From positions 1-64,000 of the forward strand of contig JOGW01000021.1 in NCBI GenBank assembly GCA_000721375.1: a DNA stretch of 64,000 nucleotides, in the 5' to 3' direction. Shown here piece by piece: positions 1-64,000 of this stretch. The DNA comes from Streptomyces sp. NRRL B-3428. GTDB lineage: Bacteria > Actinomycetota > Actinomycetes > Streptomycetales > Streptomycetaceae. Both the position numbers and the translations under genes were made by a program. Within the stretch, counting starts at the first letter, position 1; every line of letters starts with the position of its first letter. The notes under the pieces are model-generated. The model saw only the letters and a list, made by a program, of their open reading frames with translations. It made no database searches and had not been told where the DNA came from.

Positions 1-48
1 TCTACACTAGATCGCTCGTCGGCAGCGTCAGATGTGTATAAGAGACAG
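1..48 (+). other. Illumina Nextera adapter contamination
   Basis: Bases 1-7 match the tail of the P5 oligo, 8-15 (TAGATCGC) equal a standard Nextera i5 index, and 16-48 are the Nextera Read 1 transposase adapter ending in AGATGTGTATAAGAGACAG. Genomic sequence starts at 49. This is an untrimmed library adapter at the contig end. Its translation gives the SYTHLTLPT and MYKRQ peptides that are familiar database contaminants, so any protein read through this junction is artificial. Confidence 0.97.
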
Positions 49-1283
49 GCTGACATCGAGGTCGGAGCGGGGGCCACGCGTGGGGGCGGTGGTGGTGGGG
101 TGACGGCCGGGGTAGCGGCTGGGGATCCGGCGCCTGTCTGCGTATCGACGGTGGAGAAGCCGGACCCCGAAGGCGTACGGAAAAGGGACTCCGAAGGCGT
201 ACGGGAAATGGGCGCGTGCGAAGCCGACGGGCCTTGGTCGCCGAAACCTTCCGGCAGGGGTTCATGGCTGCCGACACTCTCCGGCAGGGGCGCATGGCCG
301 GTGGGCCCATGCGGCGGAGGTTCATGGCCGGTGGACCCCTCCGGCAGAGGGTCCTGGCCGGGGAACCCCTCTGCCGCAGTCTCATGGCCCACGTGGCCCT
401 TCGGCGTCGGGCCGTGGTCGTCGAAGCCCTCGGGCAGTGGCCCCAACTGGTCGAAGACCTCGATGAATTCATCGTCCGGCCCCGGTGGCGGCAGGAGCAG
501 GACCGCCTCGGCCAGCGCCTTGCGGGCGCCTGTCGCGCTGCGGAAGCGGGCGTGGGGTTCGGGCTGGAGGAGGCCGGCGAGGACCTGCCACAACGGCTCG
601 GGGATCGAGCGCGGGGAGTGCGGGGTGCCGTGGGCGCGGAAGAGTTCCGTGAGTGCCTGGGCGTCCGGCTTCGCGCCCTCCAGGAGGTAGAGCGCGACCA
701 GGCCCGTGGCGAAGAGGTCGGCCGGGAAGTCAGGTTCGTCGTACGCGCTCTGCTCGGGCGCGAGATACCCAGGTGTCCCCACGACCAGGTCGGTCGCGGT
801 CAGCCGGGGGTCGCCCTTGCGCATCGAGATGCCGAAGTCGGAGAGCCGCAGATGCGGGCGGCGCGTGCCGGTGGCCTCGAGAAGGATGTTGGCGGGCTTG
901 ATGTCGCGGTGCACGACACCCTCCGCGTGCACCGCGGAGAGCCCGGACAGGAGCTGGTCGAGCAGCTGCGCCACGAAGTGCGGCGGCAGCGGCCCGTAGT
1001 CCCCGATGAGATGGGCGAGTGAGCCGCCGCCGACGAGGTCCATCGTGAACAGGACCTTGTCGTCGTCGGCGGCCCAGCTCGCCGGGGCCAGAACGTGCGG
1101 GTGATCGATGCGCAGGGCCTGCTCGCGTACGAAACGGAGCAGGCTGTGCGCATCGCTCTGCAGCAGGACCTTGGCGGCGACGTAGCGGCGCCTGCGGTGA
1201 TCCCAGGCACGCCAGACGGCACCGACGCCACCGCGTCCGATCGGGTCGACCAGTTCGTACCGGCCGGCGAAGACCTCACCCAT
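49..1283 (-). CDS. Ser/Thr protein kinase, C-terminus truncated by contig end
   Basis: Eukaryotic-type (Hanks) protein kinase, about 411 codons visible; the 3' end is cut off by the adapter junction. The ATG at 1283 puts the Gly-rich loop GRGGVGAVW at residues 17-25. The catalytic Lys is K38 (AAKVL), followed by HRDIKPAN (D127), DFG (D149) and GTPGYLAPEQ. All catalytic residues are present, so it should be active. After the kinase domain (about residue 265) comes a Pro/Gly/His-rich tail with seven degenerate 10-residue repeats (consensus HEPLPEGxxG) and then an acidic-poor Pro/Thr stretch. No membrane segment is visible before the break. It probably autophosphorylates and signals in the cytoplasm or at the membrane; its substrate is unknown. 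Confidence 0.85.
237..446 (-). repeat. Seven tandem 30-bp coding repeats in kinase tail
   Basis: Reading on the minus strand from 446, seven successive 30-nt units encode 10-residue repeats: LGPLPEGFDD, HGPTPKGHVG, HETAAEGFPG, QDPLPEGSTG, HEPPPHGPTG, HAPLPESVGS and HEPLPEGFGD. The repeats are degenerate in DNA and protein, which suggests an old expansion that is still under weak selection. Confidence 0.85.
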
Positions 1284-1398
1284 GACCGTCACCCATGACC
1301 GTGCTGCACTCCCGTCCAGCCCCCGCGGGCTGCTCGGCTGCTGCCGGTTCGGATTCTCTCCCCGTGGGAACCCGAACCGTCGATCGAGCTGCTGGGTA

Positions 1399-1950
1399 CT
1401 ACCCCTGGTGCGACTCGTAGTGAGTCACGGCGTCCGCGGTGCGTCCGGCGCCGTACACCCGCAGGAACTCTGCCAGTTCCGGATGGGTCGGCGCGAGAGT
1501 CTCGGCTGCCTCGATGATCTCGCCCGCGGACGAGACGGAGCGCAGCAGCGACTGGATCTCACGGACCACACGCTTGACGGTCGGCGCCCCCACGCCGGCC
1601 CCCCGCGCCTGGGTCGTCGTGGTGAGCACCGCGCCGCCCTGGTTCTTCTTGATCTCCTCCATGCGCTCGGCCGCCTCGGAAGCACTCACGCTGCCGTCCG
1701 CGACCTGGCCCGACAGGTCCTGGAGCAGCTGTACGCGCTGCACCACGGCCGGGTTGCCGATCTTGGCCCGCTGGCCGCTCATCAGCTGCGAGAGCATCGG
1801 CGCCGAAAGGCCGAGCACTGCCGCGAGCCTTGCCTGGTTCAGGCCCAGGTCCTCTATCAGCCGACGGAAGAGCGCCCCCAACGGCTCCCCGTACCAACTG
1901 CGCTGGAGCTCTCTGGCTCTCGCAGTGGCTTCTTGCTGTTCCGCATCCAC
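1399..1950 (-). CDS. XRE-family helix-turn-helix DNA-binding protein
   Basis: 183 aa. An XRE-type HTH at about residues 36-60 (LNQARLAAVLGLSAPMLSQLMSG) is followed by a helical region and a C-terminal half with no recognised domain, rich in Glu/Ala/Leu helices. The GTG start at 1950 has GGGGAGG nine bases upstream. It lies alone between the partial kinase and the tRNA-Ala gene and is transcribed away from the tRNA. It is a small actinobacterial regulator of unknown target, conserved next to the origin-proximal block in streptomycetes as far as I recall. It is probably cytoplasmic and dimeric. Confidence 0.85.
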   Translation of the reverse strand: MDAEQQEATARARELQRSWYGEPLGALFRRLIEDLGLNQARLAAVLGLSAPMLSQLMSGQRAKIGNPAVVQRVQLLQDLSGQVADGSVSASEAAERMEEIKKNQGGAVLTTTTQARGAGVGAPTVKRVVREIQSLLRSVSSAGEIIEAAETLAPTHPELAEFLRVYGAGRTADAVTHYESHQG

Positions 1951-2030
1951 GATGCGTCCTCCCCTTCGCTCATGCGAACCTCGCGGAGCATCTTACGGAG
2001 CGTGGTCGCATAGGGGGAGCCCCAATCCTT

Positions 2031-2061
2031 TTGCGGGATCCGGGGGGTGACCCGGTACTCT
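2031..2061 (+). promoter_or_regulatory. Candidate promoter for tRNA-Ala
   Basis: TTGCGG (2031-2036) and TACTCT (2056-2061) resemble -35 and -10 hexamers of the main sigma factor with a 19-nt spacer, about 50 nt before the mature tRNA. The spacer is longer than ideal, so this is tentative. Confidence 0.35.
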
Positions 2062-2111
2062 TGTCTCCGACGCTCGCGTGGGAGTGCTTGCCGCGCTGCG
2101 TTTCCCGTTAC

Positions 2112-2184
2112 GGGGCCTTAGCTCAGTTGGTAGAGCGCTGCCTTTGCAAGGCAGATGTCAGGAGTTCGAATCTCCTAGGCTCCA
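2112..2184 (+). tRNA. tRNA-Ala (anticodon TGC)
   Basis: A 73-nt cloverleaf. The acceptor stem GGGGCCT pairs with AGGCTCC (one G-T pair), the D arm is GCTC..GAGC, and the anticodon stem-loop reads TGCCT-TTGCAAG-GCA with anticodon TGC. The TTCGAAT T-loop and discriminator A are also present. The 3' CCA is not encoded (the gene is followed by CATTC). It decodes GCA and, by wobble, other GCN codons. A strong hairpin terminator follows directly. Confidence 0.95.
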
Positions 2185-2190
2185 CATTCA

Positions 2191-2232
2191 AGATCCCTCT
2201 GACCTGCGGAAACGCCGGTCAGAGGGATCTTT
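2191..2232. terminator. Rho-independent terminator after tRNA-Ala
   Basis: A 14-bp perfect stem (AGATCCCTCTGACC at 2191-2204 with its complement at 2217-2230) and a 12-nt loop, followed by TTT. It serves tRNA-Ala and can also stop the convergent kinase gene. Confidence 0.85.
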
Positions 2233-2278
2233 CGTTTACGGCGGCCCGGCCCGGCCCGGCCCGGCTCGTACGAGGAGG

Positions 2279-4195
2279 TCAGGCGCGGCTGTAGTGGTAG
2301 CCCTCGCCGTGGGACGGGCCCACGTTGTGCAGGGCGCCGCTGCCGTTGACCGTCATGAAGGACGGGTCGAGCGTCGCGTAGCAGTAGCCGGGGTTGGCGG
2401 CGACGAGCTTGGCCGTGCCGATGTTGATGCGCTTGCCGCCGTCGGACGTGGAGGTGACCTGCGCCTCGTACGGGCATTCGTTGATGGGCATGTCCGTCAG
2501 GCGCACCACGCCTGTGCGGGAGATGGTGATGGTGCCCGGCTGGCCGATGTTGGTCTGGCCGGCGTACTTCCAACTGCCGATGAAGAACGAGGGGACCGTG
2601 TCCCCGCCGGACGAACCGCTCGACGAGCCACTGCTGCCGCCGCTGCTCGCGCCGCCGCCGTCCGATGAGCCGGATCCCGAGTCCGTGGAGCCGCTGTCGC
2701 CGGAGGCGCCCGCGGTGGTCGCATCACCGCCGTCCGTCGAGCCCGAGCCGCCGGTGGCCGTGCCCGGCTGCGCGTCCTGGCCGTCAGCTCCCTTCTCGCC
2801 GTCCTTGCCCTTCTCGCCCTCGCCCTTGTCCTCGTCCTTGCCGGACGGTGGGCTCTTGTCGCCGGTGGGCGACGAACTGTCGGGCGAACCGGGTGAGTCG
2901 GTGCCGGTATCGCCGTTCGACGGGGGTGCGGACTGGTGTCCCTTGTCCTGGCCGAACGGCTGCAGCAGGGCGACGGTGCCGCCGCCCACCGCCACGACCA
3001 GGACCACGGGGAGGGCGATCGCCCAGCGGCGGCGTGCGCGCTGCGGGCGGCTGTTGTGTGCGGTGGCCTCGGAACCACCCTTGGCGCCGGTCGCGTTCGT
3101 GCTGGGGCGCAGGCCCACTGTGGCCCGGTCGACGGGCGGATCTGGGACTTGGCTCACGGGCTTCGCCGGGGCTGCGTGTGCGGGTGGCTCCGGGACTTCG
3201 CTTACGGGTGTCCCCCGCACCTCGCTTGCGGGTGTCTCCCGGACCTCGCGTACCGGCGCCTGGGCGTCCAGGAGCTGGGCCGAGAGCTCGGCCAGGTGGG
3301 CCACCAGTTCCGAGGGCAGCCACGAGGGGCCGGCCGTGGGTGTCTGCGTGGAGCCGAGGTCGCTCGACAGGGCGGCCACGGAAGGGCGTTCGTCCACCGC
3401 CTTCGTCAGGCAGCGGGCGATCAGGGCCCGCAGTTCCGGATCGTCGATCCCGTCGAGGTCGGGTGCGGCCTCGACGATCTGGTACATCACCGCGTGCTGG
3501 TTGCTGGCCTCATGGCCGAAGGGCAGCTTGCAGGTCGCCGCGTACGCCAGCAGACAGCCGAGCGCGAACACATCGCTCTCCGGGCCCGCGCTCAGTCCTT
3601 GGATCTGCTCCGGGGACATGAAACCCGGGGAACCGACCACCATGCCCGTACTGGTGAGCAGGGATTCGACGGAGGAGTGTGCGGAGAACTGGGCCGCGGC
3701 CCGGGCGATACCGAAGTCGATCACCTTCGGACCGGCCATCGTGAGCATCACGTTGGAGGGCTTGAGGTCCCGGTGCACGATGCCGGCCGTGTGGATGTCG
3801 TGCAGTGCCTGCAACAGGCCCTGCGCGAGCGCCCGTACGGACGCGGTGGGCAGATGGCCGTGGGCCCGTACCGCCTGTTCCAGGGAGAGGCCGGGCACAT
3901 ACCCCGTGGCCACCCATGGGGGCTCCGCGTCCGGGTCCGCGTCCAGGACGGGCGCGGTATGGCGCTCGTCCACACGGCGGGCCGCGTCGATCTCACGCCG
4001 GAAGCGGGCCCGGAACCGGGCATCCGCGACGTGCTCCTCATGGACCACCTTGACCGCGACGGTGCGGCCGGCCTCGGAACGGGCCAGATAGACCCGGCCC
4101 ATACCGCCCGCACCGAGCCGTCCGAGCAGGAGATACGGCCCGATACGGGTCGGGTCGGTCGTGGTCAGCGGTTGTATGCCGCCGTCGCTGGTCAT
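2279..4195 (-). CDS. Receptor-type Ser/Thr protein kinase with Ser/Gly-rich extracellular region
   Basis: 638 aa from the ATG at 4195; longer in-frame starts exist, but this one places the kinase domain at once. Kinase domain about 19-285: Gly-loop GRLGAGGMGRVY, K49 (VAVK), HRDLKPSN (D143), DFG (D160) and SPGFMSPEQ. A juxtamembrane linker has repeated TP(A/V)SEV motifs that could be phosphosites. One membrane helix lies at about 391-413, followed by a long low-complexity Ser/Gly/Asp/Lys spacer and a compact C-terminal domain of about 100 aa with four conserved-looking elements (SWKYAG, GTITISRTG, NECPYEAQV, GYCYATLD) including two Cys. That outer domain is not a PASTA domain and I do not recognise it. 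It is probably a sensor. Confidence 0.9.
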   Translation of the reverse strand: MTSDGGIQPLTTTDPTRIGPYLLLGRLGAGGMGRVYLARSEAGRTVAVKVVHEEHVADARFRARFRREIDAARRVDERHTAPVLDADPDAEPPWVATGYVPGLSLEQAVRAHGHLPTASVRALAQGLLQALHDIHTAGIVHRDLKPSNVMLTMAGPKVIDFGIARAAAQFSAHSSVESLLTSTGMVVGSPGFMSPEQIQGLSAGPESDVFALGCLLAYAATCKLPFGHEASNQHAVMYQIVEAAPDLDGIDDPELRALIARCLTKAVDERPSVAALSSDLGSTQTPTAGPSWLPSELVAHLAELSAQLLDAQAPVREVRETPASEVRGTPVSEVPEPPAHAAPAKPVSQVPDPPVDRATVGLRPSTNATGAKGGSEATAHNSRPQRARRRWAIALPVVLVVAVGGGTVALLQPFGQDKGHQSAPPSNGDTGTDSPGSPDSSSPTGDKSPPSGKDEDKGEGEKGKDGEKGADGQDAQPGTATGGSGSTDGGDATTAGASGDSGSTDSGSGSSDGGGASSGGSSGSSSGSSGGDTVPSFFIGSWKYAGQTNIGQPGTITISRTGVVRLTDMPINECPYEAQVTSTSDGGKRINIGTAKLVAANPGYCYATLDPSFMTVNGSGALHNVGPSHGEGYHYSRA

Positions 4196-4311
4196 CGCAG
4201 TGTGGTCCCCCGGGTCTGTGCCGCCTGCGGCGCGAACTCCCAGGAGCATAGGCGGTGTTGATGTCCGAGTGAGTGTTGGGATACCCGGGGTGTGAGGGTT
4301 TCTGCGTCCAT

Positions 4312-4325
4312 GTTTCACGTGAAAC
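4312..4325. promoter_or_regulatory. parS: parS site 1 (ParB binding)
   Basis: Exact 14-bp palindrome GTTTCACGTGAAAC, the Streptomyces ParB-binding sequence, in the intergenic region between the second kinase and the DUF5324-like gene. ParB loaded here nucleates the origin-proximal segregation complex. Confidence 0.95.
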
Positions 4326-4345
4326 GGGCGCGAGGGAGGCGGCAG

Positions 4346-4359
4346 GTTTCACGTGAAAC
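4346..4359. promoter_or_regulatory. parS: parS site 2 (ParB binding)
   Basis: A second exact GTTTCACGTGAAAC, 34 bp centre to centre from the first, on nearly the same helical face (about 3.2 turns). Its last base is also the first base of the neighbouring terminator stem. Confidence 0.95.
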
Positions 4360-4401
4360 GCCGAGGGGCGGGAGACCCAGCCGGTCTCCCGCCCCTCGGC
4401 G
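4359..4401 (-). terminator. Strong terminator of the DUF5324-like gene, abutting parS
   Basis: A 19-bp perfect stem (4359-4377 with 4383-4401) and a 5-nt loop. Reading on the minus strand, the stem is followed by TTTCAC, so the U-run is supplied by the adjoining parS palindrome. Confidence 0.85.
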
Positions 4402-4415
4402 TACTCAGATGTCCG

Positions 4416-5165
4416 TCAGCCCCGGTCGTCCGGGCGGTGCGGCGTCCAGTCGGCGTCATCGCCTGCCGCCTCGGCCGCGGCCTGCTTGGCCTGGACCTCG
4501 GGGTCGAGCAGTGCCTGACCGCTGCCGTCCACAGACGTCAGCGTCGTGGACGAGCCCGTGTCCGCGACCTCGGTGGGCGCGGGCGGTTCGACCAGCCAGT
4601 CCGGGTTGGCCTGCTTGTCCCACCACTTCCAGGCGGCCAGAGCGGCCACGCCGACCGCGGCCGCCACGGCGAACCGCTTCATGAAGCGGCCCGCGGAAGC
4701 GCGGCGCTCATGGCGGCGCACCAGCCGCTGGACCTCCTTCGAGGAGACCTGGCCGCGCAGGGCGGCGACGGCGGCCACACTGCGGTCGACCGCGGCGTCC
4801 TTGACCGGTCCCGCGGCCGCGACGGCCTGCTCGACCTTCGGCCGGGTGTAGTCGGCTGCCTGGCGGGCGGCATGGCGCGTGTGGACGGCGGCCTTGTGCG
4901 CGGCGATGTCCACCTTCGGCGGGACATGCGTCCGCGCCTGCTTCAGACGTGGGGCGACGTGAGCGCCGTACTGGGTACGGGCCTGGTCGGCGGCCGAGTG
5001 TGCAGCGTCGGAGACCACGGGCGTAAGCCGTACGCGAGCCTCGTGCGCATAGTGCGCGGCCCGGTCCTTTGCTGTGCCGGCGTAAGGCGCCACCGCTTCC
5101 GCGGCGTGCCGCACGCTCTCCTTTGCCGAGCCGGCCGCGGCACGCGCGCTGTCAATGCGGGTCAC
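4416..5165 (-). CDS. DUF5324-like Streptomyces membrane-associated protein
   Basis: 249 aa, GTG start with GAGGAGG nine bases upstream. Residues 1-150 are Ala/Arg/His-rich amphipathic helices with recurring AAxxAxxxA and Y-A-H patterns, probably a long coiled or helical rod. A single hydrophobic segment lies at about 160-182 (RFAVAAAVGVAALAAWKWW), followed by an acidic Pro/Thr tail ending WTPHRPDDRG. It resembles the streptomycete DUF5324 family by memory of its layout. The function is unknown. Its place next to tandem parS sites is notable, but there is no evidence that the protein takes part in segregation. Confidence 0.7.
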   Translation of the reverse strand: MTRIDSARAAAGSAKESVRHAAEAVAPYAGTAKDRAAHYAHEARVRLTPVVSDAAHSAADQARTQYGAHVAPRLKQARTHVPPKVDIAAHKAAVHTRHAARQAADYTRPKVEQAVAAAGPVKDAAVDRSVAAVAALRGQVSSKEVQRLVRRHERRASAGRFMKRFAVAAAVGVAALAAWKWWDKQANPDWLVEPPAPTEVADTGSSTTLTSVDGSGQALLDPEVQAKQAAAEAAGDDADWTPHRPDDRG

Positions 5166-5531
5166 GGGTTCCTCCTCCTCGGTGGCGTACGGTATTTCAC
5201 CTTTCCACCCTTTTAGGGATCATGCCTGTCGGACGACGCCCCGGCATGTGCGGGCGGGCATCCGGGTCACGGTCCGGGCGCCTGACAGAAATCGGGTGCC
5301 CAAAAAAGGGCACGGGAATCGGGCGCCGTGCAGATCCCTGGGTATCGGGTGATCTTCGGGCATTGCGGTGCAACAGGGAGCTTGCGGCAGACAATGCCAC
5401 GGATCGGCGCCATGCGCCCCCTTCCGGCGGGGACTCGTACAGGGATCGGCCAGGACTTGTCGCGTTCCCCTCCCCATGGCCCGCTGCGTGCGAGGATTCT
5501 GGGCGTTGGAAGCGACGACGGAAGGCACACC
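5166..5531. other. Intergenic region, divergent promoters
   Basis: 366 nt between the divergent DUF5324-like and cyclophilin genes. It must hold both promoters. A perfect hairpin GTGCCC-AAAAAA-GGGCAC lies at 5296-5313. No tRNA, parS or convincing coding region is visible; open frames here lack Shine-Dalgarno sequences and similarity. Confidence 0.5.
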
Positions 5532-6059
5532 GTGGCTGAGCAGCTGTACGCCACCCTCAGGACCAATCAGGGCGACATCGAGATCCGGCTGATGCCGTTC
5601 CATGCGCCCAAGACGGTCCGCAACTTCGTCGAGCTCGCCACGGGCGAGCGCGAGTGGACCCACCCGGCCACCGGCAAGAAGTCCACGGACAAGCTGTACG
5701 ACGGCACGTCCTTCCACCGCGTGATCAGCGGCTTCATGATCCAGGGCGGCGACCCGCTCGGGAACGGCACGGGCGGCCCGGGCTACGAGTTCGCCGACGA
5801 GTTCCACCCCGAGCTGCGCTTCGACCGCCCGTATCTGCTGGCCATGGCGAACGCCGGGCCCGGCACCAACGGCTCGCAGTTCTTCATCACGGTCGAGGCC
5901 ACGGCCTGGCTCAGCCGCAAGCACACCATCTTCGGCGAGGTCGTCGACGGGCCGAGCCGCAAGGTCGTCGACGCGATCGCGGCCACGCCGGTCAACCCGG
6001 CCACGCACCGTCCGGTCAGCGACATGGTCATCGAGTCGGTCGTCGTCGAGAAGCGCTGA
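5532..6059 (+). CDS. ppiA: Peptidyl-prolyl cis-trans isomerase, cyclophilin type
   Basis: 175 aa from the GTG at 5532, with GGAAGG eight bases upstream. A complete cyclophilin barrel: FHRVISGFMIQGGDP (catalytic Arg and Phe/Met pocket residues) at about 58-72, GTNGSQFFIT at about 112-121, and a final WLxxKHTIFGEVVDG motif. No signal peptide is visible, so it is cytoplasmic. It catalyses proline isomerisation in protein folding. The gene is the usual ppiA near the origin in actinobacteria, upstream of the rhomboid gene on the same strand. Confidence 0.93.
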   Translation: MAEQLYATLRTNQGDIEIRLMPFHAPKTVRNFVELATGEREWTHPATGKKSTDKLYDGTSFHRVISGFMIQGGDPLGNGTGGPGYEFADEFHPELRFDRPYLLAMANAGPGTNGSQFFITVEATAWLSRKHTIFGEVVDGPSRKVVDAIAATPVNPATHRPVSDMVIESVVVEKR

Positions 6060-6169
6060 GCGCCCCGCTCGCGCGGAGCTCGCGCAGCGAGGCAGCCGGG
6101 GAACTATTGCGCCCCGCCCATCCGTCAGGATGAGCGGGGCGGTGTGCGTACGGAGATTGAGGGGACCCC

Positions 6170-7057
6170 ATGGATCAGGTGCCTGGCAGCCCGCAACAGC
6201 CACAGGGTGCCTCCGGCCTGCCCGGGTGTTATCGGCATCCCGACCGCGAGACGGGCATCACGTGCACGCGGTGTGAGCGGCCGATCTGTCCCGAGTGCAT
6301 GGTGAGTGCTTCGGTGGGCTTCCAGTGTCCCGAGTGTGTGCGGGGTGGGTCGGGGACGGGGCATGCACCCACGGCGAACCGGCCACGCACCATCACGGGT
6401 GCTCCCACGACAGCCGGGGACCCCCGGTTGGTGACCAAGATCCTCATCGGGATCAACCTGGCGGTGTTCATCGCCGTCCAGGTCAGCGAGCCGCTGCTGC
6501 GCGACCTCATGATGCTCGGCGACACGCCGCCTCAGTACCTTCCTGAGGGCGTCGCCCACGGCGAGTGGTACCGGCTGTTCACGTCGATGTTCACGCACAA
6601 CGAGATCTGGCACATCGGCTTCAACATGCTGGGCCTGTGGTGGCTTGGAGCGCCCCTGGAGGCGGCCTTCGGGCGAGTCCGGTATCTGGCGCTCTACCTG
6701 CTCTCCGGCCTAGCCGGCAGCGCGTTCGTCTACGTCTCCGAACCGTACGGATTCTCCCTCGGAGCGTCCGGGGCCATCTTTGGACTCATGGGCGCCACCG
6801 CCGTCCTGATGCGCCGCCTCAACTACGACATGCGCCCCGTAATCGCCCTGCTCGCGATCAACATGCTGTTCACGTTCACCATGAACAACATCGCCTGGCA
6901 GGCGCACCTGGGCGGCCTGGTCGCCGGCGCCGCCATCGCGTACGGAATGGTCCACGCACCCCGGGAGCGACGAGCCCTCGTCCAGTGGGGCACGTGCGGA
7001 CTGGTTCTGCTCATCACGCTTGCCACGATCCTCGTGGAGACCGCTCGGCTGACCTGA
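6170..7057 (+). CDS. Rhomboid-family intramembrane serine protease with N-terminal zinc-finger
   Basis: 295 aa. Residues 20-56 form a B-box-like zinc-binding cluster (C20, H23, C32, C35, C40, C43, C53, C56). From about residue 88 there are six to seven membrane helices with the rhomboid signature: FTHxxxxHIGFNM, GASGAIFG with catalytic Ser200, and AHLGG with catalytic His246. The enzyme cuts membrane proteins inside the bilayer; its substrate is unknown. The ATG at 6170 has a GAGGGGA Shine-Dalgarno. The zinc-finger plus rhomboid arrangement is common in actinobacteria. Confidence 0.92.
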   Translation: MDQVPGSPQQPQGASGLPGCYRHPDRETGITCTRCERPICPECMVSASVGFQCPECVRGGSGTGHAPTANRPRTITGAPTTAGDPRLVTKILIGINLAVFIAVQVSEPLLRDLMMLGDTPPQYLPEGVAHGEWYRLFTSMFTHNEIWHIGFNMLGLWWLGAPLEAAFGRVRYLALYLLSGLAGSAFVYVSEPYGFSLGASGAIFGLMGATAVLMRRLNYDMRPVIALLAINMLFTFTMNNIAWQAHLGGLVAGAAIAYGMVHAPRERRALVQWGTCGLVLLITLATILVETARLT

Positions 7058-7065
7058 CCCCAGAT

Positions 7066-7276
7066 TTATCCACAGCGCGTGCCGGATCTTGTGCATGGAG
7101 TGGGGAACGCATGTGCCCCTTGTCGCTGACCTGGGTTTCCCCAGCAGGGACAAGGGGCACTCGCACTTCTGTATGGCGGTCGAGCAGTCACATCGGCGTC
7201 AACCCAGCAAGAGTTATCCACAGCTCGACAGTTCATCCGCTTACTTATCCAGATCTGTGGACGACCCTGTGGATAA
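7066..7276. promoter_or_regulatory. Cluster of DnaA boxes outside oriC
   Basis: Perfect TTATCCACA at 7066-7074 (+) and 7214-7222 (+). TGTGGATAA at 7268-7276 is the same box on the minus strand, and TGTGGACGA at 7256-7264 is the minus-strand box TCGTCCACA. A near match, TTATCCAGA, lies at 7245-7253. The last three lie within 32 bp. The region sits between the rhomboid gene and crgA and carries no gene. Confidence 0.75.
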
Positions 7277-7324
7277 CTCTATGGAGCGCTTGGGGCAGGG
7301 CTTGCGAAGTGGCGGAGGAACCCG

Positions 7325-7582
7325 CTACTTCCACTGCGTGGAGACGCCGAACCCCGCCGCGATGAAGCCGAAGCCCACGACGATGTTCCAGTTGCCGAGC
7401 GCCTCGATGGGGAGCCGGGTGTCCGTGACGTAGAAGATCACGATCCAGGCGAGGCCGACGAGGAAGAGCGCCAGCATCACCGGGGCGACCCAGCTGCGAT
7501 TGGTCAGCTTGATGGCGGTCGACTGCTTCGACGACGGCGGCGGCGTGTAGTCGGCCTTCTTGCGGATACGTGACTTCGGCAC
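7325..7582 (-). CDS. crgA: Cell division protein CrgA
   Basis: 85 aa, the typical size. Sequence MPKSRIRKK at the N-terminus, two membrane helices (about 32-50 and 63-80) joined by a short loop with [10 protein letters not shown], and an ending of FGVSTQWK. All of these are hallmarks of CrgA, a small membrane protein that coordinates FtsZ-ring and divisome assembly at sporulation septa in Streptomyces and recruits PBPs in mycobacteria. It is transcribed towards the DnaA-box region and diverges from the DUF881 gene. Confidence 0.95.
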
Positions 7583-7738
7583 GAGGGTCTCTCCTGTCGA
7601 TGCGCTGCGTGGCCGCGCAGGGAACGTGTTGTGGCTGGTCGCGCCGAGCCAGGCGCGTACGCGTATGGGGGACCGATCGCTTCCCCCGGGCGTCCGTTAG
7701 CGTAGTGCTTCCGCGGCGCCGTAAGGAGTAAGGGTACG

Positions 7739-8506
7739 TTGAGCAATTCTGCCGACAGCCCCGACGAGGGCCGCCGACCGGGGCGGCGGCCGGTCAGAGT
7801 GCTCACCGCGGGCGTCTTCGCGCTCGCCGGGCTCATCTTCGTGACGAGTTTCAACACGGCCAAAGGCACCAATATCCGTACGGATGCCTCACTGCTCAAG
7901 CTCTCCGACCTGATTCAGGAGCGCAGCCACAAGAACGGCCGGCTCGAGGAATCTCTCGGTTCCCTGCGTGAGGATGTGGATGCGCTGGCCGAGCGGGACA
8001 ACGGCGCCTCCGCCGAGGAGGAGGCCAAACTCAAGGCCCTGGAGCGGGAAGCCGGCACGAAGAAGCTGAACGGTGACGCGGTCTCCGTGACCCTGGCCGA
8101 CGCCCCGCCGGACGCCGGTCCCAAGCTCCCCGGCTATCCCGAGCCGTCCCCCAACGACCTGGTGATCCACCAGCAGGACCTCCAGGCGGTGGTCAACGCC
8201 CTCTGGAAGGGCGGCGCCGAGGGCATCCAGGTCATGGACCAGCGGCTGATCTCCACGAGCGCCGTGCGCTGTGTCGGCAACACCCTGATCCTTCAGGGCC
8301 GGGTCTACTCACCCCCGTACAAGATCACGGCAGTTGGTGACACCGGGAAGCTCAAGAAGGCGCTGAACGCCTCCGAGGAGATCCAGAACTATCTCCTGTA
8401 CGTGAAGGCGTACGGCCTCGGCTGGAAAGTCGACGAACCGGGGGCAGTGACTCTTCCCGGCTACTCCGGCACAGTGGATCTCCATTACGCGAGCCCAGTC
8501 GAGTAG
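7739..8506 (+). CDS. DUF881 family membrane-anchored protein
   Basis: 255 aa. A TTG start at 7739 is supported by AAGGAGTAAGGG just upstream. One N-terminal membrane helix (about 19-38), a charged coiled-coil region (about 55-110), then a DUF881 domain with LADAP, VVNALWKGGAEGIQVMDQR and GNTLILQGR. The family is found near the division genes in Gram-positive bacteria. It is probably anchored in the membrane with the domain outside. Its molecular role is unknown. It corresponds in position to the DUF881 gene between crgA and trpG in other actinobacteria. Confidence 0.88.
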   Translation: MSNSADSPDEGRRPGRRPVRVLTAGVFALAGLIFVTSFNTAKGTNIRTDASLLKLSDLIQERSHKNGRLEESLGSLREDVDALAERDNGASAEEEAKLKALEREAGTKKLNGDAVSVTLADAPPDAGPKLPGYPEPSPNDLVIHQQDLQAVVNALWKGGAEGIQVMDQRLISTSAVRCVGNTLILQGRVYSPPYKITAVGDTGKLKKALNASEEIQNYLLYVKAYGLGWKVDEPGAVTLPGYSGTVDLHYASPVE

Positions 8507-8533
8507 AGGCAGCCGTCGGGGAGGGGCCGGCCC

Positions 8534-9256
8534 GTGTCGGTGCGAGTGATCGTCAGAACCTTCAGTGAACTGTGCATCACCTTTGGTGCGTTGATCGTGC
8601 TGTTTGTGACGTACGTACTCTTCTGGACCGGCATCAAGGCCGATGCCGCGATGGACAGTCAGATCGACCAGCTGCAGGACCGGTGGGCGAACGGTGCGAT
8701 GACCGGCGCGGAACTGGAAGCGGCGGGCGGTATGGACGACGGCGAGGGTGTGGACGACAGTCCGCCGCCGCCCGAGGCGTACGAGGACGGCAAGCCGTTC
8801 GCCGTGATGTACATCCCGCGGCTTGGTTCCACGTGGAACAAGCCCGTACTCGAGAACACCAAGACGGGGACCCTGAAGAAGGGGCTCGGTCACTACACGT
8901 CGACCGCGCAGCTCGGGCAGAAGGGCAACTTCGCGGTGGCCGGGCATCGGCGCACGTACGGCGATCCGTTCAAGGACTTCCCCAAGCTGCGCAAGGGGGA
9001 TGCGGTGGTCCTGACGGACGGGTCGACGTGGTTCACGTACCGGATCGATACGAAGAAGCCGTACAAGACGCTGCCGAGCGATGTGAACGTGATCGATCCG
9101 GTGCCGCGTAAGTCCGGTTTCGACGGTGCCGGGCGGTATCTCACGCTGACGACATGTGAGCCGGAGTGGGGTCACAGCCATCGGCTGATCGTCTGGGCGC
9201 ACCTGGATTCCACTCAGCCTGTGGACGCCGGGAAACCGGAAGCGCTGCGCCGTTAG
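8534..9256 (+). CDS. Class E sortase
   Basis: 240 aa, GTG start. An N-terminal membrane helix (about 14-33), then a sortase beta-barrel with catalytic H138 (AVAGHR), C208 (TLTTCEP) and R217 (HRLIVW). The TLTTC motif and single N-terminal anchor fit class E, the housekeeping sortases of high-GC actinobacteria, which recognise LAXTG-type signals and attach proteins such as chaplins to peptidoglycan. It is the first of three sortase genes in 3.8 kb and is followed closely by a small membrane protein gene. Confidence 0.93.
   Translation: MSVRVIVRTFSELCITFGALIVLFVTYVLFWTGIKADAAMDSQIDQLQDRWANGAMTGAELEAAGGMDDGEGVDDSPPPPEAYEDGKPFAVMYIPRLGSTWNKPVLENTKTGTLKKGLGHYTSTAQLGQKGNFAVAGHRRTYGDPFKDFPKLRKGDAVVLTDGSTWFTYRIDTKKPYKTLPSDVNVIDPVPRKSGFDGAGRYLTLTTCEPEWGHSHRLIVWAHLDSTQPVDAGKPEALRR
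8826..8839. other. parS-like palindrome (two mismatches)
   Basis: GTTCCACGTGGAAC inside the first sortase gene: a perfect 14-bp palindrome differing from parS symmetrically at positions 4 and 11. It may be a weak ParB site or chance. Confidence 0.3.
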
Positions 9257-9287
9257 TCTGGTTGCGTACGTCAACGGAAGGGACAGC

Positions 9288-9485
9288 ATGTACGGCTGGA
9301 TCTGGCGGCATCTGCCCGGCAACGCCTGGCTGAAGGCGCTCGCCTCGCTGGTACTGGTGCTCGGTGTCGTCTACTTGCTGTTCCAGTACGTCTTCCCGTG
9401 GGCGGAGCCGCTGCTTCCGTTCAATGACGTGACGGTCGACGAAGGCATGGGAGCTGTGGCCGGCCCGGGCCCGGTGGTCGTATGA
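9288..9485 (+). CDS. Small membrane protein
   Basis: 65 aa. A WRHLPGNAWLKAL basic amphipathic start, one hydrophobic helix (about 17-38), then a short acidic outer tail ending GPVVV. It is conserved in streptomycetes between the first sortase gene and trpG as far as I recall. The stop overlaps the trpG start (ATGA at 9482-9485), so the two are translationally coupled. The function is unknown. Confidence 0.8.
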   Translation: MYGWIWRHLPGNAWLKALASLVLVLGVVYLLFQYVFPWAEPLLPFNDVTVDEGMGAVAGPGPVVV

Positions 9486-10120
9486 CCGCGCGCATTCTGG
9501 TCGTGGACAACTACGACAGCTTCGTCTTCAACATCGTCCAGTACCTCTACCAGCTGGGCGCCGAGTGCGAGGTCGTGCGCAACGACGAGGTGTCGACCGC
9601 GCATGCCCAGGACGGCTTCGACGGAGTGCTTCTGTCGCCGGGACCGGGTGCGCCCGAGCAGGCAGGTGTCTGCATCGAGATGGTCAAGCACTGTGCCGCG
9701 ACCGGGGTTCCGGTTTTCGGCGTCTGTCTCGGGATGCAGTCGATGGCGGTCGCGTACGGCGGTGTCGTGGATCGCGCGCCGGAGCTTCTTCACGGCAAGA
9801 CCTCGCTCGTACGGCATGAGGGCGCGGGGGTCTTCGCCGGGTTGCCGTCGCCGTTCACCGCGACCCGGTACCACTCGCTGGCCGCCGAGCCGGCTGATTT
9901 CCCGGCGGAGCTGGAGATCACCGCGCGTACCGAGGACGGCATCATCATGGGTCTGCGCCACCGTGAACTGCCGGTGGAGGGTGTGCAGTTCCACCCCGAG
10001 TCGGTGCTGACCGAGCATGGCCATCTGATGCTCGCTAACTGGCTGGTGCGGTGCGGCGACAGTGGGGCGGTGGCCCGCTCGGAAGGCTTGGCGCCCGTCG
10101 TGGGCAGGGCCTCGGCGTGA
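9482..10120 (+). CDS. trpG: Class I glutamine amidotransferase, anthranilate/aminodeoxychorismate synthase component II
   Basis: 212 aa. The catalytic triad of the TrpG/PabA family is complete: C82 in FGVCLGMQ, H171 and E173 in QFHPES. SPGPG lies at about 52-56. It releases ammonia from glutamine for the chorismate-using partner subunit, which is not in this window. The start overlaps the small membrane protein gene and the end overlaps the next sortase gene by GTGA, so it is embedded in a sortase operon. Origin-proximal actinobacterial trpG genes have this position next to pknB. It could serve tryptophan or folate synthesis. Confidence 0.93.
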   Translation: MTARILVVDNYDSFVFNIVQYLYQLGAECEVVRNDEVSTAHAQDGFDGVLLSPGPGAPEQAGVCIEMVKHCAATGVPVFGVCLGMQSMAVAYGGVVDRAPELLHGKTSLVRHEGAGVFAGLPSPFTATRYHSLAAEPADFPAELEITARTEDGIIMGLRHRELPVEGVQFHPESVLTEHGHLMLANWLVRCGDSGAVARSEGLAPVVGRASA

Positions 10121-11490
10121 CCGCGACGCGTCCCGAACAGGGCGGTTCCCCGCACGATGATGCGTACGGGGAAGCCGGCTCGTTCGAGGCCGCGGTGGAC
10201 CGGCTCGACGATCCGCTGAACGATCCCCTGCCGGGGCAGCATCCCTCGCCGTGGTTCCGGGCTGCCGCGCCGGCGGCTGCGGAGGGGCCACAGGGGCAGC
10301 AGACGCCGCAGGCTACGCAAGCTCCTCGGGCTCCTCAGGTTTCGCAGGCTCCTCAAGCCTCAGGGGCCCCTCAGGCTCCTCAAGCCTCAGCGGCCCCTCA
10401 GGCTCCTCAGGAGGAGTGGTACGACCCGCAGGGCTACCAGCGGGACTGGTACGGGGAGCAGGAGCCGCAGGCGGCGTCGTACGACGGCTCGTATCAGGAC
10501 TCGTACCAGGACCCGATATCCCAGGCCGCCGCCCGTCAGCCGGCCATGGACGCCTCCGCGTACGAGGAGTTGTACGACCGGACCGGGCCGATTCCGGCCG
10601 TCTCCGGCGAGACCGTGAGTCTCGGTGCCACCGCACCGGCGAATGTCTCCGGGGAGACCGTCGGGCTGCGCCGGCCGCGCACCCGTACCGAGGAGCCGGT
10701 CGCGCGCCTCGACGACGAGACCGTCGGTCTGCGTACTTCCGACACCCGCCGTGCGCTCACCCGGGCGGTGCCGGGGCTCTCGCGTCTGGAGGCCCGTCGG
10801 GCCGAGCGGGCCAAGCGGCCGAGTCCGGCGGTGCTCGCCAGCCGGGCGCTGGGCGAGGTGTTCATCAGCATCGGTGTACTGATGCTGCTCTTCGTCACGT
10901 ACCAGCTGTGGTGGACGAATATCCGCGCCGATCAGCAGGCCGGCGCCGAGCGGAACAAGATCGAGCAGGACTGGGCGGAGGGGAAGCGCCAGCCGGGCAG
11001 CTTCGAGCCCGGCCAGGGTTTCGCCATCATGCACATCCCCAAGCTCGACGTGGTCGTGCCCATCGCCGAGGGGATCAACAAGCCCAAGGTGCTCGACCGG
11101 GGCATGGTCGGGCACTACGGCGAGGACAGCATCAAGACGGCGATGCCCGAGGACAAGCAGGGCAACTTCGCGGTGGCGGGCCACCGCAACACCCACGGCG
11201 AGCCGTTCCGCTTCATCAACAAGCTGAAGCCGGGCGATCCGATCGTGGTGGAGACGCAGGACAAGTACTACGTGTACAAGATGGCGAGCATTCTGCCGTC
11301 CACGTCGCCGGGCAATGTGGACGTGCTCAACCCGATTCCCAAGGGGTCGGGGTTCACCAAGCCGGGCCGGTACCTCACGCTGACCACGTGTACGCCGGAG
11401 TTCACCAGCACGTATCGCATGATCGTCTGGGGAGAGCTGGCCGAGGAGCGGCCGCGCGACAAGGGCAAGCCCGACGCGCTGGTTGAATGA
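10117..11490 (+). CDS. Class E sortase with long repeat-rich cytoplasmic N-terminus
   Basis: 457 aa from the GTG at 10117, which overlaps the trpG stop (GTGA). Residues 1-240 are an unusual cytoplasmic region: an Ala/Pro/Gln repeat (about 60-98), a Tyr/Gln/Asp-rich stretch, and three copies of an ETVxL motif (about 162-206). A membrane helix lies at about 246-266, followed by the sortase domain with H356 (AVAGHR), C425 (TLTTCTP) and R434 (YRMIVW). The catalytic part anchors surface proteins; the 240-residue head is far longer than in the neighbouring sortases and may be regulatory. Confidence 0.92.
   Translation: MTATRPEQGGSPHDDAYGEAGSFEAAVDRLDDPLNDPLPGQHPSPWFRAAAPAAAEGPQGQQTPQATQAPRAPQVSQAPQASGAPQAPQASAAPQAPQEEWYDPQGYQRDWYGEQEPQAASYDGSYQDSYQDPISQAAARQPAMDASAYEELYDRTGPIPAVSGETVSLGATAPANVSGETVGLRRPRTRTEEPVARLDDETVGLRTSDTRRALTRAVPGLSRLEARRAERAKRPSPAVLASRALGEVFISIGVLMLLFVTYQLWWTNIRADQQAGAERNKIEQDWAEGKRQPGSFEPGQGFAIMHIPKLDVVVPIAEGINKPKVLDRGMVGHYGEDSIKTAMPEDKQGNFAVAGHRNTHGEPFRFINKLKPGDPIVVETQDKYYVYKMASILPSTSPGNVDVLNPIPKGSGFTKPGRYLTLTTCTPEFTSTYRMIVWGELAEERPRDKGKPDALVE
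10345..10411 (+). repeat. 27-bp tandem repeat encoding Ala/Pro/Gln tract
   Basis: Two 27-bp copies at 10345-10371 and 10372-10398 differ at one base, with a partial third copy at 10399-10411. They encode QAPQAS(G/A)AP units. The near identity suggests a recent in-frame duplication. Confidence 0.85.
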
Positions 11491-11533
11491 CGGGACACAC
11501 CTACAGGCAGTACACCGACGGGGCAGGGAGACA

Positions 11534-12277
11534 GTGGCAGCCACCGATCAGGGGGAGCAGACGCGGCGCTCCACTTCCGCACCGGTTCGCCGGGGTCGCG
11601 GCCCCATCGCCACCGCGATCATGGTCTTCGGTGAACTCCTCATCACCGCGGGCCTGGTGCTCGGTCTGTTCGTCGTCTACTCGCTGTGGTGGACGAACGT
11701 GCTCGCCGACCGTGAGGCCCAGAAGCAGGGCGATGCGGTACGCAACGACTGGGCGGGCCGTGGTGCGGACGACGGCGGTCCCGGGGAGCTGAACACCAAG
11801 GACGGGATCGGCTTCCTGCACGTACCCGCGATGAAGAACGGCGAGGTCCTGGTCAAGAAGGGCACGGACCTGAAGACCCTCAACGACGGGGTCGCCGGCT
11901 ACTACACCGAGCCGGTCAAGTCCGCGCTGCCCGAGAACGACAAGGGCAACTTCACGCTGGCCGCGCACCGGGACGGGCACGGCGCCAAGTTCCACAACAT
12001 CGACAAGCTCGACAACGGCGACGCGATCGTCTTCGAGACGAAGGACAGCTGGTACGTCTACAAGGTCTACAAGACGCTCCCGGAGACCTCGAAGTACAAC
12101 GTGGACGTCCTGAACGCGGTCCCGAAGGAGTCGGGCGTCAAGAAGCCCGGCCGCTACATCACGCTGACGACCTGCACGCCGGTGTACACGTCGAAGTACC
12201 GGTACATCGTGTGGGGCGAGCTGGAGCGGGTGGAGAAGGTGGACTCGCGCCGTACGCCGCCGAAGGAACTGCGCTGA
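11534..12277 (+). CDS. Class E sortase
   Basis: 247 aa. I chose the GTG at 11534 because GGGAG precedes it; a TTG at 11483 that overlaps the previous gene would add 17 residues. A basic N-terminus, a membrane helix (about 27-53), and a sortase barrel with H145 (LAAHR), C214 (TLTTCTP) and R223 (YRYIVW). It is closely similar to the two upstream sortases, so the locus arose by tandem duplication. A strong terminator follows. Confidence 0.92.
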   Translation: MAATDQGEQTRRSTSAPVRRGRGPIATAIMVFGELLITAGLVLGLFVVYSLWWTNVLADREAQKQGDAVRNDWAGRGADDGGPGELNTKDGIGFLHVPAMKNGEVLVKKGTDLKTLNDGVAGYYTEPVKSALPENDKGNFTLAAHRDGHGAKFHNIDKLDNGDAIVFETKDSWYVYKVYKTLPETSKYNVDVLNAVPKESGVKKPGRYITLTTCTPVYTSKYRYIVWGELERVEKVDSRRTPPKELR

Positions 12278-12323
12278 CCGAGGTCCTTGAAGGACCTCGG
12301 TTCCCGCTTCGGCCTGTACATGA

Positions 12324-12360
12324 GGGCGGGGCCCCTCCCGAAGGAGGGGCCCCGCCCTTT
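12324..12360. terminator. Bidirectional terminator between sortase and pknB
   Basis: A 15-bp perfect GC stem (12324-12338 with 12343-12357) closed by a CGAA tetraloop and followed by TTT. A second inverted repeat, CCGAGGTCCTT/AAGGACCTCGG, lies just upstream at 12278-12300. It separates the convergent sortase and pknB transcripts. Confidence 0.9.
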
Positions 12361-12380
12361 GTGCTGCCTTGCGGTGAGGG

Positions 12381-14402
12381 TCAGTCCTCTTCGCTGCGGC
12401 TGAGGCCGGACTGGCCGAAGATGGTGCCGCCGTCCTGGCCGCCGTTGCCGTTGCCGCCACCGCCGTCAGTGGTGTCCAGATTGATCGCCTGGCCGGTGTT
12501 GACCATGCTGCCTGGGCCCGGGTTCGAATTCGTGACGATGGCATTGTCGTCGCGCGGCCCGTTGATGTTGCCCACCGTGAGGCCGGCGTTCTCGAGCTCC
12601 TTGCGGGCGTCCGACAGCTTCTTGGTGGCGAGGAACGGGACGGCGACCTGCTCCTGAGCCTTGGCCACGGTCAGGTTCACCGTGGACCCCTTGTCGACTC
12701 CCGGGGTGTTGCCGACCGGGGTCTGGGAGATGACCTGGCCCGCCGGAATGTCGCCGCGCGGCTCTTCCCGGACCTCGACCTTGAACTCCAGGTCCTGCAG
12801 GATCTGACGTGCCTCTTGGAGCTGCTTGCCGGTCACGTCCGGCACGGTCTCCTGAGCCCGCTTCTTGGCCACCGTCAGCGTGATGTCCGAGCCCTTCTCG
12901 ACCTCCGTGCCGAAGGTCGGGTCCGTCTTGAGGACCTCGCCCTCCTCGGCGTTGGAGGTCTCCTTGCGCTCGATCTTGACGTTGAGCTTGTAGTCGTCGC
13001 CCTCGAGCTCGTCGCGGGCGTCGTCCACCTGGTCGCCGATCACGTTCGGCACCGCGACCTTGGGTGCGCCCTTGGACACGACCACGTTGACGGTGAAGTC
13101 CTTGTCGACCTTGTTGCCGTCGCCCGGGTCCTGGCTGCAGATCTGGCCCTTGGGGGTGTCCTCGTCCTTGCACACCTCGTTGGTGGCCTCGAGCTTCAGG
13201 CCCACATTGGCGGCCTGCTTCTCGGCATCCTTCAGCGTCTTACCGATGAAGTCGGGCACCGTGACCTGGCCGTCGTCGCCGTTGCCGCTGAAGGCCACGC
13301 GTCCGATCAGGATCGCGCCCACCAGGACCAGGACTCCGGCAAGGACGAGCAGTGCCGTCGAGGCGCCGCCCTTCTTCTGGCGGCGGCGGTCCGGGCGGTC
13401 GTCGTAGCCGTAGCCGCCGTCGTCCGGGTTCATCGGGGGCAGCATCGAGGTCTGGGACCCGCCGCCGTGCTGCGGGCGCAGCATCGCGGTCTGCTGGTCG
13501 GCGCCGTATCCATCGGGGCCGCCGTAGCCGACCGAGCCCATGGCTGCGGTCGCCGCGACGGGCTGGCCGTCGAGGCAGGCCTCGATGTCGGCGCGCATCT
13601 CGTCGGCGGACTGGTAGCGGTAGTCGGGGTCCTTGACCAGCGCGCGCAGGACGATGGCGTCCATCTCGGGCGAGATCTCGGGGTCGAACACCGACGGAGG
13701 CTGCGCCTCTTCCCGTACGTGCTGGTACGCGACCGCGACCGGGGAGTCGCCGACGAACGGCGGCCGTACGGTCAGCAGCTCGTAGAGCAGACAGCCCGTC
13801 GAATAGAGGTCGGAGCGCGCGTCGACCTGCTCGCCCTTGGCCTGCTCCGGGGAGAGGTACTGGGCGGTGCCGATGACGGCGGCGGTCTGGGTCATCGTCA
13901 TACCGGAGTCGCCCATGGCGCGGGCGATGCCGAAGTCCATCACCTTGACCTGGCCGTTGCGCGTCAGCATGACGTTCGCGGGCTTGATGTCGCGGTGGAC
14001 GATTCCGGCGCGGTGCGAGTACTCCAGCGCCTGCAGGATGCCGACCGTCATCTCGAGCGAGCGCTCGGGCAGCAGCTTGCGCCCGGAGTGCAGCAGCTCG
14101 CGGAGCGTGGATCCGTCCACGTACTCCATGACGATGTACGGGATGGAGACCCCGTCGACGTAGTCCTCGCCGGTGTCGTAGACCGCGACGATCGCCGGGT
14201 GATTGAGCGAGGCGGCGGACTGGGCCTCACGGCGGAACCGGGCCTGGAACGACGGGTCGCGGGCGAGATCCACCCGGAGCGTCTTCACGGCGACGGTGCG
14301 ACCGAGCCGGGAGTCATGCGCGAGGTAGACCTCGGCCATGCCACCACGGCCGAGCACCTGGCCCAGCTCGTACCGGCCGCCGAGGCGACGCGGCTCTTCC
14401 AT
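12381..14402 (-). CDS. pknB: Ser/Thr protein kinase PknB with four PASTA domains
   Basis: 673 aa. Kinase domain 11-275: GRGGMAEVY loop, K39, HRDIKPAN (D137), DFG (D155), and the activation loop TMTQTAAVIGTAQYLSPEQ with the usual TxT-like threonines. A cytoplasmic Gly/Pro linker leads to a membrane helix at about 346-368. Four PASTA repeats (about 378-650) outside the cell end in a Gly/Asn tail. This is the muropeptide-sensing kinase controlling cell-wall synthesis and division. It heads the minus-strand block pknB, pbpA, rodA, pstP, fhaB, fhaA, but is downstream of them and separated from pbpA by 147 nt. Confidence 0.96.
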   Translation of the reverse strand: MEEPRRLGGRYELGQVLGRGGMAEVYLAHDSRLGRTVAVKTLRVDLARDPSFQARFRREAQSAASLNHPAIVAVYDTGEDYVDGVSIPYIVMEYVDGSTLRELLHSGRKLLPERSLEMTVGILQALEYSHRAGIVHRDIKPANVMLTRNGQVKVMDFGIARAMGDSGMTMTQTAAVIGTAQYLSPEQAKGEQVDARSDLYSTGCLLYELLTVRPPFVGDSPVAVAYQHVREEAQPPSVFDPEISPEMDAIVLRALVKDPDYRYQSADEMRADIEACLDGQPVAATAAMGSVGYGGPDGYGADQQTAMLRPQHGGGSQTSMLPPMNPDDGGYGYDDRPDRRRQKKGGASTALLVLAGVLVLVGAILIGRVAFSGNGDDGQVTVPDFIGKTLKDAEKQAANVGLKLEATNEVCKDEDTPKGQICSQDPGDGNKVDKDFTVNVVVSKGAPKVAVPNVIGDQVDDARDELEGDDYKLNVKIERKETSNAEEGEVLKTDPTFGTEVEKGSDITLTVAKKRAQETVPDVTGKQLQEARQILQDLEFKVEVREEPRGDIPAGQVISQTPVGNTPGVDKGSTVNLTVAKAQEQVAVPFLATKKLSDARKELENAGLTVGNINGPRDDNAIVTNSNPGPGSMVNTGQAINLDTTDGGGGNGNGGQDGGTIFGQSGLSRSEED

Positions 14403-14549
14403 AGCTACCTACCAGCCCTCTCCGTCAGTCCCGACCGCACCCATGTGTGGTCCGGCGGTGTGCTGTCCCGGCATACCGTACCGGCCCGCCCTAGCATGAT
14501 CTGGCCGCAGTGGTGCTCTGATACAGGACCGGTACCGCAGTGACCGACG

Positions 14550-16010
14550 TCACTTGGTGCTGTCCAGTACCGCCTGCATCACGTTCTTCGCGATCGGGGC
14601 GGCCAGTCCGCCACCGGAGATGTCCCCGCGGTCGGCGTCCGAGTCCTCCACGACCACGGCCACCGCGACCGGTGAACCGTCCGCGGTCTTCGCGTAGCTG
14701 ATGAACCAGGCGTACGGCTTCTCGCTGTTGTCGACGCCGTGCTGCGCGGTACCGGTCTTGCCGCCGACGGTGACGCCGGGGATCTGCGCGTTGGTTCCGG
14801 TGCCCGTCTTGACGACGGTCTCCATCATGTCCTGCAGCTTCTGCGCATTCTCCGCGGACAGCGGGCGGCTGAGCTCCTTGGGCGTGTGACGCGAGATCAC
14901 ATCGACTCCCGGGCTCTGCGTCTCGCTGACCATGTACGGCTCCATCAGCTTGCCGTCGTTGGCGATCGCCGAGGCGACCATGGCCATCTGCAGCGGGGTG
15001 GCCGCCGTCTCGAACTGGCCGATGGAGGAGAGAGCGGTCTGCGGCTTGTCCATCTCCTTGGGGAAGTTGGACGCGCTGGAACGTACCGGGACGAACTGCT
15101 CCTCGTTGAAGCCGAACTTCTCGGCCGTCTCCACCATCTTGTCCTTGCCGAGGTCGGAGCCGACCTTGCCGAAGACGGTGTTGCAGGAGATCCGCAGCGC
15201 CTCACGGAGCGGGACGTCCTTGCACTGGATCGGGCCCTCGTTCTTCAGCTCGGTCGTCGAGTCGGGCAGGGTCCAGGGCTGCGGCGAGTTCGTGTTCTCG
15301 TCGGGGTCCGTGTAGAGCCCGTGCTCCAGGGCCGCGGCGGCGGTCACCACCTTGAACGTGGAGCCCGGCGGGTACGTCTCGCGCAGCGCCCGGTTGAGCA
15401 GCGGCTTGTTCTTGTCGCTCTCCAGCGAGGTCCAGGCCTCTTCGTCGTCCTTGCTGTTGCCGGCGAAGGCCGTGGGGTCGTACGACGGGGTCGAGGCCAG
15501 CGCGAGGATCGCGCCGGTCGACGGGTCGATCGCGGCGACGGCGCCCTTCTTGTTGCCAAGCCCCTCGAACGCGGCCTTCTGCGCGGCCCCGTCGAGCGTC
15601 GTGACGACGTTGCCGCCCTCCTTCTTCTTGCCGGTCACCATGTCGAGGGTGCGGCGGAAGAAGAGCCGGTCGTCGTTGCCGGTGAGGATCCCGTCCTCGA
15701 GCGATTCGATCTGTGTGGCGCCGTAGGCCTGTGAGGCGTAACCCGTGACGGGCGCCCACATGGGGCCGTCCTTGTACGTGCGCTTGTACGCGAAGTCGCT
15801 GCCGGAGGTCCGGTCGGAGCCGGTGATCGACTTGCCGTCGACGATGATGTCGCCGCGCTTTTGCGCATAGCGCTCGATCAGGACGCGGCGGTTCTTCTCG
15901 TGGGTGCGGAGCTCATCGGCCTTGACGTACTGGAGCCAGTTGTCGCGGATGAGCAGGGCGAGCACGAGCAGACCGCAGAACAGTGCGATCCGCCTCAGGG
16001 GCTTGTTCAC
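14550..16010 (-). CDS. pbpA: Penicillin-binding protein 2-type transpeptidase PbpA
   Basis: 486 aa from the GTG at 16010, which overlaps the rodA stop (GTGA). One N-terminal membrane helix (about 6-22), a dimerisation/pedestal region, and the transpeptidase domain with S217-T-F-K220 (active-site SxxK), S275-C-N277 and K418-T-G420. It cross-links peptidoglycan outside the membrane as the partner of the SEDS polymerase encoded directly upstream. It is a class B PBP of normal length. Confidence 0.95.
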   Translation of the reverse strand: MNKPLRRIALFCGLLVLALLIRDNWLQYVKADELRTHEKNRRVLIERYAQKRGDIIVDGKSITGSDRTSGSDFAYKRTYKDGPMWAPVTGYASQAYGATQIESLEDGILTGNDDRLFFRRTLDMVTGKKKEGGNVVTTLDGAAQKAAFEGLGNKKGAVAAIDPSTGAILALASTPSYDPTAFAGNSKDDEEAWTSLESDKNKPLLNRALRETYPPGSTFKVVTAAAALEHGLYTDPDENTNSPQPWTLPDSTTELKNEGPIQCKDVPLREALRISCNTVFGKVGSDLGKDKMVETAEKFGFNEEQFVPVRSSASNFPKEMDKPQTALSSIGQFETAATPLQMAMVASAIANDGKLMEPYMVSETQSPGVDVISRHTPKELSRPLSAENAQKLQDMMETVVKTGTGTNAQIPGVTVGGKTGTAQHGVDNSEKPYAWFISYAKTADGSPVAVAVVVEDSDADRGDISGGGLAAPIAKNVMQAVLDSTK

Positions 16011-17431
16011 GGGCGTACTACCTGGGTCATTTCTGCGTCGGGGTTGGCGGCCGGGGCCGGTGCGGGCCGGCGCGCGGTGTCGCTGATACGGATCAGGATG
16101 CCGACGAGCGCCCAGTTGGCGATCACGGAGGAACCACCGGCCGCGAGCCACGGCATGGTCATGCCGGTCAGCGGGATGAGGCCCATGACGCCGCCCGCGA
16201 CGACGAAGATCTGCAGGGCGAAGGCGCCGGACAGACCCGCGGCGAAGAGCTTGCCGAACGGGTCGCGTGCGGCCAGGGCCGTACGCACACCGCGCTCGAT
16301 GATCAGGCCGTAGATGACCAGGAAGGCCATGACGCCCGCGAGGCCGAGCTCCTCGCCGACGGTGGCGAAGATGAAGTCGGCGTTGGCGGCGAAGCCGATG
16401 AGGTCGGAGTTGCCCTGGCCCAGGCCGGTGCCGAGGACGCCGCCGGAGCCGAAGGCCATGATCGACTGGCCGATCTGCTCACAGGCGCCTGAGGTGGCGT
16501 AGCAGCCGAAGGGGTCGAGCCAGGCGTCCACACGGGCCTGCACGTGACCCGCGGTCGAAGCCACACCGACCGCGCCGACCACCGACATCAGCAGACCGAT
16601 GACGATCCAGCTGGTGCGCTCGGTGGCGACGTACAGCATCACGACGAACATGCCGAAGAACAGCAGCGACGTACCGAGGTCGTTCTCGAAGACCAGGATG
16701 AGCAGGGACACCGCCCAGATCACCAGGATCGGGCCGAGGTCGCGGCCGCGCGGCAGGTACAGGCCCATGAAGCGGCGGCTGGCGAGCGCGAGGGCGTCGC
16801 GCTTGACCATCAGATAGCCGGCGAAGAAGACGGCGATGACGATCTTCGCGAACTCACCGGGCTGGATGGAGAATCCGCCGACCCGGATCCAGATCTTCGC
16901 GCCGAAGACATCCGTGCCGACGCCCGGCACGAGCGGCAGGAGCAGCAGGAACAGGGCGAAGACCATGGAGATGTACGTGTAGCGCTGCAGGACTCGGTGG
17001 TCCTTGAGCAGCAGTAGTACGCCGACGAACATCGCGATGCCGACCGCGGAGTACATCAGCTGGTTGGGGGCCGCCGGGTTGAACGCGCCGAACGCGTTCT
17101 TCTGCAGGGCCTGCAGCCGCTCCGACTGGTCCAAGCGCCAGATCAGCACAAGACCGAGCCCGTTGAGCAGCGTCGCCAGCGGCAGCAGCAGCGGATCGGC
17201 GTACGGCGCGAACTTGCGCACCACGAGGTGGCCGACGGCGGCGAGCAGGCCGAGGCCCAGGCCGTAGCCGATCATGCCGGTGGGCATCGTGCCGTCGATC
17301 GCGAGACCGACATTGGCGTACGCGAAGATCGGGATGAGCACGGCGAAGACGAGCAGGGCGAGTTCCGTGTTGCGCCTGCTCGGTGCGCCGATGGCGCCGA
17401 TCGTCGAAGTGTGTGTCGTACTGCTGCTCAT
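16007..17431 (-). CDS. rodA: SEDS-family peptidoglycan polymerase RodA/FtsW
   Basis: 474 aa from the ATG at 17431. About ten membrane helices. Typical SEDS motifs are FVENDLGTSLLFFG-like (here ILVFENDLGTSLL), FAANADFIFATVGEELG and GLIPLTGMTMPWLAAGGSS. It polymerises lipid II glycan strands and is coupled to PbpA, with which it overlaps. In actinobacteria this origin-proximal copy is named rodA, with a separate ftsW elsewhere in the dcw cluster. The C-terminus is a short Ala/Pro cytoplasmic tail. Confidence 0.93.
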   Translation of the reverse strand: MSSSTTHTSTIGAIGAPSRRNTELALLVFAVLIPIFAYANVGLAIDGTMPTGMIGYGLGLGLLAAVGHLVVRKFAPYADPLLLPLATLLNGLGLVLIWRLDQSERLQALQKNAFGAFNPAAPNQLMYSAVGIAMFVGVLLLLKDHRVLQRYTYISMVFALFLLLLPLVPGVGTDVFGAKIWIRVGGFSIQPGEFAKIVIAVFFAGYLMVKRDALALASRRFMGLYLPRGRDLGPILVIWAVSLLILVFENDLGTSLLFFGMFVVMLYVATERTSWIVIGLLMSVVGAVGVASTAGHVQARVDAWLDPFGCYATSGACEQIGQSIMAFGSGGVLGTGLGQGNSDLIGFAANADFIFATVGEELGLAGVMAFLVIYGLIIERGVRTALAARDPFGKLFAAGLSGAFALQIFVVAGGVMGLIPLTGMTMPWLAAGGSSVIANWALVGILIRISDTARRPAPAPAANPDAEMTQVVRP

Positions 17432-17453
17432 GCTCTGCGGGCCCCCTGCGCCC

Positions 17454-18935
17454 CTAATTCTTGTCGCAGTTGCCCACCAGCTGCTGCTCCTCTTCGGAGA
17501 GGCTGGGGCCGGGCGTGGGCGAGGGCGCCTTGGAGGCGCTCTGGTTCTTGGCACCGCCGTCGGTGCCGCCGGCTTCGCCCTCGCCGGTCTGCGCGTTGTT
17601 CGCGTCCTCGGCGTCGCGCTGCTCTTTCTGCTTCTTGCAGGCGGAGGCCTGGGTGCCGAGATCCGCGATCTTCTTGTTGGCCTCGGTGAGACCGCCCGCG
17701 GCGATCGTCGACTCGACCTGCTTGCGCTGGTACGGCGGCAGGTACTTGAGCTCGATCTCCGGGTGGTCCTTCTCCACGTCGGACAGGCTGACCCAGGCGA
17801 GGTCCTGGCTGATGCCGCGGTAGAGCGCGACATGACCGTCATTGGCCCCGACGTAGTACTGCGTCTGCGTCCAGCGGTAGCCCGCGTACAGACCGCCGCC
17901 GATGACGGCGAGCGCGAGCGTCAGATAGAGCGATCTCTTGATCCACTTACGGCCACCGCGTTTGACGAAATCCTCGTCGCTGTACCCCCCGAAGCCGCCC
18001 TCGGGTGCGTACGCGTCGGGCTCACCGGATCCGGGCGGGCCGAAGCCGCCGCCTCCGTGCGCCTGCGGCGGAACGGGACGGCCGAGGCCCGCGGCGCGTC
18101 CTGCCGGGGTCTGCATGGCGCCGTTGTCCTGCAGCTGTTGCTGCTGGTTCTCGGCCACGGCGCCCACGACGACGGGGGTGTCGGTGATGTGCCCGGCGAG
18201 GGTGTCATTGCCGTCGATGTCGAGGACATCGGCCACGATGCACGTGATGTTGTCGGGGCCGCCGCCGCGCAGCGCGAGCTGGATCAGCTCCTGCACGGTG
18301 GCCTGCGGGCCCTGGTAGCTCGCGAGGGTCTCCTCCATGGTCTGGTGCGAGACCACACCGGAGAGGCCGTCGGAGCAGATCAAGTACCGGTCGCCGGCGC
18401 GTACTTCACGGATGGAGAGGTCGGGCTCGACGTGGTCGCCGCTGCCGAGCGCGCGCATGAGCAGCGAGCGCTGCGGGTGCGTGGTCGCCTCGTCCTCGGT
18501 GATCCGGCCCTCGTCGACCAGGCGCTGCACCCAGGTGTGGTCCTGGGTGATCTGCGTCAGGACACCGTCGCGCAGCAGGTACGCACGGGAGTCGCCGACG
18601 TGCACGAGGCCGAGTCGCTGACCGGTCCACAGGAGGGCGGTGAGTGTGGTGCCCATGCCCTCCAGCTGGGGGTCCTCCTCGACCATCACGCGCAGCTGGT
18701 CGTTGGCCCGCTGCACGGCGTCGCCGAGCGAGGTGAGGATGTCCGAGCCGGGGATGTCGTCGTCGAGCGCGACGATCGTGGAGATGACCTCCGAGGAGGC
18801 CACCTCGCCGGCGGCCTGGCCGCCCATGCCGTCGGCGATGGCGAGAAGGCGGGGACCGGCGTAACCCGAATCCTCGTTGCCTTCACGGATCATGCCTTTG
18901 TGCGATCCGGCGGCGAAGCGCAGCGACAGACTCAT
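17454..18935 (-). CDS. pstP: PP2C-family Ser/Thr phosphatase PstP
   Basis: 493 aa from the ATG at 18935 (GGGGCAGG upstream); another ATG at 18971 would add 12 residues. The PP2C domain occupies about 1-240 with metal-binding motifs GxNEDxG (E21, D22), AIADGMGG (D35), VGDSRAYL, CSDGLSG and GGPDNIT. A Gly/Pro-rich linker is followed by a membrane helix (about 340-358), an extracellular domain of about 90 aa and a Pro/Ser tail. It reverses the phosphorylation made by PknB and related kinases. It follows fhaB and precedes rodA in the operon. Confidence 0.94.
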   Translation of the reverse strand: MSLSLRFAAGSHKGMIREGNEDSGYAGPRLLAIADGMGGQAAGEVASSEVISTIVALDDDIPGSDILTSLGDAVQRANDQLRVMVEEDPQLEGMGTTLTALLWTGQRLGLVHVGDSRAYLLRDGVLTQITQDHTWVQRLVDEGRITEDEATTHPQRSLLMRALGSGDHVEPDLSIREVRAGDRYLICSDGLSGVVSHQTMEETLASYQGPQATVQELIQLALRGGGPDNITCIVADVLDIDGNDTLAGHITDTPVVVGAVAENQQQQLQDNGAMQTPAGRAAGLGRPVPPQAHGGGGFGPPGSGEPDAYAPEGGFGGYSDEDFVKRGGRKWIKRSLYLTLALAVIGGGLYAGYRWTQTQYYVGANDGHVALYRGISQDLAWVSLSDVEKDHPEIELKYLPPYQRKQVESTIAAGGLTEANKKIADLGTQASACKKQKEQRDAEDANNAQTGEGEAGGTDGGAKNQSASKAPSPTPGPSLSEEEQQLVGNCDKN

Positions 18936-19061
18936 GCGCACCTGCCCCGTCGACTCTGACTCCGGGTACATCCGCACAGCGCCCACCCTCCGGTCGGGAG
19001 CGCACACCTGCCCGCGACGCGGGTCTGGCCGGCTCGCTCGCTCCGCTCGCTCATTCTCGTA

Positions 19062-19583
19062 CTACTTCCGCAGCTCGATGACGGTCTTGCCGATGCGGAT
19101 CGGCGCGCCAAGCGGGATCGGTGTCGGGGTGGTCAGACGGGTCCGGTCGAGATACGTGCCGTTGGTGGACCCGAGATCCTCCACGATCCACTGGCCTGCC
19201 TGGCCCTGGTCCGGGTAGATCCTGGCATGCCTGCTCGACGCATAGTCGTCGTCGAGCACGATCGTCGAATCGTGCGCACGGCCCAGCGTGATCGTCTGGC
19301 CCTGAAGCGCGACGGTGGTGCCGGACAGGGTGCCTTCGGAGACGACCAGCTTGGTCGGAGCGCCACGGCGCTGGCGGCCGCCGGCGCTCTGCTGACGCGG
19401 CGGCGCCGGAGCGGCCTGCTGGCGGCCCTGCGCCGGGCGCGCGTCGGCCCCCCGCCGCGCACCGCGCTGCGTGACTCGTGTACCGAACAGGTCGCTACGG
19501 ATGACCTGGATGGCCACGAACACGAACAGCCACAGGACTGCCAGAAAGCACAGCCTCATGACCGTCAGGGTCAGCTCTGACAT
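19062..19583 (-). CDS. fhaB: FHA-domain protein FhaB (FipA)
   Basis: 173 aa. An N-terminal membrane helix (about 5-27), a basic Gln/Pro/Arg linker, and a C-terminal FHA domain (about 80-173) with LGRAHDSTIVLDD, SSRHARI and LGSTNGTYLD, the phosphothreonine-binding loop residues. FhaB couples PknB phosphorylation to the divisome (FipA in mycobacteria). It is followed by pstP after 126 nt and preceded by fhaA after 10 nt. Confidence 0.94.
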   Translation of the reverse strand: MSELTLTVMRLCFLAVLWLFVFVAIQVIRSDLFGTRVTQRGARRGADARPAQGRQQAAPAPPRQQSAGGRQRRGAPTKLVVSEGTLSGTTVALQGQTITLGRAHDSTIVLDDDYASSRHARIYPDQGQAGQWIVEDLGSTNGTYLDRTRLTTPTPIPLGAPIRIGKTVIELRK

Positions 19584-19593
19584 TGCCCCCGCT

Positions 19594-20421
19594 TCACCCT
19601 TCGGCTTGTCGGTAAATGATCGTCGTATTGCCCACGACGATCCGCGAGCCGTCGCGGAGCGTAGCGCGGGTGGTGTGCTGCCCGTCTACCACGATGCCGT
19701 TGGTAGACCCGAGATCCTGGATCGTCGAGGGCGTTCCGGTCCGGATCTCACAGTGCCGGCGCGATACGCCGGGGTCGTCAATCCGTACATCCGCCTCGGT
19801 ACTCCGGCCAAGAACCAGGGTCGGGCGGGAGATCTGATGGCGCTGGCCGTTGATCTCGATCCAGCGCCGCGTCTGGGCGCCGGGGAGCGGTCCTGCTCCG
19901 CCCTGCGGGCGAGCGGGCGCGGGGCCACGGCTGCCGCCGGGCGGCGGGGCCGCGGGCATCGGCGGGGCGGCGGCCGGCGGGTAGCCGTAACCGCCCTGCT
20001 GGGGTCTTGCGGGTGCGGGCGCCGCGGGGGCACCCGCCTGTGACGTGGACGACGCGAGCGTGCGGCTGCGTACCCGGTACAGACCCGTGTCCAGGTCGTC
20101 CGCCTTCTCCAGGTGCACCTTGATCGGGCCCATGAAGGTGTAGCGCTGCTGCTTCGCGTAGTCGCGCACCATGCCGGACAGCTCGTCGCCGAGTTGGCCC
20201 GAGTAGGGGCTCAGGCGCTCGTAGTCGGGCGGGCTGAGCTCCACGATGAAGTCATTGGGTACGACGGTCCGCTCGCGGTTCCAGATCGTCGCGTTGTTGT
20301 CGCACTCGCGCTGCAGAGCGCCCGCGATCTCGACCGGCTGGACCTCGGACTTGAACACCTTGGCGAAGGTGCCGTTGACCAGACCTTCGAGTCGCTGCTC
20401 GAACTTCTTCAGGACTCCCAT
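19594..20421 (-). CDS. fhaA: FHA-domain protein FhaA with DUF3662 domain
   Basis: 275 aa. An N-terminal DUF3662 domain (about 1-115, MGVLKKFEQRLEGLVNGTFAKVFKSEVQPVEIA in the family pattern), a Pro/Gly/Ala linker (about 125-185), and a C-terminal FHA domain with LGRSTEADVRIDDPGVSRRHCEI and LGSTNGIVVDG. It binds phosphorylated partners such as MviN/MurJ-type proteins in mycobacteria and restrains cell-wall synthesis. It is the first gene of the operon, with GGAGGAGG before the ATG. Confidence 0.95.
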   Translation of the reverse strand: MGVLKKFEQRLEGLVNGTFAKVFKSEVQPVEIAGALQRECDNNATIWNRERTVVPNDFIVELSPPDYERLSPYSGQLGDELSGMVRDYAKQQRYTFMGPIKVHLEKADDLDTGLYRVRSRTLASSTSQAGAPAAPAPARPQQGGYGYPPAAAPPMPAAPPPGGSRGPAPARPQGGAGPLPGAQTRRWIEINGQRHQISRPTLVLGRSTEADVRIDDPGVSRRHCEIRTGTPSTIQDLGSTNGIVVDGQHTTRATLRDGSRIVVGNTTIIYRQAEG

Positions 20422-20814
20422 GGGGCACCTCCTCCGTCGTTCCTGTCGTTGTGGTCTTCGTACCGCTTACTGATCGTATCCACGCGCCGGGAAATCGGCT
20501 GGTTCCCCTTCTCTGCCCTGCGCAGGGGTGTCGCCTCTCACAACGGCCGGGGCCGCCGGTTCGTGCCACGTCTGCGCGACTGCGTATCCGTATGTCCTCT
20601 ACCGGTCTTTACGGGGGTCGTCCCGTACTGGTTCGGTGCCCGCGCCTCCACGGATCGTAGAGGGGGGCCCTGGCCAGTGTCCCGCACTCGTGGCGTCGGC
20701 TCATGGGTGCTGGTGCCCGCACTTAAGGATGTGAATCCACCCTTCGCAGCGTGCTAATCTTTCGGATGTCGCCAGGCGGTCACACAAACCAGTGGGGCCC
20801 ACACAGACACTCAA
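20422..20814. other. Intergenic region between fhaA and tRNA-Leu
   Basis: 393 nt that must carry the promoter of the fhaA-pknB operon (minus) and that of tRNA-Leu (plus). TAATCT at 20755-20760 could be the tRNA -10 box; no good -35 is visible. No coding region with a credible start or recognisable product was found. Confidence 0.5.
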
Positions 20815-20897
20815 GCGCGAGTGGCGGAACGGCAGACGCGCTGGCTTCAGGTGCCAGTGTCCTTAGGGACGTGGGGGTTCAAATCCCCCCTCGCGCA
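20815..20897 (+). tRNA. tRNA-Leu (anticodon CAG)
   Basis: An 83-nt class II tRNA with acceptor GCGCGAG/CTCGCGC, a D-arm with GGCGGAAC, an anticodon stem CTGGC/GCCAG with loop TTCAGGT (anticodon CAG), a long variable arm, a TTCAAAT T-loop and discriminator A. CCA is not encoded. It decodes CTG, the main leucine codon here. The location next to fhaA is the same as in other actinobacteria. Confidence 0.95.
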
Positions 20898-20907
20898 CAG
20901 CAGTCGG

Positions 20908-20941
20908 AAAGCCCGGCATCGTGAAGACGATGCCGGGCTTT
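20908..20941 (+). terminator. Terminator after tRNA-Leu
   Basis: A 15-bp stem (AAAGCCCGGCATCGT at 20908-20922 with its complement at 20927-20941) with a GAAG tetraloop, ending in TTT. Confidence 0.88.
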
Positions 20942-21071
20942 CTGCTGTGCCCGGACGGCTTTCACCTGGGTGTGGGGCTTGTCACGCGGGCCTCGGGGGC
21001 GATGGGTGTTTCCCAGGTGTGAGGGTCTGCGTGCAAGGTGCGCGAGGCAACAGGGGTGGGCTGAGGTTCTG

Positions 21072-21695
21072 ATGGCAGGCAAGACGAGTTTGGTGACGGC
21101 TGTCGCCGTGGCGGGTGCGCTGGTTGCCGGGTGCGGATCCGGTTCCTCCTCGGATGCCGGTGGTGATCCGTCGGCATCCGCATCGGCTGGCCGGAAGTTC
21201 GACAAGGCGGCGGTCCGGACCGATCTCGTTGCCGCGGTGACGGCCGCAGGCCTCCCTGGGGATGTGAAGGCGGCCGGTCTGCCGGGGGATGCGGCCTCGG
21301 GGCAGAGTGCCGCGGCGGGGGTGAGCGAGCGGGAGAAGCTGGCGGCGCGCGTCGCCGACTGCACCGTCGACTGGGCGTCCTTTCCCTCCTCTCCCTCCTC
21401 GACCGCCTCGGCGGGGGGCGACGAGCTGCGCCGGAAGGTCGAGTCGATGCTCGACGGCCTCGCCGGCCGCGGCTGGAAGGAGAAGCGGCCGTTCGCGGAG
21501 TTGCCTGTCGGTGAGGGAGGGGTCGCGGCGGCCGGTATGTACAAGAAGCGGGGTTGGACCCTGCACGCGCGGTACTACGACCTGAAGGGCATGCGGATGG
21601 CTTCGGTCGGGGCCACGGAAGACGCGTGCGTGGCTGAGTTCAGCGAGGAGGAATTGGACCTTCTGGACAGCGGCGCCAGCGGCGGCAGCGGCTGA
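21072..21695 (+). CDS. Putative lipoprotein
   Basis: 207 aa from the ATG at 21072. A short lipoprotein signal ends ALVAGC with the lipidated Cys at 21, followed by a Ser/Gly/Asp linker. The remaining 150 residues show no family I recognise. They contain two Cys (ADCTVDW, EDACVAEF) that could form a disulfide, plus GRGWKEKRPFAELP. It is probably exported and membrane-tethered. It lies between tRNA-Leu and the AspT genes, on the same strand but 178 nt from them. Confidence 0.8.
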   Translation: MAGKTSLVTAVAVAGALVAGCGSGSSSDAGGDPSASASAGRKFDKAAVRTDLVAAVTAAGLPGDVKAAGLPGDAASGQSAAAGVSEREKLAARVADCTVDWASFPSSPSSTASAGGDELRRKVESMLDGLAGRGWKEKRPFAELPVGEGGVAAAGMYKKRGWTLHARYYDLKGMRMASVGATEDACVAEFSEEELDLLDSGASGGSG

Positions 21696-21873
21696 ACATG
21701 CGCGTCGTGGCGTGTGGGGGTTGTCACGCGGTGGGTTGATCGGTGGCGCTGCAGGAGGACCGAAAATCCTATCGGCGCGTACAGCAGCGCAAGTGTCCCG
21801 AGTGGGATTTATGTTGCACATATGGGACATATCTCTCACCTCGTAGCGCTCACGCGCACCGCCTGAGGCGCGC

Positions 21874-23553
21874 ATGGGCGTCATCAAGGACCATCCGGAA
21901 TTCGCGCTCTTCATCTCGCTCGCCCTCGGCTATCTCGTGGGCAAGATCAAGATCGGCCCCATCGTCCTGGGCGGCATCTGCGGCACGTTGATCGTGTCCT
22001 TGCTGCTCGGCGCGTGGACGAAGGCCGAGGTGTCCAACGATGTGAAGACGGTGTTCTTCGCGTTGTTCATCTTCGCGCTCGGCTACATGGCGGGGCCGCA
22101 GTTCTTCCGCAACCTCAACCGCAAGAGCCTGCGTTACTTCGCCCTGTGCGCCATCGAGGTCGTCTGTGTGCTCGCCATCGCGATCACCCTGGCCAAGGCC
22201 TTCGACCTGGACGTGGGTACGGCCGCGGGCATCCTCGCCGGCGCCGCCACCGAGTCCGCGGTCGTGGGTACGGCGACGGAGGCGATCGGCAAGCTCGGCG
22301 GGCTCACCCCGGACCAGGTCAGTGAGTACCAGGGGCATGTGGCCACCGCGTACACCGTCTGTTATCTGTTCGGCCTGGTCACGATCGTGCTCTACACCAG
22401 CCAGATCATGCCGCGACTGCTGCGCACCGATCTGCGGGAGTCCTCCCGCGAACTGTGGGAGCGGATGCGGGGCGGCTCCAAGTCGCTCGAGCACGACGAG
22501 CGGCCCGCGTTGCCCGGACTCGTCGGGCGTACCTACCTGGTGACCGCCGCGGACGGGCGGACCGTGGGCGACCTCGAGCGGTCCATGGACGGGCGGATCA
22601 CCGTCGAGCAGATCAAGCGCGGCAGCAAGGTGATCACCCCCGATCCCGAGCTCACGCTGACCCTGTCCGACCTGGTCCTGGTCGTGGGCCGGCGGGCCAA
22701 CGTGATCGACGCCGGGCGGGAGATCGGTGTGGAGACGCCGGGGGTACCCGGTATGGACTCGCCGCTGGCCACCACCCAGGTCGCCGTCACCGACAAGCAG
22801 GTTGAGGGCAAGGACCTCAACCAACTGCTCGTCGACAACCCCGAGTTCATCAAGGCCGGGGTGTACGTCACCGAGGTGCTGCGTGGTGACACGGTGATGC
22901 CCGCGAACGGCGACACCGTGGTGCACCGCGGCGACGTGCTGACGCTGACCGGTGCGCGCTCGGGTCTCGGCCGGCTCACCTCCAAGCTCGGCGCGGTCGT
23001 CAAGAACGACGCGACCGACTTCATCTACCTGGGGCTGGGTATCGCGGTCGGCTCGCTGATCGGCCAGATCTCGGTCCACCTCGGCGACGTACCGCTCTCG
23101 CTCGGCACCGGTGGCGGCTGTCTGATCTCGGGCCTGCTGTTCGGCTGGTTCCGCTCGCGCAAGCAGACCTTCGGCGCGTTCCCGCCGCAGGCCGCGACCA
23201 CGATCAAGGACATGGGCCTGGCGGTCTTCATCGCCTGTACGGGTCTGGTGTCGGGGCCGCAGGCCGGGCCGCTGCTCAAGGAGTACGGGGCGCTGCTGCC
23301 GTTCGCCGGTATCGCGATGGTGCTGATCCCCGCGACGCTCTCGCTGATCATCGGCCGCAAGCTCCTGAAGATCGAGACACCGTTGCTCATCGGTGCCATC
23401 GCGGGCCAGCAGTGCTCCACGCCCGCGATCACGGCGGTCACACAGACGGCACAGAGTTCCGTGCCGATGCTCGGCTACACGATCACGTACGCCCTCTCGA
23501 ACTTCCTTCTCCCGCTGACCGGTCCGGTGCTCGTCGGGATTCTCGGTGCGTAG
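21874..23553 (+). CDS. Aspartate:alanine exchanger family transporter (AspT-like), first copy
   Basis: 559 aa. AAEx/AspT layout: an N-terminal membrane half (about 1-185, five to six helices, with the family motif GAATESAVVGTATEAIG), a central cytosolic part with two TrkA-C-like domains (about 215-380), and a C-terminal membrane half (about 385-559, with GTGGGCLISGLLFGW and GAIAGQQCSTPAITAVTQ). Family members exchange aspartate in for alanine out. The encoding of a paralogue and an aspartate 4-decarboxylase downstream strongly supports this substrate pair. Confidence 0.9.
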   Translation: MGVIKDHPEFALFISLALGYLVGKIKIGPIVLGGICGTLIVSLLLGAWTKAEVSNDVKTVFFALFIFALGYMAGPQFFRNLNRKSLRYFALCAIEVVCVLAIAITLAKAFDLDVGTAAGILAGAATESAVVGTATEAIGKLGGLTPDQVSEYQGHVATAYTVCYLFGLVTIVLYTSQIMPRLLRTDLRESSRELWERMRGGSKSLEHDERPALPGLVGRTYLVTAADGRTVGDLERSMDGRITVEQIKRGSKVITPDPELTLTLSDLVLVVGRRANVIDAGREIGVETPGVPGMDSPLATTQVAVTDKQVEGKDLNQLLVDNPEFIKAGVYVTEVLRGDTVMPANGDTVVHRGDVLTLTGARSGLGRLTSKLGAVVKNDATDFIYLGLGIAVGSLIGQISVHLGDVPLSLGTGGGCLISGLLFGWFRSRKQTFGAFPPQAATTIKDMGLAVFIACTGLVSGPQAGPLLKEYGALLPFAGIAMVLIPATLSLIIGRKLLKIETPLLIGAIAGQQCSTPAITAVTQTAQSSVPMLGYTITYALSNFLLPLTGPVLVGILGA

Positions 23554-23619
23554 CCGCGGTAGCTGCGGCAACCGCTGTAACCGCGGCAGCTGTCGCCGCC
23601 GTCACAGAAAGCACGGTCG

Positions 23620-25323
23620 ATGATCGATTTCCTCAACCGGAACATCTTCCAGCCCCATCCGGAGCTCCTGGTGTTCCTCACGGTGGCGATCGGCTTCCTG
23701 TTCGGGAAGCTGCGCTACAAGGCGATCGCCCTCGGTGCGGTGACCGGGTGTCTGATCGTCGGGCTGATTCTCGGCGCCCAGTTCAAGATCACCATCGAGG
23801 GCACCGTGAAGAATCTGTTCTTCACGATGTTCCTGTTCGCGCTCGGCTACCGGGTCGGACCGCAGTTCTTCCAAGGGCTCAAGAAGGGCGGCATTCCGCA
23901 GCTCATCAATGCCGTCGTGGTCTGTGTGACCGGTCTGCTCGTGTGCTGGGCGTTCGTCTCCATGCTCGGATACGGGCCGGGGCTGAGCGCCGGGTTCCTG
24001 GGCGGCGCCCTGACCCAGTCCGCCGTGATCGGTGTCGCGCAGGACGCCATCGGCAACCTGCCCGGGCTGACTGCCGACCAGGTCAAGAACGAGCAGAACC
24101 TCGTCGCCGTCGGCTATGCCGTCTGCTATCCGCTCGGCACCATCTTCTGCGCCGTCCTGCTCGCCAACGTCCTTCCCAAGCTCTACCGCAAGGACCTGGC
24201 CGCCGAAGCGGCGCAGCTGGCGAAGGAGCTGGACGTACCCGCCGGGAATCCGGACCTCGGCGAGGGCTACTACGAGGTGGTGCTGCGCGCGTTCACCGTG
24301 CAGCGGCCCGATGTGGTGGGCCGCAGCGTGCAGGACTTCGAGCAGCAGCAGAAGGGGCTGGGGCGGCGGATCTACCTCACCAATGTGCGGCGGGGCGGGA
24401 AGGTCCTGGAGCACGATCAGCAACTCGTGCTGCACGAGGGCGACATCGTCGCCGTGAGTGCGCTGCGCGGGGACCTGGTCGCCTTCGACGCGCGTACGCA
24501 TATCGGGGCCGAAACCGATGACGCGGAGCTGCTCGGCTATCAGACCGAGACGCTGCACGTCATCGCGTCGGAGAAGGAGCAACTGGGTAAGACCGTCGCC
24601 GAGTTGCGCGCCGAGCCGTTCATGGTGGGCGTCTACATCGACAAGCTGTACCGGTCCGGGTCCGAATTCCCGTATCTGCTCTCGACGAAGATCGAACGCG
24701 GGGACACCCTCATCCTGACCGGACCGAAGCGGCTGGTCGATCCCGCGGGTGAGGCGATCGGCAAGCCGGTGCCGACCTCGTTCGCCACCGACATGATCTG
24801 GGTCGGGGCCGGGATCTTCCTCGGTGGCTGTATCGGCATTCCCGCGCTGACGGTCAGCGGTGTGCCGATCTCGCTGTCCACGTCCGGCGGTGCGCTGATC
24901 ATGGGCCTGGTCTTCGGCTGGATCCGCGGCAAGTACCCGACGTTCGGCAATGTGCCGCCGGGCGCGCAGTGGTTCATGGACACCCTCGGGCTCTGTCTGT
25001 TCATCGCCGTCGTCGGTCTGAACGCCGGTCCCAGCTTCACCTCCGGTCTGTCCTCGGCCGGTTGGGGGCTACTGGTCTGGGGCGCGGTGGCCACGGTGAT
25101 CCCGCTGATCGTCGGGTTCCTGGTCGGCCACTACATCCAGAAGATCCGCTTCCCGATCCTGATGGGCGTCCTGGCGGGCGGCCAGACGACCACGGCCGCG
25201 ATCGGGGCCATCAACGAACAGTCACGGTCCCAGGTGCCGACGCTCGGCTACACGGTCCCGTACGCCATCGCCAATGTGCTCCTGACGATCTGGGGCGCCG
25301 TCATCGTCCTGCTCCATCACTGA
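23620..25323 (+). CDS. aspT: Aspartate:alanine exchanger family transporter (AspT-like), second copy
   Basis: 567 aa, the same fold as the preceding gene but clearly diverged: a membrane half 1-180 with GGALTQSAVIGVAQDAIG, two TrkA-C-like domains (about 205-385), and a membrane half 390-567 ending with GVLAGGQTTTAAIGAINEQS. It starts 66 nt after the first copy and ends 30 nt before the decarboxylase gene, so the three are one operon. Which copy is the main aspartate:alanine antiporter cannot be told from sequence. The two may work separately or as a heteromer. Confidence 0.9.
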   Translation: MIDFLNRNIFQPHPELLVFLTVAIGFLFGKLRYKAIALGAVTGCLIVGLILGAQFKITIEGTVKNLFFTMFLFALGYRVGPQFFQGLKKGGIPQLINAVVVCVTGLLVCWAFVSMLGYGPGLSAGFLGGALTQSAVIGVAQDAIGNLPGLTADQVKNEQNLVAVGYAVCYPLGTIFCAVLLANVLPKLYRKDLAAEAAQLAKELDVPAGNPDLGEGYYEVVLRAFTVQRPDVVGRSVQDFEQQQKGLGRRIYLTNVRRGGKVLEHDQQLVLHEGDIVAVSALRGDLVAFDARTHIGAETDDAELLGYQTETLHVIASEKEQLGKTVAELRAEPFMVGVYIDKLYRSGSEFPYLLSTKIERGDTLILTGPKRLVDPAGEAIGKPVPTSFATDMIWVGAGIFLGGCIGIPALTVSGVPISLSTSGGALIMGLVFGWIRGKYPTFGNVPPGAQWFMDTLGLCLFIAVVGLNAGPSFTSGLSSAGWGLLVWGAVATVIPLIVGFLVGHYIQKIRFPILMGVLAGGQTTTAAIGAINEQSRSQVPTLGYTVPYAIANVLLTIWGAVIVLLHH

Positions 25324-25353
25324 TCCCCCACTCCAGTTAGGCCAGGAAACGCC

Positions 25354-27003
25354 ATGCCGAAGAGCACCGTGACGCGCGAGCAGATCAAGGAATACGCGCA
25401 GCTCTCCCCGTTCGAGCTGAAGAACATCTTCATCGACCTCGCCAAGAAGGCGCAGGCCGATCAGCCGGGTCACAAAGACAAGTCCTCCGTCCAGATGCTG
25501 AATGCCGGGCGCGGCAACCCCAACTGGGTGGCCACCGGGCCGCGTGAGGCGTTCTACGCGCTCGGCTACTTCGCGATCTCCGAGTCGCGGCGCGTGTGGA
25601 CCGCGGACAACCTCGGAGGGATGCCGGAGAAGGCGGGCGCGGGCGAGCGCTTCGACGCGTTCGTACGACGCCACCCGGATCTCGACGGTGTGGAGATGCT
25701 GCAGCAGTGCGTGGAGCTTGCCGTCGAGCGGTTCGGGTTCGACAAGGACGAGTTCATCCACGAGCTGGCCGACTGCTCGATCGGCGACAACTATCCGGTG
25801 CCGGACCGGATCATGCCGCACGCCGAGAAGATCATTCAGGCCTACGTCGCGGACGAGATGTTCGACAAGAAGCCGCCGGCCGGGAATCTGTCGCTCTTCG
25901 CGGTCGAGGGCGGTACGGCCGCCATGTGCTACATCTTCGACTCCCTCATGAAGAACGGGCTGTTGAAGAAGGGCGACAAGATCGCGCTGATGGTGCCGGT
26001 CTTCACGCCGTATCTCGAGATCCCCGAACTCGACACGTACGAATTCGACGTCACGCTGATCGAGGCGAACATGTTCGCCGAGCACGGCGTACGGGAATGG
26101 CGCTATCCCACCGAGGAGGTCGCCAAGCTGGAGGACCCGGAGATCAAGCTGCTCTGCCTGGTCAACCCCTCCAACCCGCCTTCCCTGGCGCTCAGTCAGC
26201 GGGTCGCGAACCAGATCAAGGACATCGTCGCGAGCAAGAACCCGAACCTGCTCATCGTGACGGATGACGTGTACGGGACGTTCGTGGAGGGGTTCCGGTC
26301 CATCGCGGCGGATCTGCCGCGCAACACGCTGCTCGTCTACTCGTACTCGAAGCACTACGGGTGCACGGGATGGCGGCTCGGTGTCATCGGGCTCAACGAC
26401 GACAACGTGATCGACGAGATGATCGCGGCCTTCCCGCAGGAGCAGAAGGACCGGCTCGACAAGCGGTACGGGACGCTCACGCTGGAGCCGGAGAAGATCA
26501 AGTTCATCGACCGGCTCGTCGCGGACTCGCGGCAGGTGGCGCTCAACCACACGGCGGGGCTCTCGCTGCCGCAGCAGATGATGATCTCGCTGTTCTCGCT
26601 CTTCGACATGACCGAGGAAGGGCAGGCGTACAAGCTCAAGCTGCGCGAGATCGTGCGGCGGCGGCTCGATCTGCTGCTCGAAGGGGCGCAGATGAAGATC
26701 TCGGATGACGCGCAGCGGGCCGGCTACTACATCGAGATGGATCTGCTCGCGGAGGCCGATCTGGAGCAGGGACCCGAGTTCGCGGCGTTCCTGGAGAAGA
26801 ACTACGAGCCGATCGACCCGCTGTTCCGGCTTGCGGAGCAGACCGGGGTGGTGCTGCTCAACGGTGGTGGGTTCGAGGGTCCCGAGTGGTCGGTGCGGGC
26901 CTCGCTCGCGAACCTCGACGATCTGGACTACCTGAAGATCGGGCACCATCTGCGGGCGATCTTCGACGACTACATCGCGGAGTGGAAGGCTTCGAAGGCG
27001 TAA
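25354..27003 (+). CDS. aspD: Bifunctional aspartate aminotransferase / aspartate 4-decarboxylase
   Basis: 549 aa, the length of AspD/AsdA. A PLP-dependent fold-type I enzyme with the PLP lysine K333 in YSYSKHYGCTGW, NPSNPP at about 271-276, and the N-terminal LNAGRGNPNW motif of the family. It converts L-aspartate to L-alanine and CO2, consuming a proton in the cytoplasm. With AspT exchange it forms a cycle that generates proton motive force and alkalinises the cell. The RBS AGGA lies ahead of the ATG, and the gene is followed by a terminator. Confidence 0.94.
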   Translation: MPKSTVTREQIKEYAQLSPFELKNIFIDLAKKAQADQPGHKDKSSVQMLNAGRGNPNWVATGPREAFYALGYFAISESRRVWTADNLGGMPEKAGAGERFDAFVRRHPDLDGVEMLQQCVELAVERFGFDKDEFIHELADCSIGDNYPVPDRIMPHAEKIIQAYVADEMFDKKPPAGNLSLFAVEGGTAAMCYIFDSLMKNGLLKKGDKIALMVPVFTPYLEIPELDTYEFDVTLIEANMFAEHGVREWRYPTEEVAKLEDPEIKLLCLVNPSNPPSLALSQRVANQIKDIVASKNPNLLIVTDDVYGTFVEGFRSIAADLPRNTLLVYSYSKHYGCTGWRLGVIGLNDDNVIDEMIAAFPQEQKDRLDKRYGTLTLEPEKIKFIDRLVADSRQVALNHTAGLSLPQQMMISLFSLFDMTEEGQAYKLKLREIVRRRLDLLLEGAQMKISDDAQRAGYYIEMDLLAEADLEQGPEFAAFLEKNYEPIDPLFRLAEQTGVVLLNGGGFEGPEWSVRASLANLDDLDYLKIGHHLRAIFDDYIAEWKASKA

Positions 27004-27026
27004 TCGGCTTCTGCTGTACGAGGGTT

Positions 27027-27057
27027 GGGCCCGTGGCTTCGCTGCCACGGGCCCTTT
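27027..27057 (+). terminator. Terminator of the aspT-aspD operon
   Basis: An 11-bp stem GGGCCCGTGGC (27027-27037) with its complement (27044-27054), a 6-nt loop, then TTT. Confidence 0.85.
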
Positions 27058-27078
27058 CCGGTGCCTGCTGTTGTGGTT

Positions 27079-27482
27079 TCAGGGCTTGGGGGCCATGCGG
27101 GCCTCGTGGAGGGCCTCGTGGAGGGCCTCGTAATCGGGGGCGGGGGGCGGGGAAGCGGGTGCCGGTGATGGTGTCGGGGACGGGGACGGGGACGGGGGTG
27201 CCCGGCGGGAGGGGCAGGGGGATGTGGCCGTGACCGTGACGCAGACCGGGATGCCCGCGGACGTGGCGTTGATGAAACGGCCGTACGCCGAGCCGTGCAG
27301 GAGCAGGTTGTCGCCCTCGCGCACGTGCAGACAGGGGATGACGAACGGGCCGTCCTCGGTGGTGAATCCGACGTGGGCCGCGAAGGCCTCGTCCAGGATC
27401 GCGTCGGCGGCGGCGCGGTCGTAGGTGACACGGTCGGGGTAGCGCTCGGCTGTGGTGCGGGGGTGGCCGGTATGGGGGTCAT
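27079..27482 (-). pseudogene. Broken flavin-nucleotide-binding (pyridoxamine 5'-phosphate oxidase family) gene
   Basis: The frame read on the minus strand gives TAERYPDRVTYDRAAADAI, LDEAFAAHVGF and PFVIPCLHVREGDNLLLHGS, then IPVCVTVT. This is the conserved N-terminal 80-90 residues of the PPOX/FMN-binding split-barrel family. The only plausible ATG (27482, 27480) is out of frame with it, needing one inserted base in a C-run. After CVTVT the protein turns into a Ser/Pro low-complexity run and stops at about half the normal length (about 200 aa), losing the rest of the barrel. I infer a decayed gene; sequencing error in the G-runs is the alternative. Confidence 0.6.
27100..27230. repeat. Low-complexity G-rich tract with short tandem repeats
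   Basis: GGCCTCGTGGAG-type 12-bp units are repeated two to three times near 27100-27132, followed by GGGGAC hexamers near 27176-27200. They fall in the degenerate 3' part of the broken flavin-binding gene and could be the site where it decayed. Confidence 0.6.
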
Positions 27483-27587
27483 GGTGTGGGAAGGGGGGTG
27501 GAGACGGGCGCGATCTGCCGTCTGTGCAGGGGAGTTCCTTCGATCGGCCGTCGTCGTGGCCGGGTGGTGCGCAAGCGTGCTCCGGAG

Positions 27588-27596
27588 TTATCCACA
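27588..27596 (+). promoter_or_regulatory. Single DnaA box
   Basis: Perfect TTATCCACA, 93 nt upstream of the DUF2252 gene. It stands alone. Confidence 0.5.
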
Positions 27597-27688
27597 GGCT
27601 CTGACGCGTATCAGCGAGGCAGCGTACGGTCTGGGGCAGTCGAAGTCCGCAGTCGGCGGACCTGGGGAGAACGGGGAGGCGGTCGGTC

Positions 27689-29140
27689 GTGGCCGAGAGC
27701 AAGGCGATCGTGCGGCAGCGCCAGGCACGGGTTCCGGCGCAGGATGGTCCTGTGAGTACGCGGATTCCGCGGGTGCAGGGCTTCGCGCAGTGGCCGTCCG
27801 ACGAATCGCCCAAGCGCCGGGGCAAGGCGCTGCGCGAGCAGATAGCGCGGTCCGCGCATGCCGCGCTGACCGTGGCCCCTGGACGGCCCGACGCGGTCAC
27901 CGCCGTCCAGGAGTCGAGCGCGGGCCGGATCGCCGGGCTCACCCCGCTGCGCGTGGGCCGAATGGCCGCCAACCCCTTCGCTTTTCTGCGCGGCTCGGCC
28001 GGACTCATGGCGTACGACCTCGCGCGCACCCCGGTGACCGGCATCGGCACGCAGATCTGCGGGGACGCGCACGCGGGCAACTTCGGTCTGTACGGGGACG
28101 CGCGCGGCGGACTCGTCATCGACCTCAATGACTTCGACGAGACCGTCGTGGGGCCCTGGGAGTGGGATCTGAAGCGGCTCACGACCTCGCTCGTCGTCGC
28201 CGGCCGGGTGGCGGGCGCCGACGAGGCCACCTGTCGCGAGGCGGCGGCGGACGCGGCCGGTGCCTACCGGCGCACGATGCGGCTGATGGCGAAGCTGCCG
28301 GCCCTGGAGGCGTGGCATGCCATCGCCGACGAGGAGCTGGTCTCGCACTCGGACGCGCACGATCTGCTCGGCACCCTGGAGCGGGTCGCGCAGAAGGCGC
28401 GGCGCAACACCAGCGGGCGCTTCGCGGCCAAGTCCACCGAGACCCTCGAGGACGGCAGCCTGCGCTTCGTGGACGCGGAGCCGGTGCTTCGGCGGGTGCC
28501 GGACGCCGAGGCGATGGTGGTGGCGGCGGCGCTGGAGGAGTACGTCTCGACGCTCAGCGAGGACCGCCTGCCGTTGCTCGCCCGGCATGCGATCCAGGAT
28601 GTGGCCTTCCGCGTGGTCGGCACCGGATCGGTCGGCACGCGCTCGTATGTGGTCCTGATGCAGGACCACCGGGGCGAGCCCTTCGTCCTTCAGGTGAAGG
28701 AGGCGCGGCCGTCGGCGCTCGCGCCGCATCTGCCGGTGGCCGGGTTCAAGGTGCCCGATGTGGAGCACGAGGGCCGGCGGGTCGTCCTCGGACAGAAGCG
28801 GATGCAGGTCGTCAGCGACATCCTGCTCGGCTGGACCACGGTCGACGGCCTGCCTTTCCAGGTGCGGCAGTTCAGGAACCGCAAGGGCAGCGTGGACCCG
28901 GCCGAGCTCGCCGCCGACCAGCTGGACGACTACGGGCGGATGACCGGTGCACTCCTGGCCCGTGCGCACGCGCACTGCGCGGACCCGCGCCTGATCTCGG
29001 GGTACTGCGGCAAGACGGAGGAGCTGGACGAGGCCATGGCCGACTTCGCGGTGGCGTACGCGGACCGGACGGAGGCGGATCACGCGGAGCTGCAGGGGGC
29101 GGTCCGGGAGGGGCGGATCGAGGCTGAGCTGGGGGTGTAG
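27689..29140 (+). CDS. DUF2252 family protein (kinase-like fold)
   Basis: 483 aa from the GTG at 27689; a GTG 21 codons later is possible. It has the DUF2252 signature: PFAFLRGSAGLMAYDLA, GDAHAGNFGLYGD (resembling the catalytic HGDxxxxN loop of aminoglycoside phosphotransferases), DLNDFDETVVGPWEWDLKRL (metal-binding Asp) and QVKEARPS. The family is widespread in actinobacteria and of unknown substrate, predicted to be kinase-related. It is cytoplasmic, with no membrane segment, and is a single-gene unit. Confidence 0.9.
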   Translation: MAESKAIVRQRQARVPAQDGPVSTRIPRVQGFAQWPSDESPKRRGKALREQIARSAHAALTVAPGRPDAVTAVQESSAGRIAGLTPLRVGRMAANPFAFLRGSAGLMAYDLARTPVTGIGTQICGDAHAGNFGLYGDARGGLVIDLNDFDETVVGPWEWDLKRLTTSLVVAGRVAGADEATCREAAADAAGAYRRTMRLMAKLPALEAWHAIADEELVSHSDAHDLLGTLERVAQKARRNTSGRFAAKSTETLEDGSLRFVDAEPVLRRVPDAEAMVVAAALEEYVSTLSEDRLPLLARHAIQDVAFRVVGTGSVGTRSYVVLMQDHRGEPFVLQVKEARPSALAPHLPVAGFKVPDVEHEGRRVVLGQKRMQVVSDILLGWTTVDGLPFQVRQFRNRKGSVDPAELAADQLDDYGRMTGALLARAHAHCADPRLISGYCGKTEELDEAMADFAVAYADRTEADHAELQGAVREGRIEAELGV

Positions 29141-29238
29141 GTGGGGGTGCGGGGTGGGTGGCGTGATGTCTGCGGTGGTGCGGGGTGCTGGGTGAGGTGA
29201 CTCCTGCGGTGGTGCGGGGTGCTGGGTGAGGTGATTCC
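29141..29238 (+). repeat. 34-bp tandem repeat
   Basis: Two near-identical 34-bp units at 29171-29204 and 29205-29238 (33/34) follow a more degenerate related unit at 29141-29170. They occupy the gap between the DUF2252 and J-domain genes. Confidence 0.85.
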
Positions 29239-29274
29239 CGCGGGGGTGTGGCGGGCGTGGCCTAGGCTGGACGG

Positions 29275-30156
29275 GTGACGACCCCGGAAGCTGAGCAGCC
29301 CGCACCGCCGCCGCAGGACGGCCCGCAGGAGCGGCCCGAGAGCGAGCGGCCTGAGAGCGAGCGGCCCGAGAGCGCTGAGGCGGAGCGGCCCGAGGCGCGG
29401 CTCGAGCGGGCCGTGCGGGCGGCCGAGCAGGCGCTGATCGAGTACGAGATCGCCGTCGAGACGTTCCGGGTCGAGGTGGAGAACTTCTCGCGGCTGCATC
29501 ACCAGAAGCTCGGGCCCGTGTACGCCCGTCTGGAGGAGCTCGACGCGCTGATCGCCGAGGCCAAGGCCACGCGCAGCCAGGATCCGGAGGATCTGCGGAT
29601 CGCTCAGGAGCTGCGGGCGCGGGTGCTGCCGATGCCGGATGTGTCCGAGCTGTTCAACGAGTGGATCGACTCCGACGGCCTCTCCCCCGAGGCCGCCGCG
29701 ATGCTCAACAACCAGCCGGTGCGCGCGCCCGAGCGCGTGCGGCCCAGTGACGAGGCCCGCAAGCTGTACCGCGATCTCGTACGGCAGGCGCATCCTGATC
29801 TCGCACAGGACGACAAGGAACGCGTTCGGCGCGACGAGTTCATCGTCCGGGTCAACGCCGCCTATGCCCGTGGCGACGAGACCCTGCTGCGCGAGCTGGC
29901 CGATGAGTGGGCGGCCGGCCCCGTACCGCCGGAGCTGCGGCCGAGCGAGAGCGAGGAGCTGTACGCGCGGCTGGAGTGGCTCGCGCGGCGCAAGGAGCTG
30001 CTCTCGGTCGTCGCGCGTGAGCTGGAGGAGGGCCCGATCGGGTCCATGCTGCGGATGGCGCCCGACGATCCGGACCGTCTCCTTGAGCAGATCGCCGAGC
30101 AGTTGCTCGCCCAGGTCGGCGAGCGTGAGGCGGAGCTGGCCGGGCTGACGCAGTAG
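29275..30156 (+). CDS. J-domain-containing coiled-coil protein
   Basis: 293 aa, GTG start. The N-terminus carries repeated RPESE units (about 20-40). A long helix pair follows (about 42-125, heptad-like) and then a J-domain-like segment (about 158-200) with the diagnostic HPD in VRQAHPDL and the helix FIVRVNAAYARGD. The C-terminal part is helical and charged. The HPD tripeptide suggests it stimulates a DnaK ATPase. It has no Gly/Phe or Cys-rich regions, so it is not a classical DnaJ. The client or partner is unknown. Confidence 0.82.
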   Translation: MTTPEAEQPAPPPQDGPQERPESERPESERPESAEAERPEARLERAVRAAEQALIEYEIAVETFRVEVENFSRLHHQKLGPVYARLEELDALIAEAKATRSQDPEDLRIAQELRARVLPMPDVSELFNEWIDSDGLSPEAAAMLNNQPVRAPERVRPSDEARKLYRDLVRQAHPDLAQDDKERVRRDEFIVRVNAAYARGDETLLRELADEWAAGPVPPELRPSESEELYARLEWLARRKELLSVVARELEEGPIGSMLRMAPDDPDRLLEQIAEQLLAQVGEREAELAGLTQ

Positions 30157-30190
30157 CCGAGCGGTGCGCCACGTCGGGTAGCGTCAGAGC

Positions 30191-30538
30191 ATGGTTTTCG
30201 GTTCTGGTGTGCCCACGGTCGGCGTCGACGCGCTCTCTGACAGTGACTTCCTGGTGGACGTCCGTGAGGACGACGAGTGGCAGGCGGGTCATGCCGAGAA
30301 GGCGCTGCACATCCCGATCAGTGAATTCATCGCCCGCTACGGCGAGTTGACCGAGGCGGCGCCGCAGGACGCCCGCGTGAACGTCATCTGCCGCTCCGGC
30401 GGACGCTCGGCCCAGGTCACGATGTACCTGGTCCAGCAGGGCATCGACGCGGTGAACGTGGACGGCGGCATGGAGGCCTGGGCCGCGGCCGGCCGCCCCG
30501 TCGTGGACGACAAGGGCCAGCCGGGCTTCGTCGTCTGA
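30191..30538 (+). CDS. Single-domain rhodanese-like protein
   Basis: 115 aa, the usual size for a stand-alone rhodanese. LVDVREDDEWQAGHAEKALHIP is the entry motif, and ICRSGGRSAQ holds the active-site C67. The ending is GGMEAWAAAGRPVV. The Cys-loop length (CRSGGRS) is typical of sulfur-carrying members. It transfers sulfane sulfur or acts as a thiol carrier in the cytoplasm. It is 34 nt downstream of the J-domain gene and probably co-transcribed with it. Confidence 0.92.
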   Translation: MVFGSGVPTVGVDALSDSDFLVDVREDDEWQAGHAEKALHIPISEFIARYGELTEAAPQDARVNVICRSGGRSAQVTMYLVQQGIDAVNVDGGMEAWAAAGRPVVDDKGQPGFVV

Positions 30539-30560
30539 CGGTTCTCGTACGGAGCTTGTA

Positions 30561-30602
30561 CGGAGCAGGGTGCCCGGTCGTGCACGGCGGGCACCCGCTC
30601 CG
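30561..30602 (+). terminator. Terminator after rhodanese gene
   Basis: Stem CGGAGC(A)GGGTGCCCG (30561-30576) pairs with CGGGCACCCGCTCCG (30588-30602) with one bulged A and an 11-nt loop. There is no U-run. Confidence 0.65.
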
Positions 30603-30636
30603 GCATACAGGCTGCCCAGCCCGGCTCAACCCGGCT

Positions 30637-30678
30637 CAGCCCAGCGTGTGCGTGGTTCAGCCCAGTGTGTGCGTGGCC
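30637..30678. repeat. 21-bp tandem duplication at the 3' end of the acyl-CoA dehydrogenase gene
   Basis: Units at 30637-30657 and 30658-30678 differ at three positions. The second unit covers the last codons and part of the stop of the dehydrogenase gene; the first repeats them in the 3' flank. Confidence 0.8.
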
Positions 30679-31790
30679 AGTAGGTCGCCGAGGACCTCCT
30701 CGTGCGCCGCGGCCGGGCCGAGCGACAGCTCCAGCTGCTTGGCCCAGGCGTGATAGCGGTGCAGCGGATAGTCCGTGTCGGCGCCGAAGCCGCCATGCAG
30801 ATGCTGCGCGGTCTGTACGACCCGGCGTACCCCTTCCGAGGCCCAGATCTTCGCCACCGCGATATCGCCCGCGGCGGGAAGCGCGCCCCCCGCACCGGTC
30901 GAGATACGCCAGGCCGCCTGCCAGAGCGTGACCTCCATGGCCCGCAGATCGATATAGCGGTCCGCGGCCTGCATGGCGACGGCCTGGAACGTGGCGACCG
31001 GATACCCGAACTGCTCCCGCTTGCTGGTGTATTCGCCCGTCATCCGGAGCACACCCTCGCCCAGGCCGAGTGCGAGCGCGCAGATACCGGTGGCGAGCAA
31101 CTGGTGCAGTGACTCCCAGGCGCCGTCGGCGTCGATGACGTCGGTGGCGGGGATGCGTACGGAGTCCAGGCGGAGTTCGGCATAGCGCTCACCCGACGTG
31201 GAGAACTGGTCGGTGAGCGTCAGACCTTCCCGCACCCCGGGCACCAGCGCGAGCACGGCACGGCCCTCGGCGGTGTGCGCGGGCACGACCGTGTAGTCCG
31301 CGGTGTGCGCCCACGGGACACCGGTCTGCACACCGTCGAGCACCCAGTCGTCGGCGTCGAGGCGGGCGGAGACGGCGAGTTCGGCCGAGTCGTGGCCGGT
31401 GCGGCCGTTGGCGGCGACGGTCAGGACCGTGCTGCCGTCGGCGATGCCCGGCAGGATCCTGGCCTTGGCCTCGGAACTCCCGTATGCCTGCAGGGTCTTG
31501 GCCGCCGCACTCGATTCGAGCAGCGGGACGCGGGCCAGCACCTTCGCCGATTCGCGCAGCACGAGGCAGAGTGCGATGGCGTCGAGGCCCGCGCCGTCGT
31601 ACTCCTCGGCGAGCAGCAGGCTCAGCAGGTCCGATTCGGCGAGCTTGGCCCACAGCGCACGGTCGAAGTCGTCGGCGACCGCCCCGGGGGTGAGGGCTGG
31701 GCTCGGCACCGCGTCCAGGTCCACCCCGGCGAAGACCGCCTTGGCCGCCTCGACGGCCGCCTGCTGCTCCTCGGTGAAGTCGAAGTCCAC
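30657..31790 (-). CDS. Acyl-CoA dehydrogenase
   Basis: 377 aa, ATG start. An ACAD fold: an N-terminal helical domain (MDFDFTEEQQAAVEAAKAVF), a middle beta domain (TVLTVAANGRTG, LDGVQTGVPWAHTADY, FSTSGERYAELRL) and a C-terminal helical domain with TSKREQFGYPVATFQAVAMQAADRYIDLRA and QHLHGGFGADTDYPLHRYH. The catalytic Glu position of classical ACADs is not obvious, as in the ChsE/FadE heteromeric subunits of steroid catabolism. It uses FAD. The KstR-like box upstream points to lipid or steroid side-chain degradation. Confidence 0.9.
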   Translation of the reverse strand: MDFDFTEEQQAAVEAAKAVFAGVDLDAVPSPALTPGAVADDFDRALWAKLAESDLLSLLLAEEYDGAGLDAIALCLVLRESAKVLARVPLLESSAAAKTLQAYGSSEAKARILPGIADGSTVLTVAANGRTGHDSAELAVSARLDADDWVLDGVQTGVPWAHTADYTVVPAHTAEGRAVLALVPGVREGLTLTDQFSTSGERYAELRLDSVRIPATDVIDADGAWESLHQLLATGICALALGLGEGVLRMTGEYTSKREQFGYPVATFQAVAMQAADRYIDLRAMEVTLWQAAWRISTGAGGALPAAGDIAVAKIWASEGVRRVVQTAQHLHGGFGADTDYPLHRYHAWAKQLELSLGPAAAHEEVLGDLLATHTLG

Positions 31791-31853
31791 TGCCTGTCCT
31801 CCCGCGCGCGCCGGCTGTGTCCGACGGTGCCCGGGGATCCGGGCACCGTCATC

Positions 31854-31866
31854 TGACGGAGCGTCA
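31854..31866. promoter_or_regulatory. Palindrome TGACG-GAG-CGTCA, operator candidate
   Basis: A 13-bp inverted repeat 64-76 nt upstream of the acyl-CoA dehydrogenase start and four bases from the KstR-like box. It is typical in form of a TetR-family operator. Confidence 0.4.
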
Positions 31867-31869
31867 AGA

Positions 31870-31883
31870 TAGAACAGGTTCTA
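31870..31883. promoter_or_regulatory. KstR-like operator
   Basis: TAGAACAGGTTCTA fits the published KstR consensus TnnAACnnGTTnnA exactly. It lies 80 nt upstream of the acyl-CoA dehydrogenase start, in its likely promoter. No kstR gene is in this window. Confidence 0.55.
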
Positions 31884-31982
31884 GCGGATTGGAATGGGGA
31901 TGCCGGGTGGGATACCGCCGGCGAGCGTTCCGGCGGGCGGCCCTGGGGCGCCGCGCCCCTGGCAAGATCCGAAAGAGACGCC

Positions 31983-33089
31983 CTAACGGTCGAAGTCCAA
32001 CTCCACCTGTTCCGTGGCCGGATGCGACTGGCAGGCCAGGACGTAGCCCGCCTCCGTCTCCTCCGGTTCAAGGGCGTAGTTGCGGTCCATGCGTACTTCG
32101 CCCGAGACCAGGAACGCGCGGCAGGTGCCGCACACACCGCCCTTGCAGGCGTACGGGGCGTCGGGACGGTTGCGCAGCACCGTCTCCAGGAGGGACTCGC
32201 CGTCCTGGACCGGCCAGCTGCCGGCACGGCCGTCGAGCTGGGCCGTCACCGTGCTGTGCGCGAGGGACGGAACGGTCGAAGTCGCCACGTCCGTACCTGA
32301 GTTCCCGGAGTCCACGTGGAAGATCTCCTCGTGGATCCGAGTCCGCTGCACCCCGAGTCCGCGCAGCGCGCGCTCGGCGCCCTGCACCAGGCCGAAAGGA
32401 CCGCACAGGAACCAGCCGTCGATCCGCTCGACCGGCAGCAGCGCCGGAAGCAGCCCGTTCAGCCGCTCCTCGTCGAGCCGGCCCGACGGCAGACCCGCCT
32501 GCTGCTCCTCCCGCGACAACACGGTGACCAGCTGAAACCGCTCGGGATAGCGGTCCTTGAGGTCGGCCACCTCTTCGAGGAACATCGTCGAAGCCGCGCT
32601 GCGATCACTCCGGATCAGACAGAAGCGGGCGTCCGGCTGCTCGGCGAGCAGTGTCGAAACGATGGACAGCACCGGCGTGATGCCACTGCCGCCGACGATC
32701 GCCGCGAAGTGCCCAGGACGCGGCTCCAGCGTGAACCGGCCCGCGGGCGTCATCACTTCGAGCTCGTCGCCGACGGAGATCTCCTTGTGCGCGTACGTGG
32801 AGAACTCACCGCCCTCGACCAGGCGCACCCCCACCCGTACCTCGGCAGGACCGTCGGCCCCGAGCGCGGGCGAGCACACCGAGTACGTACGACGGATCTC
32901 GGCGCCGCCGCCCGCACCGCCGTCAGCGCCGTCCGCGTAGCGCCGTATCGCCAGATGCTGGCCCGGCGCGTAGCGGTACTCCTCGCGAAGCTCCGGCGGT
33001 ACGGCGAAGGTCAGCGCGACCGAGTCGTCCGTGAGCCGGTCGACCGCCGACACCCGGAGCCTGTGGAAACGGGACTTGGCGGCCGCCAT
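31983..33089 (-). CDS. paaE: 1,2-phenylacetyl-CoA epoxidase reductase subunit PaaE
   Basis: 368 aa from the ATG at 33089, which shares its A with the paaD stop (TGATG) and has AAGGAG five bases upstream. An FNR-like N-terminus: RRTYSVCSPA (FAD), GGSGITPVLSI (NADPH) and FLCGPFGLV. The C-terminal plant-type ferredoxin domain has the 2Fe-2S ligands in CKGGVCGTC plus a later C in VLACQSHP. It passes electrons from NADPH to the PaaA di-iron oxygenase. It is the last gene of paaABCDE. Confidence 0.95.
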   Translation of the reverse strand: MAAAKSRFHRLRVSAVDRLTDDSVALTFAVPPELREEYRYAPGQHLAIRRYADGADGGAGGGAEIRRTYSVCSPALGADGPAEVRVGVRLVEGGEFSTYAHKEISVGDELEVMTPAGRFTLEPRPGHFAAIVGGSGITPVLSIVSTLLAEQPDARFCLIRSDRSAASTMFLEEVADLKDRYPERFQLVTVLSREEQQAGLPSGRLDEERLNGLLPALLPVERIDGWFLCGPFGLVQGAERALRGLGVQRTRIHEEIFHVDSGNSGTDVATSTVPSLAHSTVTAQLDGRAGSWPVQDGESLLETVLRNRPDAPYACKGGVCGTCRAFLVSGEVRMDRNYALEPEETEAGYVLACQSHPATEQVELDFDR

Positions 33090-33595
33090 CACAGCTCCTT
33101 GAAGTGGTCGAAGGGTTCACGGCAGCTCACGCAGCGGCGCAGCGCCTTGCACGCGGTGGACGAGAAACGGCTGAGCAGCTCGGTCTCGATGGAACCGCAG
33201 TGCGGGCAGCGCACGGCGAGCGTCAGCGGTATCGGACCGTCGGCCGGCTGCGGCCGTGGCGGGGCGATACCCGACTCGGCGAGCTTGCGGCGGCCTTCGG
33301 CCGTGATGTCGTCGGTGGACCAGGCGGGCGCGAGCACGGTGCTCACGGTCACCTGGGGCAGACCCTCCGCGTGCAGCACGTCCTCGATGTCCGAGGACAT
33401 CGCCTCGACGGCAGGACAGCCGGTGTAGGTCGGGGTGATCTCGACGTGGACGTCGCCGGGTCCCGCGAGGCGCACATCGCGCAGTATCCCCAGCTCGGCC
33501 AGGGTGACCATGGGCAGCTCGGGGTCGAGCACCGAGCCCGCGAGCTCCCACAGCCGCTGCTCGACCGGCGTCCGCCGCGTCATGGCGGCGGTCAC
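33089..33595 (-). CDS. paaD: Phenylacetyl-CoA epoxidase subunit PaaD
   Basis: 168 aa from the GTG at 33595, which overlaps the paaC stop (GTGA) with GGGAG upstream; the ATG at 33583 is the alternative. An N-terminal DUF59/MIP18-like domain (SVLDPELPMVTLAELGILRDV, PTYTGCPAVEAM) and a C-terminal Cys cluster, CPHCGS..CVSCREPF. PaaD is needed for maturation of the iron centres of the Paa oxygenase. Confidence 0.94.
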   Translation of the reverse strand: MTAAMTRRTPVEQRLWELAGSVLDPELPMVTLAELGILRDVRLAGPGDVHVEITPTYTGCPAVEAMSSDIEDVLHAEGLPQVTVSTVLAPAWSTDDITAEGRRKLAESGIAPPRPQPADGPIPLTLAVRCPHCGSIETELLSRFSSTACKALRRCVSCREPFDHFKEL

Positions 33596-34332
33596 CACGA
33601 CGCTCCCGGGTGGCTGCGGTGCAGGTGCTGCATCTCGGCGAGCATCCGCCCGAACGACTCGGTGTGCAGACCCTGGCGTCCCGCGCCCGCGGCCCAGGCG
33701 CCTGCCCGCGGGCTCTCGGGCACCTGGAGCGTGGCGCGCTCGATCACCTCGGTGACGGAGGCGAGCCAACGGGCCTCCAGCTCCTGCCAGTTGATGCCCG
33801 CCAGGCCCTCCACCGGCTTGAACATCTCGCCGGTGAACCGCCACAGCGCATCGAGCCCGTGCTGCATCCGCGCACGGCTCTCGTCCGTGCCGTCCCCGAG
33901 GCGCAGCGTCCACTGCTCGGCGTGGTCCTGGTGGTAGGCCACCTCCTTGACCGCCTTGACGGCGAGCGGCCCGAAGACGGGATCGCCGGCCAACGCCTCG
34001 TACAGGAAACGCTGGTAGGTGGAGAAGAGGAGCTGGCGGACGATGGTCTGGGCGAAGTCGCCGTTCGGCTGCTCGACCAGCTGGAGGTTCACGAACGCGC
34101 GCTCCTCGCGGAGATACGCCAGCTCGTCCTCGTCACCGGCCATCGAGAGCAGCACGCGGGCCTGGCCGAGGAGATCGAGCGCGATGTTGGCGAGCGCCAC
34201 CTCCTCCTCGAGGACCGGCGCGTGACCGGCCCACTCGGCGAGGCGGTGCGAGAGCACCAGGGCGTCGTCGCCGAGCGCGAGTGCGGCACCGGTCGTGGCC
34301 TGCGCGGTCGTGGTCTGCACGGTCGCGGTCAC
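33592..34332 (-). CDS. paaC: Phenylacetyl-CoA epoxidase structural subunit PaaC
   Basis: 246 aa from the GTG at 34332 (GTGA overlap with paaB). A ferritin-like helical protein with LSHRLAEWAGHAPVLEEEVALANIALDLLGQARVLL and EVAYHQDHAEQWTLRLGDGT, as in PaaC. It has degenerate di-iron ligands and forms the heterodimer core with PaaA. Confidence 0.95.
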   Translation of the reverse strand: MTATVQTTTAQATTGAALALGDDALVLSHRLAEWAGHAPVLEEEVALANIALDLLGQARVLLSMAGDEDELAYLREERAFVNLQLVEQPNGDFAQTIVRQLLFSTYQRFLYEALAGDPVFGPLAVKAVKEVAYHQDHAEQWTLRLGDGTDESRARMQHGLDALWRFTGEMFKPVEGLAGINWQELEARWLASVTEVIERATLQVPESPRAGAWAAGAGRQGLHTESFGRMLAEMQHLHRSHPGASW

Positions 34333-34613
34333 AGGTGCTTCACCCCGTCCGGGATCTCGTAGAACGTCGGGTGCCGGTACGGCTTGTCGGCGGACGGCTC
34401 GAAGAACGGGTCCTTCTCGTCCGGCGAGGACGCGGTGATCGAGGTGGAGGGGACCACCCAGATCGAGACGCCTTCGCTGCGCCGCGTGTACAGATCGCGG
34501 GCATTGCGCAGGGCAAGCTCCGCATCCGGTGCGTGCAGGCTGCCGGCGTGGGTGTGCGAGAGCCCGCGCCGCGAACGTACGAACACCTCCCACAAGGGCC
34601 AGTCGCCGCTCAT
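34329..34613 (-). CDS. paaB: Phenylacetyl-CoA epoxidase subunit PaaB
   Basis: 94 aa, the normal PaaB size. It starts [28 protein letters not shown] and ends [15 protein letters not shown] small bridging subunit of the oxygenase complex. The start overlaps the paaA stop (ATGA). Confidence 0.95.
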
Positions 34614-35617
34614 GCCGTTGCCTCCTGCTCGCCTCGCTGGTCACGTGCTGTCTTCTTCGCGGCGTGCGCGGCCGCCGCCTCCCGTACCCAGGCGCCCTCT
34701 TCGTGGGCCCTGCGCCGCTGGGTGATCCGCTGCTCGTTGCACGGACCATTGCCCTTGAGGACATCCCAGAACTCGGTCCAGTCGATGGCACCGAAGTCGT
34801 GCTGCCCCCGCTCCTCGTTCCACTTCAGATCGGGGTCGGGGAGCGTCAGGCCGAGCGCCTCCGCCTGGGGGACGGCGATGTCCACGAAGCGCTGGCGCAG
34901 CTCGTCGTTGGAGTGCCGCTTGATCTTCCAGGCCATGGACTGCGCGGAGTGCGAGGACTCGTCGTCCGGCGGGCCGAACATCATCAGCGAGGGCCACCAC
35001 CAGCGGTTCACCGCGTCCTGGGCCATCGCGTGCTGGGCCTCGGTGCCGCGGCTGAGGGTGAGGAGGAGCTCGAAACCCTGGCGCTGGTGGAAGGACTCCT
35101 CCTTGCAGATCCGTACCATCGCGCGGGCGTAAGGACCGTACGAACAGCGGCAGATCGGCACCTGGTTGGTGATCGCCGCGCCGTCCACGAGCCAGCCGAT
35201 CGCGCCTACGTCGGCCCAGGTCAGGGTCGGGTAGTTGAAGATCGAGGAGTACTTCTGGCGGCCCGCGTGCAGCTTGTCGAGGAGCTCTTCGCGGCTCGTG
35301 CCGAGGGTTTCGGCGGCGCTGTAGAGATAGAGCCCGTGCCCGGCCTCGTCCTGGACCTTGGCGAGCAGGATGGCCTTGCGGCGCAGCGAGGGCGCGCGCG
35401 TGAGCCAGTTGGCCTCCGGCTGCATGCCGATGATCTCGGAGTGCGCGTGCTGGGCGATCTGGCGCACCAGCGTCGCGCGATACGCGTCGGGCATCCAGTC
35501 GCGCGGTTCGATGCGCTCGTCGGCGGCCACGGCGGCGTCGAACGTCGCCGTACGTGCCGCCTGGACCGCGGCGGATTCTTCCACCGCCGTCCGACCAGCG
35601 TCTGTCACCGTCGTCAT
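34610..35617 (-). CDS. paaA: Phenylacetyl-CoA epoxidase catalytic subunit PaaA
   Basis: 335 aa. A di-iron oxygenase with ferritin fold. The metal ligands lie in [13 protein letters not shown] (E and H) and [12 protein letters not shown] (E and H) with further helices. [18 protein letters not shown] is characteristic. It epoxidises the aromatic ring of phenylacetyl-CoA, the first committed step of the pathway. It is first in the minus-strand operon, with a PaaR-like operator 98 nt upstream. Confidence 0.96.
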
Positions 35618-35677
35618 GCCCGGCCCCCTTGCCTCGGCACTCGATCCCTGAGCCGTCCGCGTGCTCGCGGTCGGCGC

Positions 35678-35704
35678 GATCTGCCTGATCTGCCTGATCT
35701 GCCT
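35678..35704 (+). repeat. Three tandem copies of GATCTGCCT
   Basis: Perfect 9-bp units at 35678, 35687 and 35696, between paaA and the PaaR-like operator, inside the likely paa promoter region. Confidence 0.8.
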
Positions 35705-35714
35705 TGATCAATCT

Positions 35715-35732
35715 ACCGACCGATCGTTCGGT
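35715..35732. promoter_or_regulatory. PaaR-like operator upstream of paaA
   Basis: The 18-bp ACCGAACGATCGGTCGGT (minus-strand reading) contains ACCGnnCGnnCGGT, the core I remember for actinobacterial PaaR. The same sequence recurs at 40553-40570 (17/18). Confidence 0.7.
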
Positions 35733-35778
35733 CCGCTTGGTTTCCATGGTGGGACCGGCGCCCGTAGGGTGTCAACCC

Positions 35779-35787
35779 TGTGGATAA
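35779..35787 (-). promoter_or_regulatory. Single DnaA box
   Basis: TGTGGATAA, i.e. TTATCCACA on the minus strand, in the divergent paaA/DUF5819 intergenic region. It stands alone. Confidence 0.45.
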
Positions 35788-35870
35788 CGTCACGAGAGCT
35801 GTGCGTGACGACCGTCGCTGAGTACCGTTCCGATCCGAAGCGGCAGTGGGCGGATGGGGATCGGGGCGGA

Positions 35871-36623
35871 ATGGACGCGTACGAAGAGGGCACGGAGGTC
35901 GGTCCAGGCACGGACACCACCCCGGGTCCGGACGCCGGCCCGGGCTCCGAAGCCGCAGCCGGGCCCACGTCCGAAAGCCCGCCGACGTCGGGCCTGACCG
36001 CCCTCACCACCCCGTACCAGATCGCCGCCGCCCTGGTCATGGCCCTCATCGCGGTCTTCGGTGCGGTCCATCTCGGCATGGTCTTCCTGCACGTGGCCCC
36101 GTCCAACACCGCGAGCCAGCAGTACGGCGAGGCGGTGGACGGCTGGATCTATCCGGAGTTCGAGCAGAACTGGAAGCTGTTCGCCCCCAACCCGCTGCAG
36201 CAGAACATCGCCGTCCACGCCCGCGCCGAGGTGCGCACCAAGGACGGGGAGATGCGCGAGACCGGCTGGATCGACCTGTCCGCGCAGGACGGCGCCGCGA
36301 TCGACGGCAATCTGCTCCCCAGCCATACGCAGCAGAACGAACTGCGCCGCGCCTGGGACTTCTACAACGGCTCGCACAACAGCGAAAACGCCTCCACGGG
36401 CCTGCGCGGTGACCTCTCCGAGCGCTATCTCCGCCGGATCGCCGTGCTCCGCTTCGAGCGTGAAGACCTCGGCGGCACCGTGGAGCGCATCCAGCTGCGT
36501 TCGTCCACGACCGGCGTGCAGCCGCCCAAGTGGAGCTCGGAGAAGATCGATTCGAAGCCTTCCTACCGTGTGCTGCCCTGGTGGACGCTCACGTCCCGTG
36601 ACCGTGAGGTGAGCGCGCGATGA
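35871..36623 (+). CDS. DUF5819-family membrane protein (SdpA-like partner)
   Basis: 250 aa from the ATG at 35871; upstream in-frame starts at 35805 lack a good Shine-Dalgarno. An acidic Pro/Thr cytoplasmic head (about 1-45), one membrane helix (about 50-72), then an external domain with FEQNWKLFAPNPLQQN, RETGWIDLS and YLRRIAVLRFERED. The WxLFAPxP motif is typical of DUF5819/SdpA-type proteins that pair with HTTM proteins. The stop overlaps the next gene (ATGA), so the pair is coupled. Confidence 0.82.
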   Translation: MDAYEEGTEVGPGTDTTPGPDAGPGSEAAAGPTSESPPTSGLTALTTPYQIAAALVMALIAVFGAVHLGMVFLHVAPSNTASQQYGEAVDGWIYPEFEQNWKLFAPNPLQQNIAVHARAEVRTKDGEMRETGWIDLSAQDGAAIDGNLLPSHTQQNELRRAWDFYNGSHNSENASTGLRGDLSERYLRRIAVLRFEREDLGGTVERIQLRSSTTGVQPPKWSSEKIDSKPSYRVLPWWTLTSRDREVSAR

Positions 36624-37855
36624 GCGGCTTCGACCAGTCCATGTCGTCCGTGGCCAAGGGCGTGCTGCGGGTGACGGGCGCGGCGCTCGGCCCGTATCAG
36701 AGCGCCGTCATCCGGATCGGCTTCTCGCTGACCTGGCTGCTCTTCCTGCTGCGCGAATTCCCGCACCGCCATGAGCTCTACGGTCCCGAGGGGCCCTGGA
36801 GCTGGGACATGGCCCAGCAGCTGATCGCGGACAACCACGCGTTCACCGTGCTGATGTGGGACGACGGGCGCGGCTGGTTCGAGTTCGTCTACGTCCTGGC
36901 GGTGCTCTCCGCCGCGCTGCTCATGGTCGGCTGGCGGACGCGGACGATGTCCGTGCTCTTCATGGTCGGGGTGCTGTCGCTGCAGAACCGCAGCGTGTTC
37001 ATGGGCGACGGCGGCGACAACGTCATCCATCTGATGTCGATCTACCTGATCTTCACGCAGTGCGGCCAGGTCTGGTCCCTCGACGCCCGGCGTGCGGCGC
37101 GCAGGCCCGCGTCCGCAGACCGCGTCGGCCCTGTTCTGTGGTCGGTACTCGGTGCGGTACTGCTCTTCGCCACGCTCGCTGACAAATTCGTGTGGGACAC
37201 CGAGGGCGGACTCCCCTGGGATCTGCCGGTGATCCCGTACATCCTGTGGGGCGTGTGGCTGGGCGCCGGGCTGAGCTGGTGCGTGCGGCGGTTCGGCAGC
37301 GAACAGCCGCGGATCCTGCTCGACGTCTGCCGCAATCTGCTGCACAACACCGCGCTCGTCGTGATCATGGCCGAGGCCTGTCTGATCTACGCGACGGCCG
37401 GCTGGTACAAGATCCAGGGCAGTCGCTGGCAGGACGGCACGGCGGTGCACTATCCGCTGCACCTCGACTACTTCTCGCCCTGGCCGGCGCTCTCCGAGCT
37501 GCTCTCCTCGTTCGCCCTTCCGCTGCTCCTGATCACCTACGGAACGGTCGCGGTCCAGGTAGCCTTCCCCTTCACGCTGTTCAACCGGCGGGTGAAGAAC
37601 GTGCTGCTCGCCGCGATGATCACCGAGCATGCGGTGATCGCGGTGATTCTGGGGCTGCCGTTCTTCTCGCTGGCGATGATCGCGGCGGACGCGGTCTTCC
37701 TGCCCACCTCGTTCCTGCGGCGGCTCGAACGGCTCGCGACGCGTGTACGGGACCGGGTCCTTCCCCGGCGCGGCGCGGAACTGCCTGCTCAGCGCACCGG
37801 TCCCGAGGGGCCGACGGAGCGGGAGCCGGAGGGTGTGGAGCATGTGCGCGCGTAG
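36620..37855 (+). CDS. HTTM domain multi-pass membrane protein (SdpB-like)
   Basis: 411 aa. At least eight membrane helices. HTTM hallmarks are ALGPYQSAVIRIGFSLTWLLFLLREFPHRHELYGPEGPWSW at the start, SLQNRSVFMGDGGDNVIHLMSIYLIFTQ in the middle and GWYKIQGSRWQDGTAVHYPLHLDYFSPWPAL. HTTM is related to vitamin K-dependent carboxylases; in Bacillus the SdpA/SdpB pair matures the SdpC toxin. No SdpC-like gene is in this window, so the role here is unknown. The C-terminal tail is cytoplasmic and charged. Confidence 0.88.
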   Translation: MSGFDQSMSSVAKGVLRVTGAALGPYQSAVIRIGFSLTWLLFLLREFPHRHELYGPEGPWSWDMAQQLIADNHAFTVLMWDDGRGWFEFVYVLAVLSAALLMVGWRTRTMSVLFMVGVLSLQNRSVFMGDGGDNVIHLMSIYLIFTQCGQVWSLDARRAARRPASADRVGPVLWSVLGAVLLFATLADKFVWDTEGGLPWDLPVIPYILWGVWLGAGLSWCVRRFGSEQPRILLDVCRNLLHNTALVVIMAEACLIYATAGWYKIQGSRWQDGTAVHYPLHLDYFSPWPALSELLSSFALPLLLITYGTVAVQVAFPFTLFNRRVKNVLLAAMITEHAVIAVILGLPFFSLAMIAADAVFLPTSFLRRLERLATRVRDRVLPRRGAELPAQRTGPEGPTEREPEGVEHVRA

Positions 37856-37864
37856 GCTGCGGGC

Positions 37865-38680
37865 ATGAGCGAGGGCACGGCCGAGGGCGTTTCCGACGGT
37901 GCGACCGGGGGCGAGGAATTCACGGATGTCGTACGGGGATGGCGTGCTCGCGCCGACGACTGCGTACTCCTCGACGGTTTCCACGCCCTGAAGCACGCTC
38001 TGCGCTTCGGCGCGGAGATTGTCTTGGTCCTCACCTCCGACCGGCAGGGTGCGCTCGATCTCGCCGGGGATCTCGCGCCCGATGTCGCCGAGGCGTTGGC
38101 GGCGCGGGCCGTCGAGGTGCCCGATGACGTGCTGCGCACGCTGGTGCCGCGGCTGCATCCGACGCGGATCGCCGCCTTGGCCGTGCGGCCTTCCCGCAGC
38201 GCCCAACTCATGGCGCTCGCGAGCGCCGGGCGCCGTACGCCGGTCGTCGTGCTCGACAATCCGCGCAACCTCGGCAACGCGGGGGCCGTGATCCGGCTCG
38301 CCGCCGGGTTCGGGGCGACGGGTGTGGTCACCACGGGGACGCTCGATCCGTGGCACCCCACGGTCGTACGAGGGGCGGCGGGGCTGCACTTCGCCACGGC
38401 TGTGGAGCAGTTGGCCGTCGCGGAGCTGCCGGACGGTCCGGTCTTCGCGCTCGATCCCGAGGGCAAGGACATCCGCTCGTACACCCTGCCCGACGACGCG
38501 TTGCTCGCGTTCGGCTCGGAGCGCAGCGGGATCTCTCCCGAGCTGCGCGCCCGCGCCGACCACTTGGTCTCGCTGCCGATGCGGTCGCAGGTCTCCAGCT
38601 ACAACCTGGCGACCAGCGTGGGGATGACGCTGTTCCACTGGTCGGCCGGGCACGACCTCAGCTGCTGGGGCGACGAATAG
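37865..38680 (+). CDS. SpoU/TrmH-family RNA 2'-O-methyltransferase
   Basis: 271 aa. An N-terminal substrate-binding part (ALKHALRFGAEIVLVL, LVPRLHPTRIAALA) and a C-terminal SPOUT knot with motif 1 NPRNLGNAGAVIR, motif 2 LAFGSERSGIS and motif 3 LPMRSQVSSYNLATSVGM. It methylates a ribose 2'-OH in rRNA or tRNA with SAM; the exact target is not predictable. It begins nine nt after the HTTM gene and may be read through from it. Confidence 0.92.
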   Translation: MSEGTAEGVSDGATGGEEFTDVVRGWRARADDCVLLDGFHALKHALRFGAEIVLVLTSDRQGALDLAGDLAPDVAEALAARAVEVPDDVLRTLVPRLHPTRIAALAVRPSRSAQLMALASAGRRTPVVVLDNPRNLGNAGAVIRLAAGFGATGVVTTGTLDPWHPTVVRGAAGLHFATAVEQLAVAELPDGPVFALDPEGKDIRSYTLPDDALLAFGSERSGISPELRARADHLVSLPMRSQVSSYNLATSVGMTLFHWSAGHDLSCWGDE

Positions 38681-38756
38681 GAGCCCCAGAAACCCCGGGT
38701 CACCTGGCTTCTGAAGGCCGCAGATCCCCGGGGCTTTTCGGGAGGGCTGAAACCGC

Positions 38757-40460
38757 TCACGCCTCCCTGCGGACCTCCACCACCCTGAAGCGGTTCGACA
38801 CGAACGCCCCGTCGCAAAGCGCCGCGTTGGCCGCCGGGTTGCCGCCCGAGCCGTGGAAGTCGGAGAAGGCGGAGGTCTGGTTGACGTAGACGCCGCCCGT
38901 CAGGTTCAGGGAGAGCTGGGCGCACTCCTCGAGGCAGACCTCCTCGACGGCGCGCTCCACCTCGTCCGACGTGGTGTACGCGCCGACCGTCATCGCGCCC
39001 TTGTCGCGGACCGTGCGGCGCAGGAGGTCCACCGCGTCGGCGGCGGAGTCCACGGCCACCGCGAAGGAGACCGGGCCGAAGCACTCGCTGAGGTAGGCGG
39101 CCTCCGCGTCGGGCTTGGTGCCGTCGAGCTTGACGATCACCGGGGTGCGCACGACCGCGTCCGGGAACTCGGGGTTCTCGACGGTCCTTGTGGGCAGGGC
39201 GACTTCACCCAGGCCGGGGGCCGCTTCCAGGCGGGCCTTCACATCGGGGTTCACCAGCGCGCCGAGCAGCGCGTTCGCCCGGGCGTCGTCGCCGAGCAGG
39301 CCGGAGACCGCGCCGGCGATGTCCGAGACGACCTCGTCGTACGAACGCGGGCCCGCGTCCGTAAGGATGCCGTCGCGGGGGATCAGCAGGTTCTGCGGGG
39401 TCGTGCACATCTGGCCGCTGTAGAGCGAGAGCGAGAAGGCCAGGTTGGAGAGCATGCCCTTGTAGTTGTCGGTCGAGTCGATGACGACCGTGTTGACGCC
39501 GGCCTTCTCCGTATAGACCTGTGCCTGGCGGGCGTTGGTCTCCAGCCAGTCGCCGAAGGCCGTCGAGCCGGTGTAGTCGATGATGCGGATCTCGGGGCGT
39601 ACGGCCAGGGTCTTGGCGATGCCCTCGCCGGGCCGCTCGGTCGCCAGACAGACGAGGTTGGGGTCGAAGCCCGCGTCGGCGAGCACCTCACGGGCCACCT
39701 GCACGGTGAGCGCGAGCGGCAGGACCGCGCGCGGGTGGGGCTTGACCACGACCGGGTTGCCGGTGGCGAGGGAGGCGAAGAGGCCCGGATACCCGTTCCA
39801 CGTGGGGAAGGTGTTGCAGCCGATCATCAGCGCGATACCGCGCGGCACGGCCGTGAACTGCTTGCGCAGGTTGAGCGGGTCCTTCTTGCCCTGCGGCTTG
39901 CTCCAGTCCGCGAGGTCGGGGGTGCGCACCTGCTCGGCATAGGCGTACGCGACCGCTTCGAGACCCCGGTCCTGTGCGTGCGGGCCGCCCGCCTGGAACG
40001 CCATCATGAACGCCTGGCCGCTGGTGTGCATGACCGCGTGCGCGAACTCATGGGTGCGCGCGCTGATACGGGCGAGGATCTCCACGCAGACGAGCGCTCG
40101 CGCCTCGGGGCCCGCGTCGCGCCAGGCCGGGATCGCCGCGCGCATGGCGGGCAGCAGGACGTCGAGGTCGGTGTGCGGGTACTCGACGCCCAACTCGATT
40201 CCGTAGGGCGAGACTTCACCCGTGACCCAGCCGTCCGTCCCGGGCTGCCCCAGGTCGAACCGGCTGCCGAGCAGCGCGTCGAAGGCGGCCTTGCCCTCGG
40301 CGGCGCTCAGGCTGCCTTCGAGAGCGGAGCCCTCGCCGTACGCCTTGGGGTGCTCGGGGTGCGGTGACCAGTACGCGCGCGTGCGGATCGCATCGAGCGC
40401 CTGGTCGAGCGTGGACCGGTGCTTGTCGGTGAGCTGATGGGCGGTGAGCTGGGCGGCCAT
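38757..40460 (-). CDS. paaN: Phenylacetic acid degradation protein PaaN
   Basis: 567 aa from the ATG at 40460 with GAGGAG nine bases upstream. An aldehyde-dehydrogenase fold: NTFPTWNGYPGLFASLATGNPVVVKPHP (coenzyme binding), YTGSTAFGDWLE, SGQMCTTPQNLLIPRDG (catalytic Cys) and a final SDFHGSGGNPAANAA. This is the stand-alone, actinobacterial type of PaaN. It oxidises the open-chain aldehyde formed after oxepin-CoA hydrolysis. It is convergent with the methyltransferase gene and divergent from paaH, with a shared operator between. Confidence 0.94.
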   Translation of the reverse strand: MAAQLTAHQLTDKHRSTLDQALDAIRTRAYWSPHPEHPKAYGEGSALEGSLSAAEGKAAFDALLGSRFDLGQPGTDGWVTGEVSPYGIELGVEYPHTDLDVLLPAMRAAIPAWRDAGPEARALVCVEILARISARTHEFAHAVMHTSGQAFMMAFQAGGPHAQDRGLEAVAYAYAEQVRTPDLADWSKPQGKKDPLNLRKQFTAVPRGIALMIGCNTFPTWNGYPGLFASLATGNPVVVKPHPRAVLPLALTVQVAREVLADAGFDPNLVCLATERPGEGIAKTLAVRPEIRIIDYTGSTAFGDWLETNARQAQVYTEKAGVNTVVIDSTDNYKGMLSNLAFSLSLYSGQMCTTPQNLLIPRDGILTDAGPRSYDEVVSDIAGAVSGLLGDDARANALLGALVNPDVKARLEAAPGLGEVALPTRTVENPEFPDAVVRTPVIVKLDGTKPDAEAAYLSECFGPVSFAVAVDSAADAVDLLRRTVRDKGAMTVGAYTTSDEVERAVEEVCLEECAQLSLNLTGGVYVNQTSAFSDFHGSGGNPAANAALCDGAFVSNRFRVVEVRREA

Positions 40461-40552
40461 GAAGACCAACTCCTCATCCGGACGGTTCGACGCTGAACCG
40501 GTGAGCTGGGCAGGGACATGCTGGGCAGGGATGTGCGACGAGAGCTAGAGTA

Positions 40553-40570
40553 ACCGAACGATCGGTCGGG
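40553..40570. promoter_or_regulatory. PaaR-like operator between paaN and paaH
   Basis: ACCGAACGATCGGTCGGG, 17/18 identical to the paaA operator, 93 nt before paaN and 130 nt before paaH. It is well placed to control both divergent transcripts. Confidence 0.7.
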
Positions 40571-40699
40571 ACAAGAGGGCCGGGGAAACCTGTGGAAAAC
40601 CGACCGGTGGGGGAAAACCGGGTCACCCACAGGGGTCGCCGGAGTCGCACAGGACACCCCCGCCTCGTCGATGGGCAGGGATGCGGGAGGATCGCGCAC

Positions 40700-42268
40700 A
40701 TGACAGCTGAGGACCGGGCCACCACCGGCGCGATCGATGCGGACCGGGCCACCCCCGTTGCACTGAACCGCACCACCCCCATCGCCGTGGTCGGCACCGG
40801 CACCATGGGCCGGGGCATCGCCCAGGTCGCGCTGGCGGCGGGTCACCAGGTGCGGCTGTACGACGCGGTCGCGGGCCGGGCGAAGACGGCGGCCGAAGCG
40901 ATCGCCGTACGCATCGACCGCATGGTGGCCAAGGGCAGACTCCCCGTCGACGACTACAGCTCGCGCCTGCTCCCCGCCGCGAGCCTGGCCGAACTCGCCG
41001 ACTGCGGCCTGGTGATCGAGGCGATCGCTGAGCAACTGAACATCAAGCAGGGCCTGTTCGCCGAGCTGGAGGACATCGTCGCGCCCGAGTGCCTGCTCGC
41101 GACCAACACATCCTCCCTGTCGGTGACCGAGATCGCCGGCGCCCTGAAGCACCCCGGCCGCTTCGTCGGCCTGCACTTCTTCAACCCCGCGCCCCTGCTG
41201 CCCCTGGTCGAGGTCGTCAGCGGCTTCGCCACGGACGACTCGGCGGCCGGGTGCGCGTACGAGACGGCGAAGGCCTGGGGCAAGACCCCGGTCCGCTGCG
41301 CCGACACCCCCGGCTTCATCGTGAACCGCCTCGCGCGCCCCTTCTATGCGGAAGCGTTTCGCCTTTACGAGGAGCGTGCTGCCGATCCCGCGACGATCGA
41401 CGCGGTCCTGCGCGAGTGCGGCGGCTTCAAGATGGGGCCCTTCGAACTCACGGACCTGATCGGCCAGGACGTCAACGAGGCCGTCACGCGCTCCGTCTGG
41501 AAGGCCTTCTTCCGCGACCCGAAGTTCACGCCGTCGCTTGCACAGCAGCGCCTGGTGCAGTCGGGGCGGCTCGGGCAGAAGTCGGGGCAGGGCTGGTTCC
41601 CGTACGGGGAAGGGGTCGAGCGGCCCGCACCGCACACTGCCGAACCCTGCGACGCTCCCAAGTCGGTGCGGCTTCCCGGCAATGTGGAGGGTCCGCTGGC
41701 GCAGGTGGTGGAGCTGATCGGGGCAGCAGGTCTGCAGTCCCGCAAGGTCCGGCTGCCCCTCACCCCCGACGACGCCATCGTGCTGCCCGGCGGGACCAGG
41801 CTCAGGCTGACCGACGGTCTGACGGCCACCCGCTCCGACGGCCCCACCATCCACCTCGACCTGGCGCTGGACTACCGCACCTGCACACGGGTCGCCCTGG
41901 CGCCCGGCGCCGATGCCGACCCCCAGGACGTACAGGCCGCGATCGGTCTCTTCCAGAAGCTCGGCAAGAAGGTCAGCGTCATCGCCGACGTCCCCGGCAT
42001 GATCGTCGCCCGTACCGTGGCGATGCTGGTCGACTTCGCGCTGGACGCCGTGAGCCGCGGCGTCGCCGGGCGCGAGGACATCGACACCGCGATGCGCCTG
42101 GGCGTGAACTACCCGCGCGGACCGCTGGACTGGGGCCGTGAGCTGGGCGAGAGCTGGGTGTGGGAGGTACTCGACCACATCAACGACCTTTATCCCGGCG
42201 ATCGTTACGCCCCCTCACGGGCCCTGGACCACCTCAGCGACATCGACTGGAAGCAAGACGAGCGATGA
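40700..42268 (+). CDS. paaH: 3-hydroxyacyl-CoA dehydrogenase PaaH
   Basis: 522 aa from the ATG at 40700 (GGGAGG nine bases upstream). Two tandem HAD modules: an N-terminal NAD domain with VVGTGTMGRGIAQVALAAGHQVRLYD (GxGxxG) and NTSSLSVTEIA, and 3HCDH helices with HFFNPAPLLPLVEVV, DTPGFIVNRL and FELTDLIGQDVN. A second 3HCDH domain lies at about 420-515 (MIVARTVAMLVDFALDAV). It oxidises 3-hydroxyadipyl-CoA late in phenylacetate breakdown. The next gene overlaps it. Confidence 0.94.
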   Translation: MTAEDRATTGAIDADRATPVALNRTTPIAVVGTGTMGRGIAQVALAAGHQVRLYDAVAGRAKTAAEAIAVRIDRMVAKGRLPVDDYSSRLLPAASLAELADCGLVIEAIAEQLNIKQGLFAELEDIVAPECLLATNTSSLSVTEIAGALKHPGRFVGLHFFNPAPLLPLVEVVSGFATDDSAAGCAYETAKAWGKTPVRCADTPGFIVNRLARPFYAEAFRLYEERAADPATIDAVLRECGGFKMGPFELTDLIGQDVNEAVTRSVWKAFFRDPKFTPSLAQQRLVQSGRLGQKSGQGWFPYGEGVERPAPHTAEPCDAPKSVRLPGNVEGPLAQVVELIGAAGLQSRKVRLPLTPDDAIVLPGGTRLRLTDGLTATRSDGPTIHLDLALDYRTCTRVALAPGADADPQDVQAAIGLFQKLGKKVSVIADVPGMIVARTVAMLVDFALDAVSRGVAGREDIDTAMRLGVNYPRGPLDWGRELGESWVWEVLDHINDLYPGDRYAPSRALDHLSDIDWKQDER

Positions 42269-42855
42269 CCACCGCGAAACGCGACACCTACACCCCCGAG
42301 ACCCTCCTCGCCGTAGCCGTCCAGGTCTTCAACGACCGCGGTTACGACGGCACGTCCATGGAGCACCTCTCCAAGGCGGCCGGGATCTCCAAGTCCTCGA
42401 TCTACCATCACGTGGCCGGCAAGGAGGAGCTCCTTCGTCGCGCCGTGAGCCGTGCGCTCGACGGGCTCTTCGGGATCCTCGACGAGGCCGAGGCGCGCGA
42501 GGGCCGTGCGGTGGACCGCCTCGAACACGTCACGCGGCGGATGGTCGGTGTCCTGACCGACGAACTCCCTTACGTCACGCTCCTTCTGCGCGTCCGCGGC
42601 AACACGGAGACCGAGCGCTGGGCGATGGCCCGCCGCCGCGACTTCGACCACCGGGTCGCCGATCTGCTCAAGGCCGCGATCGCCGAGGGCGACCTGCGCG
42701 GCGACGTCGAGGCCCGTCTCGCCACCCGTCTCCTGTTCGGCATGATCAACTCCCTGGTGGAGTGGTTCCGCCCGGAGGCGCGGGGTGCGGACGGCGCCGA
42801 GATCGCCGACGCGGTGGTGCAGTTGGCGTTCCGCGGGTTGCGGGTCGAGGACTGA
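42265..42855 (+). CDS. paaR: TetR-family regulator, probably PaaR
   Basis: 196 aa from the ATG at 42265, overlapping the paaH stop (ATGA). A TetR HTH at about 12-58: TLLAVAVQVFNDRGYDGTSMEHLSKAAGISKSSIYHHVAGKEELL. The C-terminal helical ligand domain has MVGVLTDELPYVTLLLRVRGNTETERW. Its coupling to paaH and the repeated operator near paa genes suggest it is the phenylacetyl-CoA-responsive repressor PaaR. The name is an inference from context. Confidence 0.75.
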   Translation: MTTAKRDTYTPETLLAVAVQVFNDRGYDGTSMEHLSKAAGISKSSIYHHVAGKEELLRRAVSRALDGLFGILDEAEAREGRAVDRLEHVTRRMVGVLTDELPYVTLLLRVRGNTETERWAMARRRDFDHRVADLLKAAIAEGDLRGDVEARLATRLLFGMINSLVEWFRPEARGADGAEIADAVVQLAFRGLRVED

Positions 42856-42950
42856 CGGCCGCGGTTCGCAGGCCCCGTTTTCTTCGCCGTACGAGCGGAA
42901 TGTGCACGTCACGTTGACGGCGTCGGGGACGCGGATCACCATCCAGCTTC

Positions 42951-43745
42951 ATGACCCTCTCCCGGTGTACCGCCTCCCTCTCCCGGCGTACCGCCTCCCT
43001 GTGCACCGCACTGCTGCTCGCCACCGGTGCACTGGCCGGCTGCGGCGGTGACGACGAGCCGGACGCGAAGGCGACGAGCCCGGCGGCGGGGGCCCCGTCC
43101 TCGTCCGGGCCCGCGGACTTCGGCTGTATGACCGAGGACGGGGACCCGGTCGAGACGAAGCAGGGTGCGATCACCTTCAAGTCCTCCGAAGGGGACGTCA
43201 CCGACGGCTACTTGGCCGGAACGGGGACCACGGGTGTGGTCCTCGCCCACCAGCGCGGCGGCTCGGTGTGCGAGTGGAAGCCGTATGCCGACCGGCTCGT
43301 CGAGGCGGGCTACCAGGTGCTGGCCGTGAACTCCATGGACAAGGACGTCGCCGAGATCATGGGCGCGGCGGAACTGCTCAAGAGCAAGGGCGCGCGGAAG
43401 CTGGTCCTGATGGGCGCGTCGAAGGGCGGCACGGCTGTACTCGAGGCCGCGGTCGAGCTCGCTCCGCAGCCCGTCGTCGTGGTCTCGCTGTCGGCGCCCG
43501 AGACCTACGGGACGATGGACGCGTCGGCCGCGGTGCCGAAGCTGACCTCGGCGGCGCTGTTCATGGCGGCGGTGGACGACATCTCGTTCGCCCAGGCCGC
43601 GCAGTACCTCCACAAGGGCGCGGCCGAGGCGAAGGACAAGCGCCTCGTGATCGACAAGAACGGTGCGGCCCACGGGGTCCTGCTCTTCGACCACGAGCAG
43701 AACTGGACCACGGTGGAGAAGTTCGTGGCGGAGCACACGAAGTAG
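42951..43745 (+). CDS. Lipoprotein with alpha/beta-hydrolase fold
   Basis: 264 aa. The signal peptide contains a 21-bp internal duplication (LSRCTAS/LSRRTAS) and ends in lipobox TGALAGC with C31. The mature part has a hydrolase pattern: GVVLAHQRGGSVCEW (oxyanion strand), VLMGASKGG with nucleophile Ser in G-x-S-x-G, and AAHGVLLF with the likely catalytic His near the end. Acid residue in the AVDDISFA region. It is anchored outside the membrane; its substrate is unknown. There is no strong Shine-Dalgarno before the ATG. Confidence 0.82.
   Translation: MTLSRCTASLSRRTASLCTALLLATGALAGCGGDDEPDAKATSPAAGAPSSSGPADFGCMTEDGDPVETKQGAITFKSSEGDVTDGYLAGTGTTGVVLAHQRGGSVCEWKPYADRLVEAGYQVLAVNSMDKDVAEIMGAAELLKSKGARKLVLMGASKGGTAVLEAAVELAPQPVVVVSLSAPETYGTMDASAAVPKLTSAALFMAAVDDISFAQAAQYLHKGAAEAKDKRLVIDKNGAAHGVLLFDHEQNWTTVEKFVAEHTK
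42957..42998 (+). repeat. 21-bp tandem duplication in a signal peptide
   Basis: Units 42957-42977 and 42978-42998 differ at one base and add seven residues to the n-region of the lipoprotein signal. Confidence 0.85.
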
Positions 43746-43755
43746 CGGCGCCCGC

Positions 43756-44292
43756 TCAAGCCTCAGGATCCAGATCCGTCTCCTCGAACACCAGCAGCGT
43801 CCGCGTGCTCAGGATCTCCGGCATCGACTGGAGGCGGGTCAGGACGAGCTCCCGGAGCGTGCGGTTGTCCGGGGTATGGACCAGCAGGAGTACGTCGAAG
43901 TCGCCGCTGACAAGGGCGATATGGGCCGCCCCGGGAAGCGCCCGCAGTTGCTCACGCACTGTGCGCCACGAGTTCTGGACGATCTTCAGGGTGATATAGG
44001 CGGAGGCGCCCTGACCTGCGCGTTCGTGGTTGACGCGGGCGCCGAATCCGCGGATCACACCGTCCTCGATCAGACGGTTGATACGGGCGTACGCATTGGC
44101 GCGCGAGACGTGGACGTGCTCGGCCACGGAGCGTATCGAGGCGCGACCGTCCGTCTGCAGCATGCGCAGGATCGAGCGGTCGATCGAGTCCAGCGGGCGC
44201 GGTGGGGCCTCCGGGTCGAGCGGGGAAGCCCCGCCCGCGGCGGGCTCGGGGATCCGCTCGGAGCTGCCCTCGGCCATTTGTTCAGGTGCCAT
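43756..44292 (-). CDS. bkdR: Lrp/AsnC-family regulator, BkdR-like
   Basis: 178 aa from the ATG at 44292 with a GGGGGGA run upstream. A 35-residue acidic Pro tail precedes the HTH (LDSIDRSILRMLQTDGRASIRSVAEHVHVSRANAYARINRL), followed by an Lrp alpha-beta RAM domain (AYITLKI, ALVSGDFDVLLLVHTPDNRTL). It is divergent from the branched-chain 2-oxoacid dehydrogenase operon, the place of BkdR. It likely senses branched-chain amino or oxo acids. It is convergent with the hydrolase lipoprotein gene at ten bases. Confidence 0.9.
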   Translation of the reverse strand: MAPEQMAEGSSERIPEPAAGGASPLDPEAPPRPLDSIDRSILRMLQTDGRASIRSVAEHVHVSRANAYARINRLIEDGVIRGFGARVNHERAGQGASAYITLKIVQNSWRTVREQLRALPGAAHIALVSGDFDVLLLVHTPDNRTLRELVLTRLQSMPEILSTRTLLVFEETDLDPEA

Positions 44293-44331
44293 GTCCCCCC
44301 GCCTCCCTACCATGGACGTAATGCATCTATC

Positions 44332-44365
44332 CCAGGCCGTGGAGAACCGTTTGTCCACAGCCTGG
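44332..44365. promoter_or_regulatory. Dyad element with DnaA box between bkdR and bkdA
   Basis: CCAGGCCGTGGA (44332-44343) and TCCACAGCCTGG (44354-44365) form an 11/12 inverted repeat around a 10-nt centre. The right arm contains TTGTCCACA (44351-44359), the strongest form of the Streptomyces DnaA box. It may be a BkdR operator, a DnaA site or both. Confidence 0.5.
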
Positions 44366-44393
44366 AGGGGCCTGTAGCCAAAATGTGCTGACG

Positions 44394-44411
44394 ACCGAAC
44401 AATCGGTTGGT
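44394..44411. promoter_or_regulatory. PaaR-like operator upstream of bkdA
   Basis: ACCGAACAATCGGTTGGT matches the paa operator at 16 of 18 positions, 103 nt before the bkdA start. It may extend PaaR control to the bkd operon. Confidence 0.5.
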
Positions 44412-44513
44412 GAGGCGCATCACAACCGCGCTGCCGAGACCGCTCCCCGGAGCGGTTGCCGAGGCCGCTCCCACAAGGGGCGGCCGAGCCGCTCCCACAA
44501 GGAGGTGCCAGCG

Positions 44514-45662
44514 GTGTCGAAGCACAGCACACCGGTGATGGAGCAGCGCGGGGCGCACCAGCCCACGCCGCCGCCCGCCTGGAAGCCCCGGACCGACCCT
44601 GCCCCGCTGCTGCCGGACCCCGAGCCGTACCGGGTCCTCGGCACCGATGCCGCCGACACGGCCGATTCCGCTCTGTTGCTGAAGCTCTACGGTGAGTTGG
44701 TGCGCGGCCGCCGCTACAACGCGCAGGCGACCGCCCTCACCAAGCAGGGCCGCCTCGCGGTCTATCCGTCGACCACCGGCCAGGAGGCCGCCGAGGTCGC
44801 CGCCGCGCTCGTCCTGCAGGAGCAGGACTGGCTCTTCCCCAGCTACCGCGACACCCTCGCCGCCGTCGCCCGCGGCCTCGACCCCGTCAAGGCCCTCGGC
44901 CTGCTGCGCGGCGACTGGCACACGGGCTACGACCCGTACGAGCACCGCATAGCCCCCCTTTCCACCCCCCTGGCCACCCAGCTCCCGCACGCCGTCGGCC
45001 TCGCGCACGCCGCCCGCCTCAAGGGTGACGACGTAGTGGCGCTCGCCATGGTCGGCGACGGCGGCACCAGCGAGGGCGACTTCCACGAGGCGCTGAACTT
45101 CGCCGCCGTGTGGAAGGCCCCCGTCGTCTTCCTCGTGCAGAACAACGGCTTCGCGATCTCCGTCCCCCTCGCCAAGCAGACCGCCGCCCCGTCCATCGCC
45201 CACAAGGCGGTCGGCTACGGGATGCCTGGCCGCCTGGTCGACGGCAATGACGCCGCCGCGATGCACGAGGTGCTGAGCGAGGCCGTCCGCCGCGCACGCG
45301 AAGGGCATGGTCCGACGCTCGTCGAGGCCGTCACGTATCGCATGGACGCCCATACGAACGCCGACGACGCCACCCGCTACCGCACCGACGCCGAGGTCGA
45401 GACCTGGCGCGCCCACGACCCGATCGCCCTGATGGAGCGGGAGTTGACCGAGCGAGGACTGCTCGACGACGAGCGGATACAGGCAGAGCGGGAGGCCGCC
45501 GAGGAGTTCGCGGCCGCTCTGCGCGCCGGGATGAACGCGGATCCGGTGCTCGATCCGATGGATCTGTTCCGCCATGTGTACGCGGAGCAGACCACTCAAC
45601 TGCGCGAACAGGCCGCACAGTTGCGCGCCGAGCTGGAAGCCGAGCAGGAGCAGGCACGATGA
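44514..45662 (+). CDS. bkdA: Branched-chain 2-oxoacid dehydrogenase E1 alpha subunit (first cluster)
   Basis: 382 aa from the GTG at 44514 with GGAGG eight bases upstream. A thiamine-diphosphate-binding E1 alpha: YPSTTGQEAAEVAAALVL, the ThDP/Mg motif GDGGTSEGDFHEALNFAAV(x)KAPVVFLVQNNGFAIS and EAVTYRMDAHTNADD. It decarboxylates branched-chain 2-oxoacids to feed iso/anteiso fatty acids and polyketide starter units. It overlaps bkdB (ATGA). Two 13-bp copies of CGCTCCCACAAGG lie just upstream of its RBS. Confidence 0.94.
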   Translation: MSKHSTPVMEQRGAHQPTPPPAWKPRTDPAPLLPDPEPYRVLGTDAADTADSALLLKLYGELVRGRRYNAQATALTKQGRLAVYPSTTGQEAAEVAAALVLQEQDWLFPSYRDTLAAVARGLDPVKALGLLRGDWHTGYDPYEHRIAPLSTPLATQLPHAVGLAHAARLKGDDVVALAMVGDGGTSEGDFHEALNFAAVWKAPVVFLVQNNGFAISVPLAKQTAAPSIAHKAVGYGMPGRLVDGNDAAAMHEVLSEAVRRAREGHGPTLVEAVTYRMDAHTNADDATRYRTDAEVETWRAHDPIALMERELTERGLLDDERIQAEREAAEEFAAALRAGMNADPVLDPMDLFRHVYAEQTTQLREQAAQLRAELEAEQEQAR

Positions 45663-46684
45663 CCACCGCAGTCGACCGTACGGCCAGAAAGCCGGCCACC
45701 ATGGCGCAGGCCCTGCAGCGCGCGCTGCGGGACTCGCTCGCCGAGGACCCCTCCGTCCATGTGATGGGCGAGGACGTCGGCACGCTCGGCGGTGTCTTCC
45801 GGATCACCGACGGGCTCGCCAAGGAGTTCGGCGAGGACCGCGTCACCGACACCCCGCTCGCCGAGGCGGGCATCCTGGGCGCCGCGGTCGGCATGGCCAT
45901 GTACGGGCTTCGGCCCGTTGTGGAGATGCAGTTCGACGCCTTCGCGTACCCGGCGTTCGAGCAGCTGATCTCGCACGTCGCGAAGATGCGCAACCGCACC
46001 AAGGGCGCGATGTCCCTGCCGCTGACCATCCGCGTGCCCTACGGCGGCGGCATCGGCGGCGTGGAGCACCACAGCGACTCCAGCGAGGCGTACTACATCG
46101 CGACGCCCGGTCTGCATGTGGTCGCGCCCGCCACGGTCGCGGACGCGTACGGCCTGCTGCGGGCCTCGATCGCCTCCGACGACCCGGTGATCTTCCTGGA
46201 GCCCAAGCGCCTGTACTGGTCGAAGGATTCCTGGAACCCCGAGGCACCCGAGTCCGTTGAGCCCATAGGCAAGGCCGTGGTGCGTCGACGAGGACGCAGC
46301 GCGACCTTGATCACGTACGGGCCTTCGGTCCCGGTCTGCATGGAGGCGGCCGAGGCCGCGCAGGCCGAGGGGTGGGACCTCGAAGTCGTCGATCTGCGCT
46401 CGCTCGTGCCGTTCGACGACGAGACGGTCTGCGCTTCCGTACGGAGAACGGGGCGGGCGGTCGTCGTGCACGAGTCGGGTGGCTTCGGAGGGCCTGGCGG
46501 CGAGATCGCCGCACGGGTCACCGAGCGGTGCTTCCACCATCTGGAGGCGCCGGTGCTGCGCGTCGCCGGGTTCGACATTCCTTATCCGCCGCCGATGTTG
46601 GAGCGCCACCATCTGCCCGGGGTCGACCGGATCCTGGACGCGGTGGCACGACTGCAGTGGGAAAGCGATGGGGGAATGAGCTGA
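45659..46684 (+). CDS. bkdB: Branched-chain 2-oxoacid dehydrogenase E1 beta subunit (first cluster)
   Basis: 341 aa. HVMGEDVGTLGGVFRITDGL, DTPLAEAGILGAAVGMAMYGLRPVVEMQFDAFAYPA, VPYGGGIGGVEHHSDSSEAYY and EPKRLYW are the E1 beta signatures. It forms the alpha2beta2 E1 tetramer with the upstream product. Its stop overlaps the bkdC start (TGATG). Confidence 0.95.
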   Translation: MTTAVDRTARKPATMAQALQRALRDSLAEDPSVHVMGEDVGTLGGVFRITDGLAKEFGEDRVTDTPLAEAGILGAAVGMAMYGLRPVVEMQFDAFAYPAFEQLISHVAKMRNRTKGAMSLPLTIRVPYGGGIGGVEHHSDSSEAYYIATPGLHVVAPATVADAYGLLRASIASDDPVIFLEPKRLYWSKDSWNPEAPESVEPIGKAVVRRRGRSATLITYGPSVPVCMEAAEAAQAEGWDLEVVDLRSLVPFDDETVCASVRRTGRAVVVHESGGFGGPGGEIAARVTERCFHHLEAPVLRVAGFDIPYPPPMLERHHLPGVDRILDAVARLQWESDGGMS

Positions 46685-48090
46685 TGGCACAGGTCCTCGA
46701 GTTCAAACTGCCCGACCTCGGCGAGGGTCTCACGGAGGCGGAGATCGTCCGCTGGCTGGTGTCCGTGGGAGAGGTCGTCGCGATCGACCAGCCGGTGGTC
46801 GAGGTCGAGACCGCCAAGGCGATGGTCGAGGTGCCCTGCCCGTATGCGGGCGTGGTGACGGCCCGCTTCGGCGAGGAGGGCGCCGAACTTCCGGTCGGCG
46901 CACCGCTGTTGACGGTGGCGGTCGGGGCTTCGGCGGATTCGGTGGATACGGCGCATGCCGGTGCCGGTGCCGATCACGCCAAGGCCACCAAGGCCACTGA
47001 AGCCGAGGGCTCGGGGAACGTGCTGGTCGGGTACGGGACGGGCGCAGCGCCCGCTCGTCGCCGACGGGTGCGGGCCGCCGATTCCGTACGGGACGGGGCC
47101 ACGAGGCCGCGTGAGGGCGGTGCGCCGGTAGGTGCGGCGGCTGCCCCCTCCGCCCCGCCTGCCGCGCGCTCCACCTCGACGTCTCTGGACGCGATCCCGG
47201 GACAGACGGCGGCCACCGACGGTCCCGTCCCCGTGATCTCCCCTCTCGTTCGCAAGCTGGCCCGTGAACACGGCCTCGACCTGCGGGAGTTGACCGGCTC
47301 CGGACCCGACGGGCTGATTCTGCGCGCCGATGTCGAGTACGCCGTGCGCGCGGCGGAGCAGCGGGCCGTGCCCGTACCGGCCGAGACCGCGCCGGTGCAC
47401 GGCGAGAAGCGCACGCCCCTGCGCGGTGTGCGGGGCGCCATCGCCGACAAGCTGTCCCGCAGCCGGCGCGAGATACCCGAGGTCACCATCTGGGTGGACG
47501 CCGACGCCACCGAGCTCATGAACGCCCGTACGGCGATGAACGCGTCGGGCGGGCCGAAGATCTCGCTGCTCGCGCTCTTCGGCCGGATCTGCACGGCCGC
47601 GCTCGACCGCCACCCCGAGCTCAACTCGATGGTGGACACGGCGGCGCGCGAGATCGTCCAGTACGACCGTGTACAGCTGGGCTTCGCGGCCCAGACCGAC
47701 CGCGGGCTCGTCGTGCCGGTGGTGAAGGACGCACAGGCGCTGGGCGCCGAGGCGCTGACCGCCGAGCTCGGCCGGCTGACGCAGGCGGCCCGCGAGGGCC
47801 GTCTGACCCCGGCGGATCTGACCGGCGGCACGTTCACACTGAACAACTACGGGGTCTTCGGCGTGGACGGCTCGACCCCGATCATCAACCACCCCGAGGC
47901 CGCGATGCTCGGCATCGGCCGGATCGTGGCCAAGCCCTGGGTGCACCAGGGGGAGTTGGCGGTACGCCAGGTCGTACAGCTCTCGCTCACCTTCGACCAC
48001 CGGGTCTGCGACGGAGGCACGGCGGGCGGGTTCCTGCGGTACGTGGCGGACTGTGTGGAGCAGCCGGCGGTGTTGCTGCGCACGTTGTGA
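46684..48090 (+). CDS. bkdC: Branched-chain 2-oxoacid dehydrogenase E2 (dihydrolipoamide acyltransferase, first cluster)
   Basis: 468 aa. A lipoyl domain (about 1-78, lipoyl Lys K45 in VETAKAMVEV), an Ala/Pro/Gly linker, a peripheral-subunit-binding domain (SPLVRKLAREHGLDLRELTGSGPDGLILRADVEYA) and a catalytic domain ending LTFDHRVCDGGTAGGFL, where the HxxxDG is HRVCDG. It transfers the branched acyl group to CoA. It carries no parS, unlike the second cluster's E2. Confidence 0.94.
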   Translation: MAQVLEFKLPDLGEGLTEAEIVRWLVSVGEVVAIDQPVVEVETAKAMVEVPCPYAGVVTARFGEEGAELPVGAPLLTVAVGASADSVDTAHAGAGADHAKATKATEAEGSGNVLVGYGTGAAPARRRRVRAADSVRDGATRPREGGAPVGAAAAPSAPPAARSTSTSLDAIPGQTAATDGPVPVISPLVRKLAREHGLDLRELTGSGPDGLILRADVEYAVRAAEQRAVPVPAETAPVHGEKRTPLRGVRGAIADKLSRSRREIPEVTIWVDADATELMNARTAMNASGGPKISLLALFGRICTAALDRHPELNSMVDTAAREIVQYDRVQLGFAAQTDRGLVVPVVKDAQALGAEALTAELGRLTQAAREGRLTPADLTGGTFTLNNYGVFGVDGSTPIINHPEAAMLGIGRIVAKPWVHQGELAVRQVVQLSLTFDHRVCDGGTAGGFLRYVADCVEQPAVLLRTL

Positions 48091-48098
48091 GTACGGCC

Positions 48099-48130
48099 GG
48101 TGGGGCGTGTGACGGAAGTCCCGCCCCACC
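48099..48130 (+). terminator. Terminator candidate after first bkdABC
   Basis: A 9-bp stem GGTGGGGCG (48099-48107) with CGCCCCACC (48122-48130), a 14-nt loop and no U-run. Confidence 0.5.
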
Positions 48131-48181
48131 CAGGTCGTTCGAAGGGGTGGCAATGATCCTTCGGGTGTCCATACTCGGGGG

Positions 48182-49159
48182 ATGACCACGTACGACGCCG
48201 TAGTGCTCGCCGGGGGCGCGGCCAAGCGCCTCGGGGGAGTGGACAAGCCCGCCGTGCGGGTGGGCGGGCGCGCACTGCTCGACCGGGTGCTCACCGCCTG
48301 CGCCGCCGCGGGCGCCACGGTCGTGGTCGCACCGCCGCGGCGCACGGTCCGTCCCGTCGTATGGGCGCGTGAGGAACCGGCCGGCGGCGGGCCGCTTGCC
48401 GCGCTGGCGGCGGGGGTTGAGGCACTCGGTCACCGGGCCGCAGGGACTGCAGAGCCCGCAGAGCCCGCAGAGCCCGCAGAGCCCGCACAGCCCGCAGAGC
48501 CCGCAGAGCCCGCAGGGACAGGGACCGCAGAGCTCGTCCTCGTGCTCTCCTCCGATCTCCCCTTCCTCGCCGAGCACACCGTCGACCTCCTCCTCGGCGC
48601 ACTCCACGCGGCCGAAACGGCAGCCGAAGCCCCGCTCGACGGCGCTCTCTTCACCGACCCCACCGGCCGCGACCAGCCCCTGGTCGCCGTCTACCGCCGC
48701 ACCGCGCTGCGCCACGGCCTCGACCGGCTGCGCGCCGAACACGGCGGACTGAGCGGGCTTCCCCTCAGACTTCTCACCACCGGACTCGCGCTCACCCGGG
48801 TGAGCGAGCCGGAAGGCTCCCGTGCCGCGTTCGACTGCGACACCTGGGAGGACATCGCCGAAGCCCGGGCCCGGATCAGGGAGCATGAACGCGTGCTGGA
48901 TGAATGGATCACCGCAGTCAAGGACGAACTGGGTCTCGACCTGGACGTCGACACCGCCCTGCTCCTCGACCTCGCGCGCGACGCCGCCCACGGTGTGGCC
49001 CGTCCCGCGGCGCCGCTGACCACCTTCCTGGTCGGCTACGCCGCGGCGCGTGCGGGCGGCGGCCCCGAAGCCGTCGCCGAGGCCACCCGCAAGGCCGTCG
49101 CGCTCGCCGGGCGCTGGGCCGACGAGGACCGGCCCGACGCCAAGCCGGACGCCGAGTGA
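48182..49159 (+). CDS. MobA-like nucleotidyltransferase fused to DUF6457-like domain
   Basis: 325 aa. An N-terminal molybdenum-cofactor guanylyltransferase type domain: VVLAGGAAKRLGGVDKPAVRVGGRALLDRVL, LVLSSDLPFL and TGRDQPLVAVYRRTAL. A run of seven AEP units interrupts it (about residues 90-110). After about residue 238 comes a helical domain (VLDEWITAVKDELGLDLDVDTALLLDLARDAAHGVARPAAPLTTFLVGYAAARAGG) like DUF6457. It likely transfers a nucleotide to the pterin cofactor. The start codon of moeA overlaps its stop (GTGA), which supports a molybdenum role. Confidence 0.87.
   Translation: MTTYDAVVLAGGAAKRLGGVDKPAVRVGGRALLDRVLTACAAAGATVVVAPPRRTVRPVVWAREEPAGGGPLAALAAGVEALGHRAAGTAEPAEPAEPAEPAQPAEPAEPAGTGTAELVLVLSSDLPFLAEHTVDLLLGALHAAETAAEAPLDGALFTDPTGRDQPLVAVYRRTALRHGLDRLRAEHGGLSGLPLRLLTTGLALTRVSEPEGSRAAFDCDTWEDIAEARARIREHERVLDEWITAVKDELGLDLDVDTALLLDLARDAAHGVARPAAPLTTFLVGYAAARAGGGPEAVAEATRKAVALAGRWADEDRPDAKPDAE
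48450..48512 (+). repeat. Seven 9-bp tandem repeats (CAGAGCCCG) in the MobA-like gene
   Basis: Seven in-frame 9-bp units, one with a single change, encode AEP-AEP-AEP-AEP-AQP-AEP-AEP. The near-perfect units suggest a young, slippage-prone expansion that inserts a flexible loop. Confidence 0.9.
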
Positions 49160-50646
49160 CCGCGCACCCCGCGCCCGGCCAGGGCCGCCGTACGCCGGAC
49201 GCCGCGCCCGCCCGGCGCTACTCCGCGCAGTCCGGGTACGCGCAGGCCGCCGCCGACGACGGCGACTTCGAGGTGGACGAGGCGCTCGCGCTCGTCAACG
49301 AGGCATCCGCCAGGGCAGGTTCGGGCCCGGACCCGATCCCCGGCGGACGTACCCCCGCACCGGCGACGGCTCCCGGAGCCGAGGCGGCCGGGCACAAGCA
49401 CCACCACCCCCGCGCCACCGCCTGGCCCGAGGCCCGCGCCCGGGCGGCCCACGCCGCCCGCCCCCAAGCTCTTCGAGCAGGGGGTACCCCCGGCGCCCCG
49501 CGCCGCGAGTCGCACCCCGTCCCTCTCGACGAGGCCCTCGGCCGGATCCTCGCCGCCCCGCTCACCGCCCTCACCGACCTGCCCTCCTTCGACACCTCCG
49601 CCATGGACGGCTGGGCGGTCGCGGGCCCGGGCCCCTGGGACGTACGCGAGGACGCGATCCTCGCCGGGCACGCCCGCCCCCAGCCGCTCGCGGACGGCGA
49701 GGCGGTACGGATCGCCACCGGTGCCCGCGTACCGCAGGAGGCCACCGGCGTTCTGCGCAGCGAGCACGGGATCATCGACGGCCTGGGCGGACTCCATCCG
49801 CAGCGCGACGTCGTGCACGGTCAGGACATCCGGCCGCGCGGCCAGGAGTGCCGCAGCGGCGACCAGTTGCTGCCCGCCGGATCCCTGGTCACCCCCGCGC
49901 TGCTCGGACTCGCCGCGGCCGCCGGCTACGACGAGCTCGACGTGGTCGCCCGGCCCAGGGTCGAAGTGTTCGTCCTGGGCGACGAGTTGCTCACCGAGGG
50001 TCTCCCCCAGGAGGGTTTGATCCGGGACGCGCTCGGCCCGATGCTGCCGCCCTGGCTGCGCAGCCTCGGCGCCGAGGTCATCGCCGTACGCCGCCTCGGT
50101 GATGATGCGAGAGCCCTGCTCAAGGCCGTCAAGGAGTCCCCCGCGGACCTTGTCGTCACCACCGGCGGCACGGCGTCGGGACCGGTCGACCATGTGCACC
50201 CCACGCTGCGGCAGCTCGGCGCCGAGCTCCTCGTGGACGGTGTCCAGGTACGCCCCGGCCACCCCATGCTCCTGGCCGAACTGCCCGGCGGCCGCCATCT
50301 CGTCGGCCTGCCCGGCAACCCCCTGGCCGCCGTCTCCGGTCTGCTCACGCTCGCCGAGCCGCTGCTGCGCAAGCTCGCGGGCCGCCCCGCCGTCGAGCCG
50401 TACCACTGCCCGACCAGGGACGAGATCCACGGCCACCCGCACGACACCCGCCTGGTTCCCGTGGTCCTGCGCGGCGATGAAGCCGTGCCGCTGCACTACA
50501 ACGGGCCCGCGATGCTGCGCGGTATCGCCGCCTCCGACGGGCTCGCCGTGGTGCCGCCGGGCGGTGCCAAGCCCGGGCAGGAGCTCGAGATCCTCGATCT
50601 GCCATGGGCGCTGTCGCCGCTGTCACCGGAAGGGTGTTTCACGTGA
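49156..50646 (+). CDS. moeA: Molybdopterin molybdotransferase MoeA
   Basis: 496 aa, GTG start overlapping the preceding stop. An N-terminal extension of about 110 residues contains an embedded palindromic repeat sequence. The MoeA core follows: TALTDLPSFDTSAMDGWAVAGPGPWDV, RIATGARVPQEATGVLRSE, VFVLGDELL, VVTTGGTASG, VQVRPGHPMLLAEL and LVGLPGNPLAAVSGLLTLAEPLLRKL. It inserts molybdenum into molybdopterin. The stop TGA lies within a parS palindrome and overlaps the start of the K+ channel gene (GTGA). Confidence 0.93.
   Translation: MTAHPAPGQGRRTPDAAPARRYSAQSGYAQAAADDGDFEVDEALALVNEASARAGSGPDPIPGGRTPAPATAPGAEAAGHKHHHPRATAWPEARARAAHAARPQALRAGGTPGAPRRESHPVPLDEALGRILAAPLTALTDLPSFDTSAMDGWAVAGPGPWDVREDAILAGHARPQPLADGEAVRIATGARVPQEATGVLRSEHGIIDGLGGLHPQRDVVHGQDIRPRGQECRSGDQLLPAGSLVTPALLGLAAAAGYDELDVVARPRVEVFVLGDELLTEGLPQEGLIRDALGPMLPPWLRSLGAEVIAVRRLGDDARALLKAVKESPADLVVTTGGTASGPVDHVHPTLRQLGAELLVDGVQVRPGHPMLLAELPGGRHLVGLPGNPLAAVSGLLTLAEPLLRKLAGRPAVEPYHCPTRDEIHGHPHDTRLVPVVLRGDEAVPLHYNGPAMLRGIAASDGLAVVPPGGAKPGQELEILDLPWALSPLSPEGCFT
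49460..49491. repeat. Streptomyces dispersed palindromic repeat inside moeA
   Basis: CCCCCAAGCTCTTCGAGCAGGGGG is a hairpin (five C-G pairs plus CTC/GAG around TTC), followed by the palindrome GGGGGTACCCCC. This resembles a short interspersed repeat I remember as frequent between Streptomyces genes. Here it lies in frame in the moeA extension and encodes PPQALRAGGTPG. Confidence 0.65.
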
Positions 50647-50650
50647 AACA
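50635..50650. promoter_or_regulatory. parS: parS site 3, spanning the moeA stop and the next start codon
   Basis: Perfect 16-bp palindrome TGTTTCACGTGAAACA, the best-conserved parS in the window. It contains both the moeA stop (TGA, 50644-50646) and the GTG start (50643-50645) of the downstream channel gene. Confidence 0.95.
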
Positions 50651-51737
50651 GCACGGCAGCGATGTGATGGCCCGCAATGCGGACGAGCGCCTGACCAACG
50701 GGCGGGTCCATCTGCCCAAGCGGGTCGTGGAACGTCCGATGCGCCAGGTCGGCAAGCGCCTCGCGATGGCGCTGAGCGTGCTGGTCGCGACGGCGCTGCT
50801 CGTGTACTTCGACCGCGACGGCTACAACGACAACACCGACGGCAGCGTCGATCTGCTCGACGCCTTCTACTACGCGACCGTCACACTCTCCACCACCGGC
50901 TACGGCGATATCGTCCCGGCCAGTGACTTCGCCCGCCTCATCAACATCTTCGTCATCACACCGCTGCGTGTGCTCTTCCTGATCATCCTGGTCGGCACCA
51001 CTCTCGAGGTCCTCACCACACGCACCCGTGAGGAGTGGCGACTGAACCGCTGGAGGTCCTCCTTGCGTGACCACACCGTCGTCGTCGGCTTCGGCACCAA
51101 GGGCCGTTCGGCGATCCAGACCCTGTGCGCCACGGGTCTGAAGAAGACACAGATCGTGGTGGTCGACCCCAGCAACAAGGTGATCGAGACCGCCACCGCC
51201 GAAGGCTTCGTCGGTGTCGTCGGTGACGCCACCCGCAGCGAGGTGCTGCTCCGCGCCGAACTGCAGAAGGCCCGCCAGGTCGTCATCGCCACCCAGCGCG
51301 ACGACACGGCGGTCCTGGTGACGCTCACCGCCCGCCAGCTGAACCGGGCCGCCAAGATCGTCGCAGCCGTACGGGAAGAGGAGAACGCCCAGCTCCTACG
51401 GCAGTCCGGCGCCGACGCCGTCATCACCAGCGCCAGCGCGGCCGGCCGGCTGCTCGGTCTCTCGGTGCTCAGCCCCAGCGCCGGCACGGTCATGGAGGAC
51501 CTCATCCAGCAGGGCTCCGGGCTCGATCTCGTGGAGCGGCCGGTGATAAAGGCCGAGGTCGGCAAGAGCGTGCGGGAGACGGAGGACCTGGTGGTCAGCG
51601 TGCTGCGCGGACATCGCCTCCTCGGATACGACGATCCGGCGGCCTCTCCGCTGCAGTTGACGGACCGTCTGATCACGATCGTGCGGGCCACACCGGCAGC
51701 TCCGGCGCCCCCGGACACCCGGCCGCTGGCGCGGTAG
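50643..51737 (+). CDS. Potassium channel family protein with TrkA-N and TrkA-C domains
   Basis: 364 aa from the GTG at 50643. GGAAGG lies nine bases upstream and the start overlaps the moeA stop (GTGA); ATG at 50667 or earlier starts are alternatives. A two-helix ion-channel module (about 32-110): first helix, pore with the K+ filter TLSTTGYGD, and second helix ITPLRVLFLIILVGTTLEVL. An RCK/TrkA-N domain follows (HTVVVGFGTKGRSAIQTL, GxGxxG) and then TrkA-C. It conducts or gates K+ in response to a cytosolic nucleotide. Confidence 0.9.
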   Translation: MKQHGSDVMARNADERLTNGRVHLPKRVVERPMRQVGKRLAMALSVLVATALLVYFDRDGYNDNTDGSVDLLDAFYYATVTLSTTGYGDIVPASDFARLINIFVITPLRVLFLIILVGTTLEVLTTRTREEWRLNRWRSSLRDHTVVVGFGTKGRSAIQTLCATGLKKTQIVVVDPSNKVIETATAEGFVGVVGDATRSEVLLRAELQKARQVVIATQRDDTAVLVTLTARQLNRAAKIVAAVREEENAQLLRQSGADAVITSASAAGRLLGLSVLSPSAGTVMEDLIQQGSGLDLVERPVIKAEVGKSVRETEDLVVSVLRGHRLLGYDDPAASPLQLTDRLITIVRATPAAPAPPDTRPLAR

Positions 51738-51804
51738 CGACCGGGTGCTGGCGCGGTGGCCTCCGGCCAACCGCCGTACACACGGGGCGAGTAGCCTCGC
51801 CGAC

Positions 51805-52782
51805 ATGTATGCGATCACCATCCCCGAACCCGGCGGACCCGAGGCGCTCCAGTGGGCCGAAGTCCCCGATCCCGTGCCCGGTGAGGGCGAAGTCCTCGTC
51901 GAGGTGGCCGCGAGTGCGGTCAACCGTGCCGATGTGCTGCAGCGCCAGGGCTTCTACAACCCGCCGCCCGGAGCCTCTCCGTATCCCGGACTCGAATGCT
52001 CCGGGCGGATCAGCGCGCTCGGCCCCGGTGTGAGCGGCTGGGCCGTGGGCGACGAGGTGTGCGCGCTGCTCGCGGGCGGCGGCTATGCCGAGCAAGTGGC
52101 CGTACCGGCGGGGCAGTTGCTGCCCGTGCCCGAGGGCGTGGACCTGGTGTCGGCGGCCGCGCTGCCGGAGGTCGTCTGCACGGTCTGGTCCAACGTTTTC
52201 ATGATTGCCCACCTGCGTCCCGGCGAGACCCTGCTCGTGCACGGCGGCGCCAGCGGTATCGGCACCATGGCGATCCAGCTGGCCAAGGCCATCGGCGCCA
52301 AGGTCGCGGTCACCGCGGGCGGCAAGGAGAAGCTCGAGCGCTGCGCCGAGCTGGGCGCCGACATCCTGATCGACTACCGCGAGCAGGACTTCGTCCAGGA
52401 GATCAAGACGGCCACCGAGGGCGTGGGCGCGGACGTGATCCTGGACATCATGGGTGCCAAGTACCTGGACCGGAACATCAACGCTCTGGCCGTCAACGGG
52501 CGGCTCGCGATCATCGGTCTGCAGGGCGGTGTGAAGGGCGATCTCAACCTCGCCACGCTCCTGACCAAGCGGGCCGCGATCACGGGGACCTCGCTGCGGG
52601 CGCGGCCGCTCGGGGAGAAGGCGGCGATCGTGGCAGCCGTGCGCGAGCATGTCTGGCCGCTGTTCGGTGCCGGGCGGGTCCGTCCGGTGATCGACCGTAC
52701 GGTTCCCATGAGCGAGGCGGCGCAGGGGCACCAGGTGCTCGAGCAGAGCGGGCACGTCGGCAAGGTGCTGCTCACCCGCTAG
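51805..52782 (+). CDS. qor: NAD(P)H:quinone oxidoreductase, zinc-independent medium-chain dehydrogenase family
   Basis: 325 aa from the ATG at 51805. Quinone-oxidoreductase signature GVSGWAVGDEVCALLAGGGYAEQVAVPAGQLLPVP, NRADVLQRQGFYNPPPGASPYPGLECSG and a Rossmann GGASGIGTMAIQLAKAIGAKVAVTAG. No structural zinc Cys cluster, so it belongs to the Zn-less PIG3-like group (VNRADVLQRQG). It reduces quinones with NADPH. No linked pathway is apparent. Confidence 0.92.
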   Translation: MYAITIPEPGGPEALQWAEVPDPVPGEGEVLVEVAASAVNRADVLQRQGFYNPPPGASPYPGLECSGRISALGPGVSGWAVGDEVCALLAGGGYAEQVAVPAGQLLPVPEGVDLVSAAALPEVVCTVWSNVFMIAHLRPGETLLVHGGASGIGTMAIQLAKAIGAKVAVTAGGKEKLERCAELGADILIDYREQDFVQEIKTATEGVGADVILDIMGAKYLDRNINALAVNGRLAIIGLQGGVKGDLNLATLLTKRAAITGTSLRARPLGEKAAIVAAVREHVWPLFGAGRVRPVIDRTVPMSEAAQGHQVLEQSGHVGKVLLTR

Positions 52783-52790
52783 GGACGTCG

Positions 52791-52868
52791 GGGCCACTGG
52801 GTCGCTGGGCCACTGGGTCGCTGGGTCGCTGGGGCCCTGGGCCACTGGGTCCCTGGGTCCCTGGGGCC
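52791..52868 (+). repeat. Imperfect 8-9 bp tandem repeats downstream of qor
   Basis: A run of CTGGGTCG and CTGGGCCA-like units fills about 78 bases right after the qor gene. It contains no gene. Confidence 0.75.
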
Positions 52869-52988
52869 TTCCGCATGTACCCCACCCGTTCCGGGTAGCC
52901 AGATATCAGCCGGGATGCCGGATTTGTCACCACATGTGACGCTGGCTTCACGGCTTCCTGGCGACTCGGACGGGGAGGGGTCGACCCG

Positions 52989-53717
52989 ATGGCTCCGCGG
53001 TTCACGGCAATCCTCTTGGCGGCTGTGGTGGCGTTCCCGGTCTGGGTGCCGGTCTCCTCGTCGGCCCTCGTATCCACGGCGTACGCGCAGGAGCCGACGC
53101 CCCAGGAACAGCCGGGCGGTCCTTCGCGGGCGGGCAGCCGCGCGGGCGAGGGGCGCGAGCGGCCCGGGCGGGCGGACGAGGAACCGTCCCCCAGCGTGCC
53201 GGGCGCCTCCGTCCCCCCGGGCGCTTCCGTCCCCCCAGGCGCCTCCGTCCCCCCGCAGTCGCCGGACACCTCGGCCGGGCTGCAGCCCGGAGTGCCGAGC
53301 GCCTCGGCCGACCCGGGCGGCTCGCCCTCCGTGGGGGCGCCCGCCACCGGCTCGGCCGCCGTCGGCTCGCCCCTGCCCGACTCCCCCGGTCCGGTGTCCC
53401 CGGGCGCCGTGACGCCCTCACCCACCGCCTCCGATGCGGCGGCAGCCCAACTCCCGCCCTCCGGCGGCGAGTCGACACCGCCCTCGGCGCCCGCGTCGCC
53501 CCATGACAGCGCGCTGCCTCTGCACCACTCCGCCGGTCAGCCGCCCCGCGAAGCCGCCGCCCGCGATGTGGTCGCGGACGCCGACGGCGGGACCGCGCAG
53601 GCCGCCACGTCCGGCGGCCGCGGCGACCCGGCCCTCGACGTCCTTCCCGTGGGCACGGGACTGCTCATGATCGGCCTGGGCCTGGCCTTCCTGGCCCTGC
53701 GTCTGCGCCGCGGCTGA
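52989..53717 (+). CDS. Secreted Pro/Ser/Gly-rich protein with C-terminal membrane anchor
   Basis: 242 aa, ATG at 52989 (GGGAGGGG upstream). A signal peptide (about 1-33, cleaved near AYAQ), a Pro/Ser/Ala-rich unstructured stalk with three VPPGAS repeats from a 3x18-bp expansion, and a C-terminal helix LPVGTGLLMIGLGLAFLALRLRRG. The LPVGTG-helix-Arg ending has the layout of a sortase substrate but lacks an exact LAXTG or LPXTG. Function unknown; it is likely a surface stalk protein. Confidence 0.8.
   Translation: MAPRFTAILLAAVVAFPVWVPVSSSALVSTAYAQEPTPQEQPGGPSRAGSRAGEGRERPGRADEEPSPSVPGASVPPGASVPPGASVPPQSPDTSAGLQPGVPSASADPGGSPSVGAPATGSAAVGSPLPDSPGPVSPGAVTPSPTASDAAAAQLPPSGGESTPPSAPASPHDSALPLHHSAGQPPREAAARDVVADADGGTAQAATSGGRGDPALDVLPVGTGLLMIGLGLAFLALRLRRG
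53201..53254 (+). repeat. Three 18-bp tandem repeats encoding VPPGAS
   Basis: Units 53201-53218, 53219-53236 and 53237-53254 are nearly identical and in frame in the Pro-rich protein gene. Confidence 0.85.
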
Positions 53718-53839
53718 GCACACGGGGCCCGAGCGGCTCACCAGGTGTCTCGACACGCACACCCCCCTCGTACACGGTGGATCACCGCAGAACGGGGGCA
53801 CCACCGTGATGTGAGGCATGTGTGCGAGAGAATGGCGGC

Positions 53840-54376
53840 ATGGAGATGCCGAGGAACGACAGGTCACCGGAGAACCCCCAGATCCTGGTCGTGGGCCAGG
53901 ACGGAATGGCTCTCGGCGGAGGCGACGACGACGAGCACCGGGAGGTCCCGGTGACCGAGATGGTCGAACAGCCCGCCAAGGTCATGCGCATCGGCAGCAT
54001 GATCAAGCAGCTGCTCGAGGAAGTGCGGGCGGCACCTCTGGACGAGGCGAGCCGGGTCCGCCTCAAGGAGATCCACACCAGTTCGGTCAAGGAGCTGGAG
54101 GACGGGCTCGCGCCCGAGCTCGTGGAGGAACTGGAGCGCCTCTCGCTCCCGTTCGCCGACGAGGCGACCCCGACGGACGCCGAACTGCGCATCGCGCAGG
54201 CCCAGTTGGTGGGCTGGCTCGAGGGCCTGTTCCACGGCATCCAGACCACGCTGTTCGCGCAGCAGATGGCGGCGAGGGCCCAACTGGAGCAGATGCGCCG
54301 GGCACTGCCCCCTGGGGTCGGCGGCCACGATGACGAGGATGGGCCGGCGGGGCGGTCCGGGGGGCCGTACCTCTAG
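53840..54376 (+). CDS. bpa: Bacterial proteasome activator Bpa (PafE)
   Basis: 178 aa from the ATG at 53840; a GTG at 53822 could add six residues. A DUF2587 helical protein: VMRIGSMIKQLLEEVRAAPLDEASRVRLKEIHTSSVKELEDGLAPEL and IAQAQLVGWLEGLFHGIQTTLFAQQMAARAQLEQMR. The C-terminus GPYL replaces the mycobacterial GQYL tail that docks into the 20S proteasome and opens its gate. It is an ATP-independent activator forming a dodecameric ring. It is followed by a terminator. Confidence 0.92.
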   Translation: MEMPRNDRSPENPQILVVGQDGMALGGGDDDEHREVPVTEMVEQPAKVMRIGSMIKQLLEEVRAAPLDEASRVRLKEIHTSSVKELEDGLAPELVEELERLSLPFADEATPTDAELRIAQAQLVGWLEGLFHGIQTTLFAQQMAARAQLEQMRRALPPGVGGHDDEDGPAGRSGGPYL

Positions 54377-54398
54377 GAGTCCACAGCCCGGTGACATA

Positions 54399-54435
54399 CG
54401 CGAGGGGCCCGGTCGATGAGACCGGGCCCCTCGCG
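54399..54435. terminator. Bidirectional terminator between bpa and the PASTA kinase
   Basis: A 16-bp perfect stem (54399-54414 with 54420-54435) and a 5-nt loop between two convergent genes. Confidence 0.88.
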
Positions 54436-54450
54436 CGTAGGACGTGACGG

Positions 54451-56088
54451 CTATTGCGCCGGGTCACCGGTGGAGACTTCGAGCGTGATGTTGAGCTCGT
54501 CCTCGCGGACCTCTTCACCCGGCGCCGGCCACTGGTCCATCACCGTGTCCTCGCCGTAGGTGTTCTCATCCTTGTCCTTCTGGCTGTAGTGCCAGCCCGA
54601 GGCGGTGAGGCAGGCCTTCACCGAGTCGAGGTTCTTGTAGCGGAAGTTCGGGACCTGGATCTTCTCGGGATCCTGGCCCTCCTGCGGGTCCGTGCACTCT
54701 TCCTTGTCGACCTTCTTCGTCAGGTCCGGACCCTTGTGCCCCGCACCCACCGACTGCGTCGGCTTGCTCTCCGGGTCCTTGTCGCCGCCGTTCATCGTCA
54801 GCGCCGTGATCAGGCCGCCGATCGCGAGCAGGGCGACAGCGATCGCGCCGATGATCACCGGCTTGTTGTTCTTGCGGCCGCTGCCACCGCCGTTCGAACC
54901 CGCCGACATCGTCGAGTTCTGCGGGGTGATGTTGTACGGGGGCGGGGTCGACGAGGCCTGCTGCGGGCTGTACGCCGCCGGGGCCGGGGTCTGGTAGCCG
55001 GCCTGCTGCGGGTAGCCGTAGCCCGGGGTGGCCGGGTTGTTCGGGGCCGGGGTCGGCGGGCCGTACGGGTTCGGCGTGTAGGGCTGGTGGACGCTGCCCG
55101 GGCCCGGCACCGGAGTGCCCGTACCGACCGGCGGGAAGACCGCGGAGCCGACGCCCGAGCCGGCCGCGCCGTGCGAACCGGGGACGATCGAGGGGGCCTG
55201 GGCCTGGAAGGACTGGGCCACGCGCAGACATTCGTCGCGCATCGTCTCGGCGGTCGGGAAGCGCTCGTTCGGGTTCTTCTTCAGCGCGCGGGCAACCAGC
55301 GCGTCCACCGCGGGCGGCAGCGAGCGGTTGATCGAGGAGGGCGCGACCGGCTCCTCCTGGACATGCGCGTACGCGATGGCGAGCGGCGAGTCCGCCTCGA
55401 AGGGCAGCCGGCCCGTGACCAGCTGGAACAGCATGATGCCGACGGAGTAGAGGTCGGACCGGGCGTCCACGCCGCGGCCCAGCGCCTGCTCGGGCGAGAG
55501 GTACTGCGGCGTACCGACGACCATGCCGGTCTGGGTCATCGAGGTGACACCGGACTGCATGGCCCGCGCGATACCGAAGTCCATGACCTTGACCACGTTG
55601 CGCTTGGTCATCATCACGTTGCCCGGCTTGATGTCGCGGTGGACCAGGCCCATCTCGTGGCTGATCTCGAGCGCGGCCAGCACATCGGCGGTGATCTTCA
55701 GCGCCTTGTCGGTCGGCATCGCACCGTAGTGCGCCACGTCCTGGTCGAGCACGGAGCCGAGCGGACGGCCCTCCACGTACTCCATGACGATGTACGGCAT
55801 CGTGGAGCCGTCGATGTCGTCCTCGCCCGTGTCGAAGACCGAGACGATGTTGGTGTGGGTGAGCTTGGCCACGGACTGGGCCTCGCGCCGGAAGCGCTCG
55901 CGGAAGGACTGCTCACGGCCGAGCTCGGTGTGCAGGGTCTTGATCGCCACATGGCGGTCGAGCGTCGCGTCGTACGCGAGGTGCACGGAGGCCATGCCGC
56001 CCTCGCCGAGCAGATCCTGCAGCTGGTAGCGGCCGCCCGCGAGGGAACGACCCGTGTACCGGCCGCCGTTGCCGCCGTCCTGGCTCAT
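54451..56088 (-). CDS. Ser/Thr protein kinase with C-terminal PASTA-like domain
   Basis: 545 aa from the ATG at 56088. Kinase domain about 18-285: LLGEGGMASVHLAYD, VAIKTL, HRDIKPGN, DFGIARAMQSGVTSMTQTGMVVGTPQYLSPEQA with activation-loop Thr residues. A long Pro/Gly/Gln/Tyr linker (about 290-430), a membrane helix (PVIIGAIAVALLAIGGLITALTM, about 440-462), and an outer region with one PASTA-like domain (VPNFRYKNLDSVKACLTASGWHYSQ..DTVMDQWPAPGEEV). It is divergent from the next kinase and is probably a second wall-related sensor. Confidence 0.93.
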   Translation of the reverse strand: MSQDGGNGGRYTGRSLAGGRYQLQDLLGEGGMASVHLAYDATLDRHVAIKTLHTELGREQSFRERFRREAQSVAKLTHTNIVSVFDTGEDDIDGSTMPYIVMEYVEGRPLGSVLDQDVAHYGAMPTDKALKITADVLAALEISHEMGLVHRDIKPGNVMMTKRNVVKVMDFGIARAMQSGVTSMTQTGMVVGTPQYLSPEQALGRGVDARSDLYSVGIMLFQLVTGRLPFEADSPLAIAYAHVQEEPVAPSSINRSLPPAVDALVARALKKNPNERFPTAETMRDECLRVAQSFQAQAPSIVPGSHGAAGSGVGSAVFPPVGTGTPVPGPGSVHQPYTPNPYGPPTPAPNNPATPGYGYPQQAGYQTPAPAAYSPQQASSTPPPYNITPQNSTMSAGSNGGGSGRKNNKPVIIGAIAVALLAIGGLITALTMNGGDKDPESKPTQSVGAGHKGPDLTKKVDKEECTDPQEGQDPEKIQVPNFRYKNLDSVKACLTASGWHYSQKDKDENTYGEDTVMDQWPAPGEEVREDELNITLEVSTGDPAQ

Positions 56089-56373
56089 TTCGTACGTCCC
56101 CCATCGGCGCCGAGCGCGCCAAGTGCGCGAAGATCCCTTGTATTTCCGGGCCAAGTCTGCCGTAGGGCACTGACACGTCAAGCCGGGTGCCCGTTCCGTG
56201 ACCGTACGCGCAAGAACCGTCCGCTAAGCGTTACGCAGTACACACAGGATTTGCTCAGCGGCCCCCGCCGGGGGTTTGATGTCCGGTCCATCTCAATCGA
56301 CGTGCTGCGCAAAGCCTGTAGCGTGGCCCGACGGAGACCATAGGCACGACCCAGGAAACGACGGCGAGGACTG

Positions 56374-57906
56374 ATGGACCAGCAGCGCGCTCAGGGCCCG
56401 TCCGACCCCGAGGCGTCTGGCGGCGGTGGAATGTCGGATTCGCCGGAGTACTGGGGTAACGGAGGGCTGGTAGGAGACGGTCGTTACCGTCTGACACATC
56501 GGCTCGGCCGTGGTGGCATGGCCGAGGTCTTCGCCGCCGAGGACGTACGTCTCGGCCGTACCGTCGCGGTCAAGCTGCTCCGCTCCGATCTCGCCGAGGA
56601 CCCGATCTCCAAGGCCCGCTTCACACGCGAGGCACAGTCGGTCGCCGGCCTCAACCACCATGCGGTGGTGGCGGTATACGACTCCGGTGAGGAGTTCGTC
56701 GGCGGCAGCACCATCTCGTACATCGTGATGGAGCTCGTCGAGGGCAGCACGATCCGCGATCTGCTGCTCGACGCCGAAGCCCCGGGCCCCGACCAGGCGT
56801 TGATCATCGTCGCCGGTGTGCTCGAAGCGCTCGCGTACAGCCACCAGCACGGCATCGTGCACCGCGACATCAAGCCCGCGAACGTGATCATCACCAACAC
56901 CGGTGCGGTGAAGGTGATGGACTTCGGCATCGCGCGTGCCCTGCACGGCGCCTCCAACACCATGACGCAGACCGGCATGGTCATGGGCACGCCCCAGTAC
57001 CTCTCCCCGGAGCAGGCGCTCGGCAAGGCCGTGGACCACCGCTCCGACCTGTACGCGACGGGCTGTCTGCTCTACGAACTGCTCGCGCTGCGGCCCCCGT
57101 TCACGGGTGAGACCCCGCTCTCGGTGGTCTACCAGCACGTACAGGACATGCCCGTCCCGCCGTCCGAGATGTCGGACGCGGTGCCGCCGGAGCTCGACGG
57201 TCTGGTGATGCGCGCGCTCGCCAAGGAGCCGGACGACCGGTTCCAGAGCGCCGAGGAGATGCGCGGCCTGATCCAGTACGCCCTGCAGATGCTGCAGGAG
57301 CAGGGCGGGCACACCGGCACCTGGAACACCGGCCCGGTCGTGATGCACGAGAGCGCCGGCACCCCCGCGATGGGCTCGCCCGGGCTGCAGCACCCCGACA
57401 GCGGTACGACGCAGATCCCGCGGCAGCCGATGATCCCGCAGCGGCCCGGCGGCGACGGCTACGACGACGGTGGCTACGACGGGCACGGCAGCCAGGGCGG
57501 CGGCCGCGGCAAGATCTGGCTCTTCGTGGTGCTCGCGCTGATCGCCGTGATCGCGGGCGTCGCGTACGCGCTGCAGCAGGGCAAGGACAAGGAGCCGCAG
57601 AATCCCGGGAACTCGCCGTCGGTGAGCCAGTCCGAGGACCCCTCCGACGAGCCTTCGGACGACAAGACCACGGACGAGGAGACCGATCCGGGTACGGCCA
57701 CCGGCGGCCAGACCACGGACGGTGCGACCACGCAGCCGCCCACCTCCGAGCCGCCCACGTCGGATCCGGCGACCAGCGAGCCGCCGACGGACGACCCGAC
57801 GACCGACGACCCGACCTCCGAGCCGCCCACCGAGGAGCCGCCGACGGAGGAGCCGCCCACCACGGATGCGGGCAGCGAGCCGCCCACCGGTGGGGGCGAG
57901 GGCTGA
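56374..57906 (+). CDS. Ser/Thr protein kinase, membrane-anchored, Thr/Pro/Glu-rich tail
   Basis: 510 aa. Kinase domain about 35-300: HRLGRGGMAEVFAAEDVRLGRTVAVKLLR, HRDIKPANVII, DFGIARALHGASNTMTQTGMVMGTPQYLSPEQALGK. Similar to the divergent kinase, so the two probably arose by duplication. A Gly/Gln linker, a membrane helix (IWLFVVLALIAVIAGVAYAL, about 385-405), and an extracellular tail of about 100 residues made of Asp/Thr/Pro/Glu/Ser repeats (TSEPPTSD, TDDPTTDD, EEPPTEE). No PASTA domain. The tail looks like a wall-spanning stalk. Confidence 0.93.
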   Translation: MDQQRAQGPSDPEASGGGGMSDSPEYWGNGGLVGDGRYRLTHRLGRGGMAEVFAAEDVRLGRTVAVKLLRSDLAEDPISKARFTREAQSVAGLNHHAVVAVYDSGEEFVGGSTISYIVMELVEGSTIRDLLLDAEAPGPDQALIIVAGVLEALAYSHQHGIVHRDIKPANVIITNTGAVKVMDFGIARALHGASNTMTQTGMVMGTPQYLSPEQALGKAVDHRSDLYATGCLLYELLALRPPFTGETPLSVVYQHVQDMPVPPSEMSDAVPPELDGLVMRALAKEPDDRFQSAEEMRGLIQYALQMLQEQGGHTGTWNTGPVVMHESAGTPAMGSPGLQHPDSGTTQIPRQPMIPQRPGGDGYDDGGYDGHGSQGGGRGKIWLFVVLALIAVIAGVAYALQQGKDKEPQNPGNSPSVSQSEDPSDEPSDDKTTDEETDPGTATGGQTTDGATTQPPTSEPPTSDPATSEPPTDDPTTDDPTSEPPTEEPPTEEPPTTDAGSEPPTGGGEG

Positions 57907-57931
57907 CAGCCGCTCGCCGTACATGCAGACA

Positions 57932-57967
57932 GCGGAAGGGGCCGACCATGAGGTCGGCCCCTTCCGC
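57932..57967. terminator. Bidirectional terminator between kinase and flavin-binding gene
   Basis: A 16-bp stem (57932-57947 with 57952-57967) and an ATGA loop between two convergent genes. Confidence 0.88.
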
Positions 57968-57985
57968 CATGTCCGTGGGTGGTGC

Positions 57986-58402
57986 CTACAGCACCTGCTG
58001 CAGCTGTCGCGTGTACGCCCCGTTCATGCTGTGCACCGTCACCACCTGGGGCTCGATGCGCATGTAGACGGGCTCGAAGAGCTCACCGTCCACGAAGTGC
58101 GGTCCGGGTCCGAAGAGTTCCAGTTCCTCGACGGTCGGCTCGATGGCCTCGCACAACCCGACGAGCTGGACCGACCAGAGGCCGTCCTCGCCGGAGTTCA
58201 GGTTGTCGGCGCCGTATGCGACGACGCTGCCGATGCAGGCCTGGTGGTAGCCGAAGCCCTTGTGCATCCGAAGCAGCAGCTTGCCGTCCACGACGATGTG
58301 CCGCGCGAGGGCGAGGAAGGGCAGCGCGCGCATGCTGGTGGCCACCCGCCCACGTTCTACGTGGGACAGGAGGCTGAGGGCGCGGTTCTCATCGGTGGAC
58401 AT
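57986..58402 (-). CDS. Pyridoxamine 5'-phosphate oxidase family flavin-binding protein
   Basis: 138 aa from the ATG at 58402. A single split-barrel domain: LSHVERGRVATSMRALPFLALARHIVVDGKLLLRMHKGFGYHQACIGSVVAYGADN, then SVQLVGLCEAIEPTVEELELFGPGPHFVDGELFEPVYMRIEPQVVTVHSM. It binds FMN or F420 in relatives; the substrate is unknown. It lies next to, and is codirectional with, the orphan response regulator gene (134 nt apart). Confidence 0.85.
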   Translation of the reverse strand: MSTDENRALSLLSHVERGRVATSMRALPFLALARHIVVDGKLLLRMHKGFGYHQACIGSVVAYGADNLNSGEDGLWSVQLVGLCEAIEPTVEELELFGPGPHFVDGELFEPVYMRIEPQVVTVHSMNGAYTRQLQQVL

Positions 58403-58535
58403 ATCTCTACTTTCGGCCAATGACCGCTCGGCCGAAAGGGGCACCCGCCCCTCGTGACCGGGGACGTAGGTCCCGAGTAAAGGGGGCGCAAAATCCGCCT
58501 GCCCGTGAGGCCGGCGGACTATGCGTACCGGCAGG

Positions 58536-59195
58536 TCAGCGCTTCTCTGCCTGCATCCTCGCCACATACGCGGCCGCCTGGGACCGCCGCTCCATACCCA
58601 GCTTGGAGAGCAGGCTGGAGACGTAGTTCTTGATCGTCTTCTCGGCCAGATGCAGCCGCTCGCCGATCGCGCGGTTGGTCAGACCCTCGCCGATGAGGTC
58701 GAGGATCTTGCGCTCCTGCTCGGTGAGGTTCGACAGACGGTCGTCGCCCTTGCCCTTGTTGCCGTCCCGCAGTCGTTCAAGGACACGGGCCGTGGCGACC
58801 GGGTCGAGCAGCGACTTGCCGGCGGCCACGTCACGTACCGCCGTGAGCAGCTCATTGCCCCGGATGGCCTTCAGGACATAGCCGGAGGCGCCGGCCATGA
58901 TCGCGTCGAAGAGAGCCTCGTCGTCCGCGAACGAGGTGAGCATCAAGCACTTGATGTCCTCGTTCTGCGAGCGGATCTCGCGGCACACCTCGACGCCGCT
59001 GCCGTCGGGCAGGCGCACGTCGAGCACGGCCACATCGGGCCGCGTCGCAGGGATCCTGACCAGGGCGTCCGCGGCCGTACCGGCCTCGCCGACGACCTCG
59101 ATATCCGCCTCGACGGACAACAGCTCATGGACTCCGCGACGGACCACTTCATGGTCGTCGAGAAGAAATACGGTGATTTTTCCTTCTTCGCGCAC
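58536..59195 (-). CDS. NarL/LuxR-family response regulator (orphan)
   Basis: 219 aa from the GTG at 59195. A receiver domain (FLLDDHEVVRRG with the acidic pair, phospho-acceptor Asp in VAVLDVRLPDGSG, conserved Lys in YVLKAIRG) and a LuxR HTH (LTEQERKILDLIGEGLTNRAIGERLHLAEKTIKNYVSSLLSKL). It resembles DevR/DosR-type regulators. No sensor kinase gene is adjacent. In streptomycetes this locus holds an orphan regulator known to influence antibiotic production. It is divergent from the second bkdABC operon. Confidence 0.92.
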   Translation of the reverse strand: MREEGKITVFLLDDHEVVRRGVHELLSVEADIEVVGEAGTAADALVRIPATRPDVAVLDVRLPDGSGVEVCREIRSQNEDIKCLMLTSFADDEALFDAIMAGASGYVLKAIRGNELLTAVRDVAAGKSLLDPVATARVLERLRDGNKGKGDDRLSNLTEQERKILDLIGEGLTNRAIGERLHLAEKTIKNYVSSLLSKLGMERRSQAAAYVARMQAEKR

Positions 59196-59575
59196 GAAAC
59201 CAGTGTCACATACCGCCCCATCCGCCGCTCCGGCCGCATCCCGTGAGTGCGTGATTCCGGAAAAAGACAAGCCTTCCCATGCCGTGGTGACCGGGATAAC
59301 GTGCCGGTGTTCCGGCCCCTTGCAAGGCGCTGACCAGCGGCTGTTCCCGTAATCCGGGATTTACTTGGAAATCCAAGCAAAATCGCAGGTCAGATGGGGT
59401 TTCGCAGATATGCGGTCCCCTGGGTAACGTGCTTTGTACAGGGCGCTCGCCGGGGCACCTGTCACGCCTGTCCCCGACTTTCCCGAGCGCACACACCCCG
59501 TGCGCGGGTACGGATACAGGTGAGCCGCACTGGTTCCCGGCCGATCCCGGGGGCCGGACCGACGGAGGAGTACAC
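59196..59575. other. Intergenic region upstream of the second bkdABC operon
   Basis: 380 nt between the response-regulator gene and bkdA. It contains the imperfect palindrome at 59360-59381 (TTACTTGGAAATCCAAGCAA core), an AT-rich island unusual for this genome, and the RBS GGAGGAG at 59564-59570. No coding region is credible; frames here lack a start with Shine-Dalgarno. Confidence 0.55.
59360..59381. promoter_or_regulatory. Operator candidate (imperfect 22-bp palindrome)
   Basis: Arms TTTACTTGGA and TCCAAGCAAA-like around AA pair at nine of eleven positions, about 200 nt upstream of bkdA and 165 nt upstream of the response-regulator start. It may bind a regulator of either gene. Confidence 0.45.
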
Positions 59576-60766
59576 GTGACCGTGGAAAGCACCGCCGCGC
59601 GCACACCGCGCCGCACCAGCGGTGGCAAGCGCGCCGGTGGCAAGACCGCCACCAAGGCCGCGAAGACCGCGCAGGCCCAGGCCGCCGAGCCCGAGCTCGT
59701 TCAGCTGCTTACCCCCGAGGGCAAGCGCGTCGAGCACCCCGACTACGCCATCGACCTCAGCGCCGACGAGCTGCGAGGCCTGTACAAGGACATGGTCCTG
59801 ACCAGGCAGTTCGACGCCGAGGCCATCGCTCTGCAGCGCCAGGGCGAGCTGGGTCTGTGGCCCTCTCTGCTCGGCCAGGAAGCCGCCCAGATCGGCTCCG
59901 GACGCGCCACGAAGGACGACGACTACGTCTTCCCGACGTACCGCGAACACGGTGTCGCCTGGTGCCGCGGCGTCGAGCCGAAGAATCTGCTCGGCATGTT
60001 CCGCGGCGTGAACAACGGCGGCTGGGACCCCAACAGCAACAACTTCCACCTCTACACGATCGTCATCGGCTCCCAGGCGCTGCACGCCACGGGCTACGCG
60101 ATGGGCATCACCAAGGACGGCGCGGACTCCGCGGTCGTCGCGTACTTCGGTGACGGCGCCTCCAGCCAGGGCGATGTGATGGAGGGCTTCAACTTCGCCG
60201 CGGTCTACAACGCGCCGGTCGTGTTCTTCTGCCAGAACAACCAGTGGGCGATCTCCGAGGGCAACGAGAAGCAGTTCCGGGTGCCGCTCTACCAGCGCGC
60301 CCAGGGCTTCGGCTTCCCCGGTGTCCGGGTCGACGGCAACGACGTACTCGCCGTCCTGGCCGTCACGCGCGCCGCGCTCGACCGTGCACGGCGCGGCGAG
60401 GGCCCGATGCTGATCGAGGCCTTCACGTACCGCATGGGTGCCCACACCACCTCCGACGACCCGACGAAGTACCGCCGGGACGAGGAGCGCGAGGCGTGGG
60501 AGGCCAAGGACCCGATCCTGCGCCTGCGCACCTACCTCCTCGCCGAGGGCCTGGCCGACGAGGCCTTCTTCAGCGAGCTCGAGACCGAGTCCGCCGAGTT
60601 CGGCAAGAAGGTCCGCGAGGCCGTCCGGTCCATGGAGGACCCGGACATGATGGCGATCTTCGAGAATGTCTACGCGGACGGGAGCGCCCTCGTCGACGAG
60701 GAGCGCGCACAGTTCGCCGCCTACCAGGCCTCCTTCGCGGACGCTGGTCACGGGGAGGGCAAGTAA
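59576..60766 (+). CDS. bkdA: Branched-chain 2-oxoacid dehydrogenase E1 alpha subunit (second cluster)
   Basis: 396 aa from the GTG at 59576 with GGAGGAG five bases upstream. It has a Lys/Ala-rich N-terminal extension of about 40 residues (RTSGGKRAGGKTATKAAKTAQAQ) that the first-cluster copy lacks. The ThDP motif is GDGASSQGDVMEGFNFAAVYNAPVVFFCQNNQWAIS; ahead of it WPSLLGQEAAQIGSGRAT. It decarboxylates branched-chain 2-oxoacids. Confidence 0.95.
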   Translation: MTVESTAARTPRRTSGGKRAGGKTATKAAKTAQAQAAEPELVQLLTPEGKRVEHPDYAIDLSADELRGLYKDMVLTRQFDAEAIALQRQGELGLWPSLLGQEAAQIGSGRATKDDDYVFPTYREHGVAWCRGVEPKNLLGMFRGVNNGGWDPNSNNFHLYTIVIGSQALHATGYAMGITKDGADSAVVAYFGDGASSQGDVMEGFNFAAVYNAPVVFFCQNNQWAISEGNEKQFRVPLYQRAQGFGFPGVRVDGNDVLAVLAVTRAALDRARRGEGPMLIEAFTYRMGAHTTSDDPTKYRRDEEREAWEAKDPILRLRTYLLAEGLADEAFFSELETESAEFGKKVREAVRSMEDPDMMAIFENVYADGSALVDEERAQFAAYQASFADAGHGEGK

Positions 60767-60768
60767 CC

Positions 60769-61749
60769 ATGGCCGTACAGAAGCTTCCCCTCGCGAAGGC
60801 GATCAACGAATCGCTGCGCAAGGCCCTGGAGACCGACCCCAAGGTCCTGCTCATGGGCGAGGACATCGGCAAGCTCGGCGGTGTCTTCCGCGTCACCGAC
60901 GGGCTGCAGAAGGACTTCGGCGAGGACCGTGTCATCGACACCCCGCTGGCCGAGTCCGGCATCGTCGGCACCGCGATCGGTCTGGCCCTGCGCGGCTACC
61001 GCCCGGTCGTGGAGATCCAGTTCGACGGGTTCGTCTTCCCCGCGTACGACCAGATCGTCACGCAGCTCGCCAAGATGCACGCCCGTTCGCTGGGCACGGT
61101 CAAGCTGCCGGTCGTCATCCGTATCCCGTACGGCGGTGGCATCGGCGCGGTCGAGCACCACTCCGAGTCGCCCGAGGCCCTGTTCGCGCATGTCGCGGGC
61201 CTCAAGGTGATCTCCCCGTCCAACTCCCAGGACGCCTACTGGATGCTCCAGCAGGCGATCCAGAGCGACGACCCGGTGATCTACTTCGAGCCCAAGCGGC
61301 GCTACTGGGACAAGAGCGACGTCGACACGGAGGCCATTCCGGCTCCCGTGCACGCCGCCCGTACCGTGCGTCCCGGCTCGGATCTGACCCTGGTGGCCTA
61401 CGGCCCGATGGTGAAGGTCTGCCTGGAGGCCGCCGCCGCGGCCGAGGAGGAGGGCAAGTCGATCGAGGTCCTGGACCTGCGGTCGATGTCCCCGATCGAC
61501 TTCGACTCGATCCAGGCCTCCGTCGAGAAGACCGGCCGTCTGGTGGTGGTCCACGAGGCGCCCGTCTTCTACGGTTCGGGTGCGGAGATCGCCGCGCGGA
61601 TCACCGAGCGGTGCTTCTACCACCTCGAAGCCCCTGTGCTGCGGGTCGGCGGTTTCCACGCGCCGTATCCGCCGGCGCGGCTCGAGGAGGAGTACCTGCC
61701 GGGCCTCGACCGGGTGCTCGACGCCGTCGACCGCTCGCTGGCGTACTGA
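60769..61749 (+). CDS. bkdB: Branched-chain 2-oxoacid dehydrogenase E1 beta subunit (second cluster)
   Basis: 326 aa from the ATG at 60769, two bases after the bkdA stop. LLMGEDIGKLGGVFRVTDGL, DTPLAESGIVGTAIGLALRGYRPVVEIQFDGFVFPAYDQI, IPYGGGIGAVEHHSESPEALFAH and EPKRRYW match E1 beta. It is the partner of the product immediately upstream. Confidence 0.95.
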   Translation: MAVQKLPLAKAINESLRKALETDPKVLLMGEDIGKLGGVFRVTDGLQKDFGEDRVIDTPLAESGIVGTAIGLALRGYRPVVEIQFDGFVFPAYDQIVTQLAKMHARSLGTVKLPVVIRIPYGGGIGAVEHHSESPEALFAHVAGLKVISPSNSQDAYWMLQQAIQSDDPVIYFEPKRRYWDKSDVDTEAIPAPVHAARTVRPGSDLTLVAYGPMVKVCLEAAAAAEEEGKSIEVLDLRSMSPIDFDSIQASVEKTGRLVVVHEAPVFYGSGAEIAARITERCFYHLEAPVLRVGGFHAPYPPARLEEEYLPGLDRVLDAVDRSLAY

Positions 61750-61759
61750 GGAGAGGGTC

Positions 61760-63268
61760 GTGACGATCATGACTGATACACGGTTCCGCGAGTTCAAGAT
61801 GCCGGACGTCGGCGAAGGGCTCACCGAGGCCGAGATCCTCAAGTGGTACGTCCAGCCCGGTGACACCGTCACCGACGGGCAGGTCGTGTGCGAGGTCGAG
61901 ACCGCCAAGGCCGCGGTCGAGCTGCCGATTCCGTACGACGGTGTGGTGCACGAGCTGCGCTTCCCCGAGGGGACGACGGTCGATGTCGGCCAGGTGATCA
62001 TCTCGGTGGATGTGGCGCCCGGGTCGGCGCCGGTGGAGGCGGCCGCTCCGGCTGCTGCCGAGGTTCCCGCTCCCGCTCCGGCTGCCGAGGCCGCCGAGCC
62101 CGAGGGGCGTCAGCCGGTGCTCGTCGGGTACGGGGTGTCGCAGAGCTCGACCAAGCGGCGGGCCCGTAAGGGGGCTGAGTCTTCGGCGGCCCCGGCTCAG
62201 GACTCGGCCGCGCCCGCGGGAACGTACTACGCCTCGCCCGCCGCGGCTGCGGTCCAGGCCGAGCTGAACGGGCACGCGGCCGCTGCGCCTGTCGCCCCGG
62301 CTTCGGCCGCGGCTCCGGTCGTCGGCGCGAAGCCGCTGGCCAAGCCGCCGGTGCGCAAGCTCGCCAAGGACCTGGGCGTCGACCTGGCCACGGTCACGCC
62401 GAGCGGGCCCGACGGGATCATCACGCGGGACGATGTGCACGCGGCGGTGGCGGCGGTCTCCGCGCCGGCTGCCCCGGCCCAGGTCCAGGCCCCTGCACCC
62501 GTTGCTCCCGTTTCACGTGAAACAACTCCCGTTGCGGCTGCGCCTGTTCAGGCCCCGGCTGCGGGAGTACGGGAGACCCGTATCCCGGTCAAGGGTGTCC
62601 GCAAGGCCACCGCTGCCGCGATGGTCGGGTCGGCGTTCACGGCGCCGCATGTCACCGAGTTCGTGACCGTCGATGTCACGCGCACGATGAAGCTCGTCGA
62701 GGAGCTCAAGTCCGACAAGGACATGCAGGGGCTGCGGGTCAACCCGCTGCTGCTCATCGCGAAGGCGCTGCTCGTCGCGATCAAGCGCAACCCGGACGTC
62801 AACGCGTCCTGGGACGAAGCGGCCCAGGAGATCGTGCTCAAGCACTACGTGAACCTGGGTATCGCGGCAGCGACTCCGCGCGGTCTGATCGTGCCGAACA
62901 TCAAGGACGCGCACGACAAGACGCTGCCGGGGCTCGCTTCCGCACTCGGTGAGCTGGTGTCCACGGCCCGTGAGGGCAAGACGACGCCGGCGGCGATGCA
63001 GGGCGGCACGGTCACGATCACCAACGTGGGCGTCTTCGGTGTCGACACCGGTACGCCGATCTTGAACCCCGGTGAATCGGCGATTCTCGCGGTCGGCGCG
63101 ATCAAGCTCCAGCCGTGGGTCCACAAGGGCAAGATCAAGGCGCGTCAGGTGATGACCCTGGCGCTGTCCTTCGACCACCGCCTGGTGGACGGGGAACTCG
63201 GCTCCAAGGTCCTCGCGGATGTGGCGGCGATCCTGGAGCAGCCGAAGCGGCTGATCACCTGGGCCTGA
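61760..63268 (+). CDS. bkdC: Branched-chain 2-oxoacid dehydrogenase E2 (second cluster)
   Basis: 502 aa from the GTG at 61760, chosen because GAGGAG lies six bases upstream; the ATG at 61769 is the alternative. A lipoyl domain (K50 in VETAKAAVELP), an Ala/Pro/Gln linker, a subunit-binding domain (KPPVRKLAKDLGVDLATVTPSGPDGIITRDDVHAA), a second Pro/Ala linker that contains the in-frame parS (APVSRETTPV), and a catalytic domain ending LALSFDHRLVDGELG (HRLVDG). It transfers branched acyl groups to CoA. Confidence 0.94.
   Translation: MTIMTDTRFREFKMPDVGEGLTEAEILKWYVQPGDTVTDGQVVCEVETAKAAVELPIPYDGVVHELRFPEGTTVDVGQVIISVDVAPGSAPVEAAAPAAAEVPAPAPAAEAAEPEGRQPVLVGYGVSQSSTKRRARKGAESSAAPAQDSAAPAGTYYASPAAAAVQAELNGHAAAAPVAPASAAAPVVGAKPLAKPPVRKLAKDLGVDLATVTPSGPDGIITRDDVHAAVAAVSAPAAPAQVQAPAPVAPVSRETTPVAAAPVQAPAAGVRETRIPVKGVRKATAAAMVGSAFTAPHVTEFVTVDVTRTMKLVEELKSDKDMQGLRVNPLLLIAKALLVAIKRNPDVNASWDEAAQEIVLKHYVNLGIAAATPRGLIVPNIKDAHDKTLPGLASALGELVSTAREGKTTPAAMQGGTVTITNVGVFGVDTGTPILNPGESAILAVGAIKLQPWVHKGKIKARQVMTLALSFDHRLVDGELGSKVLADVAAILEQPKRLITWA
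62510..62523. promoter_or_regulatory. parS: parS site 4, inside bkdC
   Basis: Exact GTTTCACGTGAAAC within the bkdC coding sequence, read in frame as V-S-R-E-T in the unstructured linker before the catalytic domain. Confidence 0.93.
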
Positions 63269-63280
63269 GGCCCGGAAGCC

Positions 63281-63313
63281 GACGGCCCGGGGTGCGCAGC
63301 GCCCCGGGCCGTC
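63281..63313 (+). terminator. Terminator candidate after second bkdABC
   Basis: A 12-bp stem GACGGCCCGGGG (63281-63292) with its complement (63302-63313) and a 9-nt loop, without a U-run. Confidence 0.6.
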
Positions 63314-63342
63314 AGCACGTACACAGAAGGACACGACCGACC

Positions 63343-64000
63343 ATGCGTCTCAGCACCGCCCCCTGGGTGGTTCTCGCCACCTTCTCCGGGGCCCTCATAG
63401 CCCTGCAGTCCCGGATCAACGGGGAGTTGGCGGCAGGGCTCGGGCAGGACGGGTTCAGTGCGGCGATCATCTCGTTCGGTTCGGGGTTCGTCGTGCTCGC
63501 GCTCGGGCTGCTCCTCGCAGCCGGGCCCAGGCGCGGGGTGGGGCGCGTACGCGATGCCGTACGTGAGCGGCGGCTCAACTGGTGGCAGGTGCTCGGCGGG
63601 TTCGGCGGCGCTACTTTCGTACTCGCGCAGGGGCTGACCGTCACCGCGCTCGGCGTCGCCCTGTTCACCGTGGCCGTCGTCGCCGGTCAGGTCGGCGGCG
63701 GGCTCGTCTTCGACCGGATGGGGCTCGGGCCCGCAGGGCCGCAGAAGCCCACCCGCAGACGCGTCATCGGCGCCGTCCTCGTGCTCGTCGCCGTCGGGAT
63801 CTCGATGGCCGACAAGGTCGGCGGCGGATTCCCGTACGGGATGCTGGCACTCCCCCTGGTCGCGGGCGTTTTCGTCAGCTGGCAGCAGGCCGTCAACGGG
63901 CATGTGAAGAACACGGCCGAGTCGGCCTACACAGGGACCTTCTTCAACTTCGCCACGGGGGCGACGGCCCTGCTCATCGCCTTCCTCGTGCACAGCGCGA
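63343..64000 (+). CDS. DMT-family transporter (DUF606/YdcZ type), 3' end cut by window
   Basis: 219 codons visible from the ATG at 63343; the gene continues past the window. About six to seven membrane helices: VVLATFSGALIALQSRINGELAAGLG, IISFGSGFVVLALGLLL, FGGATFVLAQGLTVTALGVALFTVAVVAGQVGGGLVFDRMG, and a repeat of the first motif as GVFVSWQQAVNGHV. This SRINGEL/QQAVNGH internal duplication with GQVGGGLVFD is typical of the DUF606 (YdcZ) drug/metabolite transporters. Its substrate is unknown. Confidence 0.85.
   Translation, partial: MRLSTAPWVVLATFSGALIALQSRINGELAAGLGQDGFSAAIISFGSGFVVLALGLLLAAGPRRGVGRVRDAVRERRLNWWQVLGGFGGATFVLAQGLTVTALGVALFTVAVVAGQVGGGLVFDRMGLGPAGPQKPTRRRVIGAVLVLVAVGISMADKVGGGFPYGMLALPLVAGVFVSWQQAVNGHVKNTAESAYTGTFFNFATGATALLIAFLVHSA

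Follow-up and report, generated by a model that had tools for sequence, protein, structure and literature searches.

A parS palindrome on the moeA stop and the likely start of a potassium-channel gene in Streptomyces

The Streptomyces DNA considered here (the window, 64,000 nucleotides in length) carries a run of genes in which a MobA-like gene is followed by a moeA-like gene and this, in turn, by a gene for a potassium-channel-like protein (Table 1). The run contains two junctions of the GTGA type, in which the stop codon of one gene overlaps a GTG of the next. At the first, the TGA of the MobA-like gene (49157-49159) overlaps GTG 49156 in the moeA frame; at the second, the stop of moeA and the predicted start of the channel gene share bases between two protein-coding genes, and only this second junction lies within a parS site. 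The MobA-like protein itself contains a run of AEP/AQP repeats (at about 48449-48514 of the window).

The letters of the junction and the frame of moeA confirm what the preliminary description of this DNA had claimed, namely that a perfect 16-bp parS holds both the moeA TGA and the GTG of the channel gene. The site was also correctly placed in the spacer behind the Shine-Dalgarno (SD)-like GGAAGG, this spacer being 9 nt long up to the GTG, of which 8 constitute the left half of the 16-mer. As regards the interval assigned to the feature, 50628 to 50667, the presence of parS stands, whereas the limits do not, the interval beginning at the SD-like element and the palindrome proper being shorter (Table 1).

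Table 1. Features of the moeA/channel junction, further parS sites of the window and other genes with parS on a start
Feature	Position	Strand	Remarks
MobA-like NTP transferase gene	48182..49159	+	with DUF6457 domain; 5' of moeA, same run
moeA-like gene	49156..50646	+	domains MoeA_N, MoCF_biosynth, MoeA_C; GTG 49156 is a putative start, chosen by a home-made gene caller
SD-like GGAAGG	50628..50633	+	9 nt 5' of the channel GTG
parS, perfect 16-bp palindrome TGTTTCACGTGAAACA	50635..50650	.	0 mismatches; 14-bp core 50636-50649
GTG at the centre of parS	50643..50645	+	likely start of the channel gene, judged from sequence
TGA stop of moeA inside parS	50644..50646	+	4-nt GTGA overlap with the channel GTG; MoeA C-terminus -CFT, encoded in the left half of parS
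Potassium-channel-like gene	50643..51737	+	Ion_trans_2 and TrkA_N; 364 aa counted from the parS GTG
Further parS	4311..4326	.	perfect 14-bp core; window pattern search
Further parS	4345..4360	.	perfect 14-bp core; window pattern search
Further parS	62509..62524	.	perfect 14-bp core, within a called gene
CydD-like gene	L180:1-1507, G000 C6:220452	-	perfect parS, its central GTG being the start and preceded by GGAGG
Third gene, 208-aa open frame	L182:1508-2131, G000 C6:242524	+	no Pfam match; start on the parS GTG, or 9 bases earlier (gene caller)
326-aa open frame	L181:530-1507, G000 C6:230254	-	no Pfam match; parS GTG as start, preceded by GCGGAGG

Allowing up to 3 mismatches, the window contains five parS-like matches, whereas 100 shuffles gave 0.05 on average. 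In the whole genome (8.57 Mb in 74 contigs) the 14-bp core GTTTCACGTGAAAC occurs in 21 perfect copies, of which contig C6 carries 17 and C21, the contig of the window, 4, while the perfect 16-mer occurs eight times, the junction site being one of them, and cores with one mismatch are found in three further places; a reversed-pattern control gave 0 matches in the same genome. The perfect cores are thus confined to 2 of the 74 contigs, and both parB (C6:281657-281935) and dnaA (C6:288590-289075) lie on C6, as is expected of parS clustering in the origin region. In two relatives, G134 and G129, the site on the channel gene and that on the CydD-like gene are about 118 and 135 kb apart. ParB itself is encoded, with one PF02195 match in the genome (125.5 bits). 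The junction site, a putative ParB site, is by its sequence a member of the parS set of this genome. It has the same sequence as the chromosomal parS loading sites of ParB in the ParABS system, which form a cluster at the Streptomyces origin and are found here on C6, together with parB and dnaA, or on C21; it differs from them in lying on a likely translation start. For comparison, the accessible part of a paper on S. venezuelae gives 16 parS sites in one place and 17 in another (PMC12511625). A second short DnaA-like stretch (L374, G000 C23:17178-17423) was also found, with a PF00308 match of 32.2 bits and an internal stop codon.

Which codon starts the channel gene was judged from 100 pooled loci, comprising the window, 80 best-match loci and 19 others (L090-L108), all chosen for having parS on the start, so that counts among them provide no rate; they include one pair with no difference over 1 kb and two near-identical pairs. 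Since loci share ancestry, the counts are not independent. The central GTG is preceded by an SD-like match (at least 4 nt, at a spacing of 4-13) in 71 of the 100, compared with 18.6% of 9582 other GTGs of the same loci, the spacing being 8-10 in 67 of the 71; in the other 29 loci there is no SD match of at least 4 nt for this codon. The in-frame codon at -9, the TG of which belongs to the 16-bp site, is GTG or ATG in 94 of the 100 loci and has an SD-like match at the same spacing in one. Neither of two other in-frame codons is conserved as a start: at -39 (ATG 50604 in the window) ATG is outside the 12 commonest codons, and at +24 ATG is present in 47 of 99 distinct junctions. The latter corresponds to ATG 50667, the alternative start considered in the preliminary description together with a lack of conservation of the palindrome, which is, in fact, conserved. 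The central GTG is therefore the likely start of the channel gene, as far as sequence can indicate. Our home-made gene caller nevertheless picks the -9 codon, 2 bases before the 14-bp core, for the channel gene of one relative (G129, with a 5-nt SD match), and likewise for the third gene of Table 1 in G000 and for a gene in G134.

How widely the arrangement is kept was examined in a family-wide draw of 121 genomes, of which 28, including that of the window, belong to the genus. All 28 junctions were read, and the comparison of parS and GTGA suggested earlier for many Streptomyces genomes showed the channel GTG to lie in parS in 20 of them, allowing one mismatch: the 14-bp core is perfect in 18 and has one mismatch in 2 (L092, L094). 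The site is absent from this position in 8 (G009, G044, G052, G097, G103, G106, G112, G115). In three of the latter (G009, G052, G106) the moeA stop still lies in a parS and MoeA has the -CFT terminus; the best channel-like match lies on the strand opposite to moeA. The moeA stop of these three genomes (loci L341 in G052 and L342 in G106) is followed within about 100 bp by one (G009) or two more parS. In the other genera, with 93 genomes in the draw, a site near the channel start was found in 0 of the 62 junctions covered, the remaining 31 including many weak or partial matches. The best-match set has parS on the start in 80 of 80 loci (79 perfect cores, and one mismatch in L024), but is biased, being the best 80 of 533 obtained with six peptide patterns, one of which spans the start; another pattern search, with a match in 385 of 392 genomes, is too unspecific to put sites at the junction and serves as a lead only. 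The presence of parS on the channel start is not a matter of chance.

Within the pooled loci the arrangement takes several states. That stop, start and parS occupy the same bases, as originally described for the window, is supported as the commonest of these, TGA and GTG lying within the same parS in 73 of the 100. In 15 loci (L016, L021, L022, L032, L035, L040, L046, L056, L061, L062, L071, L075, L083, L095 and L100) a distance of 34 to 145 nt separates stop from start and each has a parS to itself, a third parS lying between them in some of these loci; a further 8 have the moeA stop upstream and not covered by a site, and the remaining 4 have a moeA match that is broken or missing. In L100 two parS lie 35 bp apart with similar sequence after each, a pattern such as a short tandem duplication would give. 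Where the moeA stop is more than 20 nt upstream, the left half GTTTCAC is intact in all 25 loci, including two with a broken moeA match (L017, L043). To judge from these junctions, the unit kept by evolution is parS on the start, rather than stop and start within one parS.

The protein-coding letters under the palindrome point in the same direction. Codon 2 of the channel gene is AAA in 99 of the 100 loci and AGA once, although elsewhere in the same genes lysine is encoded by AAG 983 times and by AAA only 78 times (of 1061); this near-invariance of a rare codon argues for selection on the site at the level of DNA. The columns adjoining parS are much less conserved. Codon 3 is CTT in 76 of the 100 loci, though CTT is rare among the leucine codons there (147 of 4214), and its last T falls outside parS. 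On the other side of the centre, the letters TGT TTC ACG TGA, which form the left part of parS, give MoeA the C-terminus -CFT: of the tree rows, 37 of the 42 that carry the site at the junction end in this way, and none of the 50 that lack it. The needs of translation (SD sequence, start codon and coding sequence) also keep part of the region conserved.

The channel gene is not the only one with parS on its start (Table 1). The most widespread further case is an ABC transporter gene (ABC_membrane and ABC_tran domains), which we take to be that usually named CydD. It starts on the parS GTG in 53 of 61 genus genomes (30 of 30 and 22 of 29 loci in two sets, together with G134), and the 8 CydD-like genes lacking parS (seven of the 29, and that of G170) have the same start position, occupied by ATG in 6 and GTG in 2. 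A family-wide draw of 46 genomes, in which 30 loci were read, gave 9 perfect sites, 1 with one mismatch and 20 loci without; of these 10 sites, Streptomyces and one other genus (g7) contributed 5 each. Relatives of the third gene were matched in 36 of 61 genomes. Of the 30 loci read, the last three being only distantly related (at most 36% identity), 12 carry parS on the start; others, for example L233 and L245, have ATGAAG at that place. A search of the 60 other genus genomes gave no relative for the 326-aa frame, which for this reason adds no evidence of conservation.

In general, parS sites are not start sites. Among 83 parS in five genomes (G000 in part), the home-made gene caller placed 7 starts exactly on the site, 4 belonging to the CydD-like gene, 2 to the channel gene and 1 to the 326-aa frame. 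Thus 7 of 166 parS GTGs (4.2%) were called as starts against 1.6 expected, the figure for all GTGs being 0.98% (p 0.0014, uncorrected for ancestry). An earlier and looser test of start-likeness, the background of which (3.2% of GTGs) was too permissive, gave no enrichment, with 3 of 104 parS GTGs against 3.3 expected. Since the gene-caller test followed this failed one, and since the genomes share ancestry, the enrichment is only suggestive.

The history of the junction was followed on a moeA tree in which 42 of the 92 rows have a junction parS and 50 have none; every fourth of the 80 best-match loci was included and short or broken MoeA matches were left out. A single change of state was found, on a branch with support 100/97, and one change remained when the last 8 residues were trimmed from the rows reaching the trait (SH-aLRT 97). 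Four genus members without parS (L109, L110, L114, L127) form the neighbouring branch, and in L109 and L120 a GTGA overlap of stop and start is present without parS. The simplest reading is a gain of parS onto a pre-existing overlap, the tree by itself being compatible with gain and with loss.

Taking together what is directly established, that is, the geometry, the conservation, the one change on the tree and the recurrence at other genes, we consider it very probable that the site belongs to the origin-proximal cluster as an ordinary loading site for ParB and that it was built, in an ancestor within the genus Streptomyces, onto a GTGA overlap already present between moeA and the channel gene. 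The same bases would then serve ParB as DNA and the ribosome as mRNA, with the left half GTTTCAC forming the spacer between SD and start and the centre supplying both TGA and GTG, so that the right half would cost no more than a single AAA (lysine) codon and one base of codon 3. With GTGA at its centre and a left half that fits an SD spacer, parS suits regions of translation start, and it may have been kept where the coding cost is low. Counting against this reading are the 8 of 28 genus genomes without parS on the channel GTG. A broader scenario, in which parS was repeatedly built into initiation regions and multiplied by short tandem duplication of these regions, with ParB loading tying expression to the segregation cycle, is unlikely, though not negligible.

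The geometry could mislead if the functional start of the channel gene were not at the centre of parS and were instead ATG 50604, GTG 50634 or ATG 50667, all of them in frame in the window. The -9 codon is GTG or ATG in most of the pooled loci, and its choice by the gene caller led us to raise the odds of another start and to lower slightly those of the ordinary loading site on the central GTG. The other two are conserved too poorly, however, and the disparity in SD-like matches favours the central GTG over the -9 codon, as do the CydD-like orthologues without parS, which start exactly at the position of the parS GTG; moreover, a start at -9 would still share two bases with the 16-bp site. We therefore regard a start elsewhere as improbable. 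Since the parS centre CACGTGA contains GTG and TGA in any copy, a parS arising near a start easily overlaps it, and one might ask whether the coincidence arose by chance and was never under selection. This is scarcely credible: the overlap is kept in most of the genus genomes examined at two genes, codon 2 is biased to AAA, and a chance origin would require shared ancestry without constraint, yet neighbouring columns are far less conserved.

Two further explanations assign the palindrome a role in expression. It could be conserved as an RNA hairpin controlling translation instead of as parS, and the isolated 16-mer does fold, at -3.9 kcal/mol, into a 6-bp stem with the GT of the GTG in its 4-base loop, while the double-site junction of L100 is more stable than its shuffles (z -2.78, 3 of 200 shuffles being as good). 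The junction of the window, however, does not exceed shuffles in stability (z 0.27 over 80 nt and -0.30 over 40 nt), its minimum-energy fold is another structure, and the sequence is shared exactly with the remaining sites of the cluster, the majority of them not on a start. For want of excess stability in the window the hairpin was rejected, and we hold it very improbable. More serious, albeit still unlikely, is the proposal that ParB bound over the start region regulates the channel gene, and the CydD-like gene, thereby coupling the state of segregation to expression. Several genes in relatives have parS on the start, which would suit such control, and Pseudomonas aeruginosa ParB is reported to repress promoters adjoining parS3 and parS4 (PMC5521831). 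Against this, the target of ParB is DNA and not the start of an mRNA, and parS and start alone account for the constraint without regulation. The junctions are nonetheless testable candidates for effects of ParB on expression.

With the ordinary loading site as the preferred reading, the junction may be set beside arrangements already familiar. Stop and start codons overlapping as GTGA or ATGA are well known and are associated with translational coupling; the present junction resembles them in its 4-nt GTGA overlap behind an SD-like sequence, and the preceding gene pair is also joined by GTGA, but here the overlap sits in a protein-binding palindrome that fixes both spacer and codon 2. Likewise, parS within coding sequence is known in B. 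subtilis, where a ParB site also lies over codons; unlike that case, the site here covers a likely initiation region, is kept in most of the genus genomes examined and occurs at more than one gene. A parS on a start codon is not mentioned in the accessible text of PMC12207404, PMC12511625 or PMC7022226, nor in the literature searched, to which most subscription papers and supplements did not belong. The junction provides a clear case of one short sequence with two unrelated conserved signals, for segregation and for the start and stop of translation, while its natural variants, in which the start lacks parS or in which stop and start are separated and parS is doubled, allow the two roles to be tested apart from each other. 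The junction further illustrates where centromere-like sites can be accommodated in a gene-dense origin region.
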